The notes under the pieces: model-generated
What the model was told of the DNA's origin: nothing
Database searches by the model: none
The model's input: only the letters and a program-made list of their open reading frames with translations
Shown: positions 1-46,310 of the stretch, piece after piece
How the letters are laid out: each line of letters starts with the position of its first letter
How positions within the stretch are numbered: position 1 is the first letter of the stretch
IMG/VR virus record: IMGVR_UViG_3300005466_000039
Span: 1-46,310 of that record
Strand: one strand, 5' to 3'
DNA length: 46,310 nucleotides
Origin: a virus
Position numbers and translations under genes: made by a program

Positions 1-118
1 CACGCCCTGTGATCCACCTCGCATCCTTGTACCATGCACGCCATGGCGCCTCAGCCCTGCGCTTGGCGTCATAGGCCCTGTTGCTGGCCCTGCGTCCTGC
101 TGACTTAGGCACGGGCAT
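1..118 (-). CDS. HNH endonuclease, N-terminal part (runs off the left edge)
   Basis: Minus-strand reading from 118 gives a 39-residue N-terminus with the stretch APWRAWYKDARW, typical of the start of HNH proteins that sit beside the small terminase of HK97-type phages. The rest of the protein is at the other end of the window (46310 down to 45950, same strand). The start is ATG at 118 or GTG at 112. A strong GGGAGGAG lies one base before the ATG and about 7 before the GTG, so GTG 112 has the better spacing. It overlaps the end of the upstream DnaA-like gene. HNH proteins of this position are known to stimulate terminase cleavage at cos. The direct join of the two ends is out of frame. Confidence 0.8.
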   Translation of the reverse strand, partial: MPVPKSAGRRASNRAYDAKRRAEAPWRAWYKDARWITGR

Positions 119-662
119 GCTCCTCCCAGAACGTCTCGACCACATGGCGGGCCTGCTGCACCGCCTTGCCCTCGAGCACGCCATCTTTGAGCGCCAGGCG
201 CAGCCCCTGCAGGGCAGCCATCCACAACGGCCGTGCCCTGGGCAGGCTGTCATAGGCGATCAGCGCCTCGTAGCGCTGCACCAGCAGATCCCAGAACTCC
301 TCGTGCTCGTGGCAGTCGTTGAGCTCCTCGTTAAGCTCCATGTGGTGGCTGGCCGTGGTGCGATTCCGCCCGCCGAAAGCGCTGGCAACGTCCTCCTGGC
401 TGCGTCCGCACACCAGGTGGACCAGCGCCATCGCCACGGTGCGGGCATGGGCCAGCCGGCGGGCGCCGCGCTTGCGGCCCCGCACGAGGAGCGCCTCCAC
501 GCCGAAGGCCTCATCGACGATGTGACTGGCCAGCTTGGCGAGCCGCTCGGTCGACAACGCCGTGCCGGGATAGACCGGCGCCAGCGGCGCAGCCTCGACT
601 TCATCGACCTCGATGTCGGGCCGGATGGCGACCGCCCTGCGCAGGGTAAAAACCTCAGCCAC
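105..662 (-). CDS. DnaA domain IV-like DNA-binding protein
   Basis: 185 residues from a GTG at 662, which overlaps the previous stop (GTGGCTGA) and has AGGGG 6 bases upstream. Residues about 75-120 contain AHARTVAMALVHLV, then GRSQEDVASAFGGRNRTTASHH. This resembles the DNA-binding domain IV of the chromosomal initiator DnaA (signature around RDHTTV.H), with NRTTASHH in place of DHTTVLHA. No AAA+ domain is present, so it is a stand-alone DNA-binding module. It is the last gene before HNH/terminase in the leftward operon. It may bind phage or host DnaA boxes and affect initiation. The fold assignment is moderately sure; the role is inference. Confidence 0.6.
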   Translation of the reverse strand: MAEVFTLRRAVAIRPDIEVDEVEAAPLAPVYPGTALSTERLAKLASHIVDEAFGVEALLVRGRKRGARRLAHARTVAMALVHLVCGRSQEDVASAFGGRNRTTASHHMELNEELNDCHEHEEFWDLLVQRYEALIAYDSLPRARPLWMAALQGLRLALKDGVLEGKAVQQARHVVETFWEEHARA

Positions 663-1062
663 GTTTGGCCCCTTTCGGATCCTTGAGCGTGAACGCTCGC
701 TGAAACAGGAAGCCCTCATTCGGCCGTCCGAGCCATGCGACGAGAATGGCGTTGTCGGATAAGTCGCACTTCGGCACGAACACGGTGGCCTCGGCGAGCG
801 TGTACGCCTCGATCATCCGCTTGGCCTTTTTGGCGATCTCTTCGGGATGTCCGACCGCGCCGTTGATGTCGGCATGGACCTGCACGCAGATGCGGTTGAA
901 CTCCTCCTTCGAGACGACCTTGAGGGCGTGTTCCATGCCATAGCGGAATCGGCGCCAGAAGCTCGGCGAGCGCGAAAGCGCCGCCGCCTGAACTTGGGCG
1001 GCTTCATGCGGCGTCAGCGCCGGCGAGGCCTTGAGGTTGGCGGGGGCGATCTGCGGTTTCAT
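655..1062 (-). CDS. Hypothetical phage protein (135 aa)
   Basis: 135 residues, ATG at 1062, ending 8 bases inside the DnaA-like gene. Basic and aromatic, with an SFWRRFRYGMEHAL stretch near residue 33 and a conserved-looking C-terminal half (DNAILVAWLGRPNEGFLFQRAF). No signal peptide or membrane segment is visible. I do not recognise a family. Its place between the replication genes and the DnaA-like gene suggests a DNA-metabolism accessory, which is only inference. Tight packing and coding quality make it a real gene. Confidence 0.65.
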   Translation of the reverse strand: MKPQIAPANLKASPALTPHEAAQVQAAALSRSPSFWRRFRYGMEHALKVVSKEEFNRICVQVHADINGAVGHPEEIAKKAKRMIEAYTLAEATVFVPKCDLSDNAILVAWLGRPNEGFLFQRAFTLKDPKGAKRG

Positions 1063-1064
1063 GG

Positions 1065-1601
1065 CTAGCCAGCGGCCTCCGCTGCAGCGGGGGCCTCAGC
1101 GCCGTTCACCGGGCGGAGGCGGTCCAGGATGGCTTGCGCGCGGATGGCGTAACCGCTGCCGGCGCGCTCATCGACCAAGCGGCGGAGGCAGGCGACCTCC
1201 TCGGCTGCGAATCGGATCGGATCCTCGCCTGGAACGGCGGAGGCAACGCGGCCCTCGATCGCGATCAGGAACGTCGTGTCGCCATCCATGTCGTCGATGC
1301 GGGAGGGCTGGATGGCCGAAGACTGAGCCGCTGCTTCGCCGAGTTTCTCACGAACGGCCTGCATGCCCGTGGCAACTTGGTCGACGCGATCACGGTTCAC
1401 AAACCGGTCGGTGATGCCCTCGTAGGCCTCCCGGGCTTCGTCGGCGGCGAGCTGCGCGGCCTTCAGGTCGTTGGCGTCCACATCGGCCTGTTTGCGGCTC
1501 AGGAACGCTCGGGCGCCGACCTTAGCCAGCTTGGCATTGGCGCGCTCCCACGCCTCGCGGGCTTCGTCGAGTTGCTGCTGGCTGGCTGTGTTTGGGGTCA
1601 T
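1065..1601 (-). CDS. Hypothetical coiled-coil protein (178 aa)
   Basis: 178 residues from ATG 1601, 26 bases after the initiator stop, with a weak GAGAGA ribosome site. An upstream in-frame extension exists but runs antiparallel into the initiator gene, so it was dropped. Residues 10-75 are rich in Ala, Glu, Arg and Lys and look like a long coiled coil. The middle holds a short acidic part (RIDDMDGDTTFLIAIEGRVA). The C-terminus is Ala-rich (APAAAEAAG). Function unknown; it follows the replication genes and ends 2 bases before the next start. Confidence 0.6.
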   Translation of the reverse strand: MTPNTASQQQLDEAREAWERANAKLAKVGARAFLSRKQADVDANDLKAAQLAADEAREAYEGITDRFVNRDRVDQVATGMQAVREKLGEAAAQSSAIQPSRIDDMDGDTTFLIAIEGRVASAVPGEDPIRFAAEEVACLRRLVDERAGSGYAIRAQAILDRLRPVNGAEAPAAAEAAG

Positions 1602-1627
1602 GGGTCTCTCGGTTTTGAGGTTGAACG

Positions 1628-2686
1628 CTACGGGTGCTGAGCCGCCCTCAGGCGGTCGATCGTGTCCTTGAGGCCGCGCGGATCCGCAAAGCCGAAATTG
1701 CCCGTCGCGAGCAATACCTCCACGGGCGCCAGCGGACCGCGATACCCGAACTCGTCTGGGCGTGCGCCCAGCCGCTTTTGCGACCACACGCCGTCGAGGG
1801 CGTAGCGCTTCACGGCGGTAGCCCAATCCATGGGATCGTCCGACGGCTTGGCCTGTGGCGCCGCTGTGGGCTGTCCCGCTCGATGCTCGGTCTGCGCCAT
1901 GTCGACGAGATCCGGGGGCAGGAAATGCTCGAAGCGGCGCTGCTTCAGCCAGCGGTGCAGGCCGGGAACGTACTGGTCAGCGGTTTTTGCGACGAAGCGG
2001 CGCGCGGCTTCGACGATCGCAGGCGCGGAACCTGTCTTCGCCGATCTGCGCAACTGGTCCAGGCAGTCGGATTTTGAGGCAGACCGTTCCTTGCCTAACG
2101 CTGGCCACAGCGACCACAGGCGATCGAACGATTCCAGGATCTCGGTATCGTCCTCGCCTTTTGGCTTTTTCGTTGAAGGTGCGTCAGGCTTGTCGGGTTT
2201 CTTACCCGACGAAGAACGTGAATCCTTCGTGTAACCTTCGTGTTCTTTATGTGCCGGAACGCAGGTTCCGGATGGGTCCGGAACCTGCGTTCCGGATGGG
2301 TCCGGAACCTGCGTTCCGGCTGAAACCTGATTTGAGCCGGAATGCAGCTTCCGGCTCAACTCGCGTTTTTGAGCCGGAACATCTTTCCGGCTCCCCACTA
2401 CCCGTTGTGGTTCGGACCGGTCGAAGTGCAGCACATAATGTGTCTGCCAACCGCTCCCTGTGCGCACGACGTTGCGGGAGATGAGCTTGTCGTCGTCGGC
2501 CAATTCCTTGAGATATTTCCGCGCGGTGCGGTCCGTCATGTCGGAATCGCGGGCCAGCATCACCTGGTCGATGATGCAAAGCCCGGTGTGGATGTTGTGC
2601 GCCTCGCCGAGGTTCAGCAGCAGGCATTTCTTGTAGGGGCCGACGCCATGAATGTCCTGCGCCCAGTGGATTCCCTTCACGCTCAT
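1628..2686 (-). CDS. Phage replication initiator-like protein with N-terminal winged helix
   Basis: 352 residues; ATG 2686 overlaps the helicase stop (ATGA). Residues about 15-95 (LGEAHNIHTGLCIIDQVMLARDSDMTDRTARKYLKELADDDKLI) match the helix-turn-helix found in phage replication proteins of the lambda O/DnaD kind. A Pro/Ser/Lys-rich linker follows (about 95-170), with the near-repeat PDPSGTQVPDPSGTCVP, encoded by origin-like DNA repeats. The C-terminal half (ESFDRLWSLWPALGKERSASKSDCLDQL and WLKQRRFEHFLPP) resembles a region common in phage replication proteins. Partner: the adjacent DnaB-type helicase, which it may load. The call rests on context and domain pattern. Confidence 0.7.
   Translation of the reverse strand: MSVKGIHWAQDIHGVGPYKKCLLLNLGEAHNIHTGLCIIDQVMLARDSDMTDRTARKYLKELADDDKLISRNVVRTGSGWQTHYVLHFDRSEPQRVVGSRKDVPAQKRELSRKLHSGSNQVSAGTQVPDPSGTQVPDPSGTCVPAHKEHEGYTKDSRSSSGKKPDKPDAPSTKKPKGEDDTEILESFDRLWSLWPALGKERSASKSDCLDQLRRSAKTGSAPAIVEAARRFVAKTADQYVPGLHRWLKQRRFEHFLPPDLVDMAQTEHRAGQPTAAPQAKPSDDPMDWATAVKRYALDGVWSQKRLGARPDEFGYRGPLAPVEVLLATGNFGFADPRGLKDTIDRLRAAQHP
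2256..2393. repeat. Candidate replication origin: iteron-like repeats inside the initiator gene
   Basis: Three adjacent 24-bp units start at 2256, 2280 and 2304. Each begins with a GGAAC-N4-GTTCC palindrome (GGAACGCAGGTTCC, GGAACCTGCGTTCC twice). The first two are followed by GGATGGGTCC. Two further palindromes with 9-bp arms follow: GAGCCGGAA/TTCCGGCTC at 2334-2357 and the same arms at 2371-2393. The array lies in the low-complexity linker of the initiator gene, as the lambda origin lies within O. No biochemical support is available from sequence alone. Confidence 0.6.
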
Positions 2687-4104
2687 GCGAACAGGTCCTC
2701 CGTGTCTGTGGCGCGCCCGGGCACGGCGGAGAAGCCGACTTTCTGGTCCATGATGGCGTTGGCGCCGATGTCGCAGAACAGGTCCACACGCTTGAGCGGA
2801 CCGCCGCGGTTCTTCACGAAGTTGGCTTCCAGGATGTAGCGTTTGGCTGTCGCCTCCGCCTGCCGCTTCTCGTCGAACTCCTCGCCGCGCTGACGGGCCT
2901 GGTCGTCGTAATAGGCCTGCCGGTACAGCGTCACGATGGTGTGCGCGTCCTCCTCCAGGCGGCCGCTCTCGCGAATGTCCGAGATCAGCGGGCGCTTGTC
3001 CGGCCGGCTCTCCACACTGCGGTTGAGCTGCGCCAGCGCCACGACGGGAAGTTTCAGTTCGGCTGCCATCTCCATGAGCCCGTTGGAGATTTCGCCTAGC
3101 TCTAGGTGGCGGTCCTTGCCGGCCTTGTCGGGATAGATCTTGCCGATGTGGTCAACGACGACGAGGCGCAGTTCGACGCCGGTCCGCTGGGCCGTGAGGC
3201 GCGTGCGGCGGGCGCCGAGGCGGATCTGCGAGATGCTCCGCCCCTGCTTGTCGTTCCACCAGATCGGGTACTTCTTGCAGATCGCCTTGGCGGTCTCGAA
3301 GCGCTCTTTGAGCTCGCCCTGCAGGAGGCGGGCGTCATAGTCGGAATACCACGGATTCACCCTGCGGCTCTCCGCGGGCCTGCACACACGGTAGGCCTCG
3401 GCGCTCGCCATACGGTGCAGCACCTGCAGGTTCTGCATCTCCAGCTCGTCCAGGAGGCCACCCTCGCCGCGGCTAGCGACGTTGCGAAGCAGCGCTGTCA
3501 CGAAGGCGGTTTTGCCCATCCCCGTGCGCGCGGGGACCAGTGTGAGAGCGCCCGACGGCAGGCCACCGCTCACGCGGTCGAAGTCCTCAATGCCTGTCTC
3601 GACGCGTTCCAGGCGCTCTTCGCTGATACCTTCGCCGGAGACGGTCCCATTCCCGCCATCCTCGGCGCCGGCGAGATCCGCCAGGGCGACCTCGCACCGG
3701 TGGACGACCTCGGCCACGTTCACTGTCGTCGCCAGTTCCTTGCGGGTCGCGTCGAGCACGCTAAGGGCGCGGCGCCGTGCCCGGCGGGAAAGCAGGATCT
3801 CGATCGCCGCTAGCGCCTCGGGCAGCGTGCAGAACCGCGCCTCGGCCTGCTTGATGACGGAGAAGGCTTTCTTGTCGTCCCACTGGAGTTCGCGCAGGTG
3901 CCGTCCGACCGACAACCTGGTCACCGCCCCCTTCTCCCGGGCCTCAAGCGTGGCTTCCCAGATGGCGGCGAGATCAGGGTCGTCGAAGTCGTCGGGCTGT
4001 GGCAGGCGCAATGCCGCCTCCCAGAAGTCCTTTACGAGGAACCCGGCGGATACCACGGCCATTTCGGCCGCCAGGTCGGGCGATGTGCTGCGCTCACCTG
4101 ACAT
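2683..4104 (-). CDS. dnaB: Replicative DNA helicase, DnaB family
   Basis: 473 residues from ATG 4104, which overlaps the previous stop; a TTG one codon earlier is less likely. The N-terminal part (residues about 10-110) is the DnaB N-domain. The RecA-like motor starts near residue 165 (VETGIEDFDRVSGGLPSGALTLVPARTGMGKTAF). Walker A is ARTGMGKT. Walker B is LRLVVVDHIG. A later DnaB signature is VVALAQLNRSVESRPDKRPLISDIRESG. It would act as the hexameric fork helicase of phage replication, loaded by the neighbouring initiator. Length is normal for the family. Confidence 0.93.
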   Translation of the reverse strand: MSGERSTSPDLAAEMAVVSAGFLVKDFWEAALRLPQPDDFDDPDLAAIWEATLEAREKGAVTRLSVGRHLRELQWDDKKAFSVIKQAEARFCTLPEALAAIEILLSRRARRRALSVLDATRKELATTVNVAEVVHRCEVALADLAGAEDGGNGTVSGEGISEERLERVETGIEDFDRVSGGLPSGALTLVPARTGMGKTAFVTALLRNVASRGEGGLLDELEMQNLQVLHRMASAEAYRVCRPAESRRVNPWYSDYDARLLQGELKERFETAKAICKKYPIWWNDKQGRSISQIRLGARRTRLTAQRTGVELRLVVVDHIGKIYPDKAGKDRHLELGEISNGLMEMAAELKLPVVALAQLNRSVESRPDKRPLISDIRESGRLEEDAHTIVTLYRQAYYDDQARQRGEEFDEKRQAEATAKRYILEANFVKNRGGPLKRVDLFCDIGANAIMDQKVGFSAVPGRATDTEDLFA

Positions 4105-4579
4105 CAATCACCCCCGCCACGAAGTCGCGGTTGGCCTTCAGCCAGGCGAGATCCTTGTCGAGCCCGTCATACGCCGGCCGCTCCGCCTCAGCGGCGGCAC
4201 GCTGCTCGACCGATAGTTCGCCACGCTGGTAGCGACGGTAGATGTCTTCGGCCTGTGTCTGGCGGGCGTCGATGAAACGCTTCTGGATGCGGTCGAAGCG
4301 CGCGAACAGCCGCAGCACATCCAGCATGCGGCCCAGCCGCGCTCCGGCCAGGTCGACCCCATAGGCCTTCAGGAACAGGCTGAAGGCGTGGGCCAGCGCC
4401 GCGCCGGCGGCGGCCTGCTCGCCGGTCTGGGCCAGCGGGACGAAGGCTTCCAGCTCTGGCGCGAAGTCGTCGGTCAGCAGGCTCCGCAGCTGCACCTCAA
4501 GGGGTACGCACCTGTCGTGTGCCGCGCAGCGCGGGCATTCGTAGGGCTGATGAGGCGGGGGGCGTTCGGTGTCAGCCAT
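4094..4579 (-). CDS. Hypothetical protein with N-terminal Cys cluster
   Basis: 161 residues; ATG 4579 overlaps the methyltransferase stop (ATGGCTGA). The N-terminus has CPRCAAHDRC (residues about 15-24), a possible zinc site, followed by an all-helical body with many Ala, Leu and Arg. The C-terminal third (RFIDARQTQAEDIYRRYQRGELSVEQRAAAEAE) is probably coiled. It ends 11 bases inside the helicase gene, so it is probably co-translated with it. Not recognised; a replication accessory is possible from position only. Confidence 0.6.
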   Translation of the reverse strand: MADTERPPPHQPYECPRCAAHDRCVPLEVQLRSLLTDDFAPELEAFVPLAQTGEQAAAGAALAHAFSLFLKAYGVDLAGARLGRMLDVLRLFARFDRIQKRFIDARQTQAEDIYRRYQRGELSVEQRAAAEAERPAYDGLDKDLAWLKANRDFVAGVIDVR

Positions 4580-5234
4580 GGGCAATCTCCACGGCTTCCC
4601 GACTCATAGCGCTCCGAGGGTTTGCACAACCCGCAGAGGGGGGCCGCTCCACAGGGCACTCACAGGTTTCGCGGGCGTCGAACTTTCCCGCCTCATTGCC
4701 CCACGACTCCCACCCCCGCCTGGTCTCGCGGCTGAAAATGTCGGCCCGGCGCAATGCCTTAGGCGCAAGACGTTCCGCGGCCTCGTAAGCCTGATCGGGC
4801 TTGCGCGAATGCTCCCTGCGGGGGCCCTCGACGACGGTACGCACATTCTTGGCAAAGGTCGGCTCGCCGATTTTGGCGATGAGGAACGGCTCGGAAGCGC
4901 AGCGGAGCGCGTAACCGGTCCCGAAGGCCAGCTTTCCCGACGCGCCCCGCTTCGCCCACACTCCGGACGTCACGAACGTGAACCGCCATGCGTCCAGAAC
5001 TTCGAAGGCCTGACGCAGCATCGGGTGCGTGGCCCACAGCCACAGGATGCAGCTGGGTGCCGCCAGCTGCTGCACTGGCAGCGCCTTGATGTCGTCGAGG
5101 CTCATGCACTGGTAGTGCGCGACCGGATTCTTGATCTCGCCCTTTACGGAGCGGTTGAAGAACCGCCAGCCCGGGTCGATCATGATCAGGTCAAAGGCGA
5201 GCGGCTGCAGAGGCGCAAAGCTGGTGATGGTCAT
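4572..5234 (-). CDS. MT-A70 family DNA adenine N6-methyltransferase
   Basis: 220 residues, ATG 5234 in ATGA overlap with the previous stop. Residues 10-25 (PLAFDLIMIDPGWRF) carry the catalytic motif IV of MT-A70 enzymes, here DPGW instead of the usual DPPW. ALPVQQLAAPSCILWLWATHPML and FTFVTSGVWAKRGASGKLAFGTGYALRCASEPFLIAKIG are further family signatures. RRADIFSRETRRGWESWGNE is the usual end of the domain. The last 35 residues are extra. It probably methylates phage DNA, for example against host restriction or to adjust replication or expression. Target sequence unknown. Confidence 0.88.
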   Translation of the reverse strand: MTITSFAPLQPLAFDLIMIDPGWRFFNRSVKGEIKNPVAHYQCMSLDDIKALPVQQLAAPSCILWLWATHPMLRQAFEVLDAWRFTFVTSGVWAKRGASGKLAFGTGYALRCASEPFLIAKIGEPTFAKNVRTVVEGPRREHSRKPDQAYEAAERLAPKALRRADIFSRETRRGWESWGNEAGKFDARETCECPVERPPSAGCANPRSAMSREAVEIAHG

Positions 5235-6289
5235 CGGCCAGCCCTCGCGATGGAATGTCGCTCCAGCGCCAGCTTGGCCCGGTCCGGGGTGATGCCGGCG
5301 GCTGCAGCCAAGCGCTCGACCCGGTCTGGCGCCGCGTTCCTGTCTGGCCTGGCCTTGCCGCGATCTCCAAGGACCCGGCCGTCGAACGTACCGCCGTCGG
5401 CAAGCATTGGCGGCCTGCCCCGCTTGCGCTTCGGCTGGCTGGCCTTGGCGATCGCGCGCTCCTCGCGTGCCTCGACAGACAGGCGCGGGCCCTTCTGCCT
5501 GATCATGCCGTGGCGGAGAAAGCCGATCGCCTTCTCACGCAGCGCCGGCGCCCAGCACAGGCCGCAGGTGGCGCAGCACTCGGAGTCCTTGCTCTGAGCC
5601 GGGCACATGACCAGGCGCGAATCCGGCCCCTCCACCACGACGGCGCGTGCGGGCCCGGGCTCGGCGCCAGAGAGCCGGATGGCGAACCGCTCCCAGTTCT
5701 CATTGGCGAGCTGGGCTACGGCCTGCCCGATCGCGCGCTCGTTGGGCTCGGCCGCCATCGGGCTGCAGGACGTGTAACCGAACACGTGCAGCGCCGGGAA
5801 ATCCTCGAGCCAGCCCCGCCACGCGGCGACGTATTGCTCGGAGAAGAAATCGCCGAGGGTGTGCAGGCGGATGAGGAAGCCGCCCGGGTACTGCCGCTGC
5901 AGGACGCCGAGTTCATGGTCGAGGGCGACGAACAGCCTGGTCCCGGTCCACGCGTCGTTCCTGCGCGCGAAGGGCATCGTGTTGCCATAGCAGCCGCTCC
6001 ACATGCGGCAGCTGCGCGGGCACGTGCGCCGTTCTTCCAGGGTGAGGTGGTAGATCGGGAAGCCCTTCATCGGCCCCTTCAGCACCACCTTGCCCAGCTT
6101 TGGGTTGTTGTGGCCGGACACGAGGATCCGCTCGTCGTCGTCCGGGTGCGCCACCGACTTCGGGAAGATGCTGCGTCCCTCGATCACGGCGGGGTGATCG
6201 TCGCGCAAGCCCACGACCTCGTCGGGGCGCGCCTCGGGTGTGTCGAAGCGGCGGAGCGTGTGGTTGTGGTCGGCGTCGAGCAGCCTCAT
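5231..6289 (-). CDS. Cys-rich GP88-like phage protein (possible metal-cluster protein)
   Basis: 352 residues; ATG 6289 forms ATGA with the previous stop, preferred to an upstream ATG at 6325 inside that gene. Residues about 60-110 read SGHNNPKLGKVVLKGPMKG, then TCPRSCRMWSGCYGN. Two more Cys-rich sites follow (CPAQSKDSECCATCGLC, about 230-250). The layout recalls the GP88 family first named in mycobacteriophages and, loosely, iron-sulphur proteins. The CX3CX5CY spacing is not the classical radical-SAM CX3CX2C. The C-terminal 80 residues are basic (ASQPKRKRGRPP, an AT-hook-like motif), suggesting DNA contact. Biochemical role unknown. Confidence 0.6.
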   Translation of the reverse strand: MRLLDADHNHTLRRFDTPEARPDEVVGLRDDHPAVIEGRSIFPKSVAHPDDDERILVSGHNNPKLGKVVLKGPMKGFPIYHLTLEERRTCPRSCRMWSGCYGNTMPFARRNDAWTGTRLFVALDHELGVLQRQYPGGFLIRLHTLGDFFSEQYVAAWRGWLEDFPALHVFGYTSCSPMAAEPNERAIGQAVAQLANENWERFAIRLSGAEPGPARAVVVEGPDSRLVMCPAQSKDSECCATCGLCWAPALREKAIGFLRHGMIRQKGPRLSVEAREERAIAKASQPKRKRGRPPMLADGGTFDGRVLGDRGKARPDRNAAPDRVERLAAAAGITPDRAKLALERHSIARAGR

Positions 6290-6543
6290 CGATGCCGCTC
6301 CGTCCACAAATTGATCGGCGGCCACGACGTGCCGAGGATGCGGACGTAGATCTTGCCTCCGGCGTTGAGAGTGGCGAGCTGCTGCGGCGTCGGTTCGAAG
6401 GCCGCCACCATGGCCGGCACATTCTGCGGCAACCCGCCTGGTGGCCTGAGGATTGCGACCTCATCCCGGATGCACAGCGGTGTGTACTCCGGCTGATCCT
6501 TGGCGAGTTCGCGGGTGTAGCCCTCGATGCGGACGGGTCTCAT
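6286..6543 (-). CDS. Hypothetical protein (85 aa)
   Basis: ATG 6543 overlaps the nuclease stop as ATGA; the longer upstream reading runs inside the nuclease gene in another frame and was rejected. The protein reads MRPVRIEGYTRELAKDQPEY and later GKIYVRILGTSWPPINLW. It has no Cys cluster or membrane segment. The pattern of beta-like hydrophobic stretches suggests a small folded domain. It overlaps the GP88-like gene by four bases, so the two are probably coupled. Function unknown. Confidence 0.6.
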   Translation of the reverse strand: MRPVRIEGYTRELAKDQPEYTPLCIRDEVAILRPPGGLPQNVPAMVAAFEPTPQQLATLNAGGKIYVRILGTSWPPINLWTERHR

Positions 6544-7187
6544 GCCGCTCTCCCAAGCAGCGGCACGCCGGCGTCCTCGCAGGCCGCGACCACATCGTCG
6601 AGCGAGCGACACAGGAACCACGGCGCGCCGATCGCGTGGCACCAGTCGCGCCAGCTCGCCTGGTCCGTGGAGAGCCGTCCCTTCGTGGACTTGAGCTCGA
6701 TCCAGATGAACCGCCCATTCGGGCACAGGATCAGCACGTCGGCGGCGCCGGGCTTCACGCCCATGGCCTTGAGGATGGCCGCGATTACGGGGTTGCGCTT
6801 CTCACCGTTCGGGATGTGGAGCCAGCGATAGTCTTCCGGCAGCGCCCAATCGAGGAAGGCCGCGACCGTGATCTGCAGGCCTTGCTCGGGGCGTTGAATG
6901 GGTGCGGGTCTCTCCCCGCCTGTCACGCCTGAAATGAGGTGGCGTCCCCCCTCCATCGGCCGGCAGATGGATGCCCTACTCGTCCGCTCAGCCGCACCAG
7001 CCTCAGCTCCAGCCTGGCGTTTACCCCCGCGCAGGCCAGAATTCCGGGTTCGCTTTGCTACAGGTGCGACCTCATCACGAACTTTCGCTTGGGATTCGGT
7101 GGCGGCTTCACGCGCAGGCTCGATCACGCGCACGCGGCCAAGGGCCACCTGCTCGTCGAGCCATTCCTGGGTGAAGCCGCCCGTCAT
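6540..7187 (-). CDS. VRR-NUC domain nuclease
   Basis: 215 residues from ATG 7187, three bases after the previous stop. Residues 1-100 are a low-complexity basic arm. Residues about 103-205 form a VRR-NUC domain of the PD-(D/E)XK superfamily: LHIPNGEKRNPVIAAILKAMG, then GAADVLILCPNGRFIWIELK (acid at AADV, catalytic E-x-K at IELK), then GRLSTDQASWRDWCHAIGAP. Phage VRR-NUC proteins are thought to cut branched or structured DNA during replication and recombination; here it sits in the replication operon. Domain call is firm, substrate unknown. Confidence 0.85.
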   Translation of the reverse strand: MTGGFTQEWLDEQVALGRVRVIEPAREAATESQAKVRDEVAPVAKRTRNSGLRGGKRQAGAEAGAAERTSRASICRPMEGGRHLISGVTGGERPAPIQRPEQGLQITVAAFLDWALPEDYRWLHIPNGEKRNPVIAAILKAMGVKPGAADVLILCPNGRFIWIELKSTKGRLSTDQASWRDWCHAIGAPWFLCRSLDDVVAACEDAGVPLLGRAA

Positions 7188-7189
7188 GG

Positions 7190-7723
7190 TCAGGCGCCCG
7201 CGTGCTGTTCGCGGGTGGCGGCGTATTCGAAGATGCTGCCTGGGATGCCGGCGGCCTTGCGGAACGCCTCCTCCATCTTGTGGTGGCGTTCCTTCTGACC
7301 GTCGTCGAGTTCCTTGGTGGCGCGGTCAGCCTGGCGCCGCAGACGGTGCTGCTTGAGGAGCGTGTTCAGCTCTTTCGTCGGATAGCCGGCGTCCACCAGC
7401 TTGTCGCGCGCCTCGCCGATGACGGCCTTGGCGGACTTGATCTTCTCCTTGAACGGCTCGGCCTTGAGGCGCAGTTGTTCCTGGATCTGTTCGACCTCGT
7501 CGTCCTGCCGATCGGCCAGTTCGAAGAACTCGTCGAGCGTCTCGCCGTTCGGCTCCCATCCCGAGTTGTCACCCAGGCCGCGCGAGGCGCTCTCCCGCGC
7601 CAGCTTCGCTGGACCATCGGGTCCGCCCTGGTCGAAGTCGTCGTCGTGGTCGACGCCGTTGCCCTTCGCCTTCCCATTGCCTTTGGCGGGCTTGCCCCCG
7701 CCCTCCTTCTTCGCCCTAGCCAT
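7190..7723 (-). CDS. GapR/DUF2312-like coiled-coil DNA-binding protein
   Basis: 177 residues from ATG 7723 with GGAGAG 7 bases upstream. The in-frame extension to 8020 would enter the untranslated leader and the upstream gene and was rejected. Residues 1-60 are Gly/Lys/Asp-rich and disordered. Residues about 75-165 (VEQIQEQLRLKAEPFKEKIKSAKAVIGEARDKLVDAGYP, then KELNTLLKQHRLRRQADRATKE) follow the layout of GapR, the alphaproteobacterial chromatin protein that binds overtwisted DNA. Similarity was judged by eye. If right, it may manage supercoils at the phage fork. Confidence 0.5.
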   Translation of the reverse strand: MARAKKEGGGKPAKGNGKAKGNGVDHDDDFDQGGPDGPAKLARESASRGLGDNSGWEPNGETLDEFFELADRQDDEVEQIQEQLRLKAEPFKEKIKSAKAVIGEARDKLVDAGYPTKELNTLLKQHRLRRQADRATKELDDGQKERHHKMEEAFRKAAGIPGSIFEYAATREQHAGA

Positions 7724-7788
7724 CACCGTCTCTCCGTTGTGCGCGCCTCGTGGCGCTGTGATCCGCGCCTGTGGCGCGGGGAAATGGA

Positions 7789-7870
7789 CAGCACCGACCG
7801 GGTGGACCCTCGTGCCCGGCGGGGGACGTGGGGGGACTAGATCGCCGAGCCTTCGGCCCGGTCGGTGCTG
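7789..7870 (-). promoter_or_regulatory. Large stem-loop in the early leftward leader
   Basis: The 232 bases between the Cro-like stop (7956) and the next start (7723) carry no convincing gene. They contain perfect 14-bp inverted arms, CAGCACCGACCGGG at 7789-7802 and its complement at 7857-7870, with a smaller hairpin GCCGA-GCCT-TCGGC at about 7844-7857 that overlaps the second arm by one base. There is no T-run, so it is not a normal terminator. It could be an RNA element acting on transcription or message stability. Confidence 0.5.
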
Positions 7871-7955
7871 CTCCGCCTGCCGGTGGTTTCGGACACCGGC
7901 GCTTGGATCTGATTGTGGTCTGGCCCCCGCTAACCCCGTGGAGCCGTCGGCAAAG

Positions 7956-8234
7956 TCAGGCCCTTGCGGGCTGTGTTTCGGAGGAAGCGGCGGCCCTCTT
8001 TGCGGCCAACCAGTCGCCATAGAGGTCCTCAGCCTTGATGCCGGTGGCCTCTTCGATCCGCTCGAAAGTGTCCTTCCCGACCTCGGGATCCCCGGCGAGG
8101 ACGCGGTAGATCAGCGACCTGGCGCAGGCACAGTCCTTGGCGAAGGCGGTGATGGAATATCGTGGGTCATCGACCCGGCGGGCGGCAATGAAGCGGCGGA
8201 TATGGCTGTCAGGGTGTTCGGCGGTGGCTTCCAT
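7956..8234 (-). CDS. Cro-like helix-turn-helix regulator
   Basis: 92 residues, ATG 8234. Residues about 25-75 (RYSITAFAKDCACARSLIYRVLAGDPEVGKDTFERIEEATG) form an XRE-like helix-turn-helix with the recognition helix around SLIYRVL. It is the first gene of the leftward operon and is divergent from the repressor at 8333, the usual position of a Cro or early regulator. The start codon lies 8 bases after the -10 of its promoter and has no ribosome site, pointing to a leaderless message. The operator TGTCCC-N6-GGGAC sits inside that promoter. Confidence 0.75.
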   Translation of the reverse strand: MEATAEHPDSHIRRFIAARRVDDPRYSITAFAKDCACARSLIYRVLAGDPEVGKDTFERIEEATGIKAEDLYGDWLAAKRAAASSETQPARA

Positions 8235-8242
8235 GCGCTGGT

Positions 8243-8271
8243 TTATGTCCCATTAATCGGGACGGCGTCAA
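8243..8271 (-). promoter_or_regulatory. Early leftward promoter PL
   Basis: Minus strand: -35 TTGACG (8271-8266), 17-bp spacer, -10 ACATAA (8248-8243). The spacer is occupied by an operator, so a bound repressor would block polymerase. Its design is nearly the same as that of PR at 9091. Transcription should start within a base or two of the ATG at 8234. Confidence 0.7.
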
Positions 8272-8323
8272 CAGTGCAGAAACCCGATTAGCGGTACATG
8301 GAAAGTGTCCCGGATACCGTATC
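8246..8323. promoter_or_regulatory. Left operator cluster (O1, O2 and weak O3)
   Basis: O1 is TGTCCCATTAATCGGGAC at 8246-8263, inside PL. O2, read on the minus strand, is TGTACCGCTAATCGGGTT at 8298-8281. A third site, TGTCCCGGATACCGTATC at 8306-8323, keeps only the first half. The repressor gene starts 10 bases later, so O2/O3 may also control its own promoter. A possible -10 (TATCAC, 8320-8325) lies 7 bases before the repressor ATG. Confidence 0.65.
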
Positions 8324-8332
8324 ACTTCCGGC

Positions 8333-8680
8333 ATGCCAAAGAAGCGTAAGCGTATGCACTTTTTGAAGGAGTGGATGGAGTTCCGGGGAAACATCTCCAT
8401 CCGGAAACTTCACCTCAGAATCGAGCACGAGCCTGGCGAGGCCCTCATCTCGACGTCCGCCCTTGGCCGCATCGTCAGCGGCGAGAACCAGTCAATGGAT
8501 CCGGAGGTGCTGTTTGCCCTGGCAGAGGCGCTCGACTGCGGGCCTGAGGACATCCTCACGGTGAACCCGCTGAAGGAGCCCGAGGTCGTGGATCTGATGG
8601 CGGCCATCCGCAAGATCCGCGAGATGAACGACCCAGCCATAATCAAGCAGGCCACAAGGAACGTTTTGGCTGTGGCCTAG
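8333..8680 (+). CDS. XRE-family lysogeny repressor (short CI-like)
   Basis: 115 residues, ATG 8333, with no ribosome site upstream. Residues about 20-80 (ISIRKLHLRIEHEPGEALISTSALGRIVSGENQSMDPEVLFALAEALDCGPEDIL) are a Cro/C1-type helix-turn-helix. The last 30 residues could mediate dimer formation. No LexA-like protease domain is present, so induction by self-cleavage is not expected; a separate antirepressor or another signal would be needed. The gene is divergent from the Cro-like gene and lies between two operator clusters, the position of lambda cI. Function is inferred from family and place. Confidence 0.75.
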   Translation: MPKKRKRMHFLKEWMEFRGNISIRKLHLRIEHEPGEALISTSALGRIVSGENQSMDPEVLFALAEALDCGPEDILTVNPLKEPEVVDLMAAIRKIREMNDPAIIKQATRNVLAVA

Positions 8681-8961
8681 CGCGGCATCTCGGCGGCGAC
8701 ATTGTGGAAGGTGGGCTCAGAACTGGCGCTCGAGTGCCACTGCAGATAGTTCCACCCGACGAACGCCGCTGCGCCCGACATCAAAAGAATTGCCACGCCT
8801 AATCCGCCAAGCCTGTCGGCCCTGCGCCGGCGGGCCTCGTCCTGGGCAGATGCCCAGGCGATCAGCCAGCCATACATGGCGATCAGGAACGCGATCACCG
8901 CCAGCAGAGCGATAATCACAAGCATCAGGTCAACAATCATGGGGCCCCCGCTTTTGGCCAT
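8677..8961 (-). CDS. Small membrane protein in the immunity region
   Basis: 94 residues, ATG 8961 (a second ATG seven codons on is possible; neither has a good ribosome site). Two hydrophobic segments: MIVDLMLVIIALLAVIAFLI (about 8-30) and LGGLGVAILLMSGAAAFVGW (about 52-72), separated by a basic loop (DEARRRRADRL). It converges on the repressor gene and overlaps its last four bases. Lying between the two operator clusters, it may be expressed in the lysogen and could be a superinfection-exclusion protein. That role is inference only. Confidence 0.6.
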   Translation of the reverse strand: MAKSGGPMIVDLMLVIIALLAVIAFLIAMYGWLIAWASAQDEARRRRADRLGGLGVAILLMSGAAAFVGWNYLQWHSSASSEPTFHNVAAEMPR

Positions 8962-8990
8962 TGAAGCTGGCTGGAATCGCGTTCGGGAAC

Positions 8991-9116
8991 GAACCGATTA
9001 ACGGCACAGAAACGCTCGGCCGGGGGACCGAAATGGTTCCTTCCTACCCACTTTTCCACATGCCTGTCCCGATTTTCGGTTCGCACCCCGTTGACAGTGT
9101 CCCGGTGAATGGGACA
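8991..9116. promoter_or_regulatory. Right operator cluster (three sites)
   Basis: Minus strand 9008-8991: TGTGCCGTTAATCGGTTC. Plus strand 9065-9082: TGTCCCGATTTTCGGTTC. Plus strand 9098-9116: TGTCCCGGTGAATGGGACA, a perfect TGTCCC/GGGACA palindrome inside PR. The last one read on the minus strand matches O1 at 16 of 18 bases. With the left cluster this makes five good sites and one half-site of one motif flanking the repressor. Confidence 0.65.
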
Positions 9117-9119
9117 TGT
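9091..9119 (+). promoter_or_regulatory. Early rightward promoter PR
   Basis: Consensus -35 TTGACA (9091-9096), 17-bp spacer, -10 ACATGT (9114-9119). An operator palindrome at 9098-9116 fills the spacer. The first gene starts at 9143 behind a GGAGAGGG ribosome site, giving a short normal leader of about 16 bases. It should drive the rightward operon through the integrase. Confidence 0.7.
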
Positions 9120-9142
9120 AGCGGCGTCACACGGAGAGGGAC

Positions 9143-9418
9143 ATGCACGCCGAGATCATCGATTTCCGCCCCGCTGGGGCACGGACCAAGGCCACAAAAC
9201 GGGGGCTCCGGCCACGCAATGTGGTCGCCTGGACGGACCCTGAGACGGGCGCCGAGTGGTCCGACCTGGTGGTCGAGTTCGTCTACGCCCGGCTGGGCAC
9301 AGCGTTGTGCCACGGGTGCTTCGGCCGCATGGCCCGGGACGGCGGGTTCAAGATCGAGGCGCGCCCGCTGCCGATCGACCAGCTGACGATCACAGGCCAC
9401 CTGCCGGAGGCCGCGTGA
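9143..9418 (+). CDS. Hypothetical protein, first gene of the rightward operon
   Basis: 91 residues; ATG 9143 preceded by GGAGAGGG. Basic N-terminal arm (ARTKATKRGLRPRN) followed by a compact part with a single CHGC pair (LCHGCFGRMARDGGFKIEARPLPIDQLTITGHLPEAA). One CxxC is not enough for a zinc finger alone; a dimer could share metal. No family recognised. First-gene position behind PR suggests an early regulatory or takeover role, which is inference. Confidence 0.65.
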   Translation: MHAEIIDFRPAGARTKATKRGLRPRNVVAWTDPETGAEWSDLVVEFVYARLGTALCHGCFGRMARDGGFKIEARPLPIDQLTITGHLPEAA

Positions 9419-9744
9419 CACACCAATTCGTTCACCCGTTCTGCAAAGCTTGCGGCTGGCGCAAGGGCGGCGTCGACAGCTGGGACGGCCAAGCCTGCAA
9501 GTGCGGTCTGTCTGAACCGGCGATGCCGTACGTCGCCTATTCGGGGGCGCCGCACGACGGTGACACGGCCCACCGCCGCGGATGGGCGCTTAGCGACAAC
9601 CCATGGCCGACAGGCACGGCCGGCCACAGGAATTGGGTCGATGACTGGAGGTTTCGTCACCTTCAGACGGCTTGCGCGGCCGACGCGCCAGGCGGACGCC
9701 TCCGCCCCACAGAAACAACTAGAGCCGCGGAGTTCGCCCGATGA
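9415..9744 (+). CDS. Hypothetical protein with N-terminal zinc-ribbon-like motif
   Basis: 109 residues from GTG 9415, which overlaps the preceding stop as GTGA. The N-terminus reads MTHQFVHPFCKACGWRKGG, then GQACKCG: four Cys as CxxC and CxC, compatible with a small zinc ribbon. The rest is Trp- and Gly-rich (GWALSDNPWPTGTAGHRNWVDDWRF) with no known family. It ends in ATGA overlap with the next gene. Function unknown. Confidence 0.6.
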   Translation: MTHQFVHPFCKACGWRKGGVDSWDGQACKCGLSEPAMPYVAYSGAPHDGDTAHRRGWALSDNPWPTGTAGHRNWVDDWRFRHLQTACAADAPGGRLRPTETTRAAEFAR

Positions 9745-10469
9745 TCACGCCAAAGAATTCAGGAGTGTTTCATGACTACGACGGCCTCGCTATCAAACGG
9801 GCCTCGCGCGGCGGCTACATCATCGCCGACCTGGATGGCGAACCGGTGTTTGCGGCGGCCGACGACGTGGCGCTGATCGAGTTCTTTGCGGAACAGCTGG
9901 TCCTGCCATCACCCACAAAGCCCGGCCCCACGGTCGCCGCGCTGAAGCTCGACGAGGACGCCTTCCTGTGGCGCGACAAGGCCGAGGCGGCCATGAAACA
10001 GCTCGGTGCTGTGCAAGAGCAGCTGATGCCGTTGGCGGACCTCTGCATCGCTCTCCGTGACGAACCGGACAACGACACGGTTGCCTTCCGAGCCATGCCT
10101 GAGGGCATCAAAGCTTCCGGCGGCTACGGCGGCGGCGCCTACGCCGACGTTCTACTCGGCCACCTGCGCGACCTTCTCCGCGCCGCCGGACTGTTCACCG
10201 AAGAGATGCAGGCCCGTCCCCCCAACCCAGGGCCTGACGCGAAGCCGCCGGAGGCTGAACCACCAGTACCTCCGGCGGTGGAGCGCGCAGAACATCAGCC
10301 CCTTCCGTCCCCCCCGACCCCCGGGGCTGATGCGAAGCCGGAGGGGGAAACCCCTCCGGTGGAGCGCGTCGAAACAGCAGCCTCCATCGTGACCCTTGGG
10401 GCTGCGGGAGCTTTCGCCCCTCAGGTCGAACCACGCGCACCTGACGCCATCGACGAGGGGATCATCTGA
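9741..10469 (+). CDS. Hypothetical protein with Pro-rich C-terminal repeats
   Basis: 242 residues, ATG 9741 (ATGA). The first 65 residues look folded (HDYDGLAIKRASRGGYIIADLDGEPVFAAADDVALIEFFAEQL). Residues 70-145 are helical and include AYADVLLGHLRDLLRAAGLF. From about 150 to the end the chain is Pro/Glu/Ala-rich with a repeated pattern (PNPGPDAKPPEAEPP, later PTPGADAKPEGETPP) and is probably disordered. Not recognised. It is followed by three very small membrane-type genes. Confidence 0.6.
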   Translation: MITPKNSGVFHDYDGLAIKRASRGGYIIADLDGEPVFAAADDVALIEFFAEQLVLPSPTKPGPTVAALKLDEDAFLWRDKAEAAMKQLGAVQEQLMPLADLCIALRDEPDNDTVAFRAMPEGIKASGGYGGGAYADVLLGHLRDLLRAAGLFTEEMQARPPNPGPDAKPPEAEPPVPPAVERAEHQPLPSPPTPGADAKPEGETPPVERVETAASIVTLGAAGAFAPQVEPRAPDAIDEGII

Positions 10470-10561
10470 TGCTCGGCACACCGCTCGGAAAGCTAGTGGC
10501 CGCGCTCGGCGTGGCTGTGGTCCTCGGGGGCGTCCTCCTTTTCATCATGTGGCCGCGATGA
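10469..10561 (+). CDS. Tiny single-pass membrane peptide (30 aa)
   Basis: ATG 10469 in TGATG overlap with the previous stop. The 30-residue peptide has one hydrophobic segment (LVAALGVAVVLGGVLLFIMW) ending in Pro-Arg. It overlaps the next gene by four bases (ATGA). It is the first of three consecutive small membrane-type genes. Function unknown; size and coupling are the only evidence. Confidence 0.5.
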   Translation: MLGTPLGKLVAALGVAVVLGGVLLFIMWPR

Positions 10562-10737
10562 TCCAGCTGCTCGGCATCGGCTTGGTGGGCGCGGCCTACG
10601 CCCTGTGGCGCCAAGGCCAGCGCATCAACGCCCTCGAGGCCAGCCTCGCCCGTGTGGACGGTCACCTGCGCCAGCGTATCGACGAGGTGGAAACCGCGCT
10701 CAACCCCAACCGTCCGGGCGGAGCCGCCGATGCCTGA
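10558..10737 (+). CDS. Small membrane-anchored coiled-coil peptide (59 aa)
   Basis: ATG 10558 (ATGA overlap). The N-terminus, MIQLLGIGLVGAAYALWRQG, is hydrophobic and could anchor in the membrane. It is followed by a heptad-like helix (RINALEASLARVDGHLRQRIDEVETALN). This layout is shared by many phage accessory peptides. The last eight bases overlap the next gene. Not assigned to a family. Confidence 0.5.
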   Translation: MIQLLGIGLVGAAYALWRQGQRINALEASLARVDGHLRQRIDEVETALNPNRPGGAADA

Positions 10738-10861
10738 GCGCCACGCTTACTTTTCCGCCCGCCGGCCCGGCGTGACCTTCGCCCTGTACTTGGCCGCGTT
10801 CCTAGTGGCCGGCGTGGTCCTGGGTGTGGCGAGCTACCTCCTGAGCGGAGGGCCGCTGTGA
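10730..10861 (+). CDS. Tiny membrane protein (43 aa)
   Basis: ATG 10730, overlapping the previous gene by eight bases. MPERHAYFSARRPGVTFALY is a basic N-terminus, followed by one transmembrane helix (LAAFLVAGVVLGVASYLL). It ends immediately before the exonuclease ATG. It is the third of a run of small membrane genes between PR and the recombination module. Function unknown. Confidence 0.5.
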   Translation: MPERHAYFSARRPGVTFALYLAAFLVAGVVLGVASYLLSGGPL

Positions 10862-12079
10862 ATGGCCGCGCCACGCGCCACCACCCGACGCCGCAGGCCT
10901 GAGTCAGTCCAGGAAGCGCTGCCTTTCGTGCTGCCCGAGGGCGTGCACATCGGCCTTCCGCAGGACACATACTTCGGCAGCCGGGCCATCGGCTCCAGCG
11001 ACCTCGACACGCTGGCGACCGACGCCCACAGCTGGTGGTACGGCTCGCCATTCAACGCCGACCGCGGTGACCGCAAGAAGCGGGATGTGGCCAAGACCTT
11101 CGGCTCGGCGCTCCACGCCCTGATCCTCGAGGGCGAGGACGCGTACACCACGCGCTTCGTGGTCCAGCCCGACGAGGACAGCGCCCGCTATGCGAAGGGC
11201 ATCGACCAGGTGCGGCAGCTCCTCATCGACAAAGGCGTGCGTTTCGGTCGGGGCGACTTGTTCCACCCGCCCACGCTCGACCGCTTGGTGCGCGGCGCCG
11301 GCCTGCAGAACCGCGTCTGGGAGATCCGCAACGCCGACTATCTGGCCGCCCGGAAGAAGGGCCTCGACGTCATCACGGAGGACGAGGACCGGCGCCTGCG
11401 CCACATGTCCTACCTCGTTTCCTCGCACGACGACCTCCGCGTGCTCAAAGGCGGCATGGCCGAGGTCAGCGTCCTGTGGCGGGATCCGCGCCGGCCGGGC
11501 GTGCTGAAGCGGGCGCGCTTCGACAAGCTTCTCCCGCCCGTATCTCGGACCGCCCTGGCGCACGCCATCGACCTGAAGTCCTTCGGCAACGTCCGCGACA
11601 AGTCCGTGGACGAGGCGACCTTCGACGCGATCGCTGACTACAGTTACGACCTGCAGGCCGAACACTACCGCGAGGCATTCGAGGCCGCGCGTGAGTTCGT
11701 CGGGGACGGCGCCATCCACGGCTGGAGCCAGCGGCCGGGCGCGCCGTTCCCGGAATCCGTCGAGGTCCTGCGCGCCGAACGCGAGATGCTCAAGGCGATC
11801 TTCGGGGCCGAGCAGTGGCTGTGGGTGTGGATCTTCTACCAGGTCCGCAACGATGCGCCCGGCCAGGAGAAGGCGCCGATCATTCGCCCCTGGTACACGC
11901 GCCCACAGGGCCGGATGTTCAACGACGCCCGCCGGGTCATCGAGAAGGCGCTCGACAACTACGAGCGCCTGGTCGGCGAGTTCTCCCTCGGCCGCCCGTG
12001 GTCCGAGATCCTCCCCATCGAAGAACTTCCCTTGGAGCGCCTCAAGCGCCTGTCTATCAAAAGGAGCCTGCAGCTATGA
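10862..12079 (+). CDS. RecE/YqaJ-like PD-(D/E)XK exonuclease
   Basis: 405 residues, ATG 10862 directly after the previous stop, with GGAGG about 10 bases upstream. Residues about 40-85 (AIGSSDLDTLATDAHSWWYGSP, then KTFGSALHALILEGEDAYTTRFVV) are the typical start of exodeoxyribonuclease VIII-type nucleases (S-x-L followed by G-x-A-x-H). The active-site part is RARFDKLLPPV, then AHAIDLKSFGN (acid, then D-x-K), and a conserved QAEHYREAFE follows. It would resect double-strand ends to give 3' tails for the next gene product. Part of a phage recombination operon. Confidence 0.8.
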   Translation: MAAPRATTRRRRPESVQEALPFVLPEGVHIGLPQDTYFGSRAIGSSDLDTLATDAHSWWYGSPFNADRGDRKKRDVAKTFGSALHALILEGEDAYTTRFVVQPDEDSARYAKGIDQVRQLLIDKGVRFGRGDLFHPPTLDRLVRGAGLQNRVWEIRNADYLAARKKGLDVITEDEDRRLRHMSYLVSSHDDLRVLKGGMAEVSVLWRDPRRPGVLKRARFDKLLPPVSRTALAHAIDLKSFGNVRDKSVDEATFDAIADYSYDLQAEHYREAFEAAREFVGDGAIHGWSQRPGAPFPESVEVLRAEREMLKAIFGAEQWLWVWIFYQVRNDAPGQEKAPIIRPWYTRPQGRMFNDARRVIEKALDNYERLVGEFSLGRPWSEILPIEELPLERLKRLSIKRSLQL

Positions 12080-13326
12080 GCACCGCCGTGAAGGTCATGG
12101 AGCGCCCGGCCGCCGGCGTCGTCCAGGAGATCACCGCCGCCGAAATCGATCGGCAGATCGAGACCGCCAAGCGATACCCGCGCGTGCTGGAAGCATCGCG
12201 GGGCGAGCTCCTCGAGATCTGCACCATGTCCGAGGACGTCGCCACCGACTGCATGTACGCGCTGCCCCGGAAGGAGAAGGGCAAGACCAAGATGATCGAA
12301 GGGCCGTCGGTGCGGTTCGCCGAAAACCTCGTCTACTGCTGGGGCAACATCCGCGCCGGCGCACGCATCGTCGATGAAGGTCAGGAATTCATTACCGCCC
12401 AAGGCTGGTGCGCCGACCTGCAGAAGAACACCGGCCTCTCGGTTGAGGTGAAGCGAAAGATCACTGGTCAGTACGGCAGGTTTTCCGCAGACATGGTCGC
12501 GATGACGGCGAACGCCGCGTGCTCCATTGCCCTGCGGAACTCCATCTTCGACTGCATCCCCAAGGCGCTCTGGTGGGACGTCTACCTCAAGACACGGCAG
12601 CGCGCCGTAGGCGACGAGGCCACGCTTCAGATGCGCCGCGATCGCGCGATCGGCTATTTCGTAAAGGCGGGCGCCGAAGAGGCCAAGATCTACACGGCGC
12701 TGGGCATCGAGGATAAATCGCAAATCACGCTCGACATCCTCGCCATCCTCAAAGGCCTGGCACAGGCGGTGAAGGACGGCGAGATCCCGATCGACCGCGT
12801 GTTCGAGCCCGATGCAGCGGAGGAGCGCGCGCGCATCACGCTCGGCGGCGAGGATCAGTTCAACGGCATCGACAAGCAGCTGCAGGGCAAGGGCGCCCAG
12901 CCCAAGGAAAAGGGCGGCGACAAATCAGACGCCGCCCCTGAGAAGTCGAAGGGTGATGGGTCGTCGACCAAGGGACCGGCCGACAAGGACAAACCTAAGA
13001 CCGCCAAGGGCAAGGCCGGTTCAGCCGCCGCCCCCAAGCCCGAAGAGGGCGGCGGCCAGCCACCGGAGAGCGTGGCGTCGACAGCCGAAGCGACCGGCGA
13101 CAAAGCCAAGGCTGCCACGGCGCCTGGTCCCGTGGACTATGCTGGCCTGGACGACATTCTCGCGCGCGTTGAGGACCTGACAGCCAATGGCTCCAAGCTG
13201 TCGGCGCGAAAGTATGTCGACACCAACCGCGAGGAGTTGCAGGCCGCCGTTGATCGCGGGCCGAAGAAGCTGGCCGAACGCGCGAAGAAGGCTCTCGACG
13301 ATTACCCTCCGCAGGCGGCTAAATGA
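12076..13326 (+). CDS. Probable single-strand annealing / RecT-like recombination protein
   Basis: 416 residues from ATG 12076 (ATGA overlap; AAGGAG 9 bases upstream). Residues 1-235 are folded: MIEGPSVRFAENLVYCWGN, IVDEGQEFITAQGWCADLQ, then MTANAACSIALRNSIFDCIPKALW and a basic helix. This pattern is common in phage proteins encoded next to RecE-type nucleases. Residues about 255-355 are a Lys/Pro/Ala-rich linker. The last 55 residues form a helical domain (DYAGLDDILARVEDLTANGSKLSARKYVD). Annealing function is inferred mainly from the exonuclease partner; the family was not checked. Confidence 0.6.
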   Translation: MSTAVKVMERPAAGVVQEITAAEIDRQIETAKRYPRVLEASRGELLEICTMSEDVATDCMYALPRKEKGKTKMIEGPSVRFAENLVYCWGNIRAGARIVDEGQEFITAQGWCADLQKNTGLSVEVKRKITGQYGRFSADMVAMTANAACSIALRNSIFDCIPKALWWDVYLKTRQRAVGDEATLQMRRDRAIGYFVKAGAEEAKIYTALGIEDKSQITLDILAILKGLAQAVKDGEIPIDRVFEPDAAEERARITLGGEDQFNGIDKQLQGKGAQPKEKGGDKSDAAPEKSKGDGSSTKGPADKDKPKTAKGKAGSAAAPKPEEGGGQPPESVASTAEATGDKAKAATAPGPVDYAGLDDILARVEDLTANGSKLSARKYVDTNREELQAAVDRGPKKLAERAKKALDDYPPQAAK

Positions 13327-15029
13327 CGAAGCACCCGATCCCCGAGGCTGCCCTCGATGATCGCCTAGCGTTCGTCGGCACTAGCGGCAGCGGCAAGACC
13401 TACAACGCCGGCACGGCGGTGGAGCGTCTGCTGCATGCTGGCGCCCGCGTCGGGATCATCGATCCGCTGGGCGTGTGGTGGGGACTTCGCCTCAACGCCG
13501 ACGGCAAGGCGTCCGGATTCAGCATCGTAATCTTCGGCGGCCCGCACGGCGACCTGCCGCTTACGGAGAACGCCGGTGCGCTCATCGGTGAGACGTGCGC
13601 CACGATGTCGGAGAGTTTCATCATCGACCTGAGCCAGCTCGGCACAAAGGCGGCCGAGCGGCGCTTCACCCTGGACTTCCTCACGTCCCTTCACCGCAAG
13701 ACTGGGGGCGAGCCGCTCAACCTGGTCGTCGATGAGGCCGATATGTTCGCGCCGCAGTTCGTCTCGGACAAGGACGGCGGCGCCGTGAAGCTGCTGGGCA
13801 TGATGGAGACCATCGTCCGGCGCGGTCGGGTCAAGGGTTTCATCCCCTGGCTGATCACACAGCGGCCGGCAGTGCTGAACAAGAACGTGCTGAGCCAGGC
13901 GGACGGCCTCATCGCCATGAAGCTCACGTCCAGCCAGGACCGCGCCGCCCTGGGCGAGTGGATCGAGGGCCAAGCCGATCGGGCAGAGGGCAAGCGCATC
14001 CTTGGCGAGATGCCCGCCCTGCAGCTGGGCCAGGGCGTGGTCTGGATCCCCGGCCGCGGCATCCTCACCACCGCGAACTTCCCCCGCAAGGCGACGTTTG
14101 ATTCCTCGCGCACGCCCAAGCGCGGCGAGAAGCAAAGGACCCACACGCTTAAGCCGCTGGACGTCGGCAAGCTGCAGGAGCGGCTGTCGAAGGTGGAGGC
14201 CGAGACCGCCGCCAACGATCCGAAGAAGCTGAAGGCGCGGATCGCCGAGTTGGAGAAGACCGCGGGCAAGACGCCCGCCCAAGGGGTCGACCAGGTCGCC
14301 CTCGATGCGTCCTACAATCGCGGCCACAAGGACGGTTACAACGAGGGCAAGGTAGTCGGGCGCGAGGACGCCCTTAAAGAGCTGGTTCCCACCGTCGAGC
14401 AACTCCGCAGGATGGCTGACACCGTCGAAGGCCTCGCCATGCGCGCCGAGGTTGCGCGCTCCACGTATAAGGCCGCGTCGGCTGCACCGATCCCCTCTGT
14501 CCGTCCTGCGACCAAGCCAGTGGCCACCGCTGCGCCGCCCAAGTTGAACGGTTCAGGCGCCGGCCTGGGCAAGCCCGAGATGAAGATCCTCGAGGGACTC
14601 GCTGCCTGCCACGCCATGGGCTTTGCCCAGCCGACGCGCGAGCAGGTCGCCGCCTTCGCCGGCTACAGCTCCAATGGCGGCCGTTACGCGAACCTGCTGG
14701 GCGGCCTGCGCACCGCCGGTTACCTCGACTATCCATCACAGGGAACGCTCGCCCTGACCGACGCTGGCCACGCCGCGGCGCCCGCGCCTGACCGCTCGCT
14801 GTCCGTCCGCGATCGCCTGGCGCCGGTGCTCGACAATCCCCAAGCCAAGATCCTCGACGCTCTGCCGAAGGATGGCAGCCCCGTCACGCGCGACGAGCTG
14901 GCCCAGCGGAGCGGCTATGAGGCCGGCGGTGGGCGCTTCGCCAACCTTGTGGGATCGCTGCGGACGCTCGGCGTCGTGACATATCCCTCGCAGGGCCATG
15001 TGGCGGCAGAGCCGTGGGTGTGGTCATGA
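13323..15029 (+). CDS. HerA-like ATPase with duplicated C-terminal winged-helix domains
   Basis: 568 residues, ATG 13323 (ATGA). The N-terminus holds Walker A GTSGSGKT (about 18-25) and Walker B LNLVVDEADMF (about 135-145), followed by VRRGRVKGFIPWLITQRPAVLNKNVLSQ, the sensor region of HerA/FtsK-type hexameric ATPases. A coiled coil follows (about 270-360). Two copies of a small domain end the protein, with shared motifs GGRYANLLGGLRTAGYLDYPSQG and GGRFANLVGSLRTLGVVTYPSQG, probably winged helices. HerA proteins move DNA and usually pair with a nuclease; here the partner may be the RecE-like enzyme. Confidence 0.8.
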   Translation: MTKHPIPEAALDDRLAFVGTSGSGKTYNAGTAVERLLHAGARVGIIDPLGVWWGLRLNADGKASGFSIVIFGGPHGDLPLTENAGALIGETCATMSESFIIDLSQLGTKAAERRFTLDFLTSLHRKTGGEPLNLVVDEADMFAPQFVSDKDGGAVKLLGMMETIVRRGRVKGFIPWLITQRPAVLNKNVLSQADGLIAMKLTSSQDRAALGEWIEGQADRAEGKRILGEMPALQLGQGVVWIPGRGILTTANFPRKATFDSSRTPKRGEKQRTHTLKPLDVGKLQERLSKVEAETAANDPKKLKARIAELEKTAGKTPAQGVDQVALDASYNRGHKDGYNEGKVVGREDALKELVPTVEQLRRMADTVEGLAMRAEVARSTYKAASAAPIPSVRPATKPVATAAPPKLNGSGAGLGKPEMKILEGLAACHAMGFAQPTREQVAAFAGYSSNGGRYANLLGGLRTAGYLDYPSQGTLALTDAGHAAAPAPDRSLSVRDRLAPVLDNPQAKILDALPKDGSPVTRDELAQRSGYEAGGGRFANLVGSLRTLGVVTYPSQGHVAAEPWVWS

Positions 15030-15244
15030 CCGAGGCCCGCCTCGTCCTGGCTTGGGCCGACAACGCCATCGTCGGCATGAAGGCGATCGAAGACCCGTAC
15101 CTGTGGGCGGGGCAAAACGCCGAGGCGCTCGGCCAGGTCGAGCGCGTGGCGCCGGCGGTGTTCGTCAAGATCCAGAAGGCGATCAAGGACCGCTGCGCCG
15201 AGCTGGGAATTTATCCTGTGCCGGAGGGCGTGATCCATGGCTGA
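15026..15244 (+). CDS. Hypothetical protein (72 aa)
   Basis: ATG 15026 overlaps the HerA stop as ATGA; a longer reading from 15014 is less likely. MTEARLVLAWADNAIVGMKA leads into a helical chain without Cys clusters or membrane segments, ending LGIYPVPEGVIHG. Overlaps the next gene by eight bases. Function unknown. Confidence 0.55.
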   Translation: MTEARLVLAWADNAIVGMKAIEDPYLWAGQNAEALGQVERVAPAVFVKIQKAIKDRCAELGIYPVPEGVIHG

Positions 15245-15431
15245 CACGCCTCCCGCTCGCCCCTTCGTCCTAACCGCTGACGCCATCAAAGGCCTGCGCT
15301 GGTCGATCGATCACAGCCGCGCGCGCGGCGAGCAGGTGATGCCAGTCGACCTGGTGACGCTGGAGTATCTCCTCGACCTGGCCGACGCGCAGATGATCCC
15401 GAAGGTGGAGGCGCGCCATGCCGATCTCTAA
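15237..15431 (+). CDS. Hypothetical protein (64 aa)
   Basis: ATG 15237, overlapping the genes on both sides. MADTPPARPFVLTADAIKGL, then two helices (LRWSIDHSRARGEQVMPVDLVTLEYLLDLADAQM). Acidic and small, with no known signature. It overlaps the HNH gene by 14 bases, so translation is probably coupled. Function unknown. Confidence 0.55.
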   Translation: MADTPPARPFVLTADAIKGLRWSIDHSRARGEQVMPVDLVTLEYLLDLADAQMIPKVEARHADL

Positions 15432-15774
15432 AGAGAAGCAGAAGCTCTACCCGGGCGGCTCCATCAACTCGAAGGAGTGGAAGGAAATCCGCGCCCGTGT
15501 CCTTAAGCGCGCCAACAACCGCTGCGAGGGCATGCACCTGTTCCCCAACTGCCGGGCCGAGAACGGCAAGCCGCATCCGGAGACGGCGTCGAAGGTGGTC
15601 CTCACGATCGCCCACCTCAACCACAACCCGGCCGAGAGCGACGACTTCAACCTTAAGGCCATGTGTCAGCGCTGCCATCTGAACTACGACGCACGGCACC
15701 ACGCTCAGAACGCCGCGGCCACACGGCGCGCGAAGTCGGCACAGCGGGACATGCTGGACGAGGTGCTGAAGTGA
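15418..15774 (+). CDS. HNH endonuclease (second HNH of the genome)
   Basis: 118 residues, ATG 15418. The core holds NNRCEGMHLFPNCRAENG, VVLTIAHLNHNP, NLKAMCQRCHLNYDARHH: a CxnC...CxxC zinc framework with the AHLNH catalytic stretch and a final HLNYDARHH, as in many phage HNH nucleases. It lacks the terminase-associated features of the HNH at the window ends. Here it lies in the recombination operon and may be a homing-type or DNA-processing nuclease. Family call is firm; role is open. Confidence 0.82.
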   Translation: MPISKEKQKLYPGGSINSKEWKEIRARVLKRANNRCEGMHLFPNCRAENGKPHPETASKVVLTIAHLNHNPAESDDFNLKAMCQRCHLNYDARHHAQNAAATRRAKSAQRDMLDEVLK

Positions 15775-16049
15775 AGAAGCTGGGAGCGCCCACCGCAGTC
15801 ATGCTTGAGGCCATGGCCGCCATGGAAGAGGCCGGGGCGCTCATCCGATTCCAGGGCGGGTTCTGGGCGAAGCCGACGGCTCCGCGCGACCACAACGGCG
15901 TGCCGGCCGGCTCGTTCGGAACCAACACGATCGAGGGTTGCGTCCGGCGGGGCCTCGCTCGCTACACGGAGCATCGCCGCGGGCGCGGTGGCGACTTCCC
16001 GATCCGCGCTGAGGTGGTGAAGGAACTGGGGCCGGGGGCTCTGAAGTAA
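15771..16049 (+). CDS. Hypothetical protein (92 aa), possible winged helix
   Basis: GTG 15771 overlaps the HNH stop (GTGA). MKKLGAPTAVMLEAMAAMEE, then GALIRFQGGFWAKPTAPRDH and SFGTNTIEGCVRRGLARYTE: helix, beta hairpin and helix as in a small winged-helix DNA-binding fold. The ribosome site is weak, so coupled translation is likely. Seen by eye only. Confidence 0.5.
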   Translation: MKKLGAPTAVMLEAMAAMEEAGALIRFQGGFWAKPTAPRDHNGVPAGSFGTNTIEGCVRRGLARYTEHRRGRGGDFPIRAEVVKELGPGALK

Positions 16050-16402
16050 TGGCCGGACCAAAAGCAGCCCTCGGATTCCGTAGCCGGACCGACGCCGTGA
16101 TCGCGCTTCGCGCACAGGGTAAGTCCACCGACGCGATCGCAGCGGCGCTGGGTATCCCCGCAAAGAACGTGATCGCGCTCGAGGCGTCCCGGGCGCGCCA
16201 GTCCGTCAGGGCGGGCCACCAGGTCGAGGGCGGACGGGCCGTTCTGTTCCCGGCGTATGTGCTCGATCGCCTCGGCCCCCATGCCGCTCGCCGCAACATG
16301 CCGGCCAACTCTCTCGCTCGTCTAATCGTGGAGACGGTCGTCGCCGCCGGGATGGTCGATGCGGTCATGGACGACGCTGACGACCTGCAGGAGGCAAGCT
16401 AA
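16049..16402 (+). CDS. Helix-turn-helix protein (117 aa)
   Basis: ATG 16049 overlaps the preceding stop (TAATG). FRSRTDAVIALRAQGKSTDA, then IAAALGIPAKNVIALEASRA is a clear helix-turn-helix of the resolvase/sigma-like kind. The C-terminal half has RRNMPANSLARLIVETVVAAG, a second helical DNA-binding or dimer element. It is probably an early regulator or DNA-binding accessory of the rightward operon. Target unknown. Confidence 0.6.
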   Translation: MAGPKAALGFRSRTDAVIALRAQGKSTDAIAAALGIPAKNVIALEASRARQSVRAGHQVEGGRAVLFPAYVLDRLGPHAARRNMPANSLARLIVETVVAAGMVDAVMDDADDLQEAS

Positions 16403-16404
16403 CC

Positions 16405-16830
16405 GTGGTTGCGTACTCCTTCCGCCCCCGCTTCATCGCGCCCATCTTGGCCGGCACGAAGCGCCAGACCATCCGCGGCGACCGCAAGCGACATGCCCGA
16501 CCAGGCGAAGAGCTGCAGCTGTTCACAGGCATGCGCACCCAGCATTGCAAGTTGATCGGCCGGGCTCTCGTCGAGGCAGTCCATCCGATCACGCTGTTCT
16601 TGGGCGACCACCCCCAGCGCGGCTGGTCGACGTCCTGGTCGGAGTCCTGCCCGGATCCGCGCTTCGCGACCTACGCGTGCTGGCCGAAGGACTGCAACGA
16701 GTTCGCCCGCCGAGACGGATTCAAGTCGTGGAAGGAGCTCGAGGCGTTCTGGGCCGCAGAGCACCCGGGGCTAGACCGCTTTGAGGGCGTCCTCATCCGC
16801 TGGGCTGATCTATTGCCGGTGGTCGTATGA
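16405..16830 (+). CDS. ASCH domain protein
   Basis: 141 residues from GTG 16405 with GGAGG about 10 bases upstream. FRPRFIAPILAGTKRQTIRG, then GEELQLFTGMRTQHCKLIGRA is the ASCH (PUA-like) signature, usually seen in RNA- or modified-base-related proteins. The rest carries WPKDCNEFARRDGFKSWKEL and ends FEGVLIRWADLLPVVV, a beta-rich end typical of the fold. ASCH proteins of phages have no settled role; nucleic-acid binding or hydrolysis of modified nucleosides is possible. Confidence 0.8.
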   Translation: MVAYSFRPRFIAPILAGTKRQTIRGDRKRHARPGEELQLFTGMRTQHCKLIGRALVEAVHPITLFLGDHPQRGWSTSWSESCPDPRFATYACWPKDCNEFARRDGFKSWKELEAFWAAEHPGLDRFEGVLIRWADLLPVVV

Positions 16831-17021
16831 CGCAGTTCATCCCCATGCCCTGGGACGAGCGTGCGCCCCGGTGGTCAGATGAAGAAGTTGCCGCAGGCCT
16901 GCGGCTAAAGGCAGGCGGTCTCGACTACCGCGAGGTGGCCGACGCATTGGCAGAGGCGGGCTTTCCGCCTCGGGACGAGACGGACGTGTCCTACAAGCTG
17001 CGCGCCAAGGTGGACGCATGA
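16827..17021 (+). CDS. Small SANT/Myb- or GcrA-like DNA-binding protein (64 aa)
   Basis: ATG 16827 in ATGA overlap. PRWSDEEVAAGLRLKAGGLD, then YREVADALAEAGFPPRDETDVSYKLRAKVD: a Trp-Ser-Asp-Glu-Glu start with a helix-turn-helix, recalling the N-terminal module of GcrA-type alphaproteobacterial regulators. It has only one domain. Could be an early regulator. Call is tentative. Confidence 0.45.
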   Translation: MTQFIPMPWDERAPRWSDEEVAAGLRLKAGGLDYREVADALAEAGFPPRDETDVSYKLRAKVDA

Positions 17022-17650
17022 AGCCCGCCACCACAGCCCGAGACCTTCGCGGAGACGCCATCCTCTGGCTGCGTGACCAGTGGCCGGACGCTGTGATCAT
17101 CCCTGAGCTGAGCGTGGCCAGCATGGGCGGCGCCCGGCTGGATCTCGCGGCCGTCACCCCCACCGAACTGATCGGTGTGGAGATCAAGGGCGAGGGCGAC
17201 AGCACGGCCCGCCTCGCCCTGCAGGGCATGCAGTACTCAGCGGTGTGCTCGCGGCTGTTCCTGCTGCCGTGCCCGAGCCTGCGCGAGAAGTGCGCGAAGG
17301 CGCGGCCGCCTGGGTGGCTAATGGCGACCAGCGAATGCGGTGACTGGTGGAAGAACACCAAGGGCGCGCGCTTTCAAGCGAGTTGGGATTTCGGCGAGGA
17401 CCACAAGCGCCTTCCGACCTCGCCGTATCGGTTGCTGGAGGTCCTGTGGGGCGACGAGCTAAAGTCGCTGGCGCGCGTGCTCGACGTCGATCCGAAGGAA
17501 CACCGCGGCCATCTGCTTCACCACCTGGCCGAGAACTTCCCCCTCGCCAAGATCCGCTCTGGCGTTCTCCGCCGGCTGTACCTGCGCCGCTGGGAGAGCG
17601 CCCGCTTCGGACGCACACCCGTGTGGAGGCCAAATGTCTCAGCCGCTTGA
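17018..17650 (+). CDS. PD-(D/E)XK nuclease-like protein
   Basis: 210 residues, ATG 17018 (ATGA). Residues about 15-75: RGDAILWLRDQWPDAVIIPE, then GARLDLAAVTPTELIGVEIKGEGDS, with the catalytic Asp in RLDL and E-x-K in VEIK, then RLALQGMQYSAVCSRLFLLP. This is the fold of MmcB/sce7726-type repair nucleases. The C-terminal half is helical and basic, possibly for DNA binding (HHLAENFPLAKIRSGVLRRLYLRRW). It probably acts on phage or host DNA. Exact subfamily not decided. Confidence 0.7.
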   Translation: MKPATTARDLRGDAILWLRDQWPDAVIIPELSVASMGGARLDLAAVTPTELIGVEIKGEGDSTARLALQGMQYSAVCSRLFLLPCPSLREKCAKARPPGWLMATSECGDWWKNTKGARFQASWDFGEDHKRLPTSPYRLLEVLWGDELKSLARVLDVDPKEHRGHLLHHLAENFPLAKIRSGVLRRLYLRRWESARFGRTPVWRPNVSAA

Positions 17651-17984
17651 GCTTGTCGTCATCCTGGATGCGGCGAAGTGGGGCACCGGCTGGTGTCGCG
17701 TGCCATTCTGCTATGGCTGGGCGCAGGACAACCTCTGCCAGTTTCACAGGGACCGGCTCTATCGGCTGACGGGTGAGCCGTTCCTGGACCTGGTGGACGA
17801 CTTTCCCAGTCACTCCGAGTGGGAAGCGGCCTATCGCGCTCACCGGGAGCGACAGCAATCGTGGGCGGCGTATCACCTGCTGATGTCCAGTCTCTGGCCG
17901 GGCCCGAACGCCGAGCAGCGGATCAAGAACGCCAAGCGGGAGAAGTCCTTGGCCGCCAGATGGGCGGAGGCAAACGACCGATGA
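17634..17984 (+). CDS. Hypothetical protein (116 aa)
   Basis: ATG 17634, 17 bases inside the nuclease gene. MSQPLELVVILDAAKWGTGW, then CRVPFCYGWAQDNLCQFHRD: three Cys and one His could bind zinc. The second half is helical and charged (YRAHRERQQSWAAYHLLMSSL and a Lys/Arg-rich end). No known family. Ends in ATGA overlap with the next gene. Confidence 0.55.
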   Translation: MSQPLELVVILDAAKWGTGWCRVPFCYGWAQDNLCQFHRDRLYRLTGEPFLDLVDDFPSHSEWEAAYRAHRERQQSWAAYHLLMSSLWPGPNAEQRIKNAKREKSLAARWAEANDR

Positions 17985-18178
17985 CCGGCCGCCCCGAAGA
18001 TGTATCCGGAGATCTGGACTACGACTGCCTCGAGGCAGCACGTCGCTACTGCAAGGACCACACCGACTTCCTGCCCGGTCACCACTTGGTCACGGCGATC
18101 GTGGAAGGCTTCCTGCTCGCCAAAGCAGAGCGCGGGCGCATGCTGTTCGAGGTGGAGGAGGACGAAAACGGTGGCTGA
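17981..18178 (+). CDS. Hypothetical protein (65 aa)
   Basis: ATG 17981 (ATGA). Acidic and mostly helical: DLDYDCLEAARRYCKDHTDF, then LVTAIVEGFLLAKAERGRML, and an acidic tail (FEVEEDENGG). Eight bases overlap the next gene. Nothing in it reveals a function. Confidence 0.5.
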   Translation: MTGRPEDVSGDLDYDCLEAARRYCKDHTDFLPGHHLVTAIVEGFLLAKAERGRMLFEVEEDENGG

Positions 18179-18407
18179 CTTCGGTTGGAGCGATCCCAGG
18201 GGGACGAGCTGCTTTGAGTGCCGGTTCTGGGGCCAACGACGTGGCTCAGCCCACAGCGGCGAGTGCCGACGGCTAAGTCCCGTCGCCGAACCTGATGATG
18301 AGAGATTGGCGTCTTGGCCCCGCACAGGCGCATCGGACTGGTGTGGCGCGTTTGAACGAGCGCTTCCTGGGGAGATCGCGGAGCGCGAAGAGGTTCGTCG
18401 GCTATGA
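18171..18407 (+). CDS. Small Cys-rich phage protein (DWCGxF type)
   Basis: 78 residues from GTG 18171. SCFECRFWGQRRGSAHSGEC, then RRLSP, and later WPRTGASDWCGAFE: four Cys in the order CxxC...C...C with DWCGAF. This layout recurs in short proteins of alphaproteobacterial phages and looks like a small zinc-binding fold. No function known. It overlaps the next gene by four bases. Confidence 0.6.
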   Translation: MADFGWSDPRGTSCFECRFWGQRRGSAHSGECRRLSPVAEPDDERLASWPRTGASDWCGAFERALPGEIAEREEVRRL

Positions 18408-18574
18408 CGCAGCCCAGCCCCGAAGAACGGTTCGTGCGATGGCTTCTTGAATGTGCGCGACAGTGCCGGATTGACACGCAGTGGGATCCCGCTGCCCGTC
18501 GCGCGGCGTTTACTGCGGTCGACATCGAGATCACTCGGGCACTGCTCCGCCTAGATAGGGGCAAGGACCGGTGA
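18404..18574 (+). CDS. Hypothetical protein (56 aa)
   Basis: ATG 18404 (ATGA). MTQPSPEERFVRWLLECARQ, then a helix with TAVDIEITRALLRLDRGKDR. Two predicted helices, no motif. Overlaps on both sides support that it is translated. Function unknown. Confidence 0.5.
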   Translation: MTQPSPEERFVRWLLECARQCRIDTQWDPAARRAAFTAVDIEITRALLRLDRGKDR

Positions 18575-19074
18575 GTCGTATTGAGCCTCTCTACGCCTCA
18601 GAGGGCCTCTCCCGCGTGGAGGCCGCCCGCTATGTCGGCGTCGGCGCCACAACCTTCGACGCTCTTGTGGATAAGGGCGAGATGCCCCCCGCGCGCTGGG
18701 GCCTTCACTGGTCGAGGGCCACGCTCGACGCGTGGCTAAAGCAACTACCGCTTGATCCCCCCGGCCCGTGGCCCGTCGAGCCCTGCGTTTACTTCCTCTG
18801 CATGGAAAGAGCGCCTTACGTTAAAGTCGGACACGCCACGCGGATCGCCACCCGCCGCTTGGATCTGCAGGTCGGAAACCCGGAGCGGTTGTTGTTGCTA
18901 GCGACGCTCCCTGGCTCCTTGCAAGACGAGAGCAGTTTCCATCGCGCGCTGGGCCCCTTCCGTTCGGTGGGAGAATGGTTCCACAGCGGCATATGGGTCG
19001 ACGAGGTCCTGATCGGGGTCGGCCGGCGCGAGGGTACAGAGGCAATCCTCAACCGGATAAGGGCTACCCGATGA
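18571..19074 (+). CDS. AlpA/excisionase-type helix-turn-helix fused to a GIY-YIG (T5orf172-like) nuclease domain
   Basis: 167 residues from GTG 18571 (GTGA). Residues 8-55 (ASEGLSRVEAARYVGVGATT, then FDALVDKGEMPPARWGLHWSRATLDAWL) are a MerR/AlpA-type winged helix. Residues about 73-150 (CVYFLCMERAPYVKVGHATR, LDLQVGNPERLLLLATLPG, ESSFHRALGPFRSVGEWFH) match the T5orf172/MUG113 branch of GIY-YIG nucleases. The fusion suggests a nuclease guided by a sequence-specific head. It sits directly upstream of the probable excisionase and integrase, so a site-specific recombination or immunity role is possible. Confidence 0.7.
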   Translation: MSRIEPLYASEGLSRVEAARYVGVGATTFDALVDKGEMPPARWGLHWSRATLDAWLKQLPLDPPGPWPVEPCVYFLCMERAPYVKVGHATRIATRRLDLQVGNPERLLLLATLPGSLQDESSFHRALGPFRSVGEWFHSGIWVDEVLIGVGRREGTEAILNRIRATR

Positions 19075-19490
19075 GCGCCCTGGAGCCCCTGTACACACTT
19101 GCGGAAGCCGCCGCCGCATTGCAGGTCACAACTTCCGACGTGGCCGATCCGGCCCGTTGGGTCCGGGACAAGGCCAGAGAGCTGCGGCTGGATGTGGTGA
19201 AGGTGGGCAGAACGCCGAAGCTCCCCGAGCGGAGCCTGAAGGCGTTGAGGGAGCTTACGACATGTCGCTTCGACTCTGGCGTCGGCGAGACGGCCGAAGT
19301 GGAAATTGGTACGTCATCGGGTCCGTCCCGGTCTGGAGAGACGGTCGGGTTCGCCAGGTCCGCCTCAAGCAGACGAGCACTCGAACGACTGACAAAGTCG
19401 AAGCCGAGGCCGTCCTCCTCCAGATCGCCCAGCGCTACCAGCGGGGCAACATCGAGAACCGGGACGCGCCCCCCACTGTCGGTGATCTGA
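19071..19490 (+). CDS. Probable excisionase-like protein overlapping the integrase
   Basis: ATG 19071 (ATGA). The first 62 residues (MSALEPLYTLAEAAAALQVT, then a basic part with DVVKVGRTPKLPERSLKALREL) form a small winged helix like those of excisionases. Its opening resembles that of the preceding gene (EPLY, then a helix-turn-helix). The remaining 76 codons overlap the integrase gene in another frame and are Ser/Arg-rich, so only the first part may be a folded domain. A sequence error shortening a natural stop cannot be excluded. Confidence 0.5.
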   Translation: MSALEPLYTLAEAAAALQVTTSDVADPARWVRDKARELRLDVVKVGRTPKLPERSLKALRELTTCRFDSGVGETAEVEIGTSSGPSRSGETVGFARSASSRRALERLTKSKPRPSSSRSPSATSGATSRTGTRPPLSVI

Positions 19491-20332
19491 TCAACGCCTA
19501 CCTAGATGCGGGCAAGTCCGACCGCTACCTCCTGCCGATCCTGCGCGCGCTCGGGGACCTCGAAGTGCCGGCGCTGACCCAGGCGAAGATCGACGAGACC
19601 GGGCGCAAGGCGTACCCGAGCGTCAAGCCGCCCACCCTGCGCCGCCAGTGGCATGGCCGCATCCAGGCGGTCCTGCACCACTCGAAGATCCGCCTCGACC
19701 TCACCCTCCCTGCTGCATCCACAGCGACGACACGTTGGTGCACGCCCGCCCAGGCGGAGCAGATCGTCCGACAGTGCGCCGCTGGGCGCCGCCGGGACCC
19801 CTGGGCGCCGGCGATGGCCGAGTTCCTCTTCGGGACCGGCTGCCGCACCAGCGAGGCCCTGGGGCTCAAGACGGAAGATGTCAGCCTCGAATACGGCACC
19901 GTCACCCTGCGCAATACCAAGAACGGCCACGAGCGCACCGTCGCCCTGCAGCCGCGGACGATCGCCGCGCTGGCTCGCCTGCCGAACCTCGACAAGCCCG
20001 GCCGCGTGTTCAAGAAGGCCGGCGGCGGCGACTATGTGGAGCGCGCGGATCCTGCCGGTGCCAAGCTTCACTTCCTCCGGGCAGCCGCCACACGCGCGGG
20101 GCTCGCCGTGTTTAACCCGCACATGACCCGCCACACCTTCGCGACCTGGTTCTACTGCCAGACGAAGGATGCGCTCCGTCTCAAGGACCAGGGCGGCTGG
20201 CGCACGGACGTGGCCATGCAGCGCTACACGCATCTGGTCCCGGCAAAGGTCGGCCTCGACGCAATCGCGCTGGGCTGGGACTTCCGCGAGCGCGCGATCG
20301 AGACACCGGCTGAGGAGAAGCGGCATGCGTGA
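19262..20332 (+). CDS. int: Tyrosine site-specific integrase
   Basis: 356 residues, ATG 19262. Arm-binding N-terminus (MSLRLWRRRDGRSGNWYVIG), core-binding domain about 85-160, catalytic domain from about 175. Catalytic residues: Arg in GTGCRTSEALGL, Lys in RNTKNGHERTVAL, H-x-x-R in PHMTRHTFATWF, Trp in DQGGWRTD, and the nucleophile Tyr in MQRYTHL. It would recombine attP, 150 bp downstream, with the host tRNA-Ser gene. It is the last gene of the recombination operon from PR and may overlap its excisionase. Confidence 0.93.
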   Translation: MSLRLWRRRDGRSGNWYVIGSVPVWRDGRVRQVRLKQTSTRTTDKVEAEAVLLQIAQRYQRGNIENRDAPPTVGDLINAYLDAGKSDRYLLPILRALGDLEVPALTQAKIDETGRKAYPSVKPPTLRRQWHGRIQAVLHHSKIRLDLTLPAASTATTRWCTPAQAEQIVRQCAAGRRRDPWAPAMAEFLFGTGCRTSEALGLKTEDVSLEYGTVTLRNTKNGHERTVALQPRTIAALARLPNLDKPGRVFKKAGGGDYVERADPAGAKLHFLRAAATRAGLAVFNPHMTRHTFATWFYCQTKDALRLKDQGGWRTDVAMQRYTHLVPAKVGLDAIALGWDFRERAIETPAEEKRHA

Positions 20333-20354
20333 ACGCTGCCGGAACATGCTCCAC

Positions 20355-20394
20355 CACGACTCCAACAACTCTGGTCGGATGTTCGCGAGTCGTG
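20355..20394. repeat. Inverted repeat between integrase and attP
   Basis: Perfect 8-bp arms CACGACTC (20355-20362) and GAGTCGTG (20387-20394) with a 24-base spacer, 23 bases after the integrase stop. It may be an arm-type binding site pair or part of a weak terminator; no T-run follows. Confidence 0.35.
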
Positions 20395-20481
20395 CTGGCG
20401 CCAGCCGTCACGAAGCGTCGGCGTTTAACGAGCGCGCTAACTCGACGCTGGGCGGAATTCCCTTTGATTATCTGGGCCAGC

Positions 20482-20544
20482 TGGCGGAGAGGATGAGATT
20501 CGAACTCACGATAGGGTTACCCCTATACGCCCTTAGCAGGGGCG
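20482..20544 (-). other. attP: attP core: 3' part of tRNA-Ser(GCU)
   Basis: Read on the minus strand, 20544 to 20482 gives the anticodon stem (CGCCC/GGGCG) with loop CTGCTAA (anticodon GCU at 20537-20535), a long variable arm, the T-loop stretch GTTCGAATC, the acceptor half and a final CCA. The D-arm and 5' acceptor strand are absent, so it is no tRNA gene but the segment that rebuilds the host gene on integration. The 288 bases from 20333 to 20620 hold this site and no gene. Target: a host tRNA-Ser(GCU) gene. Confidence 0.88.
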
Positions 20545-20620
20545 CGTGGCGCGTCTCCAGCGAGTTGTTTACGCTCCTCTTTTCTGGAGCCCCTCTGGCC
20601 ACTCCAACCGGATTCCAACC

Positions 20621-20890
20621 ATGCCCGCCCTCTATCGCTTTGTGATCGGCAAGGAAGAGTTCGTCCTGCCGGGCCGCGTCGAGAAGGCCGAAGGCGTCTT
20701 TGTCCTGATCATCCAAGCAAGCCTCGACCAGGCGATGCAGATCCGCGGCGTGGGCGTGAAGGCGGAGCGGAAGGCCCGCGTCGAGGTCATCGTGGGCGAC
20801 AAGGTCGTGGCCGTGATGCCCATGCTGAGTGTCGAGGTGGGCAAGCCCGCTGGCGGGTCCAAAGTCGACCTGTGGATCATTGTCGGTTGA
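20621..20890 (+). CDS. Hypothetical protein (89 aa)
   Basis: ATG 20621; an upstream in-frame extension would run into attP and was rejected. MPALYRFVIGKEEFVLPGRV, then EGVFVLIIQASLDQAMQIRG and alternating beta-like stretches (KARVEVIVGDKVVAVMPMLSVEVG). A small beta-rich soluble protein. First gene after attP, so it would be on the other side of the genome from int in the prophage. Function unknown; possibly expressed from the host side in the lysogen. Confidence 0.55.
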   Translation: MPALYRFVIGKEEFVLPGRVEKAEGVFVLIIQASLDQAMQIRGVGVKAERKARVEVIVGDKVVAVMPMLSVEVGKPAGGSKVDLWIIVG

Positions 20891-20923
20891 CTCCCTCCGC
20901 CTGGGCGCCGTTTCGTCCTGGCC

Positions 20924-21154
20924 ATGTCCGAGCCCGAGCGCATCGCAGAGCTGCTGTCCGACGGGACGGACCTGGCTGCCGCCGCTCTTCTGGTCGCCAC
21001 CTATCGCGGCGAGGCGCCGAGGCGGTCTCACGAGGATGGGGACCTGTGGGAGCAGCTGCTGGCCCTGGGCTGCCTTATACACGATCGGATCACACCACTG
21101 GGCGCGCAGGTGGCGATGCGTCTCGAGGCGCTCCACTTTGGGGAGCGAGACTGA
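20924..21154 (+). CDS. Hypothetical protein (76 aa)
   Basis: ATG 20924. Helical and acidic (ERIAELLSDGTDLAAAALLV, then LWEQLLALGCLIHDRITPLG). It ends in TGATG overlap with the next gene. No motif. Codon use matches neighbouring genes. Confidence 0.5.
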   Translation: MSEPERIAELLSDGTDLAAAALLVATYRGEAPRRSHEDGDLWEQLLALGCLIHDRITPLGAQVAMRLEALHFGERD

Positions 21155-21375
21155 TGCGATGCAAGGGCGGCAGCTGGGACGGCGAAGTCGTTGCGGGGCA
21201 CCCGCACAAGACGCGCAAGCTGGTGCAGTTCGTGCGCAAGCCGGACGGCCAGCAGGATCAATCGAAGTTCGAAACCTACATTCGCGAAACGCCGGGCGGC
21301 GACTGGATGTTCGCCCACCCGGGCACGACATCCGACGCGGATGGCCCCTGGCATTTCCCGGAGGCCGAGCGATGA
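21154..21375 (+). CDS. Hypothetical protein (73 aa)
   Basis: ATG 21154 in TGATG overlap. MRCKGGSWDGEVVAGHPHKT, then LVQFVRKPDGQQDQSKFETY and a tail with WHFPEAER. Mainly beta-like and basic, no known domain. Overlaps the next start by ATGA, so the group 20924-21560 is one translational unit. Confidence 0.5.
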   Translation: MRCKGGSWDGEVVAGHPHKTRKLVQFVRKPDGQQDQSKFETYIRETPGGDWMFAHPGTTSDADGPWHFPEAER

Positions 21376-21560
21376 AGAAGCTGGAGGTCGGTGACCGCGT
21401 GAAGGTCGGAGAGACGGGCCCTGTGTTCGAGGTCATCGAGGTCGATCCTCCGAACGCCGCGCCAGCGAAGCCATCGACCTATTGCGTCCTGATCAACCCG
21501 GAGAGCGGCGGCGGACCTGCCCAGATTTATGGGAACCACCGGCTGATCCCGGTCGACTGA
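21372..21560 (+). CDS. Hypothetical protein (62 aa)
   Basis: ATG 21372 (ATGA). MKKLEVGDRVKVGETGPVFE, then VIEVDPPNAAPAKPSTYCVL and GNHRLIPVD: a small beta-barrel-like layout of the SH3/KOW type, opening with a GDxVKV motif. Last gene of the group after attP; 180 bp without a gene follow. Confidence 0.5.
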   Translation: MKKLEVGDRVKVGETGPVFEVIEVDPPNAAPAKPSTYCVLINPESGGGPAQIYGNHRLIPVD

Positions 21561-21577
21561 CTGCGCGCTCAGCCGAT

Positions 21578-21617
21578 TGTTTCAAGACGTGATCGCATGT
21601 TTCAACAGATGTGATCG
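21578..21617. repeat. Short tandem direct repeat in the gap before the last rightward gene
   Basis: TGTTTCAAGACGTGATCG (21578-21595) and TGTTTCAACAGATGTGATCG (21598-21617) are near-identical except for two inserted bases and one substitution. They lie in the 183-bp gap between 21560 and 21744, together with TAACGCCG/TAACGGCG. This may be a regulator-binding pair of the next gene; no clear promoter is visible. Confidence 0.4.
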
Positions 21618-21743
21618 GTCTTCGCCCGCTTATGGGAAAGTAACGCCGAGTGTAACGGCGAAGCGTGCCGTGCTCTGAGCTACCTTCGACTTGCCCACCG
21701 CTGGCTTCGGCCCGGGGGCATCCCTCAAAACTGGATATTTGAC

Positions 21744-22058
21744 ATGAAAGCCCACGCATGGGTTCGCGCGCTCCTCGCGTGCAACCTCCTGACCTTCGCC
21801 GTGCTGATCGGCTGCGGATACGCCCTCGCCACTGGGGCCCCGGCAGAGATCCTCGGCGCGGTGGTCGCCACTCTCGCGGCCACCTTCCTCGTCCTCAACT
21901 TCGCCACCCTCCGCCTTGCGGACGGCAAATGGGAAGAAGAGGCGCCCGCTGCCACCCCCGGCAAAAGGCGCAAGCGCAAGACGGCCTCGTCCGTCACCTG
22001 GCGCGCTGACTGGAACAGGAAGACGGAGGCGGACGCCAACCGCCGAGCCCTGAACTAA
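21744..22058 (+). CDS. Membrane protein (104 aa)
   Basis: ATG 21744. Residues 8-55 form two transmembrane segments (LLACNLLTFAVLIGCGYALA, then LGAVVATLAATFLVLNFATL). The C-terminal half is basic and disordered (GKRRKRKTASSVTW). It stands alone after a 183-bp gap and is followed by a strong terminator, so it may have its own promoter and be expressed in the lysogen. Role unknown. Confidence 0.6.
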   Translation: MKAHAWVRALLACNLLTFAVLIGCGYALATGAPAEILGAVVATLAATFLVLNFATLRLADGKWEEEAPAATPGKRRKRKTASSVTWRADWNRKTEADANRRALN

Positions 22059-22059
22059 A

Positions 22060-22093
22060 GAAAGCCCCCGCGCTGTGAAGCACGGGGGCTTTC
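22060..22093. terminator. Bidirectional rho-independent terminator
   Basis: Arms GAAAGCCCCCG (22060-22070) and CGGGGGCTTTC (22083-22093) with a 12-base loop; A-rich bases precede and CTGCTTTT follows. It separates the rightward genes from the end of the leftward late operon and would stop both. Confidence 0.88.
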
Positions 22094-22116
22094 TGCTTTT
22101 GCGGGTAGCGCGAAGC

Positions 22117-22383
22117 CTACTCGATGAAGCCGTGGATGTTCGACACGTCAAGGCGAACGACGTTCGACAGCACCTCGCCGTGTTGCACGTACATAGACCC
22201 GCTGGCCTCGACACGAACCACGTTGTCAGACTTGTGCGCCTCGGCCGACGTCGCCGCAGTGGCGAGCGTGTTCTTTCGGATGGTCTCTTCGGGCTCGGCG
22301 CATTTGTAGCCGTTCTCGATCGCATCACGGCAGGCGGCCGCGACCTTTGCTGGTCGCCCGACGGCGCTGAATGACCATGACAT
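22117..22383 (-). CDS. Hypothetical protein (88 aa), last gene of the late operon
   Basis: ATG 22383 with AAAGGA 6 bases upstream; the longer upstream reading overlaps the next gene and was dropped. MSWSFSAVGRPAKVAAACRD, then AHKSDNVVRVEASGSMYVQH and VRLDVSNIHGFIE. Folded, with a helix and beta strands, no membrane segment. It lies next to the terminator. Family not recognised. Confidence 0.6.
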   Translation of the reverse strand: MSWSFSAVGRPAKVAAACRDAIENGYKCAEPEETIRKNTLATAATSAEAHKSDNVVRVEASGSMYVQHGEVLSNVVRLDVSNIHGFIE

Positions 22384-22409
22384 GGGCAGTCCTTTCTTGG
22401 TGACCGGCG

Positions 22410-22613
22410 TTAGCGCCGGAGCTTGTTGAGCACGTGGTAGGAGGCGATCCAGAGCGCCGTGAAAATCAGCAGGCCAACAAGCGTCGGCCACGCATCGATC
22501 TTCAGGATGTTGAACCAGAGCGACAAGGCCGCAGCGACGATGCCGGACCACAGCACCATGCGCGCGTTGCGATAGAAGGTCTTCTTGGAAGCCTCGTCCT
22601 TGAACTCGATCAT
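22410..22613 (-). CDS. Small two-helix membrane protein (67 aa)
   Basis: ATG 22613 with GGGAGAGG upstream. MIEFKDEASKKTFYRNARMV, then two membrane helices (LWSGIVAAALSLWFNIL and WPTLVGLLIFTALWIASYHV) and a basic end (NKLRR). Size and topology fit a class II holin, but also an antiholin or another late membrane protein. It is some 2.5 kb from the muramidase gene. Confidence 0.5.
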   Translation of the reverse strand: MIEFKDEASKKTFYRNARMVLWSGIVAAALSLWFNILKIDAWPTLVGLLIFTALWIASYHVLNKLRR

Positions 22614-22651
22614 GTGCCTCTCCCTCAATGTGGGGGAGAGATTAGCCGCGC

Positions 22652-22978
22652 TCAGGCGCCGGGCGGCTTGACGTCGAGCTTCCACTTCTGCCGGAGCTTG
22701 TCGTTCACCGTGTTGGAGAACGGGTGGGCCATCTGCAGAAGCTTATAGCCGAGCCCGGAGCCGGCCACGATGAGGGCCGCGTCCTGCGCCGACACGCCCA
22801 GCCCGGCGAGCTTGCCTGCTTCGGCGGCCACGCCCGACAGCGTCATGTCCTGGGCGAGCGCCGTCTCAAGCACGGACGCGCCGCTCTTCCCGGCGTCGGC
22901 TGCGAGTGGAGCTGAGCCCTGCTGGCCGAACAGGAACACGCTCAGACTGCCGCCGCTGATGAGCCAGTTGAAGTTCAT
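22652..22978 (-). CDS. Hypothetical late protein (108 aa)
   Basis: ATG 22978, four bases inside the next upstream gene (ATGA). MNFNWLISGGSLSVFLFGQQ, an Ala/Gly-rich middle (ETALAQDMTLSGVAAEAGKL, then DAALIVAGSGLGYKLLQMAH) and a basic end. Weakly hydrophobic, with a possible membrane-associated segment. Family unknown; lysis or envelope role from position only. Confidence 0.5.
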   Translation of the reverse strand: MNFNWLISGGSLSVFLFGQQGSAPLAADAGKSGASVLETALAQDMTLSGVAAEAGKLAGLGVSAQDAALIVAGSGLGYKLLQMAHPFSNTVNDKLRQKWKLDVKPPGA

Positions 22979-23277
22979 AGCGAACGCGCCCCGCCGCTGT
23001 CAGGAGTTTCCGGCGACTTTAGAGGCCGCGGCCGGGCGAGAAGCGCCCACACGCCGCCGACGATCGCCACCACCGTGCTTCTACCAGCCTCGAGCCCGCC
23101 CGCGAATAGCGACGGCTGCGACAGCGAGAGGATCAGGAAGAAGTACCAGGTCAGCCACACCAGCCCGACGGGCCCGAAGAACACCACCCACCACTGAGGC
23201 CGCCGGCGGGTGATGCCGATCGCCCAGCCGAGCCAGCCGAGCGCCGTCAGTGTCATGAGGAGAACGGTGTCGATCAT
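22975..23277 (-). CDS. Membrane protein (100 aa)
   Basis: ATG 23277, directly after the stop of the preceding gene. Two or three membrane helices: MIDTVLLMTLTALGWLGWAI, WWVVFFGPVGLVWLTWYFFL, and STVVAIVGGVWALL. Small size and late-cassette position fit a holin-type or related protein, but no family signature was recognised. Confidence 0.55.
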   Translation of the reverse strand: MIDTVLLMTLTALGWLGWAIGITRRRPQWWVVFFGPVGLVWLTWYFFLILSLSQPSLFAGGLEAGRSTVVAIVGGVWALLARPRPLKSPETPDSGGARSL

Positions 23278-23278
23278 C

Positions 23279-24415
23279 CTACACCTTCGGCTTGGAGCGC
23301 CTCTCCTTGGCCGCCTTGCGTTTGGCCTCGATGGTCTCAAGTACCCAGTCCGCGCCCCAGCCGCCAGAGTACAGGAACAGCGAGGACAGGACGAGCAACA
23401 GCCACGAGAGCACGGTGCCGCCCTCGATCGTGAACATCTGGCCGAGCGCCGCCGCGGTCTCGTCGCCCTGCAGGACGTGGAAGTCGGCGATCTGCTTGTC
23501 GAGCGCCGCGAGCTTCTCGACGTCGGCCAGTGCGTTCTTCAACGCCAGCTCGTCGCGCTTGATCTCGATGCGGATACCCTCGAGCACCTCGCCGTTGAAG
23601 GGATCGATCCCGCCGTTGGCCTGGGCGCACAGACGCGCCTGGATGAACTTCTTCGGCGGGGCCGGGCAGCCGTGCTTGTCCTCGGGCTCGCCGGGCTCGC
23701 GCACGGCCAGGTCCGGCATGTCGTAGGTGGTGCGGGCCGAGCCCTCGAGGGCCTTGAGCTTGCGCTCATCGGCATCCTTCGCCAGCTGCAGGAGTTCCGG
23801 GTCGTTGAGTTCGACCTGTTCGCGGAGGTCGTTGCGCTCGACGGTGAGGGTCCGCAGTCCCTGCCGACTGGCCTTAGCCTCATTCTCGGCGATCTGCGAG
23901 GCCGTGGCCGTTGCGATAAACACGCCGGCGACACACACCAGGTAGGAGGCAACCGTCACGGACAGCCAAATCAGCACGATCTTGCGGTACGGGCGCGCGG
24001 CCATGTCGGCGGCGTTCTCGTCGCCCGGGTGCGCGACGATGGCGGCCTCGACCATGCGGGCGCCCTCGCGCCAGCGCCAGAAGCTGGTGAAGTATCCGGC
24101 GACGGCCCCGATGGCGCCCACATAGATGAAGAAGCCGACGCCGGGGTAAAGCTTCAGCCACCCGCGGGACGTGTTGATCCACTCCCAGGCGCCGATGGCG
24201 AGGCAGCCAGCGATGGCCAGCCACAGCATCAGGTTGCGGAGCATGAAGTCCGAGCAGTCGGCCAGGAAGTTGCCGACGCGAGCCCGGAAGGCTTTGCCGT
24301 CGGCTTTCTTCTTGGCAGCCTTCTCTTCCCGCTGGCGCTTCTTGTCGGCGGCCAGCGCCTCCCGGCTCCAGCCTTGTTCGTTGGCTCGCGCGGCCGAGGG
24401 GTCTAGTTCGCTCAT
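23279..24415 (-). CDS. Large membrane protein of the lysis region (378 aa)
   Basis: ATG 24415 overlaps the Rz1-like stop (ATGA). Charged N-terminus (residues 1-55), membrane helices at about 55-75 (LMLWLAIAGCLAIGAWEW), 85-105 (GVGFFIYVGAIGAVAGYFTS), 140-165 (KIVLIWLSVTVASYLVCVAG) and 338-358 (VLSWLLLVLSSLFLYSGGW). Between the third and fourth helix is a 170-residue soluble part with coiled coil and a Cys pair (GCP, RLCAQA). A basic tail follows. Far larger than a holin. Function unknown. Confidence 0.6.
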   Translation of the reverse strand: MSELDPSAARANEQGWSREALAADKKRQREEKAAKKKADGKAFRARVGNFLADCSDFMLRNLMLWLAIAGCLAIGAWEWINTSRGWLKLYPGVGFFIYVGAIGAVAGYFTSFWRWREGARMVEAAIVAHPGDENAADMAARPYRKIVLIWLSVTVASYLVCVAGVFIATATASQIAENEAKASRQGLRTLTVERNDLREQVELNDPELLQLAKDADERKLKALEGSARTTYDMPDLAVREPGEPEDKHGCPAPPKKFIQARLCAQANGGIDPFNGEVLEGIRIEIKRDELALKNALADVEKLAALDKQIADFHVLQGDETAAALGQMFTIEGGTVLSWLLLVLSSLFLYSGGWGADWVLETIEAKRKAAKERRSKPKV

Positions 24416-24732
24416 GCGCCTGGCGCTCCGGTTGCGCGAGCAGCCCGCTCGCTCTTCACCCACGCACGCACCTCAGCGATGCAGATGTCGCGGGTCTTCA
24501 CCTCGCCGGCCAGGTTGGTCTGGACCTCGAGGTTGCCGTCACCTTTGGAAGCCGTCAGCGCCGTCAGCGTGTTGAGGCACGGCGGCTCCGCCGTGGCGAA
24601 GGAGCGGTCTATCCGCACTTCGGACTTCGGGCATTGAGCCGTGACGAACTCGGGCTTACGGGGCGAGGATGCCGTCGAGCAGCTTGCGAGCATCAGGACT
24701 GACAGGAGCGCGCGCACATTCGTCCGCGACAT
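24412..24732 (-). CDS. Rz1-like outer spanin lipoprotein
   Basis: 106 residues from ATG 24732, starting 77 bases inside the Rz-like gene in another frame. The N-terminus MSRTNVRALLSVLMLASCST is a lipoprotein signal with the lipobox LASC; Cys at about 18 would be lipidated. The mature part has two further Cys. Outer spanins bridge to the inner spanin across the periplasm to fuse membranes at lysis. The nested position next to Rz and muramidase supports the call. It is longer than many Rz1 proteins. Confidence 0.75.
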   Translation of the reverse strand: MSRTNVRALLSVLMLASCSTASSPRKPEFVTAQCPKSEVRIDRSFATAEPPCLNTLTALTASKGDGNLEVQTNLAGEVKTRDICIAEVRAWVKSERAARATGAPGA

Positions 24733-25117
24733 TTCGGATAGCCTCCAGTGAGGACGTGAGCTTGGCGTTGAGGGCGCGGGTCTCGCGGGCGGCCTGGTTG
24801 GCGGCCGCCTCGGCGCGCAGGACCGCCGCATCCCGCTGGGCCTGGTCAGCGAGCGCCGCGGCTTCCGCGGCGGCGGTTTTCTCCGCTTGGGCGGCGTTGA
24901 CCTTGGCAACCTCTCCGCGCGCCTGGTCCCGTTCCGTGTGGGCCGTGTTGACCTCGAGGAGCTGTTTCTGGATCTCGCCGGCGGCCACGGCCTTCACCCG
25001 CTCAATGCGCTTGTCGCACTGCTGGCGCTCGCCGTCCGAGCCCATCTTCATGCCCACGCCGAACGCGCCCGCCACCAAAACGAGGGCGCCGATCGCCATG
25101 ACCTGGTTCGTGATCAT
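24656..25117 (-). CDS. Rz-like inner spanin
   Basis: 153 residues; ATG 25117 overlaps the muramidase stop (ATGA). One N-terminal membrane helix (MAIGALVLVAGAFGVGMKMG), then a long Ala/Glu/Gln-rich coiled coil (residues about 35-125), ending in a Cys-containing periplasmic part. This is the classical inner spanin layout. Its 3' end overlaps the Rz1-like gene in another frame. It would act in the last step of lysis. Confidence 0.8.
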   Translation of the reverse strand: MITNQVMAIGALVLVAGAFGVGMKMGSDGERQQCDKRIERVKAVAAGEIQKQLLEVNTAHTERDQARGEVAKVNAAQAEKTAAAEAAALADQAQRDAAVLRAEAAANQAARETRALNAKLTSSLEAIRNVADECARAPVSPDARKLLDGILAP

Positions 25118-25887
25118 ACGTAAAGCCTCGCGCACTGCTTGAAGCATTGCTGAAGGCGGACAGAGTAAGCTTGCGCCTGCCCGGGCCCATTGTAGGCCCG
25201 CGCGATCGCCATCCAGTCCATCGAGCGGAGCGCCGGCTTGAGGCCGGTGCCCAGCAGGAACAGGTGCAGGACCTCGAGCTGGTCGCGCTCGGACGTCGCC
25301 AGCTTCAGCAGCAGCGCCTCGGCCGACGGGTAGCGGAGCAGCTTCCAGCCCATGTTCTCGCGGGGGCTGCCGGTCACCTGCTGGAACCGGCCGGCGGACA
25401 CCGACCCGCACGCGGCCGCATAGTCCAGTTCGGCCATCCGCTGGAACAGGCCCCAGCGTTCATCGGCGCTGAATGTGTACGGGTGCGCGTGGAATCCCGC
25501 CGGCGGCGCCGCGCCCTTCTGGTAGGGCGTCCACTGCGGATAGCTCACCTCCGGCCGAGTGCGGTCGAAGGCGTGATTGGTGAGGGCCGAGAACAGGTGC
25601 GGCTCCACCAGGATGGTGATGCGCCCGCGCTCGTCGAACCCCTTGGTCGCCCCGCTCTCGGCATTGGCGATCGCGTGCAGGACCGCCGGTTCGACGCCCC
25701 ACTGCTGGCCCGCCTCGAGGAAGTCCTCACGCTCGAGGTGCTGCGGTTTGAACGAGCGGACGTCGTGCATCAGCTTGGCGATGCGGTCCTGCACGGCGGC
25801 GGCATCGACCTTGGCGCGCACGACGGCGCCGAGGGTCTCGCGCTTGAGCACGCGCGCTGCGAGGGCGGCGGCGTCGATAATGCTCAT
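25114..25887 (-). CDS. Endolysin, N-acetylmuramidase (DUF3380 type)
   Basis: 257 residues; ATG 25887 overlaps the small upstream gene (ATGA). Residues about 50-250 follow the N-acetylmuramidase family: LEAGQQWGVEPAVLHAIANA, then ESGATKGFDERGRITILVEP, HLFSALTNHAFD, ACGSVSAGRFQQVTG, and YNGPGQAQAYSVRLQQC. The Glu in NAESG is the likely catalytic residue. No signal peptide, so it needs a holin for export. It cuts the glycan strands of the host wall. Confidence 0.87.
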   Translation of the reverse strand: MSIIDAAALAARVLKRETLGAVVRAKVDAAAVQDRIAKLMHDVRSFKPQHLEREDFLEAGQQWGVEPAVLHAIANAESGATKGFDERGRITILVEPHLFSALTNHAFDRTRPEVSYPQWTPYQKGAAPPAGFHAHPYTFSADERWGLFQRMAELDYAAACGSVSAGRFQQVTGSPRENMGWKLLRYPSAEALLLKLATSERDQLEVLHLFLLGTGLKPALRSMDWMAIARAYNGPGQAQAYSVRLQQCFKQCARLYV

Positions 25888-26000
25888 GACGCAGCCATCC
25901 GTTGGAGGACACGGACGATGATTTCAAAGACGAACGGCGCCGCAAGGACCACCAGTAAGGCAGTCAGCCACGGCCACGCGCGGGTTTCATTGTCGGACAT
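25884..26000 (-). CDS. Small membrane protein upstream of endolysin (possible holin, 38 aa)
   Basis: ATG 26000 to a TGA that overlaps the endolysin ATG. MSDNETRAWPWLTALLVVLA, then APFVFEIIVRVLQRMAAS: a short N-terminus and one membrane helix with a charged tail. Position directly before the endolysin and coupled translation fit a very small holin or antiholin. The other candidates are at 22410 and 22975. Confidence 0.55.
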   Translation of the reverse strand: MSDNETRAWPWLTALLVVLAAPFVFEIIVRVLQRMAAS

Positions 26001-26047
26001 GGGCCAGCTCCGGCCCGAAGTATCGGGCGGGTGGAGCTAGCGGGGGT

Positions 26048-26269
26048 TCAGGTCTTCGCCTTCTTGGCGCCGCCGCCACTGTTCACGGTCTTCACGCCCA
26101 GGGCGTACTCTTTCGCCGCTAGCTCGTTCGCAGCCTCAAGCGCGGTGGCAATGCGCCATAGGCTGTATGCCGAGTGCATCATAAAGATCTGTTCGCCTGT
26201 CGGAAACGGCACGTTGAGCAGTTCTGGCTTCGGCGCGGCGCGCATCCACTCTTCGGTTATTTGCTTCAT
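26048..26269 (-). CDS. Hypothetical protein (73 aa)
   Basis: ATG 26269 behind GGAGGGAC. MKQITEEWMRAAPKPELLNV, then FPTGEQIFMMHSAYSLWRIA and a helical, Ala/Glu-rich part ending GGGAKKAKT. Soluble, no motif. Lies between the plus-strand insert and the lysis genes. Function unknown. Confidence 0.55.
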   Translation of the reverse strand: MKQITEEWMRAAPKPELLNVPFPTGEQIFMMHSAYSLWRIATALEAANELAAKEYALGVKTVNSGGGAKKAKT

Positions 26270-26465
26270 TGGGTCCCTCCACTTCGGAGGTCAAATAGAT
26301 CGAAGTCTTCAGATCGCGGAAAGCTTTCGCGAACTCTTCCTCAACTTGTTTCTGAGATTGTCCACAGGTCGCCCGAGGGGCGACCGGGAGCCCGCCAAGG
26401 CCCCCGATCACTAGGACGAACGCGGGAGCAACCGCCTCGTCCCTCATCGCTAAGGAACAGCGACC
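26270..26465. other. Intergenic region with hairpin before the inserted plus-strand gene
   Basis: No convincing gene. A perfect hairpin GGTCGCCC-GAG-GGGCGACC lies at 26367-26385, and the palindrome GAAAGCTTTC lies near 26325. The region should hold the promoter of the gene at 26466; I see no close sigma-70 match. A minus-strand reading 26447-26136 with a signal-like start exists but overlaps the gene at 26269 by 134 bases. Confidence 0.4.
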
Positions 26466-27194
26466 ATGAACACTATCTCAAGCACCGTTAACAACGCGTT
26501 TACCGCGCTGACCAACCGCGTTGGCAAGCGCCCGGTCTCCATGGCCGCGGCTGGCGCCTTCCTCGGCACGTCGATCTATGTGGCCCACGAGGGGCTGCAG
26601 GTGATCCTGCCGGGCACGCTGGGCCAGGCGCTGACCGCGTGCTTTGTCGCCGTTGCCACCCTGCAGTGGCTCGCCCTCGGCCGCCACGACGCCTGCGTAG
26701 AGGCAAAGGACTTCGACCGGGCCGACGCCGTGATCCAGCAGGCCTGGATGTTCGGCATCATCGAGACGGTGCTCTACGCCCTCGGCGGCCTAGCGCTCGC
26801 CCTGAAGGACGGAATGGACGTCAACAACAACCTCGGCATCGTCACGGCCGTCGCTGGTGCCGCGCTCTTCGCCTTCGCCAACTTCCGGGTGAAGTGGGTG
26901 TCCTGCGACCAGGTCGGCAAGCAAGCCCCCAGCAATGGTGGCCAGCGCGTTCACGACGCCTTCTTCGACGCCCCCGCCCTGCCGGCGCTGGAATCCGAGC
27001 CCGCCGATTGGAGCCAGGACGCAACGGTCATCAGCTTTGGCGATCGCATGCGCCAGAAGGACCAGCGCGAGGTGGCAATCAACACCGCCCTGGCTGAAGC
27101 CCCGCCGGTACGCGACACCGCTACCCGCCTGCGCCTCTCCGCCAAGCGCCTCCGGATGCGGGCAAGCAGGGAGGGCAAGCGCATCGCCGCCTGA
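26466..27194 (+). CDS. Membrane protein, probable moron (lysogenic conversion gene)
   Basis: 242 residues, ATG 26466 with AAGGAA 8 bases upstream. Membrane helices at about 25-50 (MAAAGAFLGTSIYVAHEGLQ), 52-72 (TLGQALTACFVAVATLQWLA), 92-115 (AWMFGIIETVLYALGGLALA) and 125-145 (LGIVTAVAGAALFAFANFRV). The last 100 residues are soluble and basic. It is the only plus-strand gene within the leftward late region and has its own terminator, the normal arrangement of a moron expressed in the lysogen. Superinfection exclusion or envelope change is possible. Family not recognised. Confidence 0.65.
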   Translation: MNTISSTVNNAFTALTNRVGKRPVSMAAAGAFLGTSIYVAHEGLQVILPGTLGQALTACFVAVATLQWLALGRHDACVEAKDFDRADAVIQQAWMFGIIETVLYALGGLALALKDGMDVNNNLGIVTAVAGAALFAFANFRVKWVSCDQVGKQAPSNGGQRVHDAFFDAPALPALESEPADWSQDATVISFGDRMRQKDQREVAINTALAEAPPVRDTATRLRLSAKRLRMRASREGKRIAA

Positions 27195-27219
27195 TCATCC
27201 ACAGACCCAGTCGATAAAG

Positions 27220-27254
27220 GCGAACACCCCGGGATCAAATCCGGGGTGTTTCGC
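27220..27254. terminator. Rho-independent terminator of the inserted gene
   Basis: Arms AACACCCCGG (27223-27232) and CCGGGGTGTT (27241-27250) with an 8-base loop, extended by GCG/CGC, with TTT inside the 3' arm end. It follows the plus-strand gene at 27194 and directly meets the 3' end of the minus-strand gene at 27256. Confidence 0.82.
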
Positions 27255-27255
27255 G

Positions 27256-27582
27256 TCATGCCTCTAGGGCAGCGATCCGTGTCCTAGCGGCATCGCGAAT
27301 GCCATCTGCCTCGCCTGCCCGGCCGAGCCAGCCGTTCGTCAGCACCAGGTGCGCGGCGCCAGCTAGCACGCGGGAGCCGTTGAGCCCCAGCGTGGCGGCA
27401 TGGTCCTTCAGGGCGTCCAGGACGAGCCCGCACTGGGGCACCACGCTGGTGGTGGCCTGGGCGTCGGCGATCTTCGCCTGCAGGGCCACTGATGCTTCCT
27501 CGTCCTCAAGGCTCGGCAGGTCCGGGTTCGTCAGGGCGCCCAGTGCTGCCTGGAAGGTGGGGATGTCAGTCGGGTGGGTCAT
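27256..27582 (-). CDS. Hypothetical late protein (108 aa)
   Basis: ATG 27582 (ATGA overlap). MTHPTDIPTFQAALGALTNP, then DLPSLEDEEASVALQAKIAD and a helical, Ala/Gly-rich end. It follows the tail peptidase-like gene and precedes the insert. Probably a virion accessory or tail-related protein; no motif. The stop abuts the terminator. Confidence 0.5.
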   Translation of the reverse strand: MTHPTDIPTFQAALGALTNPDLPSLEDEEASVALQAKIADAQATTSVVPQCGLVLDALKDHAATLGLNGSRVLAGAAHLVLTNGWLGRAGEADGIRDAARTRIAALEA

Positions 27583-28082
27583 TTGCGCTCTCCGGGACGC
27601 CAGAGAATGCTGTCGTGCGCTTGGGTCGCGGATTGCCGCCACGGGTAGGGACGCTTGCCGTCCGAGTAGACACTCTGGGGAACCTTGCGGTCGAGCACCC
27701 AGCGCTTGCCGTCGATCTCCACCACCAAGACGACATGACCGACCGTGGCGCCATCGGGTTCTGTGACCTCACCGGCCACGATCGACATGGCTCCTGCCGG
27801 CACGCCGAAGGCCTGGAGGGCCATCCGCTCGCTGATGACCATGTCATCGCAGTCCATCATCCGGTCGGCGGGAAACACGCGCCATGGGTCCAACGGCTCG
27901 CCGACCCCCGGGCGGAGATCGGGTGCGTTGGCCTCGCTGATGAGCCGGTGGAGCGCGGCTAGCTCCTCCACGGTCATGCGATCCACTTTGCAAGCGGGGT
28001 CCTGCGTCCATGCGCAATGCTCGACATACGGCAGGGGGAGCTGCACGGCGACGAGCTGCATGAGCGCCAGGGCGAGGAGCAT
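27579..28082 (-). CDS. Secreted transglutaminase-like cysteine peptidase
   Basis: 167 residues from ATG 28082, overlapping the fibre gene stop (TGATG). MLLALALMQLVAVQLPLPYV is a signal peptide-like start. The body has DRMMDCDDMVISERMALQAF (Cys), VGHVVLVVEIDGKRWVLDRK (His, then Asp), the Cys-His-Asp order of bacterial transglutaminase-like peptidases. It lies after the tail tip gene, so it may act on the host envelope or in the lysogen. Family call tentative but motif order is clear. Confidence 0.65.
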   Translation of the reverse strand: MLLALALMQLVAVQLPLPYVEHCAWTQDPACKVDRMTVEELAALHRLISEANAPDLRPGVGEPLDPWRVFPADRMMDCDDMVISERMALQAFGVPAGAMSIVAGEVTEPDGATVGHVVLVVEIDGKRWVLDRKVPQSVYSDGKRPYPWRQSATQAHDSILWRPGERK

Positions 28083-31000
28083 CAGGAGGTCTTGGAGAAG
28101 TTGTAGGACTGGCTGATTGTCGCCGTCCTGCCCTTGCCGTCTTTCACCACGCACTGAACGCGGCCGGTGGAGTCCTGGCCCGTGGACAGAGTTGCGGCAA
28201 GATGGACCGTGGCCGTCGTCGTATTCGTTAACACGGTCGAACCGGCGCCAGCCTCGTAGGGCATTTTCGTCCAGAGGTATGTGTAAGTTCCGTCCCCGCC
28301 GGTGGGCGTGACCGTAATGTCGCCGGAGAAGCCGCTCGATCCAACGACGTTTACAGCAGCGCCGACTGTGACCTTAAGGACGCCGCCCAGGTCTCCGATT
28401 ACAGCCCAGGCGCCGCCGGTCTTGTATTTGAGGAGGCCGTTAGTGGTGTCGCCCCAGAAGTCGCCGTTGTTTCCCCCGGGATCGCTGGACTGATAGTAGC
28501 TGTTCCCCGTGGCCATGTTGCCCTGGCCTGAGACGGACGCGGCGACATTCGAGCCCGTGACGTCGGCGGCGATGAAGCCGTCAGGGCCGGGGGTGTATGG
28601 GTCCAGCGCTGTTTGATCGCTGCGCGCCAGCGAGAGGAAGAATTGATCCAGCACCACGGAGAAAGCGCCCGTGTAGGCGTTGGCCTTCTGCGCGTAGATG
28701 TCGATTGCGATGAAGCCGTCAATGGAGGCGGTGGCGAAGCCGCCCAAGCGGCCGGCGGCGCCAAGGCCGTTCGATGAGTTACTCGCCGCCGTCACGCCCA
28801 ACTGCGTCACGCCCACACCCGCGGTGTCACACTGCAGGGCGACCATGACCAGGTTGCCCGCGTTTGCCGTAAGGATCCCGCCCGAGAGGGAGCGAGCCCG
28901 CGCCGAGATTTGCACGCGATCGCCCGCCTTGACGGGAAGTAGATAGGACGAGGTCGTATACTGCTGGCCGCAGGCGCCGTAATTGAACGTCGCGCCCGCG
29001 CCCGCCGATGCGCTGAAGAGGAGCGCGGGATCCGCAGCGGTCGCCGGTGATGAAGTGGTGCGCGCAATGGCTAAGCCCGTCGCGCCCCAGCCCGTGTCCA
29101 GCAGCTGCCAGCCCGTAGTGTCGCCCTTCTCAAGGCGCGACCACCTGCAGTTATTTACACCGGCCACCTGAAGGATGGAGTTGAGGATGCCCTCGGTCCC
29201 GGCCAGCGAGGAAAGGTTCGCCGGACGGCCGCTCACCTGAGAGGCCCATGCCGCGGCGTTGAGCGTTGCCAGTGCGCCTTGGGAAGCGATGGCCGCTGCC
29301 GTGCCCGACGCGGTCACCACCATGGCGGTGGTCGCCACCGTCGTCCCATCGGCCAGTCGAATGTTCGTCCCGATGGTGATGAAGTTAATCGTCGCGAGGC
29401 CACCCTGCCCGGTGATCGCCGCCGCCGTGTGGGTCACGGTTACGTCGGCGGCAAGCTCCCCCGTGAACAGGCCGCCGCTGGTCTTGCGGAGTAGGTTGTT
29501 CGCATCCGCAAGCGTCGAGTTAATCGCCGAGAGAGTTGCAAACGTTCCCTGCGAGGCGATCGCCGCCGCGGTGCCCAGAGACGTTACCGCCAGCGCGTCC
29601 GTGAGGCTTGTCGTTCCGTCGTTGCGGGTGATGTTCGTGCCGAGGCGAACCGCCGTAGAAGCCAAGGCTGTGTAGATCACGACGCCGGCGTCCAGCAGCG
29701 CCGACGAATTGATCGTTGCCAATGCGGACAGCGCGCCGAAGCCCGACAGATAGGCTCCGCCATTGGCGAGGCTGTTCAGCAGCGCCAGTGCGCCCTGCCC
29801 GACAATGGAAGCGGCGGTGTGCGTGCCGGTGATGTCCGAGCCGGGCTCGTTACTGGGGCCAGCCGTGTACGGGTCCACCGCCGTCTGGTCGGCGCGCGCG
29901 ATGGAGATGAAGAATTGATCGATGACGGCGGCGAACGATCCCGTGTAGGCGCTAGCCTTGGTGGCGTAGAGGTCAATTGCGACCCAGCCGTCAGCGGGCG
30001 CCGTGTAGAAGCCCCCCAGCCTTCCAGCGGCGCCCAAGGCCACAGCCGTGTTAGTGCCCGCGCCAGACAAGCTATCGATCGCCACAATGGTCCCGGCCGT
30101 GTTGGCGCGCGCCACCGTCATGTTAAGGGCGCCACCGTTGGCCGTAAGAATGCCGCCGCTCATGGAGCGCACACGGGCGCTCATCTGCACACGGTCGCCT
30201 GACTTCACGGCGAGCATGTAGACGGTGGAGCTCAGGTTGCTGCCGAAGGAGCCATAGTTCGTTACGCCGTTCACGCCCGCCGAGGCGCTGAACAGGACCG
30301 CGGGCTCAACCGTCGAGGCGGGGGACGACGTTGTGCGCGCGATCGCGAACGAAGACGCGCCCCAACTGGTGTCCTGCAGGGCGAAGCCGACGACACCGCC
30401 GGCCTCGAGGGCGGAATACCGGACGTTGTTGAAACCTGCGACCTGGAGCAGCGCGTTGCGGATGTCCTCCGTGCCGGCGAGGGCCGAGAGGTTCGTGGGC
30501 CGGCCGCTGACCTGGTTTCCCCAGGCCGCGGAGTTCAAGGTCGCCAGCGTGCCCTGCCCTGTGATCGCGGCGGCGGTGTGTGAGCCTGTGACGTCGGCGT
30601 CGGCGTCCGGCCGGTGACCATCATCATCGGAGACGCCCGACCAGGGCACGCTCGCGGCCGAGCCCACACTGTAGGTCGCCCCCGTGGTCTCTGGCGCCGA
30701 CCAGTCGCTCCATGGGCTCTCCCTGTGCCCGGCCTTCGACTTGGCGCGGACGCGGTAGGCGGTCGACGGCAGGATGCTCTTGCGGAGCTTCGTGAATATC
30801 TGGCTTGTGTGGAAGCTGTCCACATAGGTGGCGCCGAGGATGGCTTCGGCCGGATCGACCTCGTCCCAGGCGGGATCGGCCTTTCCGTATTCAAGGACGA
30901 TCTCGCGGGCGACCGTCTCATCCGTCGTGAGCGTCACCTCGAGGGCGGGCTCCACCACGCCGCCCGCCACCAGCGTCGTGACGTCTACGTCGAACTCCGG

Positions 31001-32602
31001 CACGTCCAGGAACAGGCTGACCGGCGACACCTCGGGCGGGACCGACAGGTCTGGGTCGTTGTCGTTGTCGAAGGCGAGGAAGTCGGCCGAAATCGCCCGG
31101 GCCGTCAGCGTCACGGTGAAGTCGGCGTTCTTCACGATGTCGATGACTTCGAAGAGTTCGTCCTCGATCTGCAGGCGCGTGCTCGAGAAGGTGAACCAGT
31201 CGCCAGGCTCCAGAGGCCAAGCGCGCGCCATCATTGTTCCACCCAGGCGGGGCTGAAGGCTCTCACGCTGCAAGTAGGCGCTGGCGAGCCGCACAGCACG
31301 GCGCGGGTGGGTCTCAAAAGGCAGATCGAGTTGCTGGGTTTGGGCTTCGCCGCCATCGGGCAGCGCCGCGTACGGCGTTGTGAGCGTGTCACCGTCGTAG
31401 GGCGTCATCTCGTATAGGTTGGCCGGATCCGCGAACGATCCGTTCACCGCCCCGATCAGCTCGGAGAAGGCCAGCTTATCGGAGAAGGCGACGGATTCGT
31501 CCGTTGCCCAGTCGTCGTCGGTGAGGTCCACGACGCTGGCGCGCTCCTCGGCGCCGAGGATGCCTATGCGCCCGCCGAGATCCACCACGCGCGCTGCCAT
31601 CTGCAGCTGCATGGTCTCGATCACCTGCTCGTAATACAACTCCGAGCCGACGACAGCGTTGACCTCGTAGCGCTTGATGGTCTCGACATCGCCGCCCGTG
31701 CCGGTCTCAACGTCCTCGTCCGCGAGATCGGCCGCGTGCGCAAAAACGGCGTAAGGGACTTCGGACTTCCGGAGGCCGACGCCAAACGCCAAGGGGTCGT
31801 CCTCCACTGCATAGCCCAGCAGATAGTGGTCCAACGCGACAGCGGCATTCGCCGAGTACTCCCACGTGGAGGGGTCATCGTACCGGTGATCGCCAGATCC
31901 GCCGGCGGTATCGTCCAGGCGCCGATCGTAGAGCGGGGCGCCCTTCACCAGGCACTGGATGTTGGGGCGCTGGGTGAGGATGTCCGGGTCCCACACCATT
32001 TCCAAGATGATGTAGGCGCACCCTGCCCCGACGTGGTCGGTCGTCCACGGCTCGATCTCGCCCGCGACGACAAAGGGGTCCTCTTCCGAGGCGGCGACGA
32101 GATGGGCGTCGGCGGTTTGCCCGGGCCGCCCGTCATAGAAGGTGATCCACAGACGATCGCCTTCGTCGGGATTGTTGTAGGCCGGCACTGCTGTGCGCAC
32201 GCCGTGCACGAGCGGCGCATCCAATACCACCGCGCCGTCGGCATAGACCTTCGAGAGCTCTGTGATGGGGTGGTCGGCCAGCTGAACCACGAACAGCGCG
32301 TCCGACAGGTTCGATCCGCGGCTGAAGCGGTTGATCTCCTGACCGCCAAGGAGGCGCTGGCCCACAACCATCTGGCGCGGACCGTTTGCGGCGATGTTGG
32401 TGAACAGCTCACCGCCCTGCAGTCCGGTTGCCTCTGGCCGTGTAAGGGCGTCGAGGCCGTAATAGAGAGCAGCGTTGATGGCGAGCTGGCTGGCCGACGA
32501 GATGGCGACGAACGCAACCGAGCTCGTCCACGCCACATGGCCCGTCGCCGTGATGACGGTTGCAGCGATCCAGTTACCTGCTGCAGCGATTGCGGCTGGC
32601 AC
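28082..32602 (-). CDS. Tail tip / host-specificity protein with fibre repeats (1506 aa)
   Basis: ATG 32602 overlaps the peptidase gene stop. The N-terminal ~560 residues resemble the J/GTA gp15 type tail-tip protein (NIAANGPRQMVVGQRLLGGQEINRFSRGSN near residue 65). A fibronectin-like domain follows (about 560-670). Residues about 680-915 and 1104-1335 are two copies of one module (each starts AAIxxQG.LATLNxAAW and ends DQTAxDPYT.GP). Short TAAAIxxQG repeats lie between. Residues 1415-1506 are an Ig-like end. It would contact the receptor. The repeats point to recombination-driven change of host range. Confidence 0.85.
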   Translation of the reverse strand: MPAAIAAAGNWIAATVITATGHVAWTSSVAFVAISSASQLAINAALYYGLDALTRPEATGLQGGELFTNIAANGPRQMVVGQRLLGGQEINRFSRGSNLSDALFVVQLADHPITELSKVYADGAVVLDAPLVHGVRTAVPAYNNPDEGDRLWITFYDGRPGQTADAHLVAASEEDPFVVAGEIEPWTTDHVGAGCAYIILEMVWDPDILTQRPNIQCLVKGAPLYDRRLDDTAGGSGDHRYDDPSTWEYSANAAVALDHYLLGYAVEDDPLAFGVGLRKSEVPYAVFAHAADLADEDVETGTGGDVETIKRYEVNAVVGSELYYEQVIETMQLQMAARVVDLGGRIGILGAEERASVVDLTDDDWATDESVAFSDKLAFSELIGAVNGSFADPANLYEMTPYDGDTLTTPYAALPDGGEAQTQQLDLPFETHPRRAVRLASAYLQRESLQPRLGGTMMARAWPLEPGDWFTFSSTRLQIEDELFEVIDIVKNADFTVTLTARAISADFLAFDNDNDPDLSVPPEVSPVSLFLDVPEFDVDVTTLVAGGVVEPALEVTLTTDETVAREIVLEYGKADPAWDEVDPAEAILGATYVDSFHTSQIFTKLRKSILPSTAYRVRAKSKAGHRESPWSDWSAPETTGATYSVGSAASVPWSGVSDDDGHRPDADADVTGSHTAAAITGQGTLATLNSAAWGNQVSGRPTNLSALAGTEDIRNALLQVAGFNNVRYSALEAGGVVGFALQDTSWGASSFAIARTTSSPASTVEPAVLFSASAGVNGVTNYGSFGSNLSSTVYMLAVKSGDRVQMSARVRSMSGGILTANGGALNMTVARANTAGTIVAIDSLSGAGTNTAVALGAAGRLGGFYTAPADGWVAIDLYATKASAYTGSFAAVIDQFFISIARADQTAVDPYTAGPSNEPGSDITGTHTAASIVGQGALALLNSLANGGAYLSGFGALSALATINSSALLDAGVVIYTALASTAVRLGTNITRNDGTTSLTDALAVTSLGTAAAIASQGTFATLSAINSTLADANNLLRKTSGGLFTGELAADVTVTHTAAAITGQGGLATINFITIGTNIRLADGTTVATTAMVVTASGTAAAIASQGALATLNAAAWASQVSGRPANLSSLAGTEGILNSILQVAGVNNCRWSRLEKGDTTGWQLLDTGWGATGLAIARTTSSPATAADPALLFSASAGAGATFNYGACGQQYTTSSYLLPVKAGDRVQISARARSLSGGILTANAGNLVMVALQCDTAGVGVTQLGVTAASNSSNGLGAAGRLGGFATASIDGFIAIDIYAQKANAYTGAFSVVLDQFFLSLARSDQTALDPYTPGPDGFIAADVTGSNVAASVSGQGNMATGNSYYQSSDPGGNNGDFWGDTTNGLLKYKTGGAWAVIGDLGGVLKVTVGAAVNVVGSSGFSGDITVTPTGGDGTYTYLWTKMPYEAGAGSTVLTNTTTATVHLAATLSTGQDSTGRVQCVVKDGKGRTATISQSYNFSKTS
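28590..30570 (-). repeat. Duplicated ~700-bp module within the tail tip gene
   Basis: Copy 1 runs about 30570 to 29850, copy 2 about 29290 to 28590. The copies share motifs SGRPxNLSxLAGTExI, TTSSPA, LFSASAG, SGGILTANxGxL, AAGRLGGF, DQFFxSxARxDQTAxDPYT at protein level. Six shorter TAAAIxxQG units sit within and between. DNA identity is partial, so the duplication is old or selected for change. Confidence 0.7.
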
Positions 32603-33003
32603 TATCCAACTCCCCAGCAGGCGATCGGTTTGCTGGGCGAGATGATGGGCCGCTTGGGCCCGGCGCCGATTACGCCGCCCTGCCAGCAGACGCCGAGGAA
32701 GGGTCCGAAGCGCCCCTCCTCCAGCACCAGGTCTCCGCGGCGTGGACGGCCCTCTCGTCTCGGCAGGCAGTGGTCAGCGACATCCGCCAGCGTTGCCCAA
32801 CCGTGGGCGGCCAAGATCGCCTTGGCCCCCTCCTCGTCCGAATAGCGGCCGCGGAACATGGCGCCGAAGTCTTGGCCGGTCTCGGCCGCCACCAGGTCGG
32901 CGGCGAACAGGGCGCAGTCGTTCTGTCCCCAGATGTGCGGGACATCGCGGCGCGCGGCGATAGCGGCGGCCAGACGCTGGGGCCAGTCGGGGAAGCGTTT
33001 CAT
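32602..33003 (-). CDS. Tail assembly peptidase, NlpC/P60-like (GTA gp14-like)
   Basis: 133 residues; ATG 33003 overlaps the preceding gene (ATGA). MKRFPDWPQRLAAAIAARRD, then HIWGQNDCALFAADLVAAETG: the catalytic Cys of NlpC/P60-type cell-wall peptidases in the usual NDC setting. RRGDLVLEEGRFGPFLGVCWQG carries the beta strands of the fold; the His is not certain. In tails of this type the peptidase helps the tip cross the wall or mature. Gene order agrees with gp14 of gene transfer agents. Confidence 0.72.
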   Translation of the reverse strand: MKRFPDWPQRLAAAIAARRDVPHIWGQNDCALFAADLVAAETGQDFGAMFRGRYSDEEGAKAILAAHGWATLADVADHCLPRREGRPRRGDLVLEEGRFGPFLGVCWQGGVIGAGPKRPIISPSKPIACWGVG

Positions 33004-33716
33004 CTAGGCAGCAGCGGGAGGCCAAAGCGGCCACGTGCGATGTCGATGATCCCCGGCTTCGTGCCCGGCCCCGTCGTCGGCTGCTTGCCCCAGACAAGTG
33101 GCCGTCCGACCATTTTGGCGGTGCCGTCGTAGAACCTGTCTCCAGGCGCCCGGCGCTGCTGATCCTCAGGGCTGCGGGTCTTCAGGCGCCGTCCGCGCAC
33201 GCGAAAGAGCCCGCCCTGGCAGGTCACTTCCCAGACATTCGACTGGTTGTTCTTCACCGAGTTCTGGCGGTGATCGAGGAGCCCGTGCCACTCCCACACC
33301 ACGTCCGTCGGCGTCGTGCCGTCCACCGTATCGAGCAGGATCTGGCGCACGCGGACCGGTCGCTGGTGCCAGTCGGCATCGACGAAGATCCCGACCTGGT
33401 CCTCATCATCGCCGGAGCGGGACGCATCGAGCGTTAGGCGCAGGGCCTCGGATGACAGCGATGCGGATTGGCGAAGCGCCTTCTGCACCAGCAGGCGACC
33501 GTACATGCACGTGTATGTCACTGGGTCGGCGCTCAGGTCCCCGTCGCCATCGGGATCGTCGTTCGCCGCGTAATCAATCGTGCCGGGCCAGTTCCACCAG
33601 CGAAGCGTCAGGGGGTCGCCCACACCATCGGCGCAGTAGAGGTCCACGAGGTCAGCGGTAATGAAGCGGCCTGCGGCGACCTGATCTTCCCAATCAGGCG
33701 GCACCGGGTACGGCAT
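33000..33716 (-). CDS. Tail hub protein (GTA gp13/DUF2163-like)
   Basis: 238 residues, ATG 33716. AGRFITADLVDLYCADGVGD, then YTCMYGRLLVQKALRQSASL and GIFVDADWHQRPVRVRQILL, then QNSVKNNQSNVWEVTCQGG with a KTRS and a basic end. Beta-rich. Its place between the distal tail protein and the peptidase fits the hub of GTA-like tails, and the length is near that of the family. Assignment mainly by position. Confidence 0.6.
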   Translation of the reverse strand: MPYPVPPDWEDQVAAGRFITADLVDLYCADGVGDPLTLRWWNWPGTIDYAANDDPDGDGDLSADPVTYTCMYGRLLVQKALRQSASLSSEALRLTLDASRSGDDEDQVGIFVDADWHQRPVRVRQILLDTVDGTTPTDVVWEWHGLLDHRQNSVKNNQSNVWEVTCQGGLFRVRGRRLKTRSPEDQQRRAPGDRFYDGTAKMVGRPLVWGKQPTTGPGTKPGIIDIARGRFGLPLLPR

Positions 33717-33728
33717 TGGCGTCTCTAG

Positions 33729-34331
33729 CTAGCGGAGGACCTGCATCGCCTCGAATTGGACGACCCGCGTATCGTAGACGTCGATCGCCGCCGGGTCGGT
33801 TATGAGTTCGAACTCGCCCAGCGCCTGGACACGACGCACCGCCGGGGCCGAGGCATGCTTCGCGACCGGACGCGGCAGCACGGCCACCGTGATGTTCCCG
33901 GCGGAGGCGGCGGCATCTGCCTGGATCTCCCCAATCCAGTAGCCATTGGCAGCCGTGCGGTAACTGATCATGTCCCCGATCTTCGCCGTGTAGGCGCCGA
34001 CACCGGTGAGGTCGAGTTCGGAATTCGGTATGTCCACCGTAAGCCCGATCGCACCGTCAGCCGTGCCGATCGTGCCCGCCGGCTGCACGCGCATGAGCCG
34101 CGGGGCCGTGAACGTGAAGGACTCGCGACGCGCCAGCCACGCGGTCCACAGTCGCGCCTGAGCCATGGTGAGCTGCGCGCTCGCCACCTGCAGGCGCCAG
34201 CGGCTGGGCCCCAGTGTGGTGACGACGCTGTTGCCGCTCGAGCCCATGCGCTTGGCCTGGTTGGGCGTAAACAGCATCTCGCAGGTTTTGAGCCTGCCCT
34301 GGTTGAGGAGGATGAGTTCGCCCGCGGACAT
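33729..34331 (-). CDS. Distal tail protein-like (GTA gp12 position)
   Basis: 200 residues; ATG 34331 overlaps the tape measure stop. RWRLQVASAQLTMAQARLWT, then AWLARRESFTFTAPRLMRVQ and a beta-rich part to the end (ELITDPAAIDVYDTRVVQFE). It directly follows the tape measure gene, where distal tail proteins are encoded. No single motif proves it; the call rests on order and fold type. Confidence 0.6.
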   Translation of the reverse strand: MSAGELILLNQGRLKTCEMLFTPNQAKRMGSSGNSVVTTLGPSRWRLQVASAQLTMAQARLWTAWLARRESFTFTAPRLMRVQPAGTIGTADGAIGLTVDIPNSELDLTGVGAYTAKIGDMISYRTAANGYWIGEIQADAAASAGNITVAVLPRPVAKHASAPAVRRVQALGEFELITDPAAIDVYDTRVVQFEAMQVLR

Positions 34332-36472
34332 CAGATCCTCCGCTTCTGCTTGCGATTGTCCGAGAGCGTGGCGTTCACGACGCCCGGCATGACCGAAAGC
34401 ATCCGGACATCGCGGGCGGCCAACTCCTGTTGCACCTGCGGCCAGGTGGCGGCGTCGATCGAGCCCTGGACGGTGAGGCTCATGTCGATCGTGTTGCCGA
34501 TAGACTGGGAGCGGAGGCTGGCGCCTGCCGTGTTAACCGATGCTGCCGACATGCCGTACGCGGGAGGCCGCCCGCCGCTGACCAGGCTGAAGCCCGCGTC
34601 CGCTACCGCCTTCCACTCGCTGGCGCTTCCATTGAACAGGGCAAAGAGCACATCCACGAACCGGTCGATGGCCCTGTCGAAGCCGTCAATGAGGGCGTCC
34701 GCGAGGGTCGAGCGAAGGACGTCTTGCCAGTCGCCTGAAATAATACCGTCTTTCAGGCCTCGCTTAACGCTCTCGCGGAACCGCTCCTGATATTCCGCCA
34801 TCTCATTCGAGATGCGTCGGCCCCTGGAATCGTATCCGGCGAAGCTGGCGAGCTCGTCCTCGAGATCGGGAAGCTTGGGGTTTCCGCCGCGATTGACGAC
34901 GTCGTTTAGGTCGACGATGTCGACGAGCTTCTCTTTCAGCTTCTCCAGCTCGGAGAACAGGAGCGTGCGGTCCTGGCCGAGAAGCATGTCGTCGATCGAG
35001 GGCAGCAGCAGCATCGCCGTGTTCACGTCATCGATGGCGCTGGCGTAGTCCAGCATCGCCTGGACCGCGGCGCGGGACTTGGCGGAGCTGCCCTCGGACG
35101 ATTTGGCGATCTCCTCTACAGCCGCCTTGAACGCCTCGGCGTCGGTCTGAAAGCCCTTGAGCTTGCTCTTGGTCTCATCGAGGGTCTTGGTCGATTCCGG
35201 GTCCAAAAACATGGAGGCGTCAGCCTGGAACGCCTTCACCCACAGGTCTGTCAGCTCGGAGCGGAGCTGGGCGATCTCCTCAAGCTCCGGCTTCACCTTG
35301 TCGAGTTCCCGCTGGATGCGGAGGATGTCGGTGGTCAGGACCGTGTGGCCGAGCACCGACTCTTCCTTCTTCAGGACACCCCTGCCCTCTGGGCCCAACG
35401 CCGACAGTTCGGCGCGCAGTCCGTTGAGCCGATCGAGGGTTTCCTTCTTTCGCTGTTCAGCAAGTTTGCGCTCTTCCTGGCTCAGTTCACGGACCGCGTC
35501 CTTTTGCTCAAGGATCGCATTTACGGCCTCACTGGTCCGCTCGAAGTCCACCTTCGCGCGGCCGGTTTTGCCGAGAAACGCCGGGACGTTCTGTGCGAGC
35601 GGGCGCTTACCGGAGGTGGAGTCCAGAACGCCGGCGGCGCGCATCAGGCCGTCGGTGATCTGTTTCGTTATGCCATATGCTTCATCGAGGCGGCCGATCC
35701 ATGCGGTAGTGGCGGTCGCCAGATTCGTGAACGCCTCACCGACCGTCAGGCGCGTGGACTTGAATTGCTCCTCGACCTGCTTCCCAGCTTTCAGGATTCC
35801 GTTGAAGATCCGGTCGGTAGTGAGCTTGCCCTCGGCGCCGAGCTCTTTCAGCTGGCCGACCGTGACGCCGAACTCATCGGCGATCGCCTTGGCGAGGAGC
35901 GGTGCGTTCTCTCGCAAGGACCTGAGTTCGTCGCCCTGCAACACGCCGGACGAAAGGGCTTGGCCTAGCTGGAGGATCGCCGACCTCTGCTCCGAGGCGG
36001 TGGCGCCGCCGGCCTTGAACGCCTGGTTCAGGATGGTCGTTGCGCGGTAGACTTGTTCCTGGGTGGCGCCCAACTGGGCAGTCCCGCGTGTGAGGCGCGC
36101 GAAGAGGTCGACGGTCTCGGTCAGCCCCGTACGCGTGGCGAGGGACAACCTGACCAGCCGCTCTTGGACGTTGGCAAGCTGGCCGACGGACACGCCCGCA
36201 GCGGTGAGCTTGTTGGACGCCTCGGTCCAGGCTTCGGCGAATTCGAGGGTCTGCCGCGTTGCGCCGACGAGGCCGAGACCGGCGATCAGCGGCCCCAGCG
36301 ACTTCGCCATGTTCGTGCCGGACTTGAGCACGTTCGAGTTCATTTTGTCGAAGCGCTTCTCAACCGTGCCGAGCTGCTGGTTGGTCACCTGCGCCGCCCG
36401 CGCGAGCGAGCGCTCGAGCTTTCGGATGTCGGCGGACATCTGCAGGACTAGGGCTTCGGTCCGTTCGGCCAT
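34331..36472 (-). CDS. Tape measure protein
   Basis: 713 residues; ATG 36472 is in TGATG overlap with the chaperone extension. MAERTEALVLQMSADIRKLE, then RSLARAAQVTNQQLGTVEKR is a typical lambda-type tape measure start. Residues about 70-230 hold the conserved domain with LSLATRTGLTETVDLFARLT, GAEGKLTTDRIFNGILKAGK. Long coiled coils follow (about 300-470). It sets tail length; 713 residues predict a short-to-medium siphovirus tail, roughly 100 nm by the usual 0.15 nm per residue. Confidence 0.9.
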   Translation of the reverse strand: MAERTEALVLQMSADIRKLERSLARAAQVTNQQLGTVEKRFDKMNSNVLKSGTNMAKSLGPLIAGLGLVGATRQTLEFAEAWTEASNKLTAAGVSVGQLANVQERLVRLSLATRTGLTETVDLFARLTRGTAQLGATQEQVYRATTILNQAFKAGGATASEQRSAILQLGQALSSGVLQGDELRSLRENAPLLAKAIADEFGVTVGQLKELGAEGKLTTDRIFNGILKAGKQVEEQFKSTRLTVGEAFTNLATATTAWIGRLDEAYGITKQITDGLMRAAGVLDSTSGKRPLAQNVPAFLGKTGRAKVDFERTSEAVNAILEQKDAVRELSQEERKLAEQRKKETLDRLNGLRAELSALGPEGRGVLKKEESVLGHTVLTTDILRIQRELDKVKPELEEIAQLRSELTDLWVKAFQADASMFLDPESTKTLDETKSKLKGFQTDAEAFKAAVEEIAKSSEGSSAKSRAAVQAMLDYASAIDDVNTAMLLLPSIDDMLLGQDRTLLFSELEKLKEKLVDIVDLNDVVNRGGNPKLPDLEDELASFAGYDSRGRRISNEMAEYQERFRESVKRGLKDGIISGDWQDVLRSTLADALIDGFDRAIDRFVDVLFALFNGSASEWKAVADAGFSLVSGGRPPAYGMSAASVNTAGASLRSQSIGNTIDMSLTVQGSIDAATWPQVQQELAARDVRMLSVMPGVVNATLSDNRKQKRRI

Positions 36473-36698
36473 CAGTGCACCCGCGAGGCCGCAACGGCGG
36501 CGTCAAATTCTTCGTCAGAGGGTGCTTCCGGTCCGGAGGGCGGGGCATTGGCGCGCATGTAGCCCGCCAGCGCCGCCATCCACTGCCAGAGGCTCAGTTC
36601 ACCGATCTGTTCTGGCGACCATCCGAGGGCGGCTCCGTTTCCGTAGATGACAGCCCAGTCGAGCCCGCCTCGGCCGTCAGTGTCTCCCCCGAGGGGGA
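36472..36698 (-). CDS. Tail assembly chaperone, -1 frameshift extension
   Basis: In the -1 frame relative to the chaperone gene, the end of this stretch reads LDWAVIYGNGAALGWSPEQI, then GELSLWQWMAALAGYMRANA and stops at 36472. This is the C-terminal tail chaperone pattern seen in HK97/GTA-like phages (TAC/DUF2376 type). No ATG, GTG or TTG start is near it, so it is probably made as a fusion by ribosomal slip in 36686-36698. Alternatively a sequencing error splits one gene. Confidence 0.6.
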
Positions 36699-37034
36699 CT
36701 CGGCCCCGCGTGGCGTCGGTATCTCCGGGCCGGTGATGACCGCCTGCAGAATGGCGACGGCAACAAGAATGTTGTCCGCCAGCGGCTGCTCCTCGACATA
36801 CTCCTTCACCAGCTTGTCGGCGTCCGCGAGCTTCATGCCGCCGCCAATCAGCCCGAGCCGGATGGTCTCGACGATGTCGCGCGCCTTCCACTCTCCACCC
36901 ATGAGGTCGAACAGGATCCGCTGCGGCCCGCGCTCGCCGCACCTCTCCTGCAGCCGCTCGAGCTGGGCCATCTTCAGGCGAAAGGGCCGGACATCGCCGG
37001 CCCAGTCGAGTTCGATGAAAGCGGAACGGCTCAT
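36594..37034 (-). CDS. Tail assembly chaperone, short form (GTA gp10-like)
   Basis: 146 residues; ATG 37034 overlaps the tail tube stop. SAFIELDWAGDVRPFRLKMA, then QLERLQERCGERGPQRILFD and RDIVETIRLGLIGGGMKLAD are the pattern of GTA-type gp10. After a -1 slip the chain would continue into the 36472 extension; the unshifted tail (after about 110 residues) is low-complexity Ser/Thr/Glu. Chaperones bind the tape measure while the tube forms. Confidence 0.75.
   Translation of the reverse strand: MSRSAFIELDWAGDVRPFRLKMAQLERLQERCGERGPQRILFDLMGGEWKARDIVETIRLGLIGGGMKLADADKLVKEYVEEQPLADNILVAVAILQAVITGPEIPTPRGAESPSGETLTAEAGSTGLSSTETEPPSDGRQNRSVN
36686..36698 (-). other. Candidate -1 slippery site
   Basis: The minus strand reads TCCCCCTCGGGGG here. 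The zero-frame codons are TCC CCC TCG GGG. A one-base slip back on C5 or G5 brings the chaperone extension into frame. It lies about 90 bases before the zero-frame stop. Not a perfect X-XXY-YYZ heptamer, but the only homopolymer pair in the overlap that I saw. Confidence 0.45.
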
Positions 37035-37489
37035 CAGGCGGCCGCGTCGTGCCAGGCCACGGCGCCGTCCGACAACAGCGTGATCGAGCACTGCACACGG
37101 TTCCCGCGGGTGCCGTTCACTTCGAAGGATGTGCAGTGGAAGTTGCCCTGCCAGTACCCGCCGTCGTCCGCGAGGACCACACCGCCGAGTTCCACGCGGA
37201 CCGCGATTGGGTCGGCCGACATAACCCAGTCGGAATAGACCTGCGCGTCGGGGATGTGCAGCGTGCCGGCGCCGTTAATGGTGGCCGACAGCGAGACCTT
37301 TTCCCGCGCCGCCCACGCCATGAGGTCCGGATCCGAGCAATCAGGCACAAGCACGTCGTTGGTGTCGGCCGTGAACGTGATTCCGCGATCCGTATTGATC
37401 AGGCAGGGGTGCGCGAACGTCGGCGAGACCTCCCCGTCGGAGACCTTGATCAGGAGCTTTGTACCCCGAAGCGACTCGGCTTGTGCCAT
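37034..37489 (-). CDS. Major tail tube protein
   Basis: 151 residues from ATG 37489; the upstream in-frame TTG/ATG region was not used. GTKLLIKVSDGEVSPTFAHP, then VLVPDCSDPDLMAWAAREKV, SLSATINGAGTLHIPDAQVY, then NFHCTSFEVNGTRGNRVQCS: the beta-rich order of HK97/TP901-type tube subunits. It lies before the chaperone genes as in all related tails. It assembles into the tail tube around the tape measure. Confidence 0.8.
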   Translation of the reverse strand: MAQAESLRGTKLLIKVSDGEVSPTFAHPCLINTDRGITFTADTNDVLVPDCSDPDLMAWAAREKVSLSATINGAGTLHIPDAQVYSDWVMSADPIAVRVELGGVVLADDGGYWQGNFHCTSFEVNGTRGNRVQCSITLLSDGAVAWHDAAA

Positions 37490-37563
37490 TGCGATCTCCC
37501 ACAAGGCGCGTAGGCGCCGGATGAGGGAGGTTCAGGTCGTGGACGGTGGGGGCGGATTGAGGC

Positions 37564-37986
37564 TCAGGCTTCGTCCACGACATAGCGGAGAGTGAGGACG
37601 CCGTGGGCGGTGACGCCGTCTCCTTCCATGAAGGACCGGGACTGCTGAAGCTCGACCTCGAGAACGTCAAACCCGGTAGGCGCCGGCAGGCTCGCATTGT
37701 TCCCCAGCGCCTGGGCGGCGATGTCCGCGATGTGCTTGACCTCAGGCCGGGGATCGGTCGGGTGGCGGCTGAAGATGTGGAGCGTGGCGAAGAACTCCCA
37801 GCCGTCGGCGCAGGCATTGGAATCGCCGACCGCCTGGTCGTCACCGACCCGAATGCTCGGATAGGTCAGCGGATCGGGCTTCTTGTCGTAGATCTCGACA
37901 GCCCCGCCCGCCAGCGAGGCGGTCGCCATGGGGGTGACAAGCTTGGCCACGATCGCGTCCTGCATGGCTAGGCTAGGATCTCTCAC
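37564..37986 (-). CDS. Tail completion/terminator protein (DUF3168-like)
   Basis: 140 residues; GTG 37986 overlaps the HK97-gp10-like stop. MRDPSLAMQDAIVAKLVTPM, then GAVEIYDKKPDPLTYPSIRV, GDDQAVGDSNACADGWEFFA, TLHIFSR and a hydrophobic end (VLTLRYVVDEA): the DUF3168 pattern. Such proteins cap the tail for joining to the head. Order (after gp10-like, before tube) is normal. Confidence 0.75.
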   Translation of the reverse strand: MRDPSLAMQDAIVAKLVTPMATASLAGGAVEIYDKKPDPLTYPSIRVGDDQAVGDSNACADGWEFFATLHIFSRHPTDPRPEVKHIADIAAQALGNNASLPAPTGFDVLEVELQQSRSFMEGDGVTAHGVLTLRYVVDEA

Positions 37987-38387
37987 GTGCGTCCCCAGTG
38001 CTTGCCTGCGGCCCGCTTGCCCACTGCGTTGAGCGCCCGGTTGATGCGCTTCTTGAAGGCACGATAGGTCGGGAAGAAGTGCGGACGCGCCTCCATGGGG
38101 TTGTCGCCGCCGCGGCCGAACTCGTTGGCCCTGGCCTTGCGACCGAGGGTTTCATCGTTGGCCCCCTCCGTGATGACGGCCCCGATCTTGTCGCCGCGAT
38201 TGTTGCGATGCCATTCGACGCTGTCGGCGAGCTCACCCTCGTCCTTCGGAACGTTTGGCCGGATCTGCTCCGTCAAGAATGCGGCCTGTTGGTCGACAGC
38301 GCCGCGCATATCCGCTCGGACTTGAGGTGGAATCGCCTTCATTCGCGCCAGCACGGCCGCCTTGCGGTCCCAGCGGTTGTCAGCCAT
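37983..38387 (-). CDS. HK97 gp10-like tail/neck protein
   Basis: 134 residues; ATG 38387 overlaps the adaptor stop. VRADMRGAVDQQAAFLTEQI, then RPNVPKDEGELADSVEWHRN, VITEGANDETLGRKARANEF, GRGGDNPMEARPHFFPTYRA: the HK97-gp10 pattern with the E(F/Y)G...ARPFF-like core (NEFGRG, ARPHFFPT). These proteins act in the head-tail neck. Strong by pattern. Confidence 0.82.
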   Translation of the reverse strand: MADNRWDRKAAVLARMKAIPPQVRADMRGAVDQQAAFLTEQIRPNVPKDEGELADSVEWHRNNRGDKIGAVITEGANDETLGRKARANEFGRGGDNPMEARPHFFPTYRAFKKRINRALNAVGKRAAGKHWGRT

Positions 38388-38736
38388 CGGCCCCGCCCCA
38401 CTCGACCAGGATCTTGAGATACTTCCGGTGCATGTCTTGATTGGTCGGCGGCGACTTGACGTTATACATCACGCCAGACCGGGCATCGACCATGCGATCA
38501 CCCACCCTGACGCCGGCAGCCGCCGCCGTATGCCGAACCAGTACCTCGTAGACTGCCAGCCCCGTGACGCCTTGGGCATTGACCTGTTCGTTCGCCCGCA
38601 ATGGCTTGAGCTGCGCCGCGATCGCGATCAGGCTGGCAATGTTGGCCCAAGCCTGCCCCTTGTTTCCATGGCTGTTGAGCGCGCCCACGCCTTGGCGCTG
38701 AAAGGTCACGCTCTCGCGCAGCTGCCCGGCGCCCAC
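38380..38736 (-). CDS. Head-tail adaptor (head closure) protein
   Basis: 118 residues from GTG 38736. AGQLRESVTFQRQGVGALNS, then GNKGQAWANIASLIAIAAQL, then VRVGDRMVDARSGVMYNVKS is the SPP1 gp16/HK97 gp7-type adaptor pattern (G.L...V.FQR). It closes the portal after packaging and lets the tail join. Neighbours are the connector-like and gp10-like genes. Confidence 0.78.
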   Translation of the reverse strand: MGAGQLRESVTFQRQGVGALNSHGNKGQAWANIASLIAIAAQLKPLRANEQVNAQGVTGLAVYEVLVRHTAAAAGVRVGDRMVDARSGVMYNVKSPPTNQDMHRKYLKILVEWGGADG

Positions 38737-38739
38737 GCC

Positions 38740-38886
38740 CTACTCCGATGCTTTGGTGTCGGTCGTGTCCTTCGCCGGCACGGGCCCGAGGAACCTGCCA
38801 GTGGAGATCCGGCGCGCGACGAGCATGAGCCCGGCGGTGATCAGCAGGGCACCCACCACGACGGCGGCAATCGTCAGCCAGTCCAT
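38740..38886 (-). CDS. Tiny membrane protein (48 aa)
   Basis: ATG 38886. MDWLTIAAVVVGALLITAGL, then MLVARR, then a soluble basic/acidic tail with RFLGPVPAKDTTD. One membrane helix. It lies between head and neck genes without known counterpart in the core module; it might be an accessory or an early-expressed remnant. The longer upstream reading has no ribosome site. Confidence 0.5.
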   Translation of the reverse strand: MDWLTIAAVVVGALLITAGLMLVARRISTGRFLGPVPAKDTTDTKASE

Positions 38887-38887
38887 G

Positions 38888-39118
38888 TCAGCCTCCCGGA
38901 AAGACCTGCTTGGGGTTCGGGATGGAGACTGCCACGCCGGCGGCGATTGCCGGTTCATACTGGCGGTGGGTCAGGCGGACGATCCTGCCGGCCAGGAACG
39001 TCTTTGTCGCCCGGCCGCCATATTCGGGAATGTTCCAGTCCCAATCACGCTCGAAGCGAACCCAGCGGTTCGTGACGACGTCAGACCCCGACACGGCGAT
39101 ACGGTGCAATGAGGGCAT
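38888..39118 (-). CDS. Hypothetical neck-region protein (76 aa)
   Basis: ATG 39118, 38 bases inside the connector gene. VTNRWVRFERDWDWNIPEYG, then GRATKTFLAGRIVRLTHRQY and AVSIPNPKQVFPGG. Beta-rich, basic. Not recognised. Similar small genes lie between connector and adaptor genes in other alphaproteobacterial phages, but no function is known. Confidence 0.5.
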   Translation of the reverse strand: MPSLHRIAVSGSDVVTNRWVRFERDWDWNIPEYGGRATKTFLAGRIVRLTHRQYEPAIAAGVAVSIPNPKQVFPGG

Positions 39119-39677
39119 CGACCCCGCGCGGGAGCGGCCGGACATCCACGCCCACGCCGATGACCGTGTCTTCGCGGTTCTCGTAGAAGTCGCCGACCAT
39201 GAGGAGGATGGCAGCCTTCAGCGCGGCAGGGACCGCGGCGGCCGCGCCATAGCCAGCCACGAACGTCACCTGGATCGGGTCTGGCCGGTCGTCGTTGTGG
39301 GTCGGCGCGGTGAAGTCTTTCTTGAGCCACAGCAGCCCGCCCAACTCGTCCTCGGCCAGCGCGTAGAGGCCCGCCGAGACCGTCTGCTCGACATTGTCAG
39401 CGTCGAAGTATTTGAGGCTGGTGACGGCGGAGACGTCCGCGAACGGTAGGCGGATCACGCTGAGGTCGGGCCAACATTCGAAGTCCTGCCGCCAGGACTG
39501 GGTGACCATGCAGCGCCCAAGGATCCCGGAGTAGCCGTCGAGCCGGGCAACCGCGGCGTTGAGGTAGATCCCGATGATGGTGTCGTCATCGGAGTGGCTG
39601 ACGCGCAGGTGCGACTTGCACTCTGCGACTGAAACCGGCGGGTCCGCCGGCGGAGCGGTCCGCACCGGTTTCAACAT
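39081..39677 (-). CDS. Head-tail connector protein (gp6/gp8-like)
   Basis: 198 residues, ATG 39677. PVSVAECKSHLRVSHSDDDT, then IIGIYLNAAVARLDGYSGIL, GRCMVTQSWRQDFECWPDLS and VTFVAGYGAAAAVPAALKAA, ILLMVGDFYENRED: the standard pattern of phage gp6-like/phiE125 gp8 connectors (LR.....D..I...I..A, FVAGYG...VP..LK.A). It binds the portal ring. Length is normal. Confidence 0.88.
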   Translation of the reverse strand: MLKPVRTAPPADPPVSVAECKSHLRVSHSDDDTIIGIYLNAAVARLDGYSGILGRCMVTQSWRQDFECWPDLSVIRLPFADVSAVTSLKYFDADNVEQTVSAGLYALAEDELGGLLWLKKDFTAPTHNDDRPDPIQVTFVAGYGAAAAVPAALKAAILLMVGDFYENREDTVIGVGVDVRPLPRGVDALIAPYRRVGV

Positions 39678-39680
39678 GAC

Positions 39681-39941
39681 CTACTGGCCTTCGCCCTCGC
39701 CGCCATCCCCGCCCTTGGCCTTTTTCGGCGTCTTCTGGCCCTTGCCTGTGTCCGCTTTGGCGGCGGCCTTTGGCGGCACCGGCGGTTCATCGAATTCGCC
39801 GTCGAGGGGTTCGGCCCACCCTTCATTCACGGCGACCTGCGCGAGATCGCCGTGGCATTCATCCCCCGGGTTGAAATTCCGGACTTCGGCCTGGCCGTCC
39901 GGCCGCCCCGGGAAGGCTACGGTAACGAGAGCCGTCTTCAT
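39681..39941 (-). CDS. Hypothetical head-region protein (86 aa)
   Basis: ATG 39941. MKTALVTVAFPGRPDGQAEV, then GDECHGDLAQVAVNEGWAEP and a Pro/Lys-rich tail (PPKAAAKADTGKGQKTPKKA). The first half looks like the small head-domain found after capsid genes (phage-type FlgA/rho-like fold unknown). Not recognised further. Short spacing to both neighbours. Confidence 0.5.
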   Translation of the reverse strand: MKTALVTVAFPGRPDGQAEVRNFNPGDECHGDLAQVAVNEGWAEPLDGEFDEPPVPPKAAAKADTGKGQKTPKKAKGGDGGEGEGQ

Positions 39942-39965
39942 GGGTTGCTCCTAGCGGCTCAGCGA

Positions 39966-40370
39966 TCAGGACGCAGGACGGGCGAGCGGCACGCCGATGG
40001 CGAGGATGCACAGCGGGTCGGCCGCGGCGTTGCCGGACGGCGTGACCGTCAGGCGGATGTACCGCTTGTTGCCGCGATAGCCGACCTTGAAGACGGCGTT
40101 GTCGTCCGACTGGATGAACGAGGCGCCCGCCTCTGTTCCGTGCATGTCGGCGTCTGCCACGGCGGTCGCGCCCGACATGCCGCTGTCGTCGGATTCCTCG
40201 AGCAGGGCCGTGAACGTCGCGCCGGCATCGGCCAACACGCCGGTGACGATCGCGAACATGACCGACGCATAAAGCTTGCGGTCGACGATCGTGCTGACGA
40301 AGGCGGTGTCGTCGCCGGCTCCGCCGACCTTCCCGCTGATCAGCTTGAGGTTGTTGTAGAGGTCTTTCAT
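39966..40370 (-). CDS. Hypothetical head protein (134 aa), possible decoration protein
   Basis: ATG 40370. LYNNLKLISGKVGGAGDDTA, then MFAIVTGVLADAGATFTALL, EESDDSGMSGATAVADADMH and GYRGNKRYIRLTVTPSGNAA. Beta-rich, directly following the capsid gene. Many alphaproteobacterial phages have this protein between capsid and connector; a minor head or decoration role is possible. No structural evidence in sequence alone. Confidence 0.6.
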   Translation of the reverse strand: MKDLYNNLKLISGKVGGAGDDTAFVSTIVDRKLYASVMFAIVTGVLADAGATFTALLEESDDSGMSGATAVADADMHGTEAGASFIQSDDNAVFKVGYRGNKRYIRLTVTPSGNAAADPLCILAIGVPLARPAS

Positions 40371-40396
40371 TGGATGGTCCTCGGTTCGAAGGGGGG

Positions 40397-40420
40397 AGTC
40401 GGCGGCTTCGGCCGCCGACT
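40397..40420. repeat. Perfect 10-bp hairpin after the capsid gene
   Basis: Arms AGTCGGCGGC (40397-40406) and GCCGCCGACT (40411-40420) with a TTCG loop (CGAA on the minus strand). It lies in the 60-base gap right after the capsid stop. No T-run on the minus strand. It may protect the capsid message 3' end or lower transcription into the next genes. Confidence 0.6.
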
Positions 40421-40430
40421 GATCAGGCGG

Positions 40431-41768
40431 TTACGAAGTCGCGCACTTCAGGACCTTCACGGCCTCGAAGTTCTGCACGCCGCCGCCGACCCGTTTCGTC
40501 GTGTAGAAGCCGACGTAGGGCTTGTTGGTGTAGGGGTCGCGCAAGACCCGCACCCCAAACCGGTCGACGATCAGGTACGCGCGCTTGAAGTCGCCGAACG
40601 CGATCGGATAGGCGTTGGCGCCCAGCGCGTTCATGTTGTCGTCGGTCGCCGTCGGCTTGCCGAGAATGGTGGCAACGCCCTCGGGCCCGGACGGCGGGGC
40701 CCAAAGGTACTTGCCATCGACGTCCTTCATCTGCCGTACCGTGCCCATGACGGCGTCGGACAGCAGCCAAGTGGCGTTCGAACGGTAGCCCTGCTTCAGC
40801 GCGTAGAACAGGTTGATCAGGGCGTCGGCCGGGCTGGCGCTCGTGGTCGGGACCAAGAACGCCGTGGCGTGGCCGGTCGGGATGTAGCCGATCGATCCCC
40901 AGGCGTAGGAGGCGTTGGCGACCGTCGAATAGTCGAGCAGGCCGCGCGGCTTGTTGACACCGTTGCCGGTGATCATCGCCGCGCCTTCCTGCTCGGCGAA
41001 CACGATCGAGACCTCGTCGGCCAGCCATTGTTCGACCGGGAAAAAGGCGTCGTCGAGCATGCCCTGGGTCGCCATCGGGTTGGCGTAGAGCTCCATCGCT
41101 GGGAACTCGAGCAGCTTGATCGTCGGCGTGCCGGTCTCGGGACGCGCTTCGCGCTCCCCGACCCAGCCATAGCCGGCGCCGCCCATGTTGACCGGCTTCT
41201 TGTACATCGCCGTGCCGATGGTGATGACCTGAGCCAGGGAGCGCATGGCCGACATCGTGCCGAGCACGCGATCGATGGTTTTGGTCATTTCGACGGGGAC
41301 GACATAGCCGCCGTCCGGGTCCGAGTCTGTGGTGAGGGCGGCCTTCACCGCCAGCTGCTTCATCTCGGCTTCCGGCACGTCGCCGCGGCGGAACCACTTG
41401 TTGAAGGCTGCAGCGTGCGCCTTCGTCTCGGCGGTCTGGCCCTTGTCGTCGCCGACTCCGCCGACCCTGAGCGCGGCCATGGCCTTTTGGGCCTCGTCGA
41501 ACATGTTCTTCAGCGCCGTGATCTCGTTGTTGATCGCGGTGACCTTCGCGACGTCGAGGACATCGGCGGTCTGTTTTGTCTCGAGCGCCTTGATCCGGTT
41601 GTCGTTCGCTGCCTTGAACTCGTCGAAGGCCTTGGTCAGTTCGACCAGAACGGTGGCCGGATCGGCCGGGTTGCGCACGGCGACGATGCCGCGCGGGCGG
41701 ACGGAAAGGCCGGGCGTCGGCAACAGAAGGGCGGACGCCGCGGCGCGGGTGGCGAGTGCAGATTTCAT
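40431..41768 (-). CDS. Major capsid protein, HK97 fold
   Basis: 445 residues, ATG 41768. Residues about 25-125 hold the scaffold-like delta domain, with a helical stretch (VELTKAFDEFKAANDNRIKA). The mature part begins around residue 130 (FRRGDVPEAEMKQLAVKAAL), then GGYVVPVEMTKTIDRVLGTM, then the P-loop domain (YANPMATQGMLDDAFFPVEQ), ending YTNKPYVGFYTTKRVGGGVQ. It forms the icosahedral head; the N-terminal region should be removed by the adjacent protease. Length and order are typical. Confidence 0.93.
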   Translation of the reverse strand: MKSALATRAAASALLLPTPGLSVRPRGIVAVRNPADPATVLVELTKAFDEFKAANDNRIKALETKQTADVLDVAKVTAINNEITALKNMFDEAQKAMAALRVGGVGDDKGQTAETKAHAAAFNKWFRRGDVPEAEMKQLAVKAALTTDSDPDGGYVVPVEMTKTIDRVLGTMSAMRSLAQVITIGTAMYKKPVNMGGAGYGWVGEREARPETGTPTIKLLEFPAMELYANPMATQGMLDDAFFPVEQWLADEVSIVFAEQEGAAMITGNGVNKPRGLLDYSTVANASYAWGSIGYIPTGHATAFLVPTTSASPADALINLFYALKQGYRSNATWLLSDAVMGTVRQMKDVDGKYLWAPPSGPEGVATILGKPTATDDNMNALGANAYPIAFGDFKRAYLIVDRFGVRVLRDPYTNKPYVGFYTTKRVGGGVQNFEAVKVLKCATS

Positions 41769-41778
41769 GTCTTTTCTC

Positions 41779-42642
41779 TCAGGGTTTCATGGACGTGATG
41801 AGCTCACGGAGCCCATCCAGGAGACCGCCTGCATCGCGCTCGGCGTTGAAACGGCTTGCATCTCGCGGGGCCGTTGAAAGGTCATTCAAGATAAGGGCGC
41901 GCTGACCACGGGGGATTCCCGCCTTGGCGAGCGCGCCTTCTGTCTGTCTGCGCGCCAGCAGCTGGCGGCTTTCCTCGGAGGTCGCCGGCGGTGGCGCCAT
42001 GGCTTGCGCGCCCAGGCTGTCGCTCACGGAATCGGCGAACTTTTCCTTCACCGACCGGTCCGGATCCATGAACGTTTCGTCGTCCATCAGCTTCTGGACG
42101 TCGGCCAGTTTCCGGCCGGTCCGGGCAACGTAAATGTCGGCGATTGCCGCGTCGAAGGCCTGGAAGGTCTCGGAGGCCTGCGCCATGTCGTGGCGGTTGC
42201 CCATCACCAGGCCCCAGGCGTTGTGAACCATCATGAACGAGCCGCGGCCCATCGCGATGTCGTCGCCGGCCATGGCGATGATCGACGCCGCCGATGCCGC
42301 CCACCCGAGAACCTCGATCGAGACCTTGGCCTTGTGCGCCCGGAGCAGGTTGTAGATGGCGATCCCCTCAAAAAGGTCGCCGCCCGGCGAGTTGATCTGG
42401 ACGCGCACGTCCTTGTTGGAGCCGATGTCCCGGAGTGCCCCGGCGATTCGTTTGGCCGTCACGCCGCCGCCGGTCCACATGTCCTGGCCGATGACATCGA
42501 AAATCGAGATGACGTTGTCGTCCTTCGATTCCTCGGCGTGGGGCGATACCGCCCAGCGGGCCATGACGTCGCCCGGGGCGTCCCACTGGAAGTTTTGCGG
42601 ACGCTCGAAAGCGCGCGCCTCAGGCAGGTTTCGCAGGCTCAC
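41779..42642 (-). CDS. Head maturation protease (ClpP-like)
   Basis: 287 residues from GTG 42642 (AGGGG 8 bases upstream); an ATG at 42699 would lie 80 bases inside the portal gene and is less likely. Residues about 60-190: RVQINSPGGDLFEGIAIYNL, then GWAASAASIIAMAGDDIAMG, FMMVHNAWGLVMGNRHDMAQ: Ser in ASAAS, His in MVHNAW, the catalytic pair of ClpP/S49 proheads. It cuts the capsid delta domain. The last 100 residues are a helical tail that may help assembly. Confidence 0.9.
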   Translation of the reverse strand: MSLRNLPEARAFERPQNFQWDAPGDVMARWAVSPHAEESKDDNVISIFDVIGQDMWTGGGVTAKRIAGALRDIGSNKDVRVQINSPGGDLFEGIAIYNLLRAHKAKVSIEVLGWAASAASIIAMAGDDIAMGRGSFMMVHNAWGLVMGNRHDMAQASETFQAFDAAIADIYVARTGRKLADVQKLMDDETFMDPDRSVKEKFADSVSDSLGAQAMAPPPATSEESRQLLARRQTEGALAKAGIPRGQRALILNDLSTAPRDASRFNAERDAGGLLDGLRELITSMKP

Positions 42643-43897
42643 CGGATGACCCCTGTTTCGCCCCGCCGGCGGTGTTTGGCGGGTCGTAGTACTTCTCACC
42701 CTTCCCGTCCGCCCGTGGATTGTCGTCCTCGAGGGCGCGCACTTCGTCCGGATTTTTGAAGCCCCACTGCAGAGCGATCGCGTAGGCGTCGTAACGTGCT
42801 TTCATGTCGCCTCGGATGAGCGAGGCGCGGTTGAACAGGGCATAGATGTCCGGTTCCTTGTCGCCGACCAGGTCGCGATCGATGGTTTCTTCCCAAGTCG
42901 TGAGGTGGTCCTCGGCCGTGTAGGTCACATAGCCCTGGGACTGCTGCTCGAGCCCGGTTCCCCAGCTGGTCGACTTCTCCGTGTCGCCGATCATGTGCGG
43001 CGGCACGCCGAAGAACATGGCGATTTCAGACCGGGAGAATTTGCGGCTTTCGATCCACTGGGCGTCCTCGGACGTCATGGACAGCGGCTTCACCTCCATC
43101 CCCTCCTCGAGGATCAGGTCCTTGCCCTCGTTGGAGCCTCCGGCGCGGTACTGCTCCAGCGAGGCCTGCAGAAATTTCAGCCCTTCGACCCCCAAAGTTT
43201 TGGGGTGCGACAGCACGTTCGAGATCCGCGCGCCGTTCTTGAACGTCTGCGCGCCGTGCTCCTCCTGGGCCAGCGCCAAGCCGATGGTCTCGCGGGCGTA
43301 GCTGATGACGGACACGCCGTGCACGCCGTCGAGGGTCATTCCGACCAGGTGGAAGACCTCGGTCTGCTTGAGAACCACCGGGTTGGCGCCTGCCTTGCGA
43401 GTGTACGTGTAGACGAGGCTGAGGTCGTCGAGCTGCTCGCACTTCACTTTGTCCGGGTGCATCGGCACCAGTTCGAGCACCCCCCGGGATCCGCGCACTA
43501 TCAGTGCGTAAGCGTTGCCGCGCAGCAGGAGGTGGGCCTGCATCATCCGCTTGAACTGCGAGGGCGTCTGCCAGCGGTTCGGCTTACGGGTCAGGATCGG
43601 CCAAAGCGGGTGATCCCGGGCGTCCTCGCGGTTCTTGTCGTCGATCCGGCGCTTCAGGTGCACCGGCATGTTGGCGACGGTACCGGAAATGAGGCGGACG
43701 CACGCGTAGACGGCCGCCGCGCGCATTGCCGTGGTGGCGGTAACCGAAACGCCGGAACTGGACAGGGAAAGATTGCTAAAAAGTGCGGCGAGCTTTTCGG
43801 GCGTGTCGATGAGGGTGCCGCCGCCGGCGGATTGCGTGGCCGCGCGGGGCGACGGGCCGGTGATCCAGCCGCGAATGGTGTCGAGAATGCCGGCCAT
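42620..43897 (-). CDS. Portal protein, HK97 family
   Basis: 425 residues, ATG 43897, three bases after the TerL stop. MAGILDTIRGWITGPSPRAA, then MRAAAVYACVRLISGTVANM, PVHLKRRIDDKNREDARDHP, LWPILTRKPNRWQTPSQFKR is the HK97 portal signature (A.V..CV..IS...A..P). Later GRISNVLSHPK-type loop, then SEIAMFFGVPPHMIGDTEKS and YVTYTAEDHLTTWEETIDRD. It forms the dodecamer ring for DNA entry. Confidence 0.93.
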   Translation of the reverse strand: MAGILDTIRGWITGPSPRAATQSAGGGTLIDTPEKLAALFSNLSLSSSGVSVTATTAMRAAAVYACVRLISGTVANMPVHLKRRIDDKNREDARDHPLWPILTRKPNRWQTPSQFKRMMQAHLLLRGNAYALIVRGSRGVLELVPMHPDKVKCEQLDDLSLVYTYTRKAGANPVVLKQTEVFHLVGMTLDGVHGVSVISYARETIGLALAQEEHGAQTFKNGARISNVLSHPKTLGVEGLKFLQASLEQYRAGGSNEGKDLILEEGMEVKPLSMTSEDAQWIESRKFSRSEIAMFFGVPPHMIGDTEKSTSWGTGLEQQSQGYVTYTAEDHLTTWEETIDRDLVGDKEPDIYALFNRASLIRGDMKARYDAYAIALQWGFKNPDEVRALEDDNPRADGKGEKYYDPPNTAGGAKQGSSGEPAKPA

Positions 43898-43900
43898 GCC

Positions 43901-45472
43901 CTACAGCACCAGCGCGCCACGTTTTTCGTAAATGCTGGGCCCGGCTCCGCGCTCGATCATCTGGGCCCTCTTTCCCGCCGCCATCGCCAGCGTTTGGGCG
44001 CCGTCGATACGCATCCGTGATTTTTCCTTGTCGAACTTACGGTTGCCCGCCGGGTCGGTGGATACAGCAGCGTTGGCGATGTGGTTCGTGAGGAGGATGT
44101 GGGCCTGGTGCTCCAGCTCCTCCTCCATGATCAGGAGCTCAAGAGCGTCGAGCGCGGGCGCCATCGACCCATAGCCCTGCCCCCACGGGTAAAGCGGGAT
44201 GCCGGAGCCGTCCGGGCCTTCCTGGAACGAAATGTCGGCGCGGTCGAGCTCGCGCTTAAGGCTTTCGATGCGCCACCGGTCATAGACGAAGGCTACGATG
44301 CGATAGTGCAGCCGCAGCCAGCCGACTTTCATGGCGATGGTGAGCGGATCGATCGACTTGCCCGGCGAGGTCTCGAGAAGTCCCTGCTTTGCGAGCAGCG
44401 TGTAGTCGATCCGGTCGCGCTTCCCGTGCTCTTCGAGGAAATCCTCCGGCTTCCAGAACCACGTGAGGTAGCGCGCACCCTTTACCGACATGGCGCCGAG
44501 ACATGCGAGGTCGGTGGTGCCGGCGAGGTCGAGCGAGACGACAATTTCCTCGCCAGGCACCAGTTTGACGTCCGGATTCGCGCACGCCTTCCACAAATTC
44601 TTCGGCGCCAGCACCGAATGCCGGCTCACGCGCTGATTCAGATAGAGGTTGCGGTAGGTGTTCTCGAAGCCCGGCATGCGGCTGGCCTTATCGGCTAGCG
44701 CCTTGAGATCCGTTTCAGACCGGAAAGTCCCGAGCGCCGGGTTGGCCAGCTTCGCGGTTTTGAGGCTGAAAATGTCCTCCGCGTCGTCCGGCACGGCGTA
44801 GAGGTGGCAGACGATGGTCTTGTCCTGGCCGGAGAGACCGTCGTCGATGAGCTGGGACAGGATGTGCTGCGGATCGTTCGACTGCGTCGAGATGATCACG
44901 CCGAGCGGCTCGGAGCGGGCGCCTTGGGAAGTGTCGAGCACGTCGTAAAGGTCGCGGTTCTTCGACTGGGCCAGCTCGTCGTAGATCCAGACGGACGGAT
45001 TCAGACCGTGCTTCGTGCCAGCCTCGGCCGAGATGGCCTTGTAGAACGATCCGTTGGCGTAGCAGACCATCGACTTGGTACTGTCGATGATGTTGACGAT
45101 CGACAGCAGCTCCGGATCTGCCCGGACCATCTGCGCCGCCACCTTGAACACCTGGGCGGCCTGTTCCCGATCGTTGGCGGCCGAGTAGATCTCGCCGTTG
45201 GCGATGGCTTCGGGCCCGACCAGGTGGACAAGCACGATGGCCGCCATCAGTGCGGTCTTCCCGTTCTTCCTGGCGATGGAGAGGATGGCGCGCCGGCAGG
45301 TGCGGCGGCCCTTGTGCTCGCGGTAGACGTCCCGGATCCAGTCCTTCTGGAAATTGTCCAGGTCGAAGGGCGCGCCCTGCCCCTCGCCGGAAGGCACAAC
45401 CAGCAATTCGATGAAGGAAATGACCCGATCCGCGCGCGTCGGCGCCGCCGATCTAGGCGCGGACTTTGCCAC
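43901..45472 (-). CDS. terL: Terminase large subunit
   Basis: 523 residues from GTG 45472, 20 bases inside the small subunit gene. ATPase: RAILSIARKNGKTALMAAIV (Walker A ARKNGKT, about 65-72), LNPSVWIYDELAQSKNRDLY (Walker B, about 160). Nuclease: EEIVVSLDLAGTTDLACLGA (first Asp, near 315), later YDRWRIESLKRELDRA and a last acidic cluster in the C-terminal 100 residues. HK97-type Terminase_1, usually cos cutting with single-stranded ends. It packages DNA with the small subunit and HNH. Confidence 0.94.
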   Translation of the reverse strand: MAKSAPRSAAPTRADRVISFIELLVVPSGEGQGAPFDLDNFQKDWIRDVYREHKGRRTCRRAILSIARKNGKTALMAAIVLVHLVGPEAIANGEIYSAANDREQAAQVFKVAAQMVRADPELLSIVNIIDSTKSMVCYANGSFYKAISAEAGTKHGLNPSVWIYDELAQSKNRDLYDVLDTSQGARSEPLGVIISTQSNDPQHILSQLIDDGLSGQDKTIVCHLYAVPDDAEDIFSLKTAKLANPALGTFRSETDLKALADKASRMPGFENTYRNLYLNQRVSRHSVLAPKNLWKACANPDVKLVPGEEIVVSLDLAGTTDLACLGAMSVKGARYLTWFWKPEDFLEEHGKRDRIDYTLLAKQGLLETSPGKSIDPLTIAMKVGWLRLHYRIVAFVYDRWRIESLKRELDRADISFQEGPDGSGIPLYPWGQGYGSMAPALDALELLIMEEELEHQAHILLTNHIANAAVSTDPAGNRKFDKEKSRMRIDGAQTLAMAAGKRAQMIERGAGPSIYEKRGALVL

Positions 45473-45953
45473 CGACGAGCCCCGCGAACTTGCTGCCCTT
45501 GTCGCCCGGTTCGACCTTCACGCGCGACCTGGCCGACGGCGTCATGCCGAACTCGGCAGCGAATTTGACCATGTCGAGCCGCGCGCGGCGGGCAACACCG
45601 ACAAGCGGGTGTTGGATCAGCGCGCCGGACGGCGTCTCGGCCAACATTCCTAGCTTCTTGCCGGCGGGCGTGCGCGCATAGGCCTTCAGGCCCCGAGATG
45701 CCTGCGCCTCGATGCCGTAGGACTGGCAATAGGCGCCGAGAGCGCCGCGATCGATGTCGCTGAGCAGCCCGAGGAGCTCCAGCTGGCGGGCGATGCGGCG
45801 CCACTCACGTTTTCCGTCCGAATTCAGGTGTGTCGGCGGCGTCAGGCCCTCGGAAATCGGCGGCTTGGGCTCGTTCGGGTTGATCGCGCGCTTGCCGGGG
45901 TTGCCCTCGATCACACGCAGATGGTTCGGCTTCGGCTTCCTCCCCCGCGTCAC
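45453..45953 (-). CDS. terS: Terminase small subunit, P27 family
   Basis: 166 residues from GTG 45953, overlapping the HNH stop (GTGA). MTRGRKPKPNHLRVIEGNPG, then KRAINPNEPKPPISEGLTPP, LNSDGKREWRRIARQLELLG and LLSDIDRGALGAYCQSYGIE: the P27 pattern. It recognises the packaging site and positions the large subunit. Position between HNH and TerL is the usual one. Confidence 0.9.
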   Translation of the reverse strand: MTRGRKPKPNHLRVIEGNPGKRAINPNEPKPPISEGLTPPTHLNSDGKREWRRIARQLELLGLLSDIDRGALGAYCQSYGIEAQASRGLKAYARTPAGKKLGMLAETPSGALIQHPLVGVARRARLDMVKFAAEFGMTPSARSRVKVEPGDKGSKFAGLVGGKVRA

Positions 45954-46310
45954 GCAGCCCCCCGTTCGCTAATTTCGCGGGAATTCGCGCGATTGGGGGC
46001 CGCCGGTCCGGCGTCGAGAGGCCCCAGAGATTTCACCCCCCCGGGGGCGCGCTGCGTGCGCACTGCCGCCCCCTGCATGGTGGCAGCGTGCGCGTTGGCC
46101 GGATGCCTGGGGTCCACCGGCCAACCGTCCTCGTCCGTCCTGTCGCTGAAGCCACGCGTCTCCTCGCGCTGAGTGTAGATGTCGTGGCATGGCGCGCACG
46201 ACGACTCCCAGTTGTCGCTGTTGAAGAACAACGCCGCATCACCACGGTGCGGGATCTTGTGGTTGACCACGGTCGCAGCCGTGACCCTGTCCCGCAGCTG
46301 GCATGGGACG
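45950..46310 (-). CDS. HNH endonuclease, C-terminal part (runs off the right edge)
   Basis: Minus-strand frame from 46309 reads VPCQLRDRVTAATVVNHKIP, then HRGDAALFFNSDNWESSCAP, CHDIYTQREETRGF and later GWPVDPRHPANA, a classical terminase-associated HNH (Cys pair, VxNH, Cys-x-x-Cys). It continues into the 118-to-1 part at the left edge: base 1 starts a codon and 46310 ends one, so the missing gap is 1 + 3n bases. Alignment by eye with relatives suggests about 28. It stops 4 bases inside the terS start. Confidence 0.88.
   Translation of the reverse strand, partial: VPCQLRDRVTAATVVNHKIPHRGDAALFFNSDNWESSCAPCHDIYTQREETRGFSDRTDEDGWPVDPRHPANAHAATMQGAAVRTQRAPGGVKSLGPLDAGPAAPNRANSREISERGAA

Follow-up and report, generated by a model that had tools for sequence, protein, structure and literature searches.

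Which DNA elements control transcription around the small repressor gene of this virus, and which proteins are likely to read them? The DNA analysed, referred to here as the window, is a complete virus record from IMG/VR, 46,310 bases long. A preliminary description had reported two groups of one motif flanking the repressor gene, in an arrangement like that of phage lambda. The analysis of the sequence indicates, with considerable confidence, that the virus is a temperate siphovirus and that its immunity region holds a lambda-type switch with two repressors acting on six putative 19-bp operators. The features of the region are listed in Table 1.

Table 1. Coordinates of the genes, putative operators and predicted promoter elements of the immunity region (window numbering; operator sequences are given for the + strand).
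Feature	Coordinates	Strand	Remarks
Cro-like HTH protein, 92 aa	7956-8234	-	divergent from repressor; first gene of left operon
Outward promoter, PR-equivalent	8243-8271	-	TTGACG 8271-8266, 17 bp, ACATAA 8248-8243; operator in spacer
Operator O1	8246-8264	+	centre -78 from repressor ATG; best motif match; TGTCCCATTAATCGGGACG
Operator O2	8280-8298	-	centre -44 from repressor ATG; AAACCCGATTAGCGGTACA
Operator O3, imperfect	8306-8324	+	over repressor promoter -10; TGTCCCGGATACCGTATCA
Repressor promoter (PRM-equivalent), -10 region	8320-8326	+	-13 to -7 of ATG
Repressor, 115 aa	8333-8680	+	Pfam HTH_26, E 1.8e-6; PHROG repressors
Small membrane protein	8677-8940	-	two hydrophobic stretches by eye; converges on repressor, 4-nt overlap
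Third right-hand operator	8990-9008	-	about 59 bp upstream of membrane-gene ATG; CGAACCGATTAACGGCACA
Right-hand pair, inner operator	9065-9083	+	TGTCCCGATTTTCGGTTCG
Outward promoter, PL-equivalent	9091-9119	+	TTGACA 9091-9096, 17 bp, ACATGT 9114-9119; operator in spacer
Right-hand pair, outer operator	9098-9116	+	in rightward promoter spacer; 33 bp from inner; TGTCCCGGTGAATGGGACA
Right operon, first gene	9143-9418	+	

Both motif groups were recovered around the repressor gene. The window contains six 19-bp sites of the TGTCCC-N7-GGGACA type, three at 8246-8324 and three at 8990-9116, and nothing comparable elsewhere in its 46.3 kb. Scored over the whole window with a symmetric 19-bp matrix, the six sites reached 17.5-23.5 and the next best position 11.0, and many equal matches elsewhere were not seen. 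Random controls (20 Markov-1 sequences of the same length) gave a median best score of 11.8 and a maximum of 17.2. A pattern search of the whole window allowing up to three mismatches found no matches beyond the two clusters. When each site was left out of the matrix in turn, 5 of the 6 had no better-scoring place outside the clusters, and the site at 8306 was outscored once, at 18416. The latter is a weak seventh motif match (score 11.0) at chance level; a predicted HTH_17 gene (18571-19074) lies about 150 bp downstream of it. The preliminary description had counted five copies and one half-site; the repeats are real, but the supposed half-site at 8306 is a full-length imperfect site, with all of its 19 bp identical in the nearest relative, locus L007, and each cluster holds three sites.

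The repressor of L007 is 82% identical to that of the window, and all six operator sites recur there. Its left cluster hardly differs from that of the window. On the right, the half-sites are kept and changes have occurred in the centres of the sites and in the intervening DNA, and this retention of half-sites amid diverged DNA is the pattern of bound sites' evolution. The exact 18-mer of the site at 8246 was found on the L007 contig only, in a set of viral contigs that may leave out near records of the window, and the exact operator and promoter patterns likewise matched that contig alone. The DNA of the region gave no match to cultured phages, and the Cro-like protein none to the viral contigs and phages; the search of a bacterial genome collection returned one weak match, which is probably irrelevant.

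The preliminary description had placed one operator of each group in the 17-bp spacer of an outward promoter. That geometry was found as claimed on both sides, where the operators overlap predicted outward early promoters of the two flanking operons. The rightward -10, ACATGT, is a poor one and reads ACATAT in L007, in which the leftward promoter elements of the window are also present. Only 8 nt separate the leftward -10 from the ATG of the Cro-like gene at 8234, which makes a leaderless transcript probable. The repressor start lacks a Shine-Dalgarno sequence and its promoter lacks a good -35; the position of its -10 and the missing Shine-Dalgarno sequence suggest that the repressor transcript is probably leaderless as well. 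Across a family of 42 related loci, described below, the repressor starts share A at -11, A at -9 (35/42) and T at -7, and a Shine-Dalgarno-like motif precedes the repressor at 3 of the 42. With the -10 placed as if transcription starts at the ATG and Shine-Dalgarno sequences rare, we infer leaderless repressor transcripts for the family. Of 33 right clusters, 21 have an outward TTGAC just beyond the outer site, as do 14 of 30 left clusters, against a background of about 1.4% per equal window; none of these 33 right and 30 left clusters has a TTGAC on the inward strand beside the outer site.

The genes on the two sides identify the clusters. The Cro-like protein gave weak HTH_31 and PHROG repressor matches, and most relatives carry HTH-like sequence in the divergent ORF at the matching position. 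Beyond it, the left operon encodes a replication O-like protein, a DnaB helicase, a methyltransferase and a Holliday junction resolvase. The left cluster is thus the analogue of lambda OR, since it lies between the repressor gene and the divergent Cro-like gene that heads the replication operon, and the right cluster is the analogue of OL, since it drives the recombination and integrase operon. The labels PL and PR in the preliminary description are valid as directions only; its lambda-like arrangement was borne out, although the divergent Cro-like gene had gone unmentioned. Further on, the right operon contains an exonuclease VIII-like gene (10862-12079) and a tyrosine integrase domain (19736-20236, + strand; PF00589, E 2.5e-23) in an open frame of 423 aa. 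The late genes encode head, portal, terminase and tape-measure/tail proteins, as in a long-tailed phage. Together, the integrase in the right operon and these late genes indicate that the phage is probably temperate. A 568-aa protein encoded at 13323-15029 (+ strand) gave weak matches of two kinds, terminase large subunit-like and HerA/DUF87-like, and a separate terminase large subunit lies at 43901-45472.

As modelled by AlphaFold2 (mean pLDDT 82), the repressor consists of a five-helix HTH domain, in which helix 41-49 is the one positioned for recognition, followed by two helices at the C-terminus. Fold matches of the model were weak (none with E <= 0.001) and were to HTH regulators including ClgR, EspR, SinR and the N-terminal domain of P22 c2; a sequence search against solved structures returned spurious armadillo-type matches only. 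The domain search of the 115-aa protein gave HTH matches only and no match to an S24 peptidase/oligomerisation domain, so lambda-style self-cleavage is not expected. Membership in the lambda CI protein family, in which the HTH is joined to a RecA-cleavable S24 domain, was rejected for the repressor, as that C-terminal domain is absent and two helices take its place. A LexA-like box, GTTC-N7-GTTC, sought as an explanation of SOS induction, matched once, which is the chance number.

The repressor and the membrane gene do lie between the clusters, as first described, but the membrane gene is encoded on the other strand, convergent and outside the repressor operon. Its start at 8940 was preferred over one at 8961. 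In the window and in L007 (operator at 4722-4740), the start of the membrane gene lies 57-59 bp downstream of the third right-hand operator, so the repressor may control this gene; a clear promoter was not found there. Small convergent genes occupy the membrane-gene position in L008-L010. The gene converging on the repressor varies among relatives, like a cargo slot (8677-8940 in the window, about 4354-4674 in L007 and 4333-4542 in L008).

An alignment of four repressors led to 50 viral loci whose repressors, of about 100-133 aa, are related, and the removal of near-duplicates left the 42 loci, among them the window and the named phage types. For each repressor, 150 bp of upstream sequence were compared with 1.2 kb of downstream sequence, at the same locus and across loci. 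Own pairs shared motifs far more than cross-locus pairs (Mann-Whitney p 1e-17, 42 loci), and 24 of the 42 loci were individually significant (rank p <= 0.05). Shared-word comparison missed weakly similar pairs, for example in L007, and a symmetric matrix search was therefore used. The motifs themselves differ between groups. The motif TGTCCC-N7-GGGACA is common to the window and L007 only; the TGTAACACCGGGTGTTACA type is found in L008, L015, L020 and L026, the TTTCAGTCAAAACGAAATT type in L010, L011, L022, L039 and L058, ATGCATGNCATGCAT in L021, L025 and L030, the GTGTATCNGATACAC type in L023 and L031 and the TGTTAGTGGTGCTATCA type in L041 and L051.

A palindromic motif finder was run locus by locus on the 42 loci. 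Upstream site centres fell near -78 (about -77.5) in 27/42, near -43 in 24/42 and at -17 in 8/42, and a pair of downstream sites spaced 32-36 bp (mostly 33, 34 or 35) was present at 33/42 own loci and missing from about a fifth, in position and spacing windows that were set after inspecting the data and are supported by three elements outside the derivation set. Such a pair appeared in 0/84 shuffled controls and in 18/84 cross-locus controls, the latter because the borrowed downstream regions contain real pairs. These results bear on the reading of the repeats as replication iterons or a chance cluster instead of operators. Repeats that cluster beside replication genes on one side would suit it, but they are split over two places, their outer sites sit within promoter spacers, their geometry is fixed across many phages with different sequences and their scores are far above random; we regard it as extremely improbable.

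Motif similarity between loci followed similarity of the repressor recognition helix with the rest of the protein controlled (partial r 0.38, p 0.0005), and the association persisted with Cro similarity also controlled (r 0.29, p 0.0005), in permutation tests that leave some shared ancestry among loci. At the level of the family, this supports the assignment of the 8333 protein as binder in the preliminary description. For the window the assignment rests on the family, because its motif is common to L007 only and the match between its own Cro and repressor helices is only moderate (rank 12/41). Alternatively, the Cro-like 8234 protein alone, or a host factor, might bind the operators and the 8333 protein have another target. 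Both products are small HTH proteins, and Cro similarity has its own association with the motif when the repressor is controlled (p 0.001), the divergent Cro ORFs having been chosen by a simple rule that probably took a few in the wrong frame (e.g. L030 and L047). Against this stand the association that the repressor helix keeps after control for Cro and the fixed positions of the operators from the repressor start. Repressor and Cro helices also match better within a locus than in permuted pairs (p 1e-4), as expected when both read one operator. Binding by the Cro-like protein or a host factor alone is, in our judgement, decidedly unlikely.

In the two-repressor switch that we prefer, the 115-aa repressor and the opposing Cro-like protein would both bind the one 19-bp palindrome at the six sites. 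Repressor at the outer site of each cluster would block the outward early promoter that holds this site in its spacer, namely those of the leftward Cro/replication operon and of the rightward recombination/integrase operon, and with both blocked, lysogeny would be kept and immunity given. O2, at about -44 from the predicted leaderless start, sits where a class II activator of PRM would bind, and its family equivalent is conserved near -43. It is placed where bound repressor could activate the repressor promoter, like lambda CI at PRM, and the weak O3 over the repressor -10 is placed to shut that promoter off at high repressor. Activation at O2 and autorepression at O3 are thus proposed from position.

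A simpler reading would have two independent autoregulated promoter regions and plain repression of the early operons, with no bistable switch. Mutual repression is unproven by sequence; nevertheless, the phage carries an integrase, a divergent HTH gene whose helix matches that of the repressor across the family, and an ordered set of three sites between these divergent starts, together what a cI/cro switch needs, and we consider this simpler scheme unlikely. The two-repressor switch might in addition involve a DNA loop joining both clusters through repressor oligomers, as between lambda OL and OR. The same sites stand in two clusters around the repressor gene and are kept so in most relatives. 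However, the distance between clusters ranges from 460 to 1551 bp across the family, and the 27 loci examined for helical phasing showed none (best Rayleigh p 0.12), although long loops need not be phased, and the repressor ends in two short helices without the lambda CI oligomerisation domain. A loop is therefore possible but rather doubtful.

The three elements outside the derivation set fitted the rule, with motif-finder scores about double those of their shuffles. Sinorhizobium phage phiLM21 has sites at -76 and -43 and a downstream pair 35 bp apart, with a motif near TGTAGCGATTATCGCTACA; Paracoccus phage Pthi1 has sites at -76 and -43 and a 34-bp pair; and a possible Devosia plasmid-prophage has sites at -76 and -17 and a 34-bp pair. 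An immunity region of this kind, L067 (NZ_CP063402.1, 34125-40379), is carried by a 44.6-kb Devosia plasmid that may be a plasmid-prophage. The repressor of phiLM21, with 227 aa, is of another and longer type than that of the window, yet the operator geometry is common to both. In phiLM21-like prophages, a search for operators with exactly the lambda or 16-3 sequences had found none; whether their operators differ or have changed was left open, and loss of regulation was inferred in some (2025, PMC12429752). The predicted sites support the view that phiLM21 operators differ from those of lambda and 16-3.

Taken together, it seems fairly probable that a single operator geometry is common to many alphaproteobacterial temperate phages, whether their repressors are short or long. 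It would consist of sites near -77 and -43 before a leaderless repressor gene, a downstream pair 33-35 bp apart and an outer site within each outward promoter. Operator, repressor helix and Cro helix would change together, and operators and immunity groups could be read from sequence. The switch principle is ordinary, of the lambda type; the operator sequence, the spacing and the repressor type appear to be new, though an earlier description may exist, as the literature was covered in part. Little is known of operators in the temperate phages of alphaproteobacteria, and phage 16-3 is the worked rhizobial example in the literature examined. The layout locates candidate operators across dozens of phages, phiLM21 included, and predictions of homo- and heteroimmunity become testable. 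Matched triples of repressor, Cro and operator offer a natural set for the evolution of DNA specificity, and, as the repressor has no self-cleavage domain, the question arises how these prophages are induced.

Among rhizobial phages, RHph_Y1_10, RHph_N2, RHph_I1_23 and Sinorhizobium phage PBC5 encode a homologous short repressor with 35-39% identity to that of the window and have operators at matching places with other sequences (TGTAACACCGGGTGTTACA type; TTTCAGTCAAAACGAAATT type). The three Rhizobium phages among them also share the divergent HTH gene, the small convergent gene and the gap before the rightward operon. Phage 16-3 is likewise an alphaproteobacterial temperate phage with annotated operators flanking the repressor gene (OL1/OL2 and OR1/OR2), but its C repressor has 263 aa and its annotated operator centres are 17 bp (OL) and 26 bp (OR) apart. 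The 33-34 bp spacing of the right-hand pair and of O1-O2 rules out the 16-3 C/OL/OR system for the window; phage 16-3 was not among the tblastn matches of the window repressor and, as expected, the motif finder failed to recover the 34-bp layout in it.

In lambda, the repressor gene lies between OL and OR, and three operators separate the divergent cI and cro genes. The outer operator covers the early promoter, one site stands near -42 of PRM and a weaker one over its -10, and the repressor mRNA is leaderless. The window differs in the spacing of its operators, whose centres are 33-34 bp apart in the right-hand pair and in O1-O2 and about 23-24 bp apart in lambda, in its unrelated operator sequence and in its 115-aa repressor without an S24/oligomerisation domain. 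Lambda rex is co-transcribed with the repressor, whereas the membrane gene of the window is convergent. What the two have in common is the plan: a repressor gene between two clusters of one motif, three operators between the repressor and the Cro-like gene, an outer operator on the early promoter, O2 at the equivalent of -42, O3 over the -10 and a repressor mRNA predicted to be leaderless.
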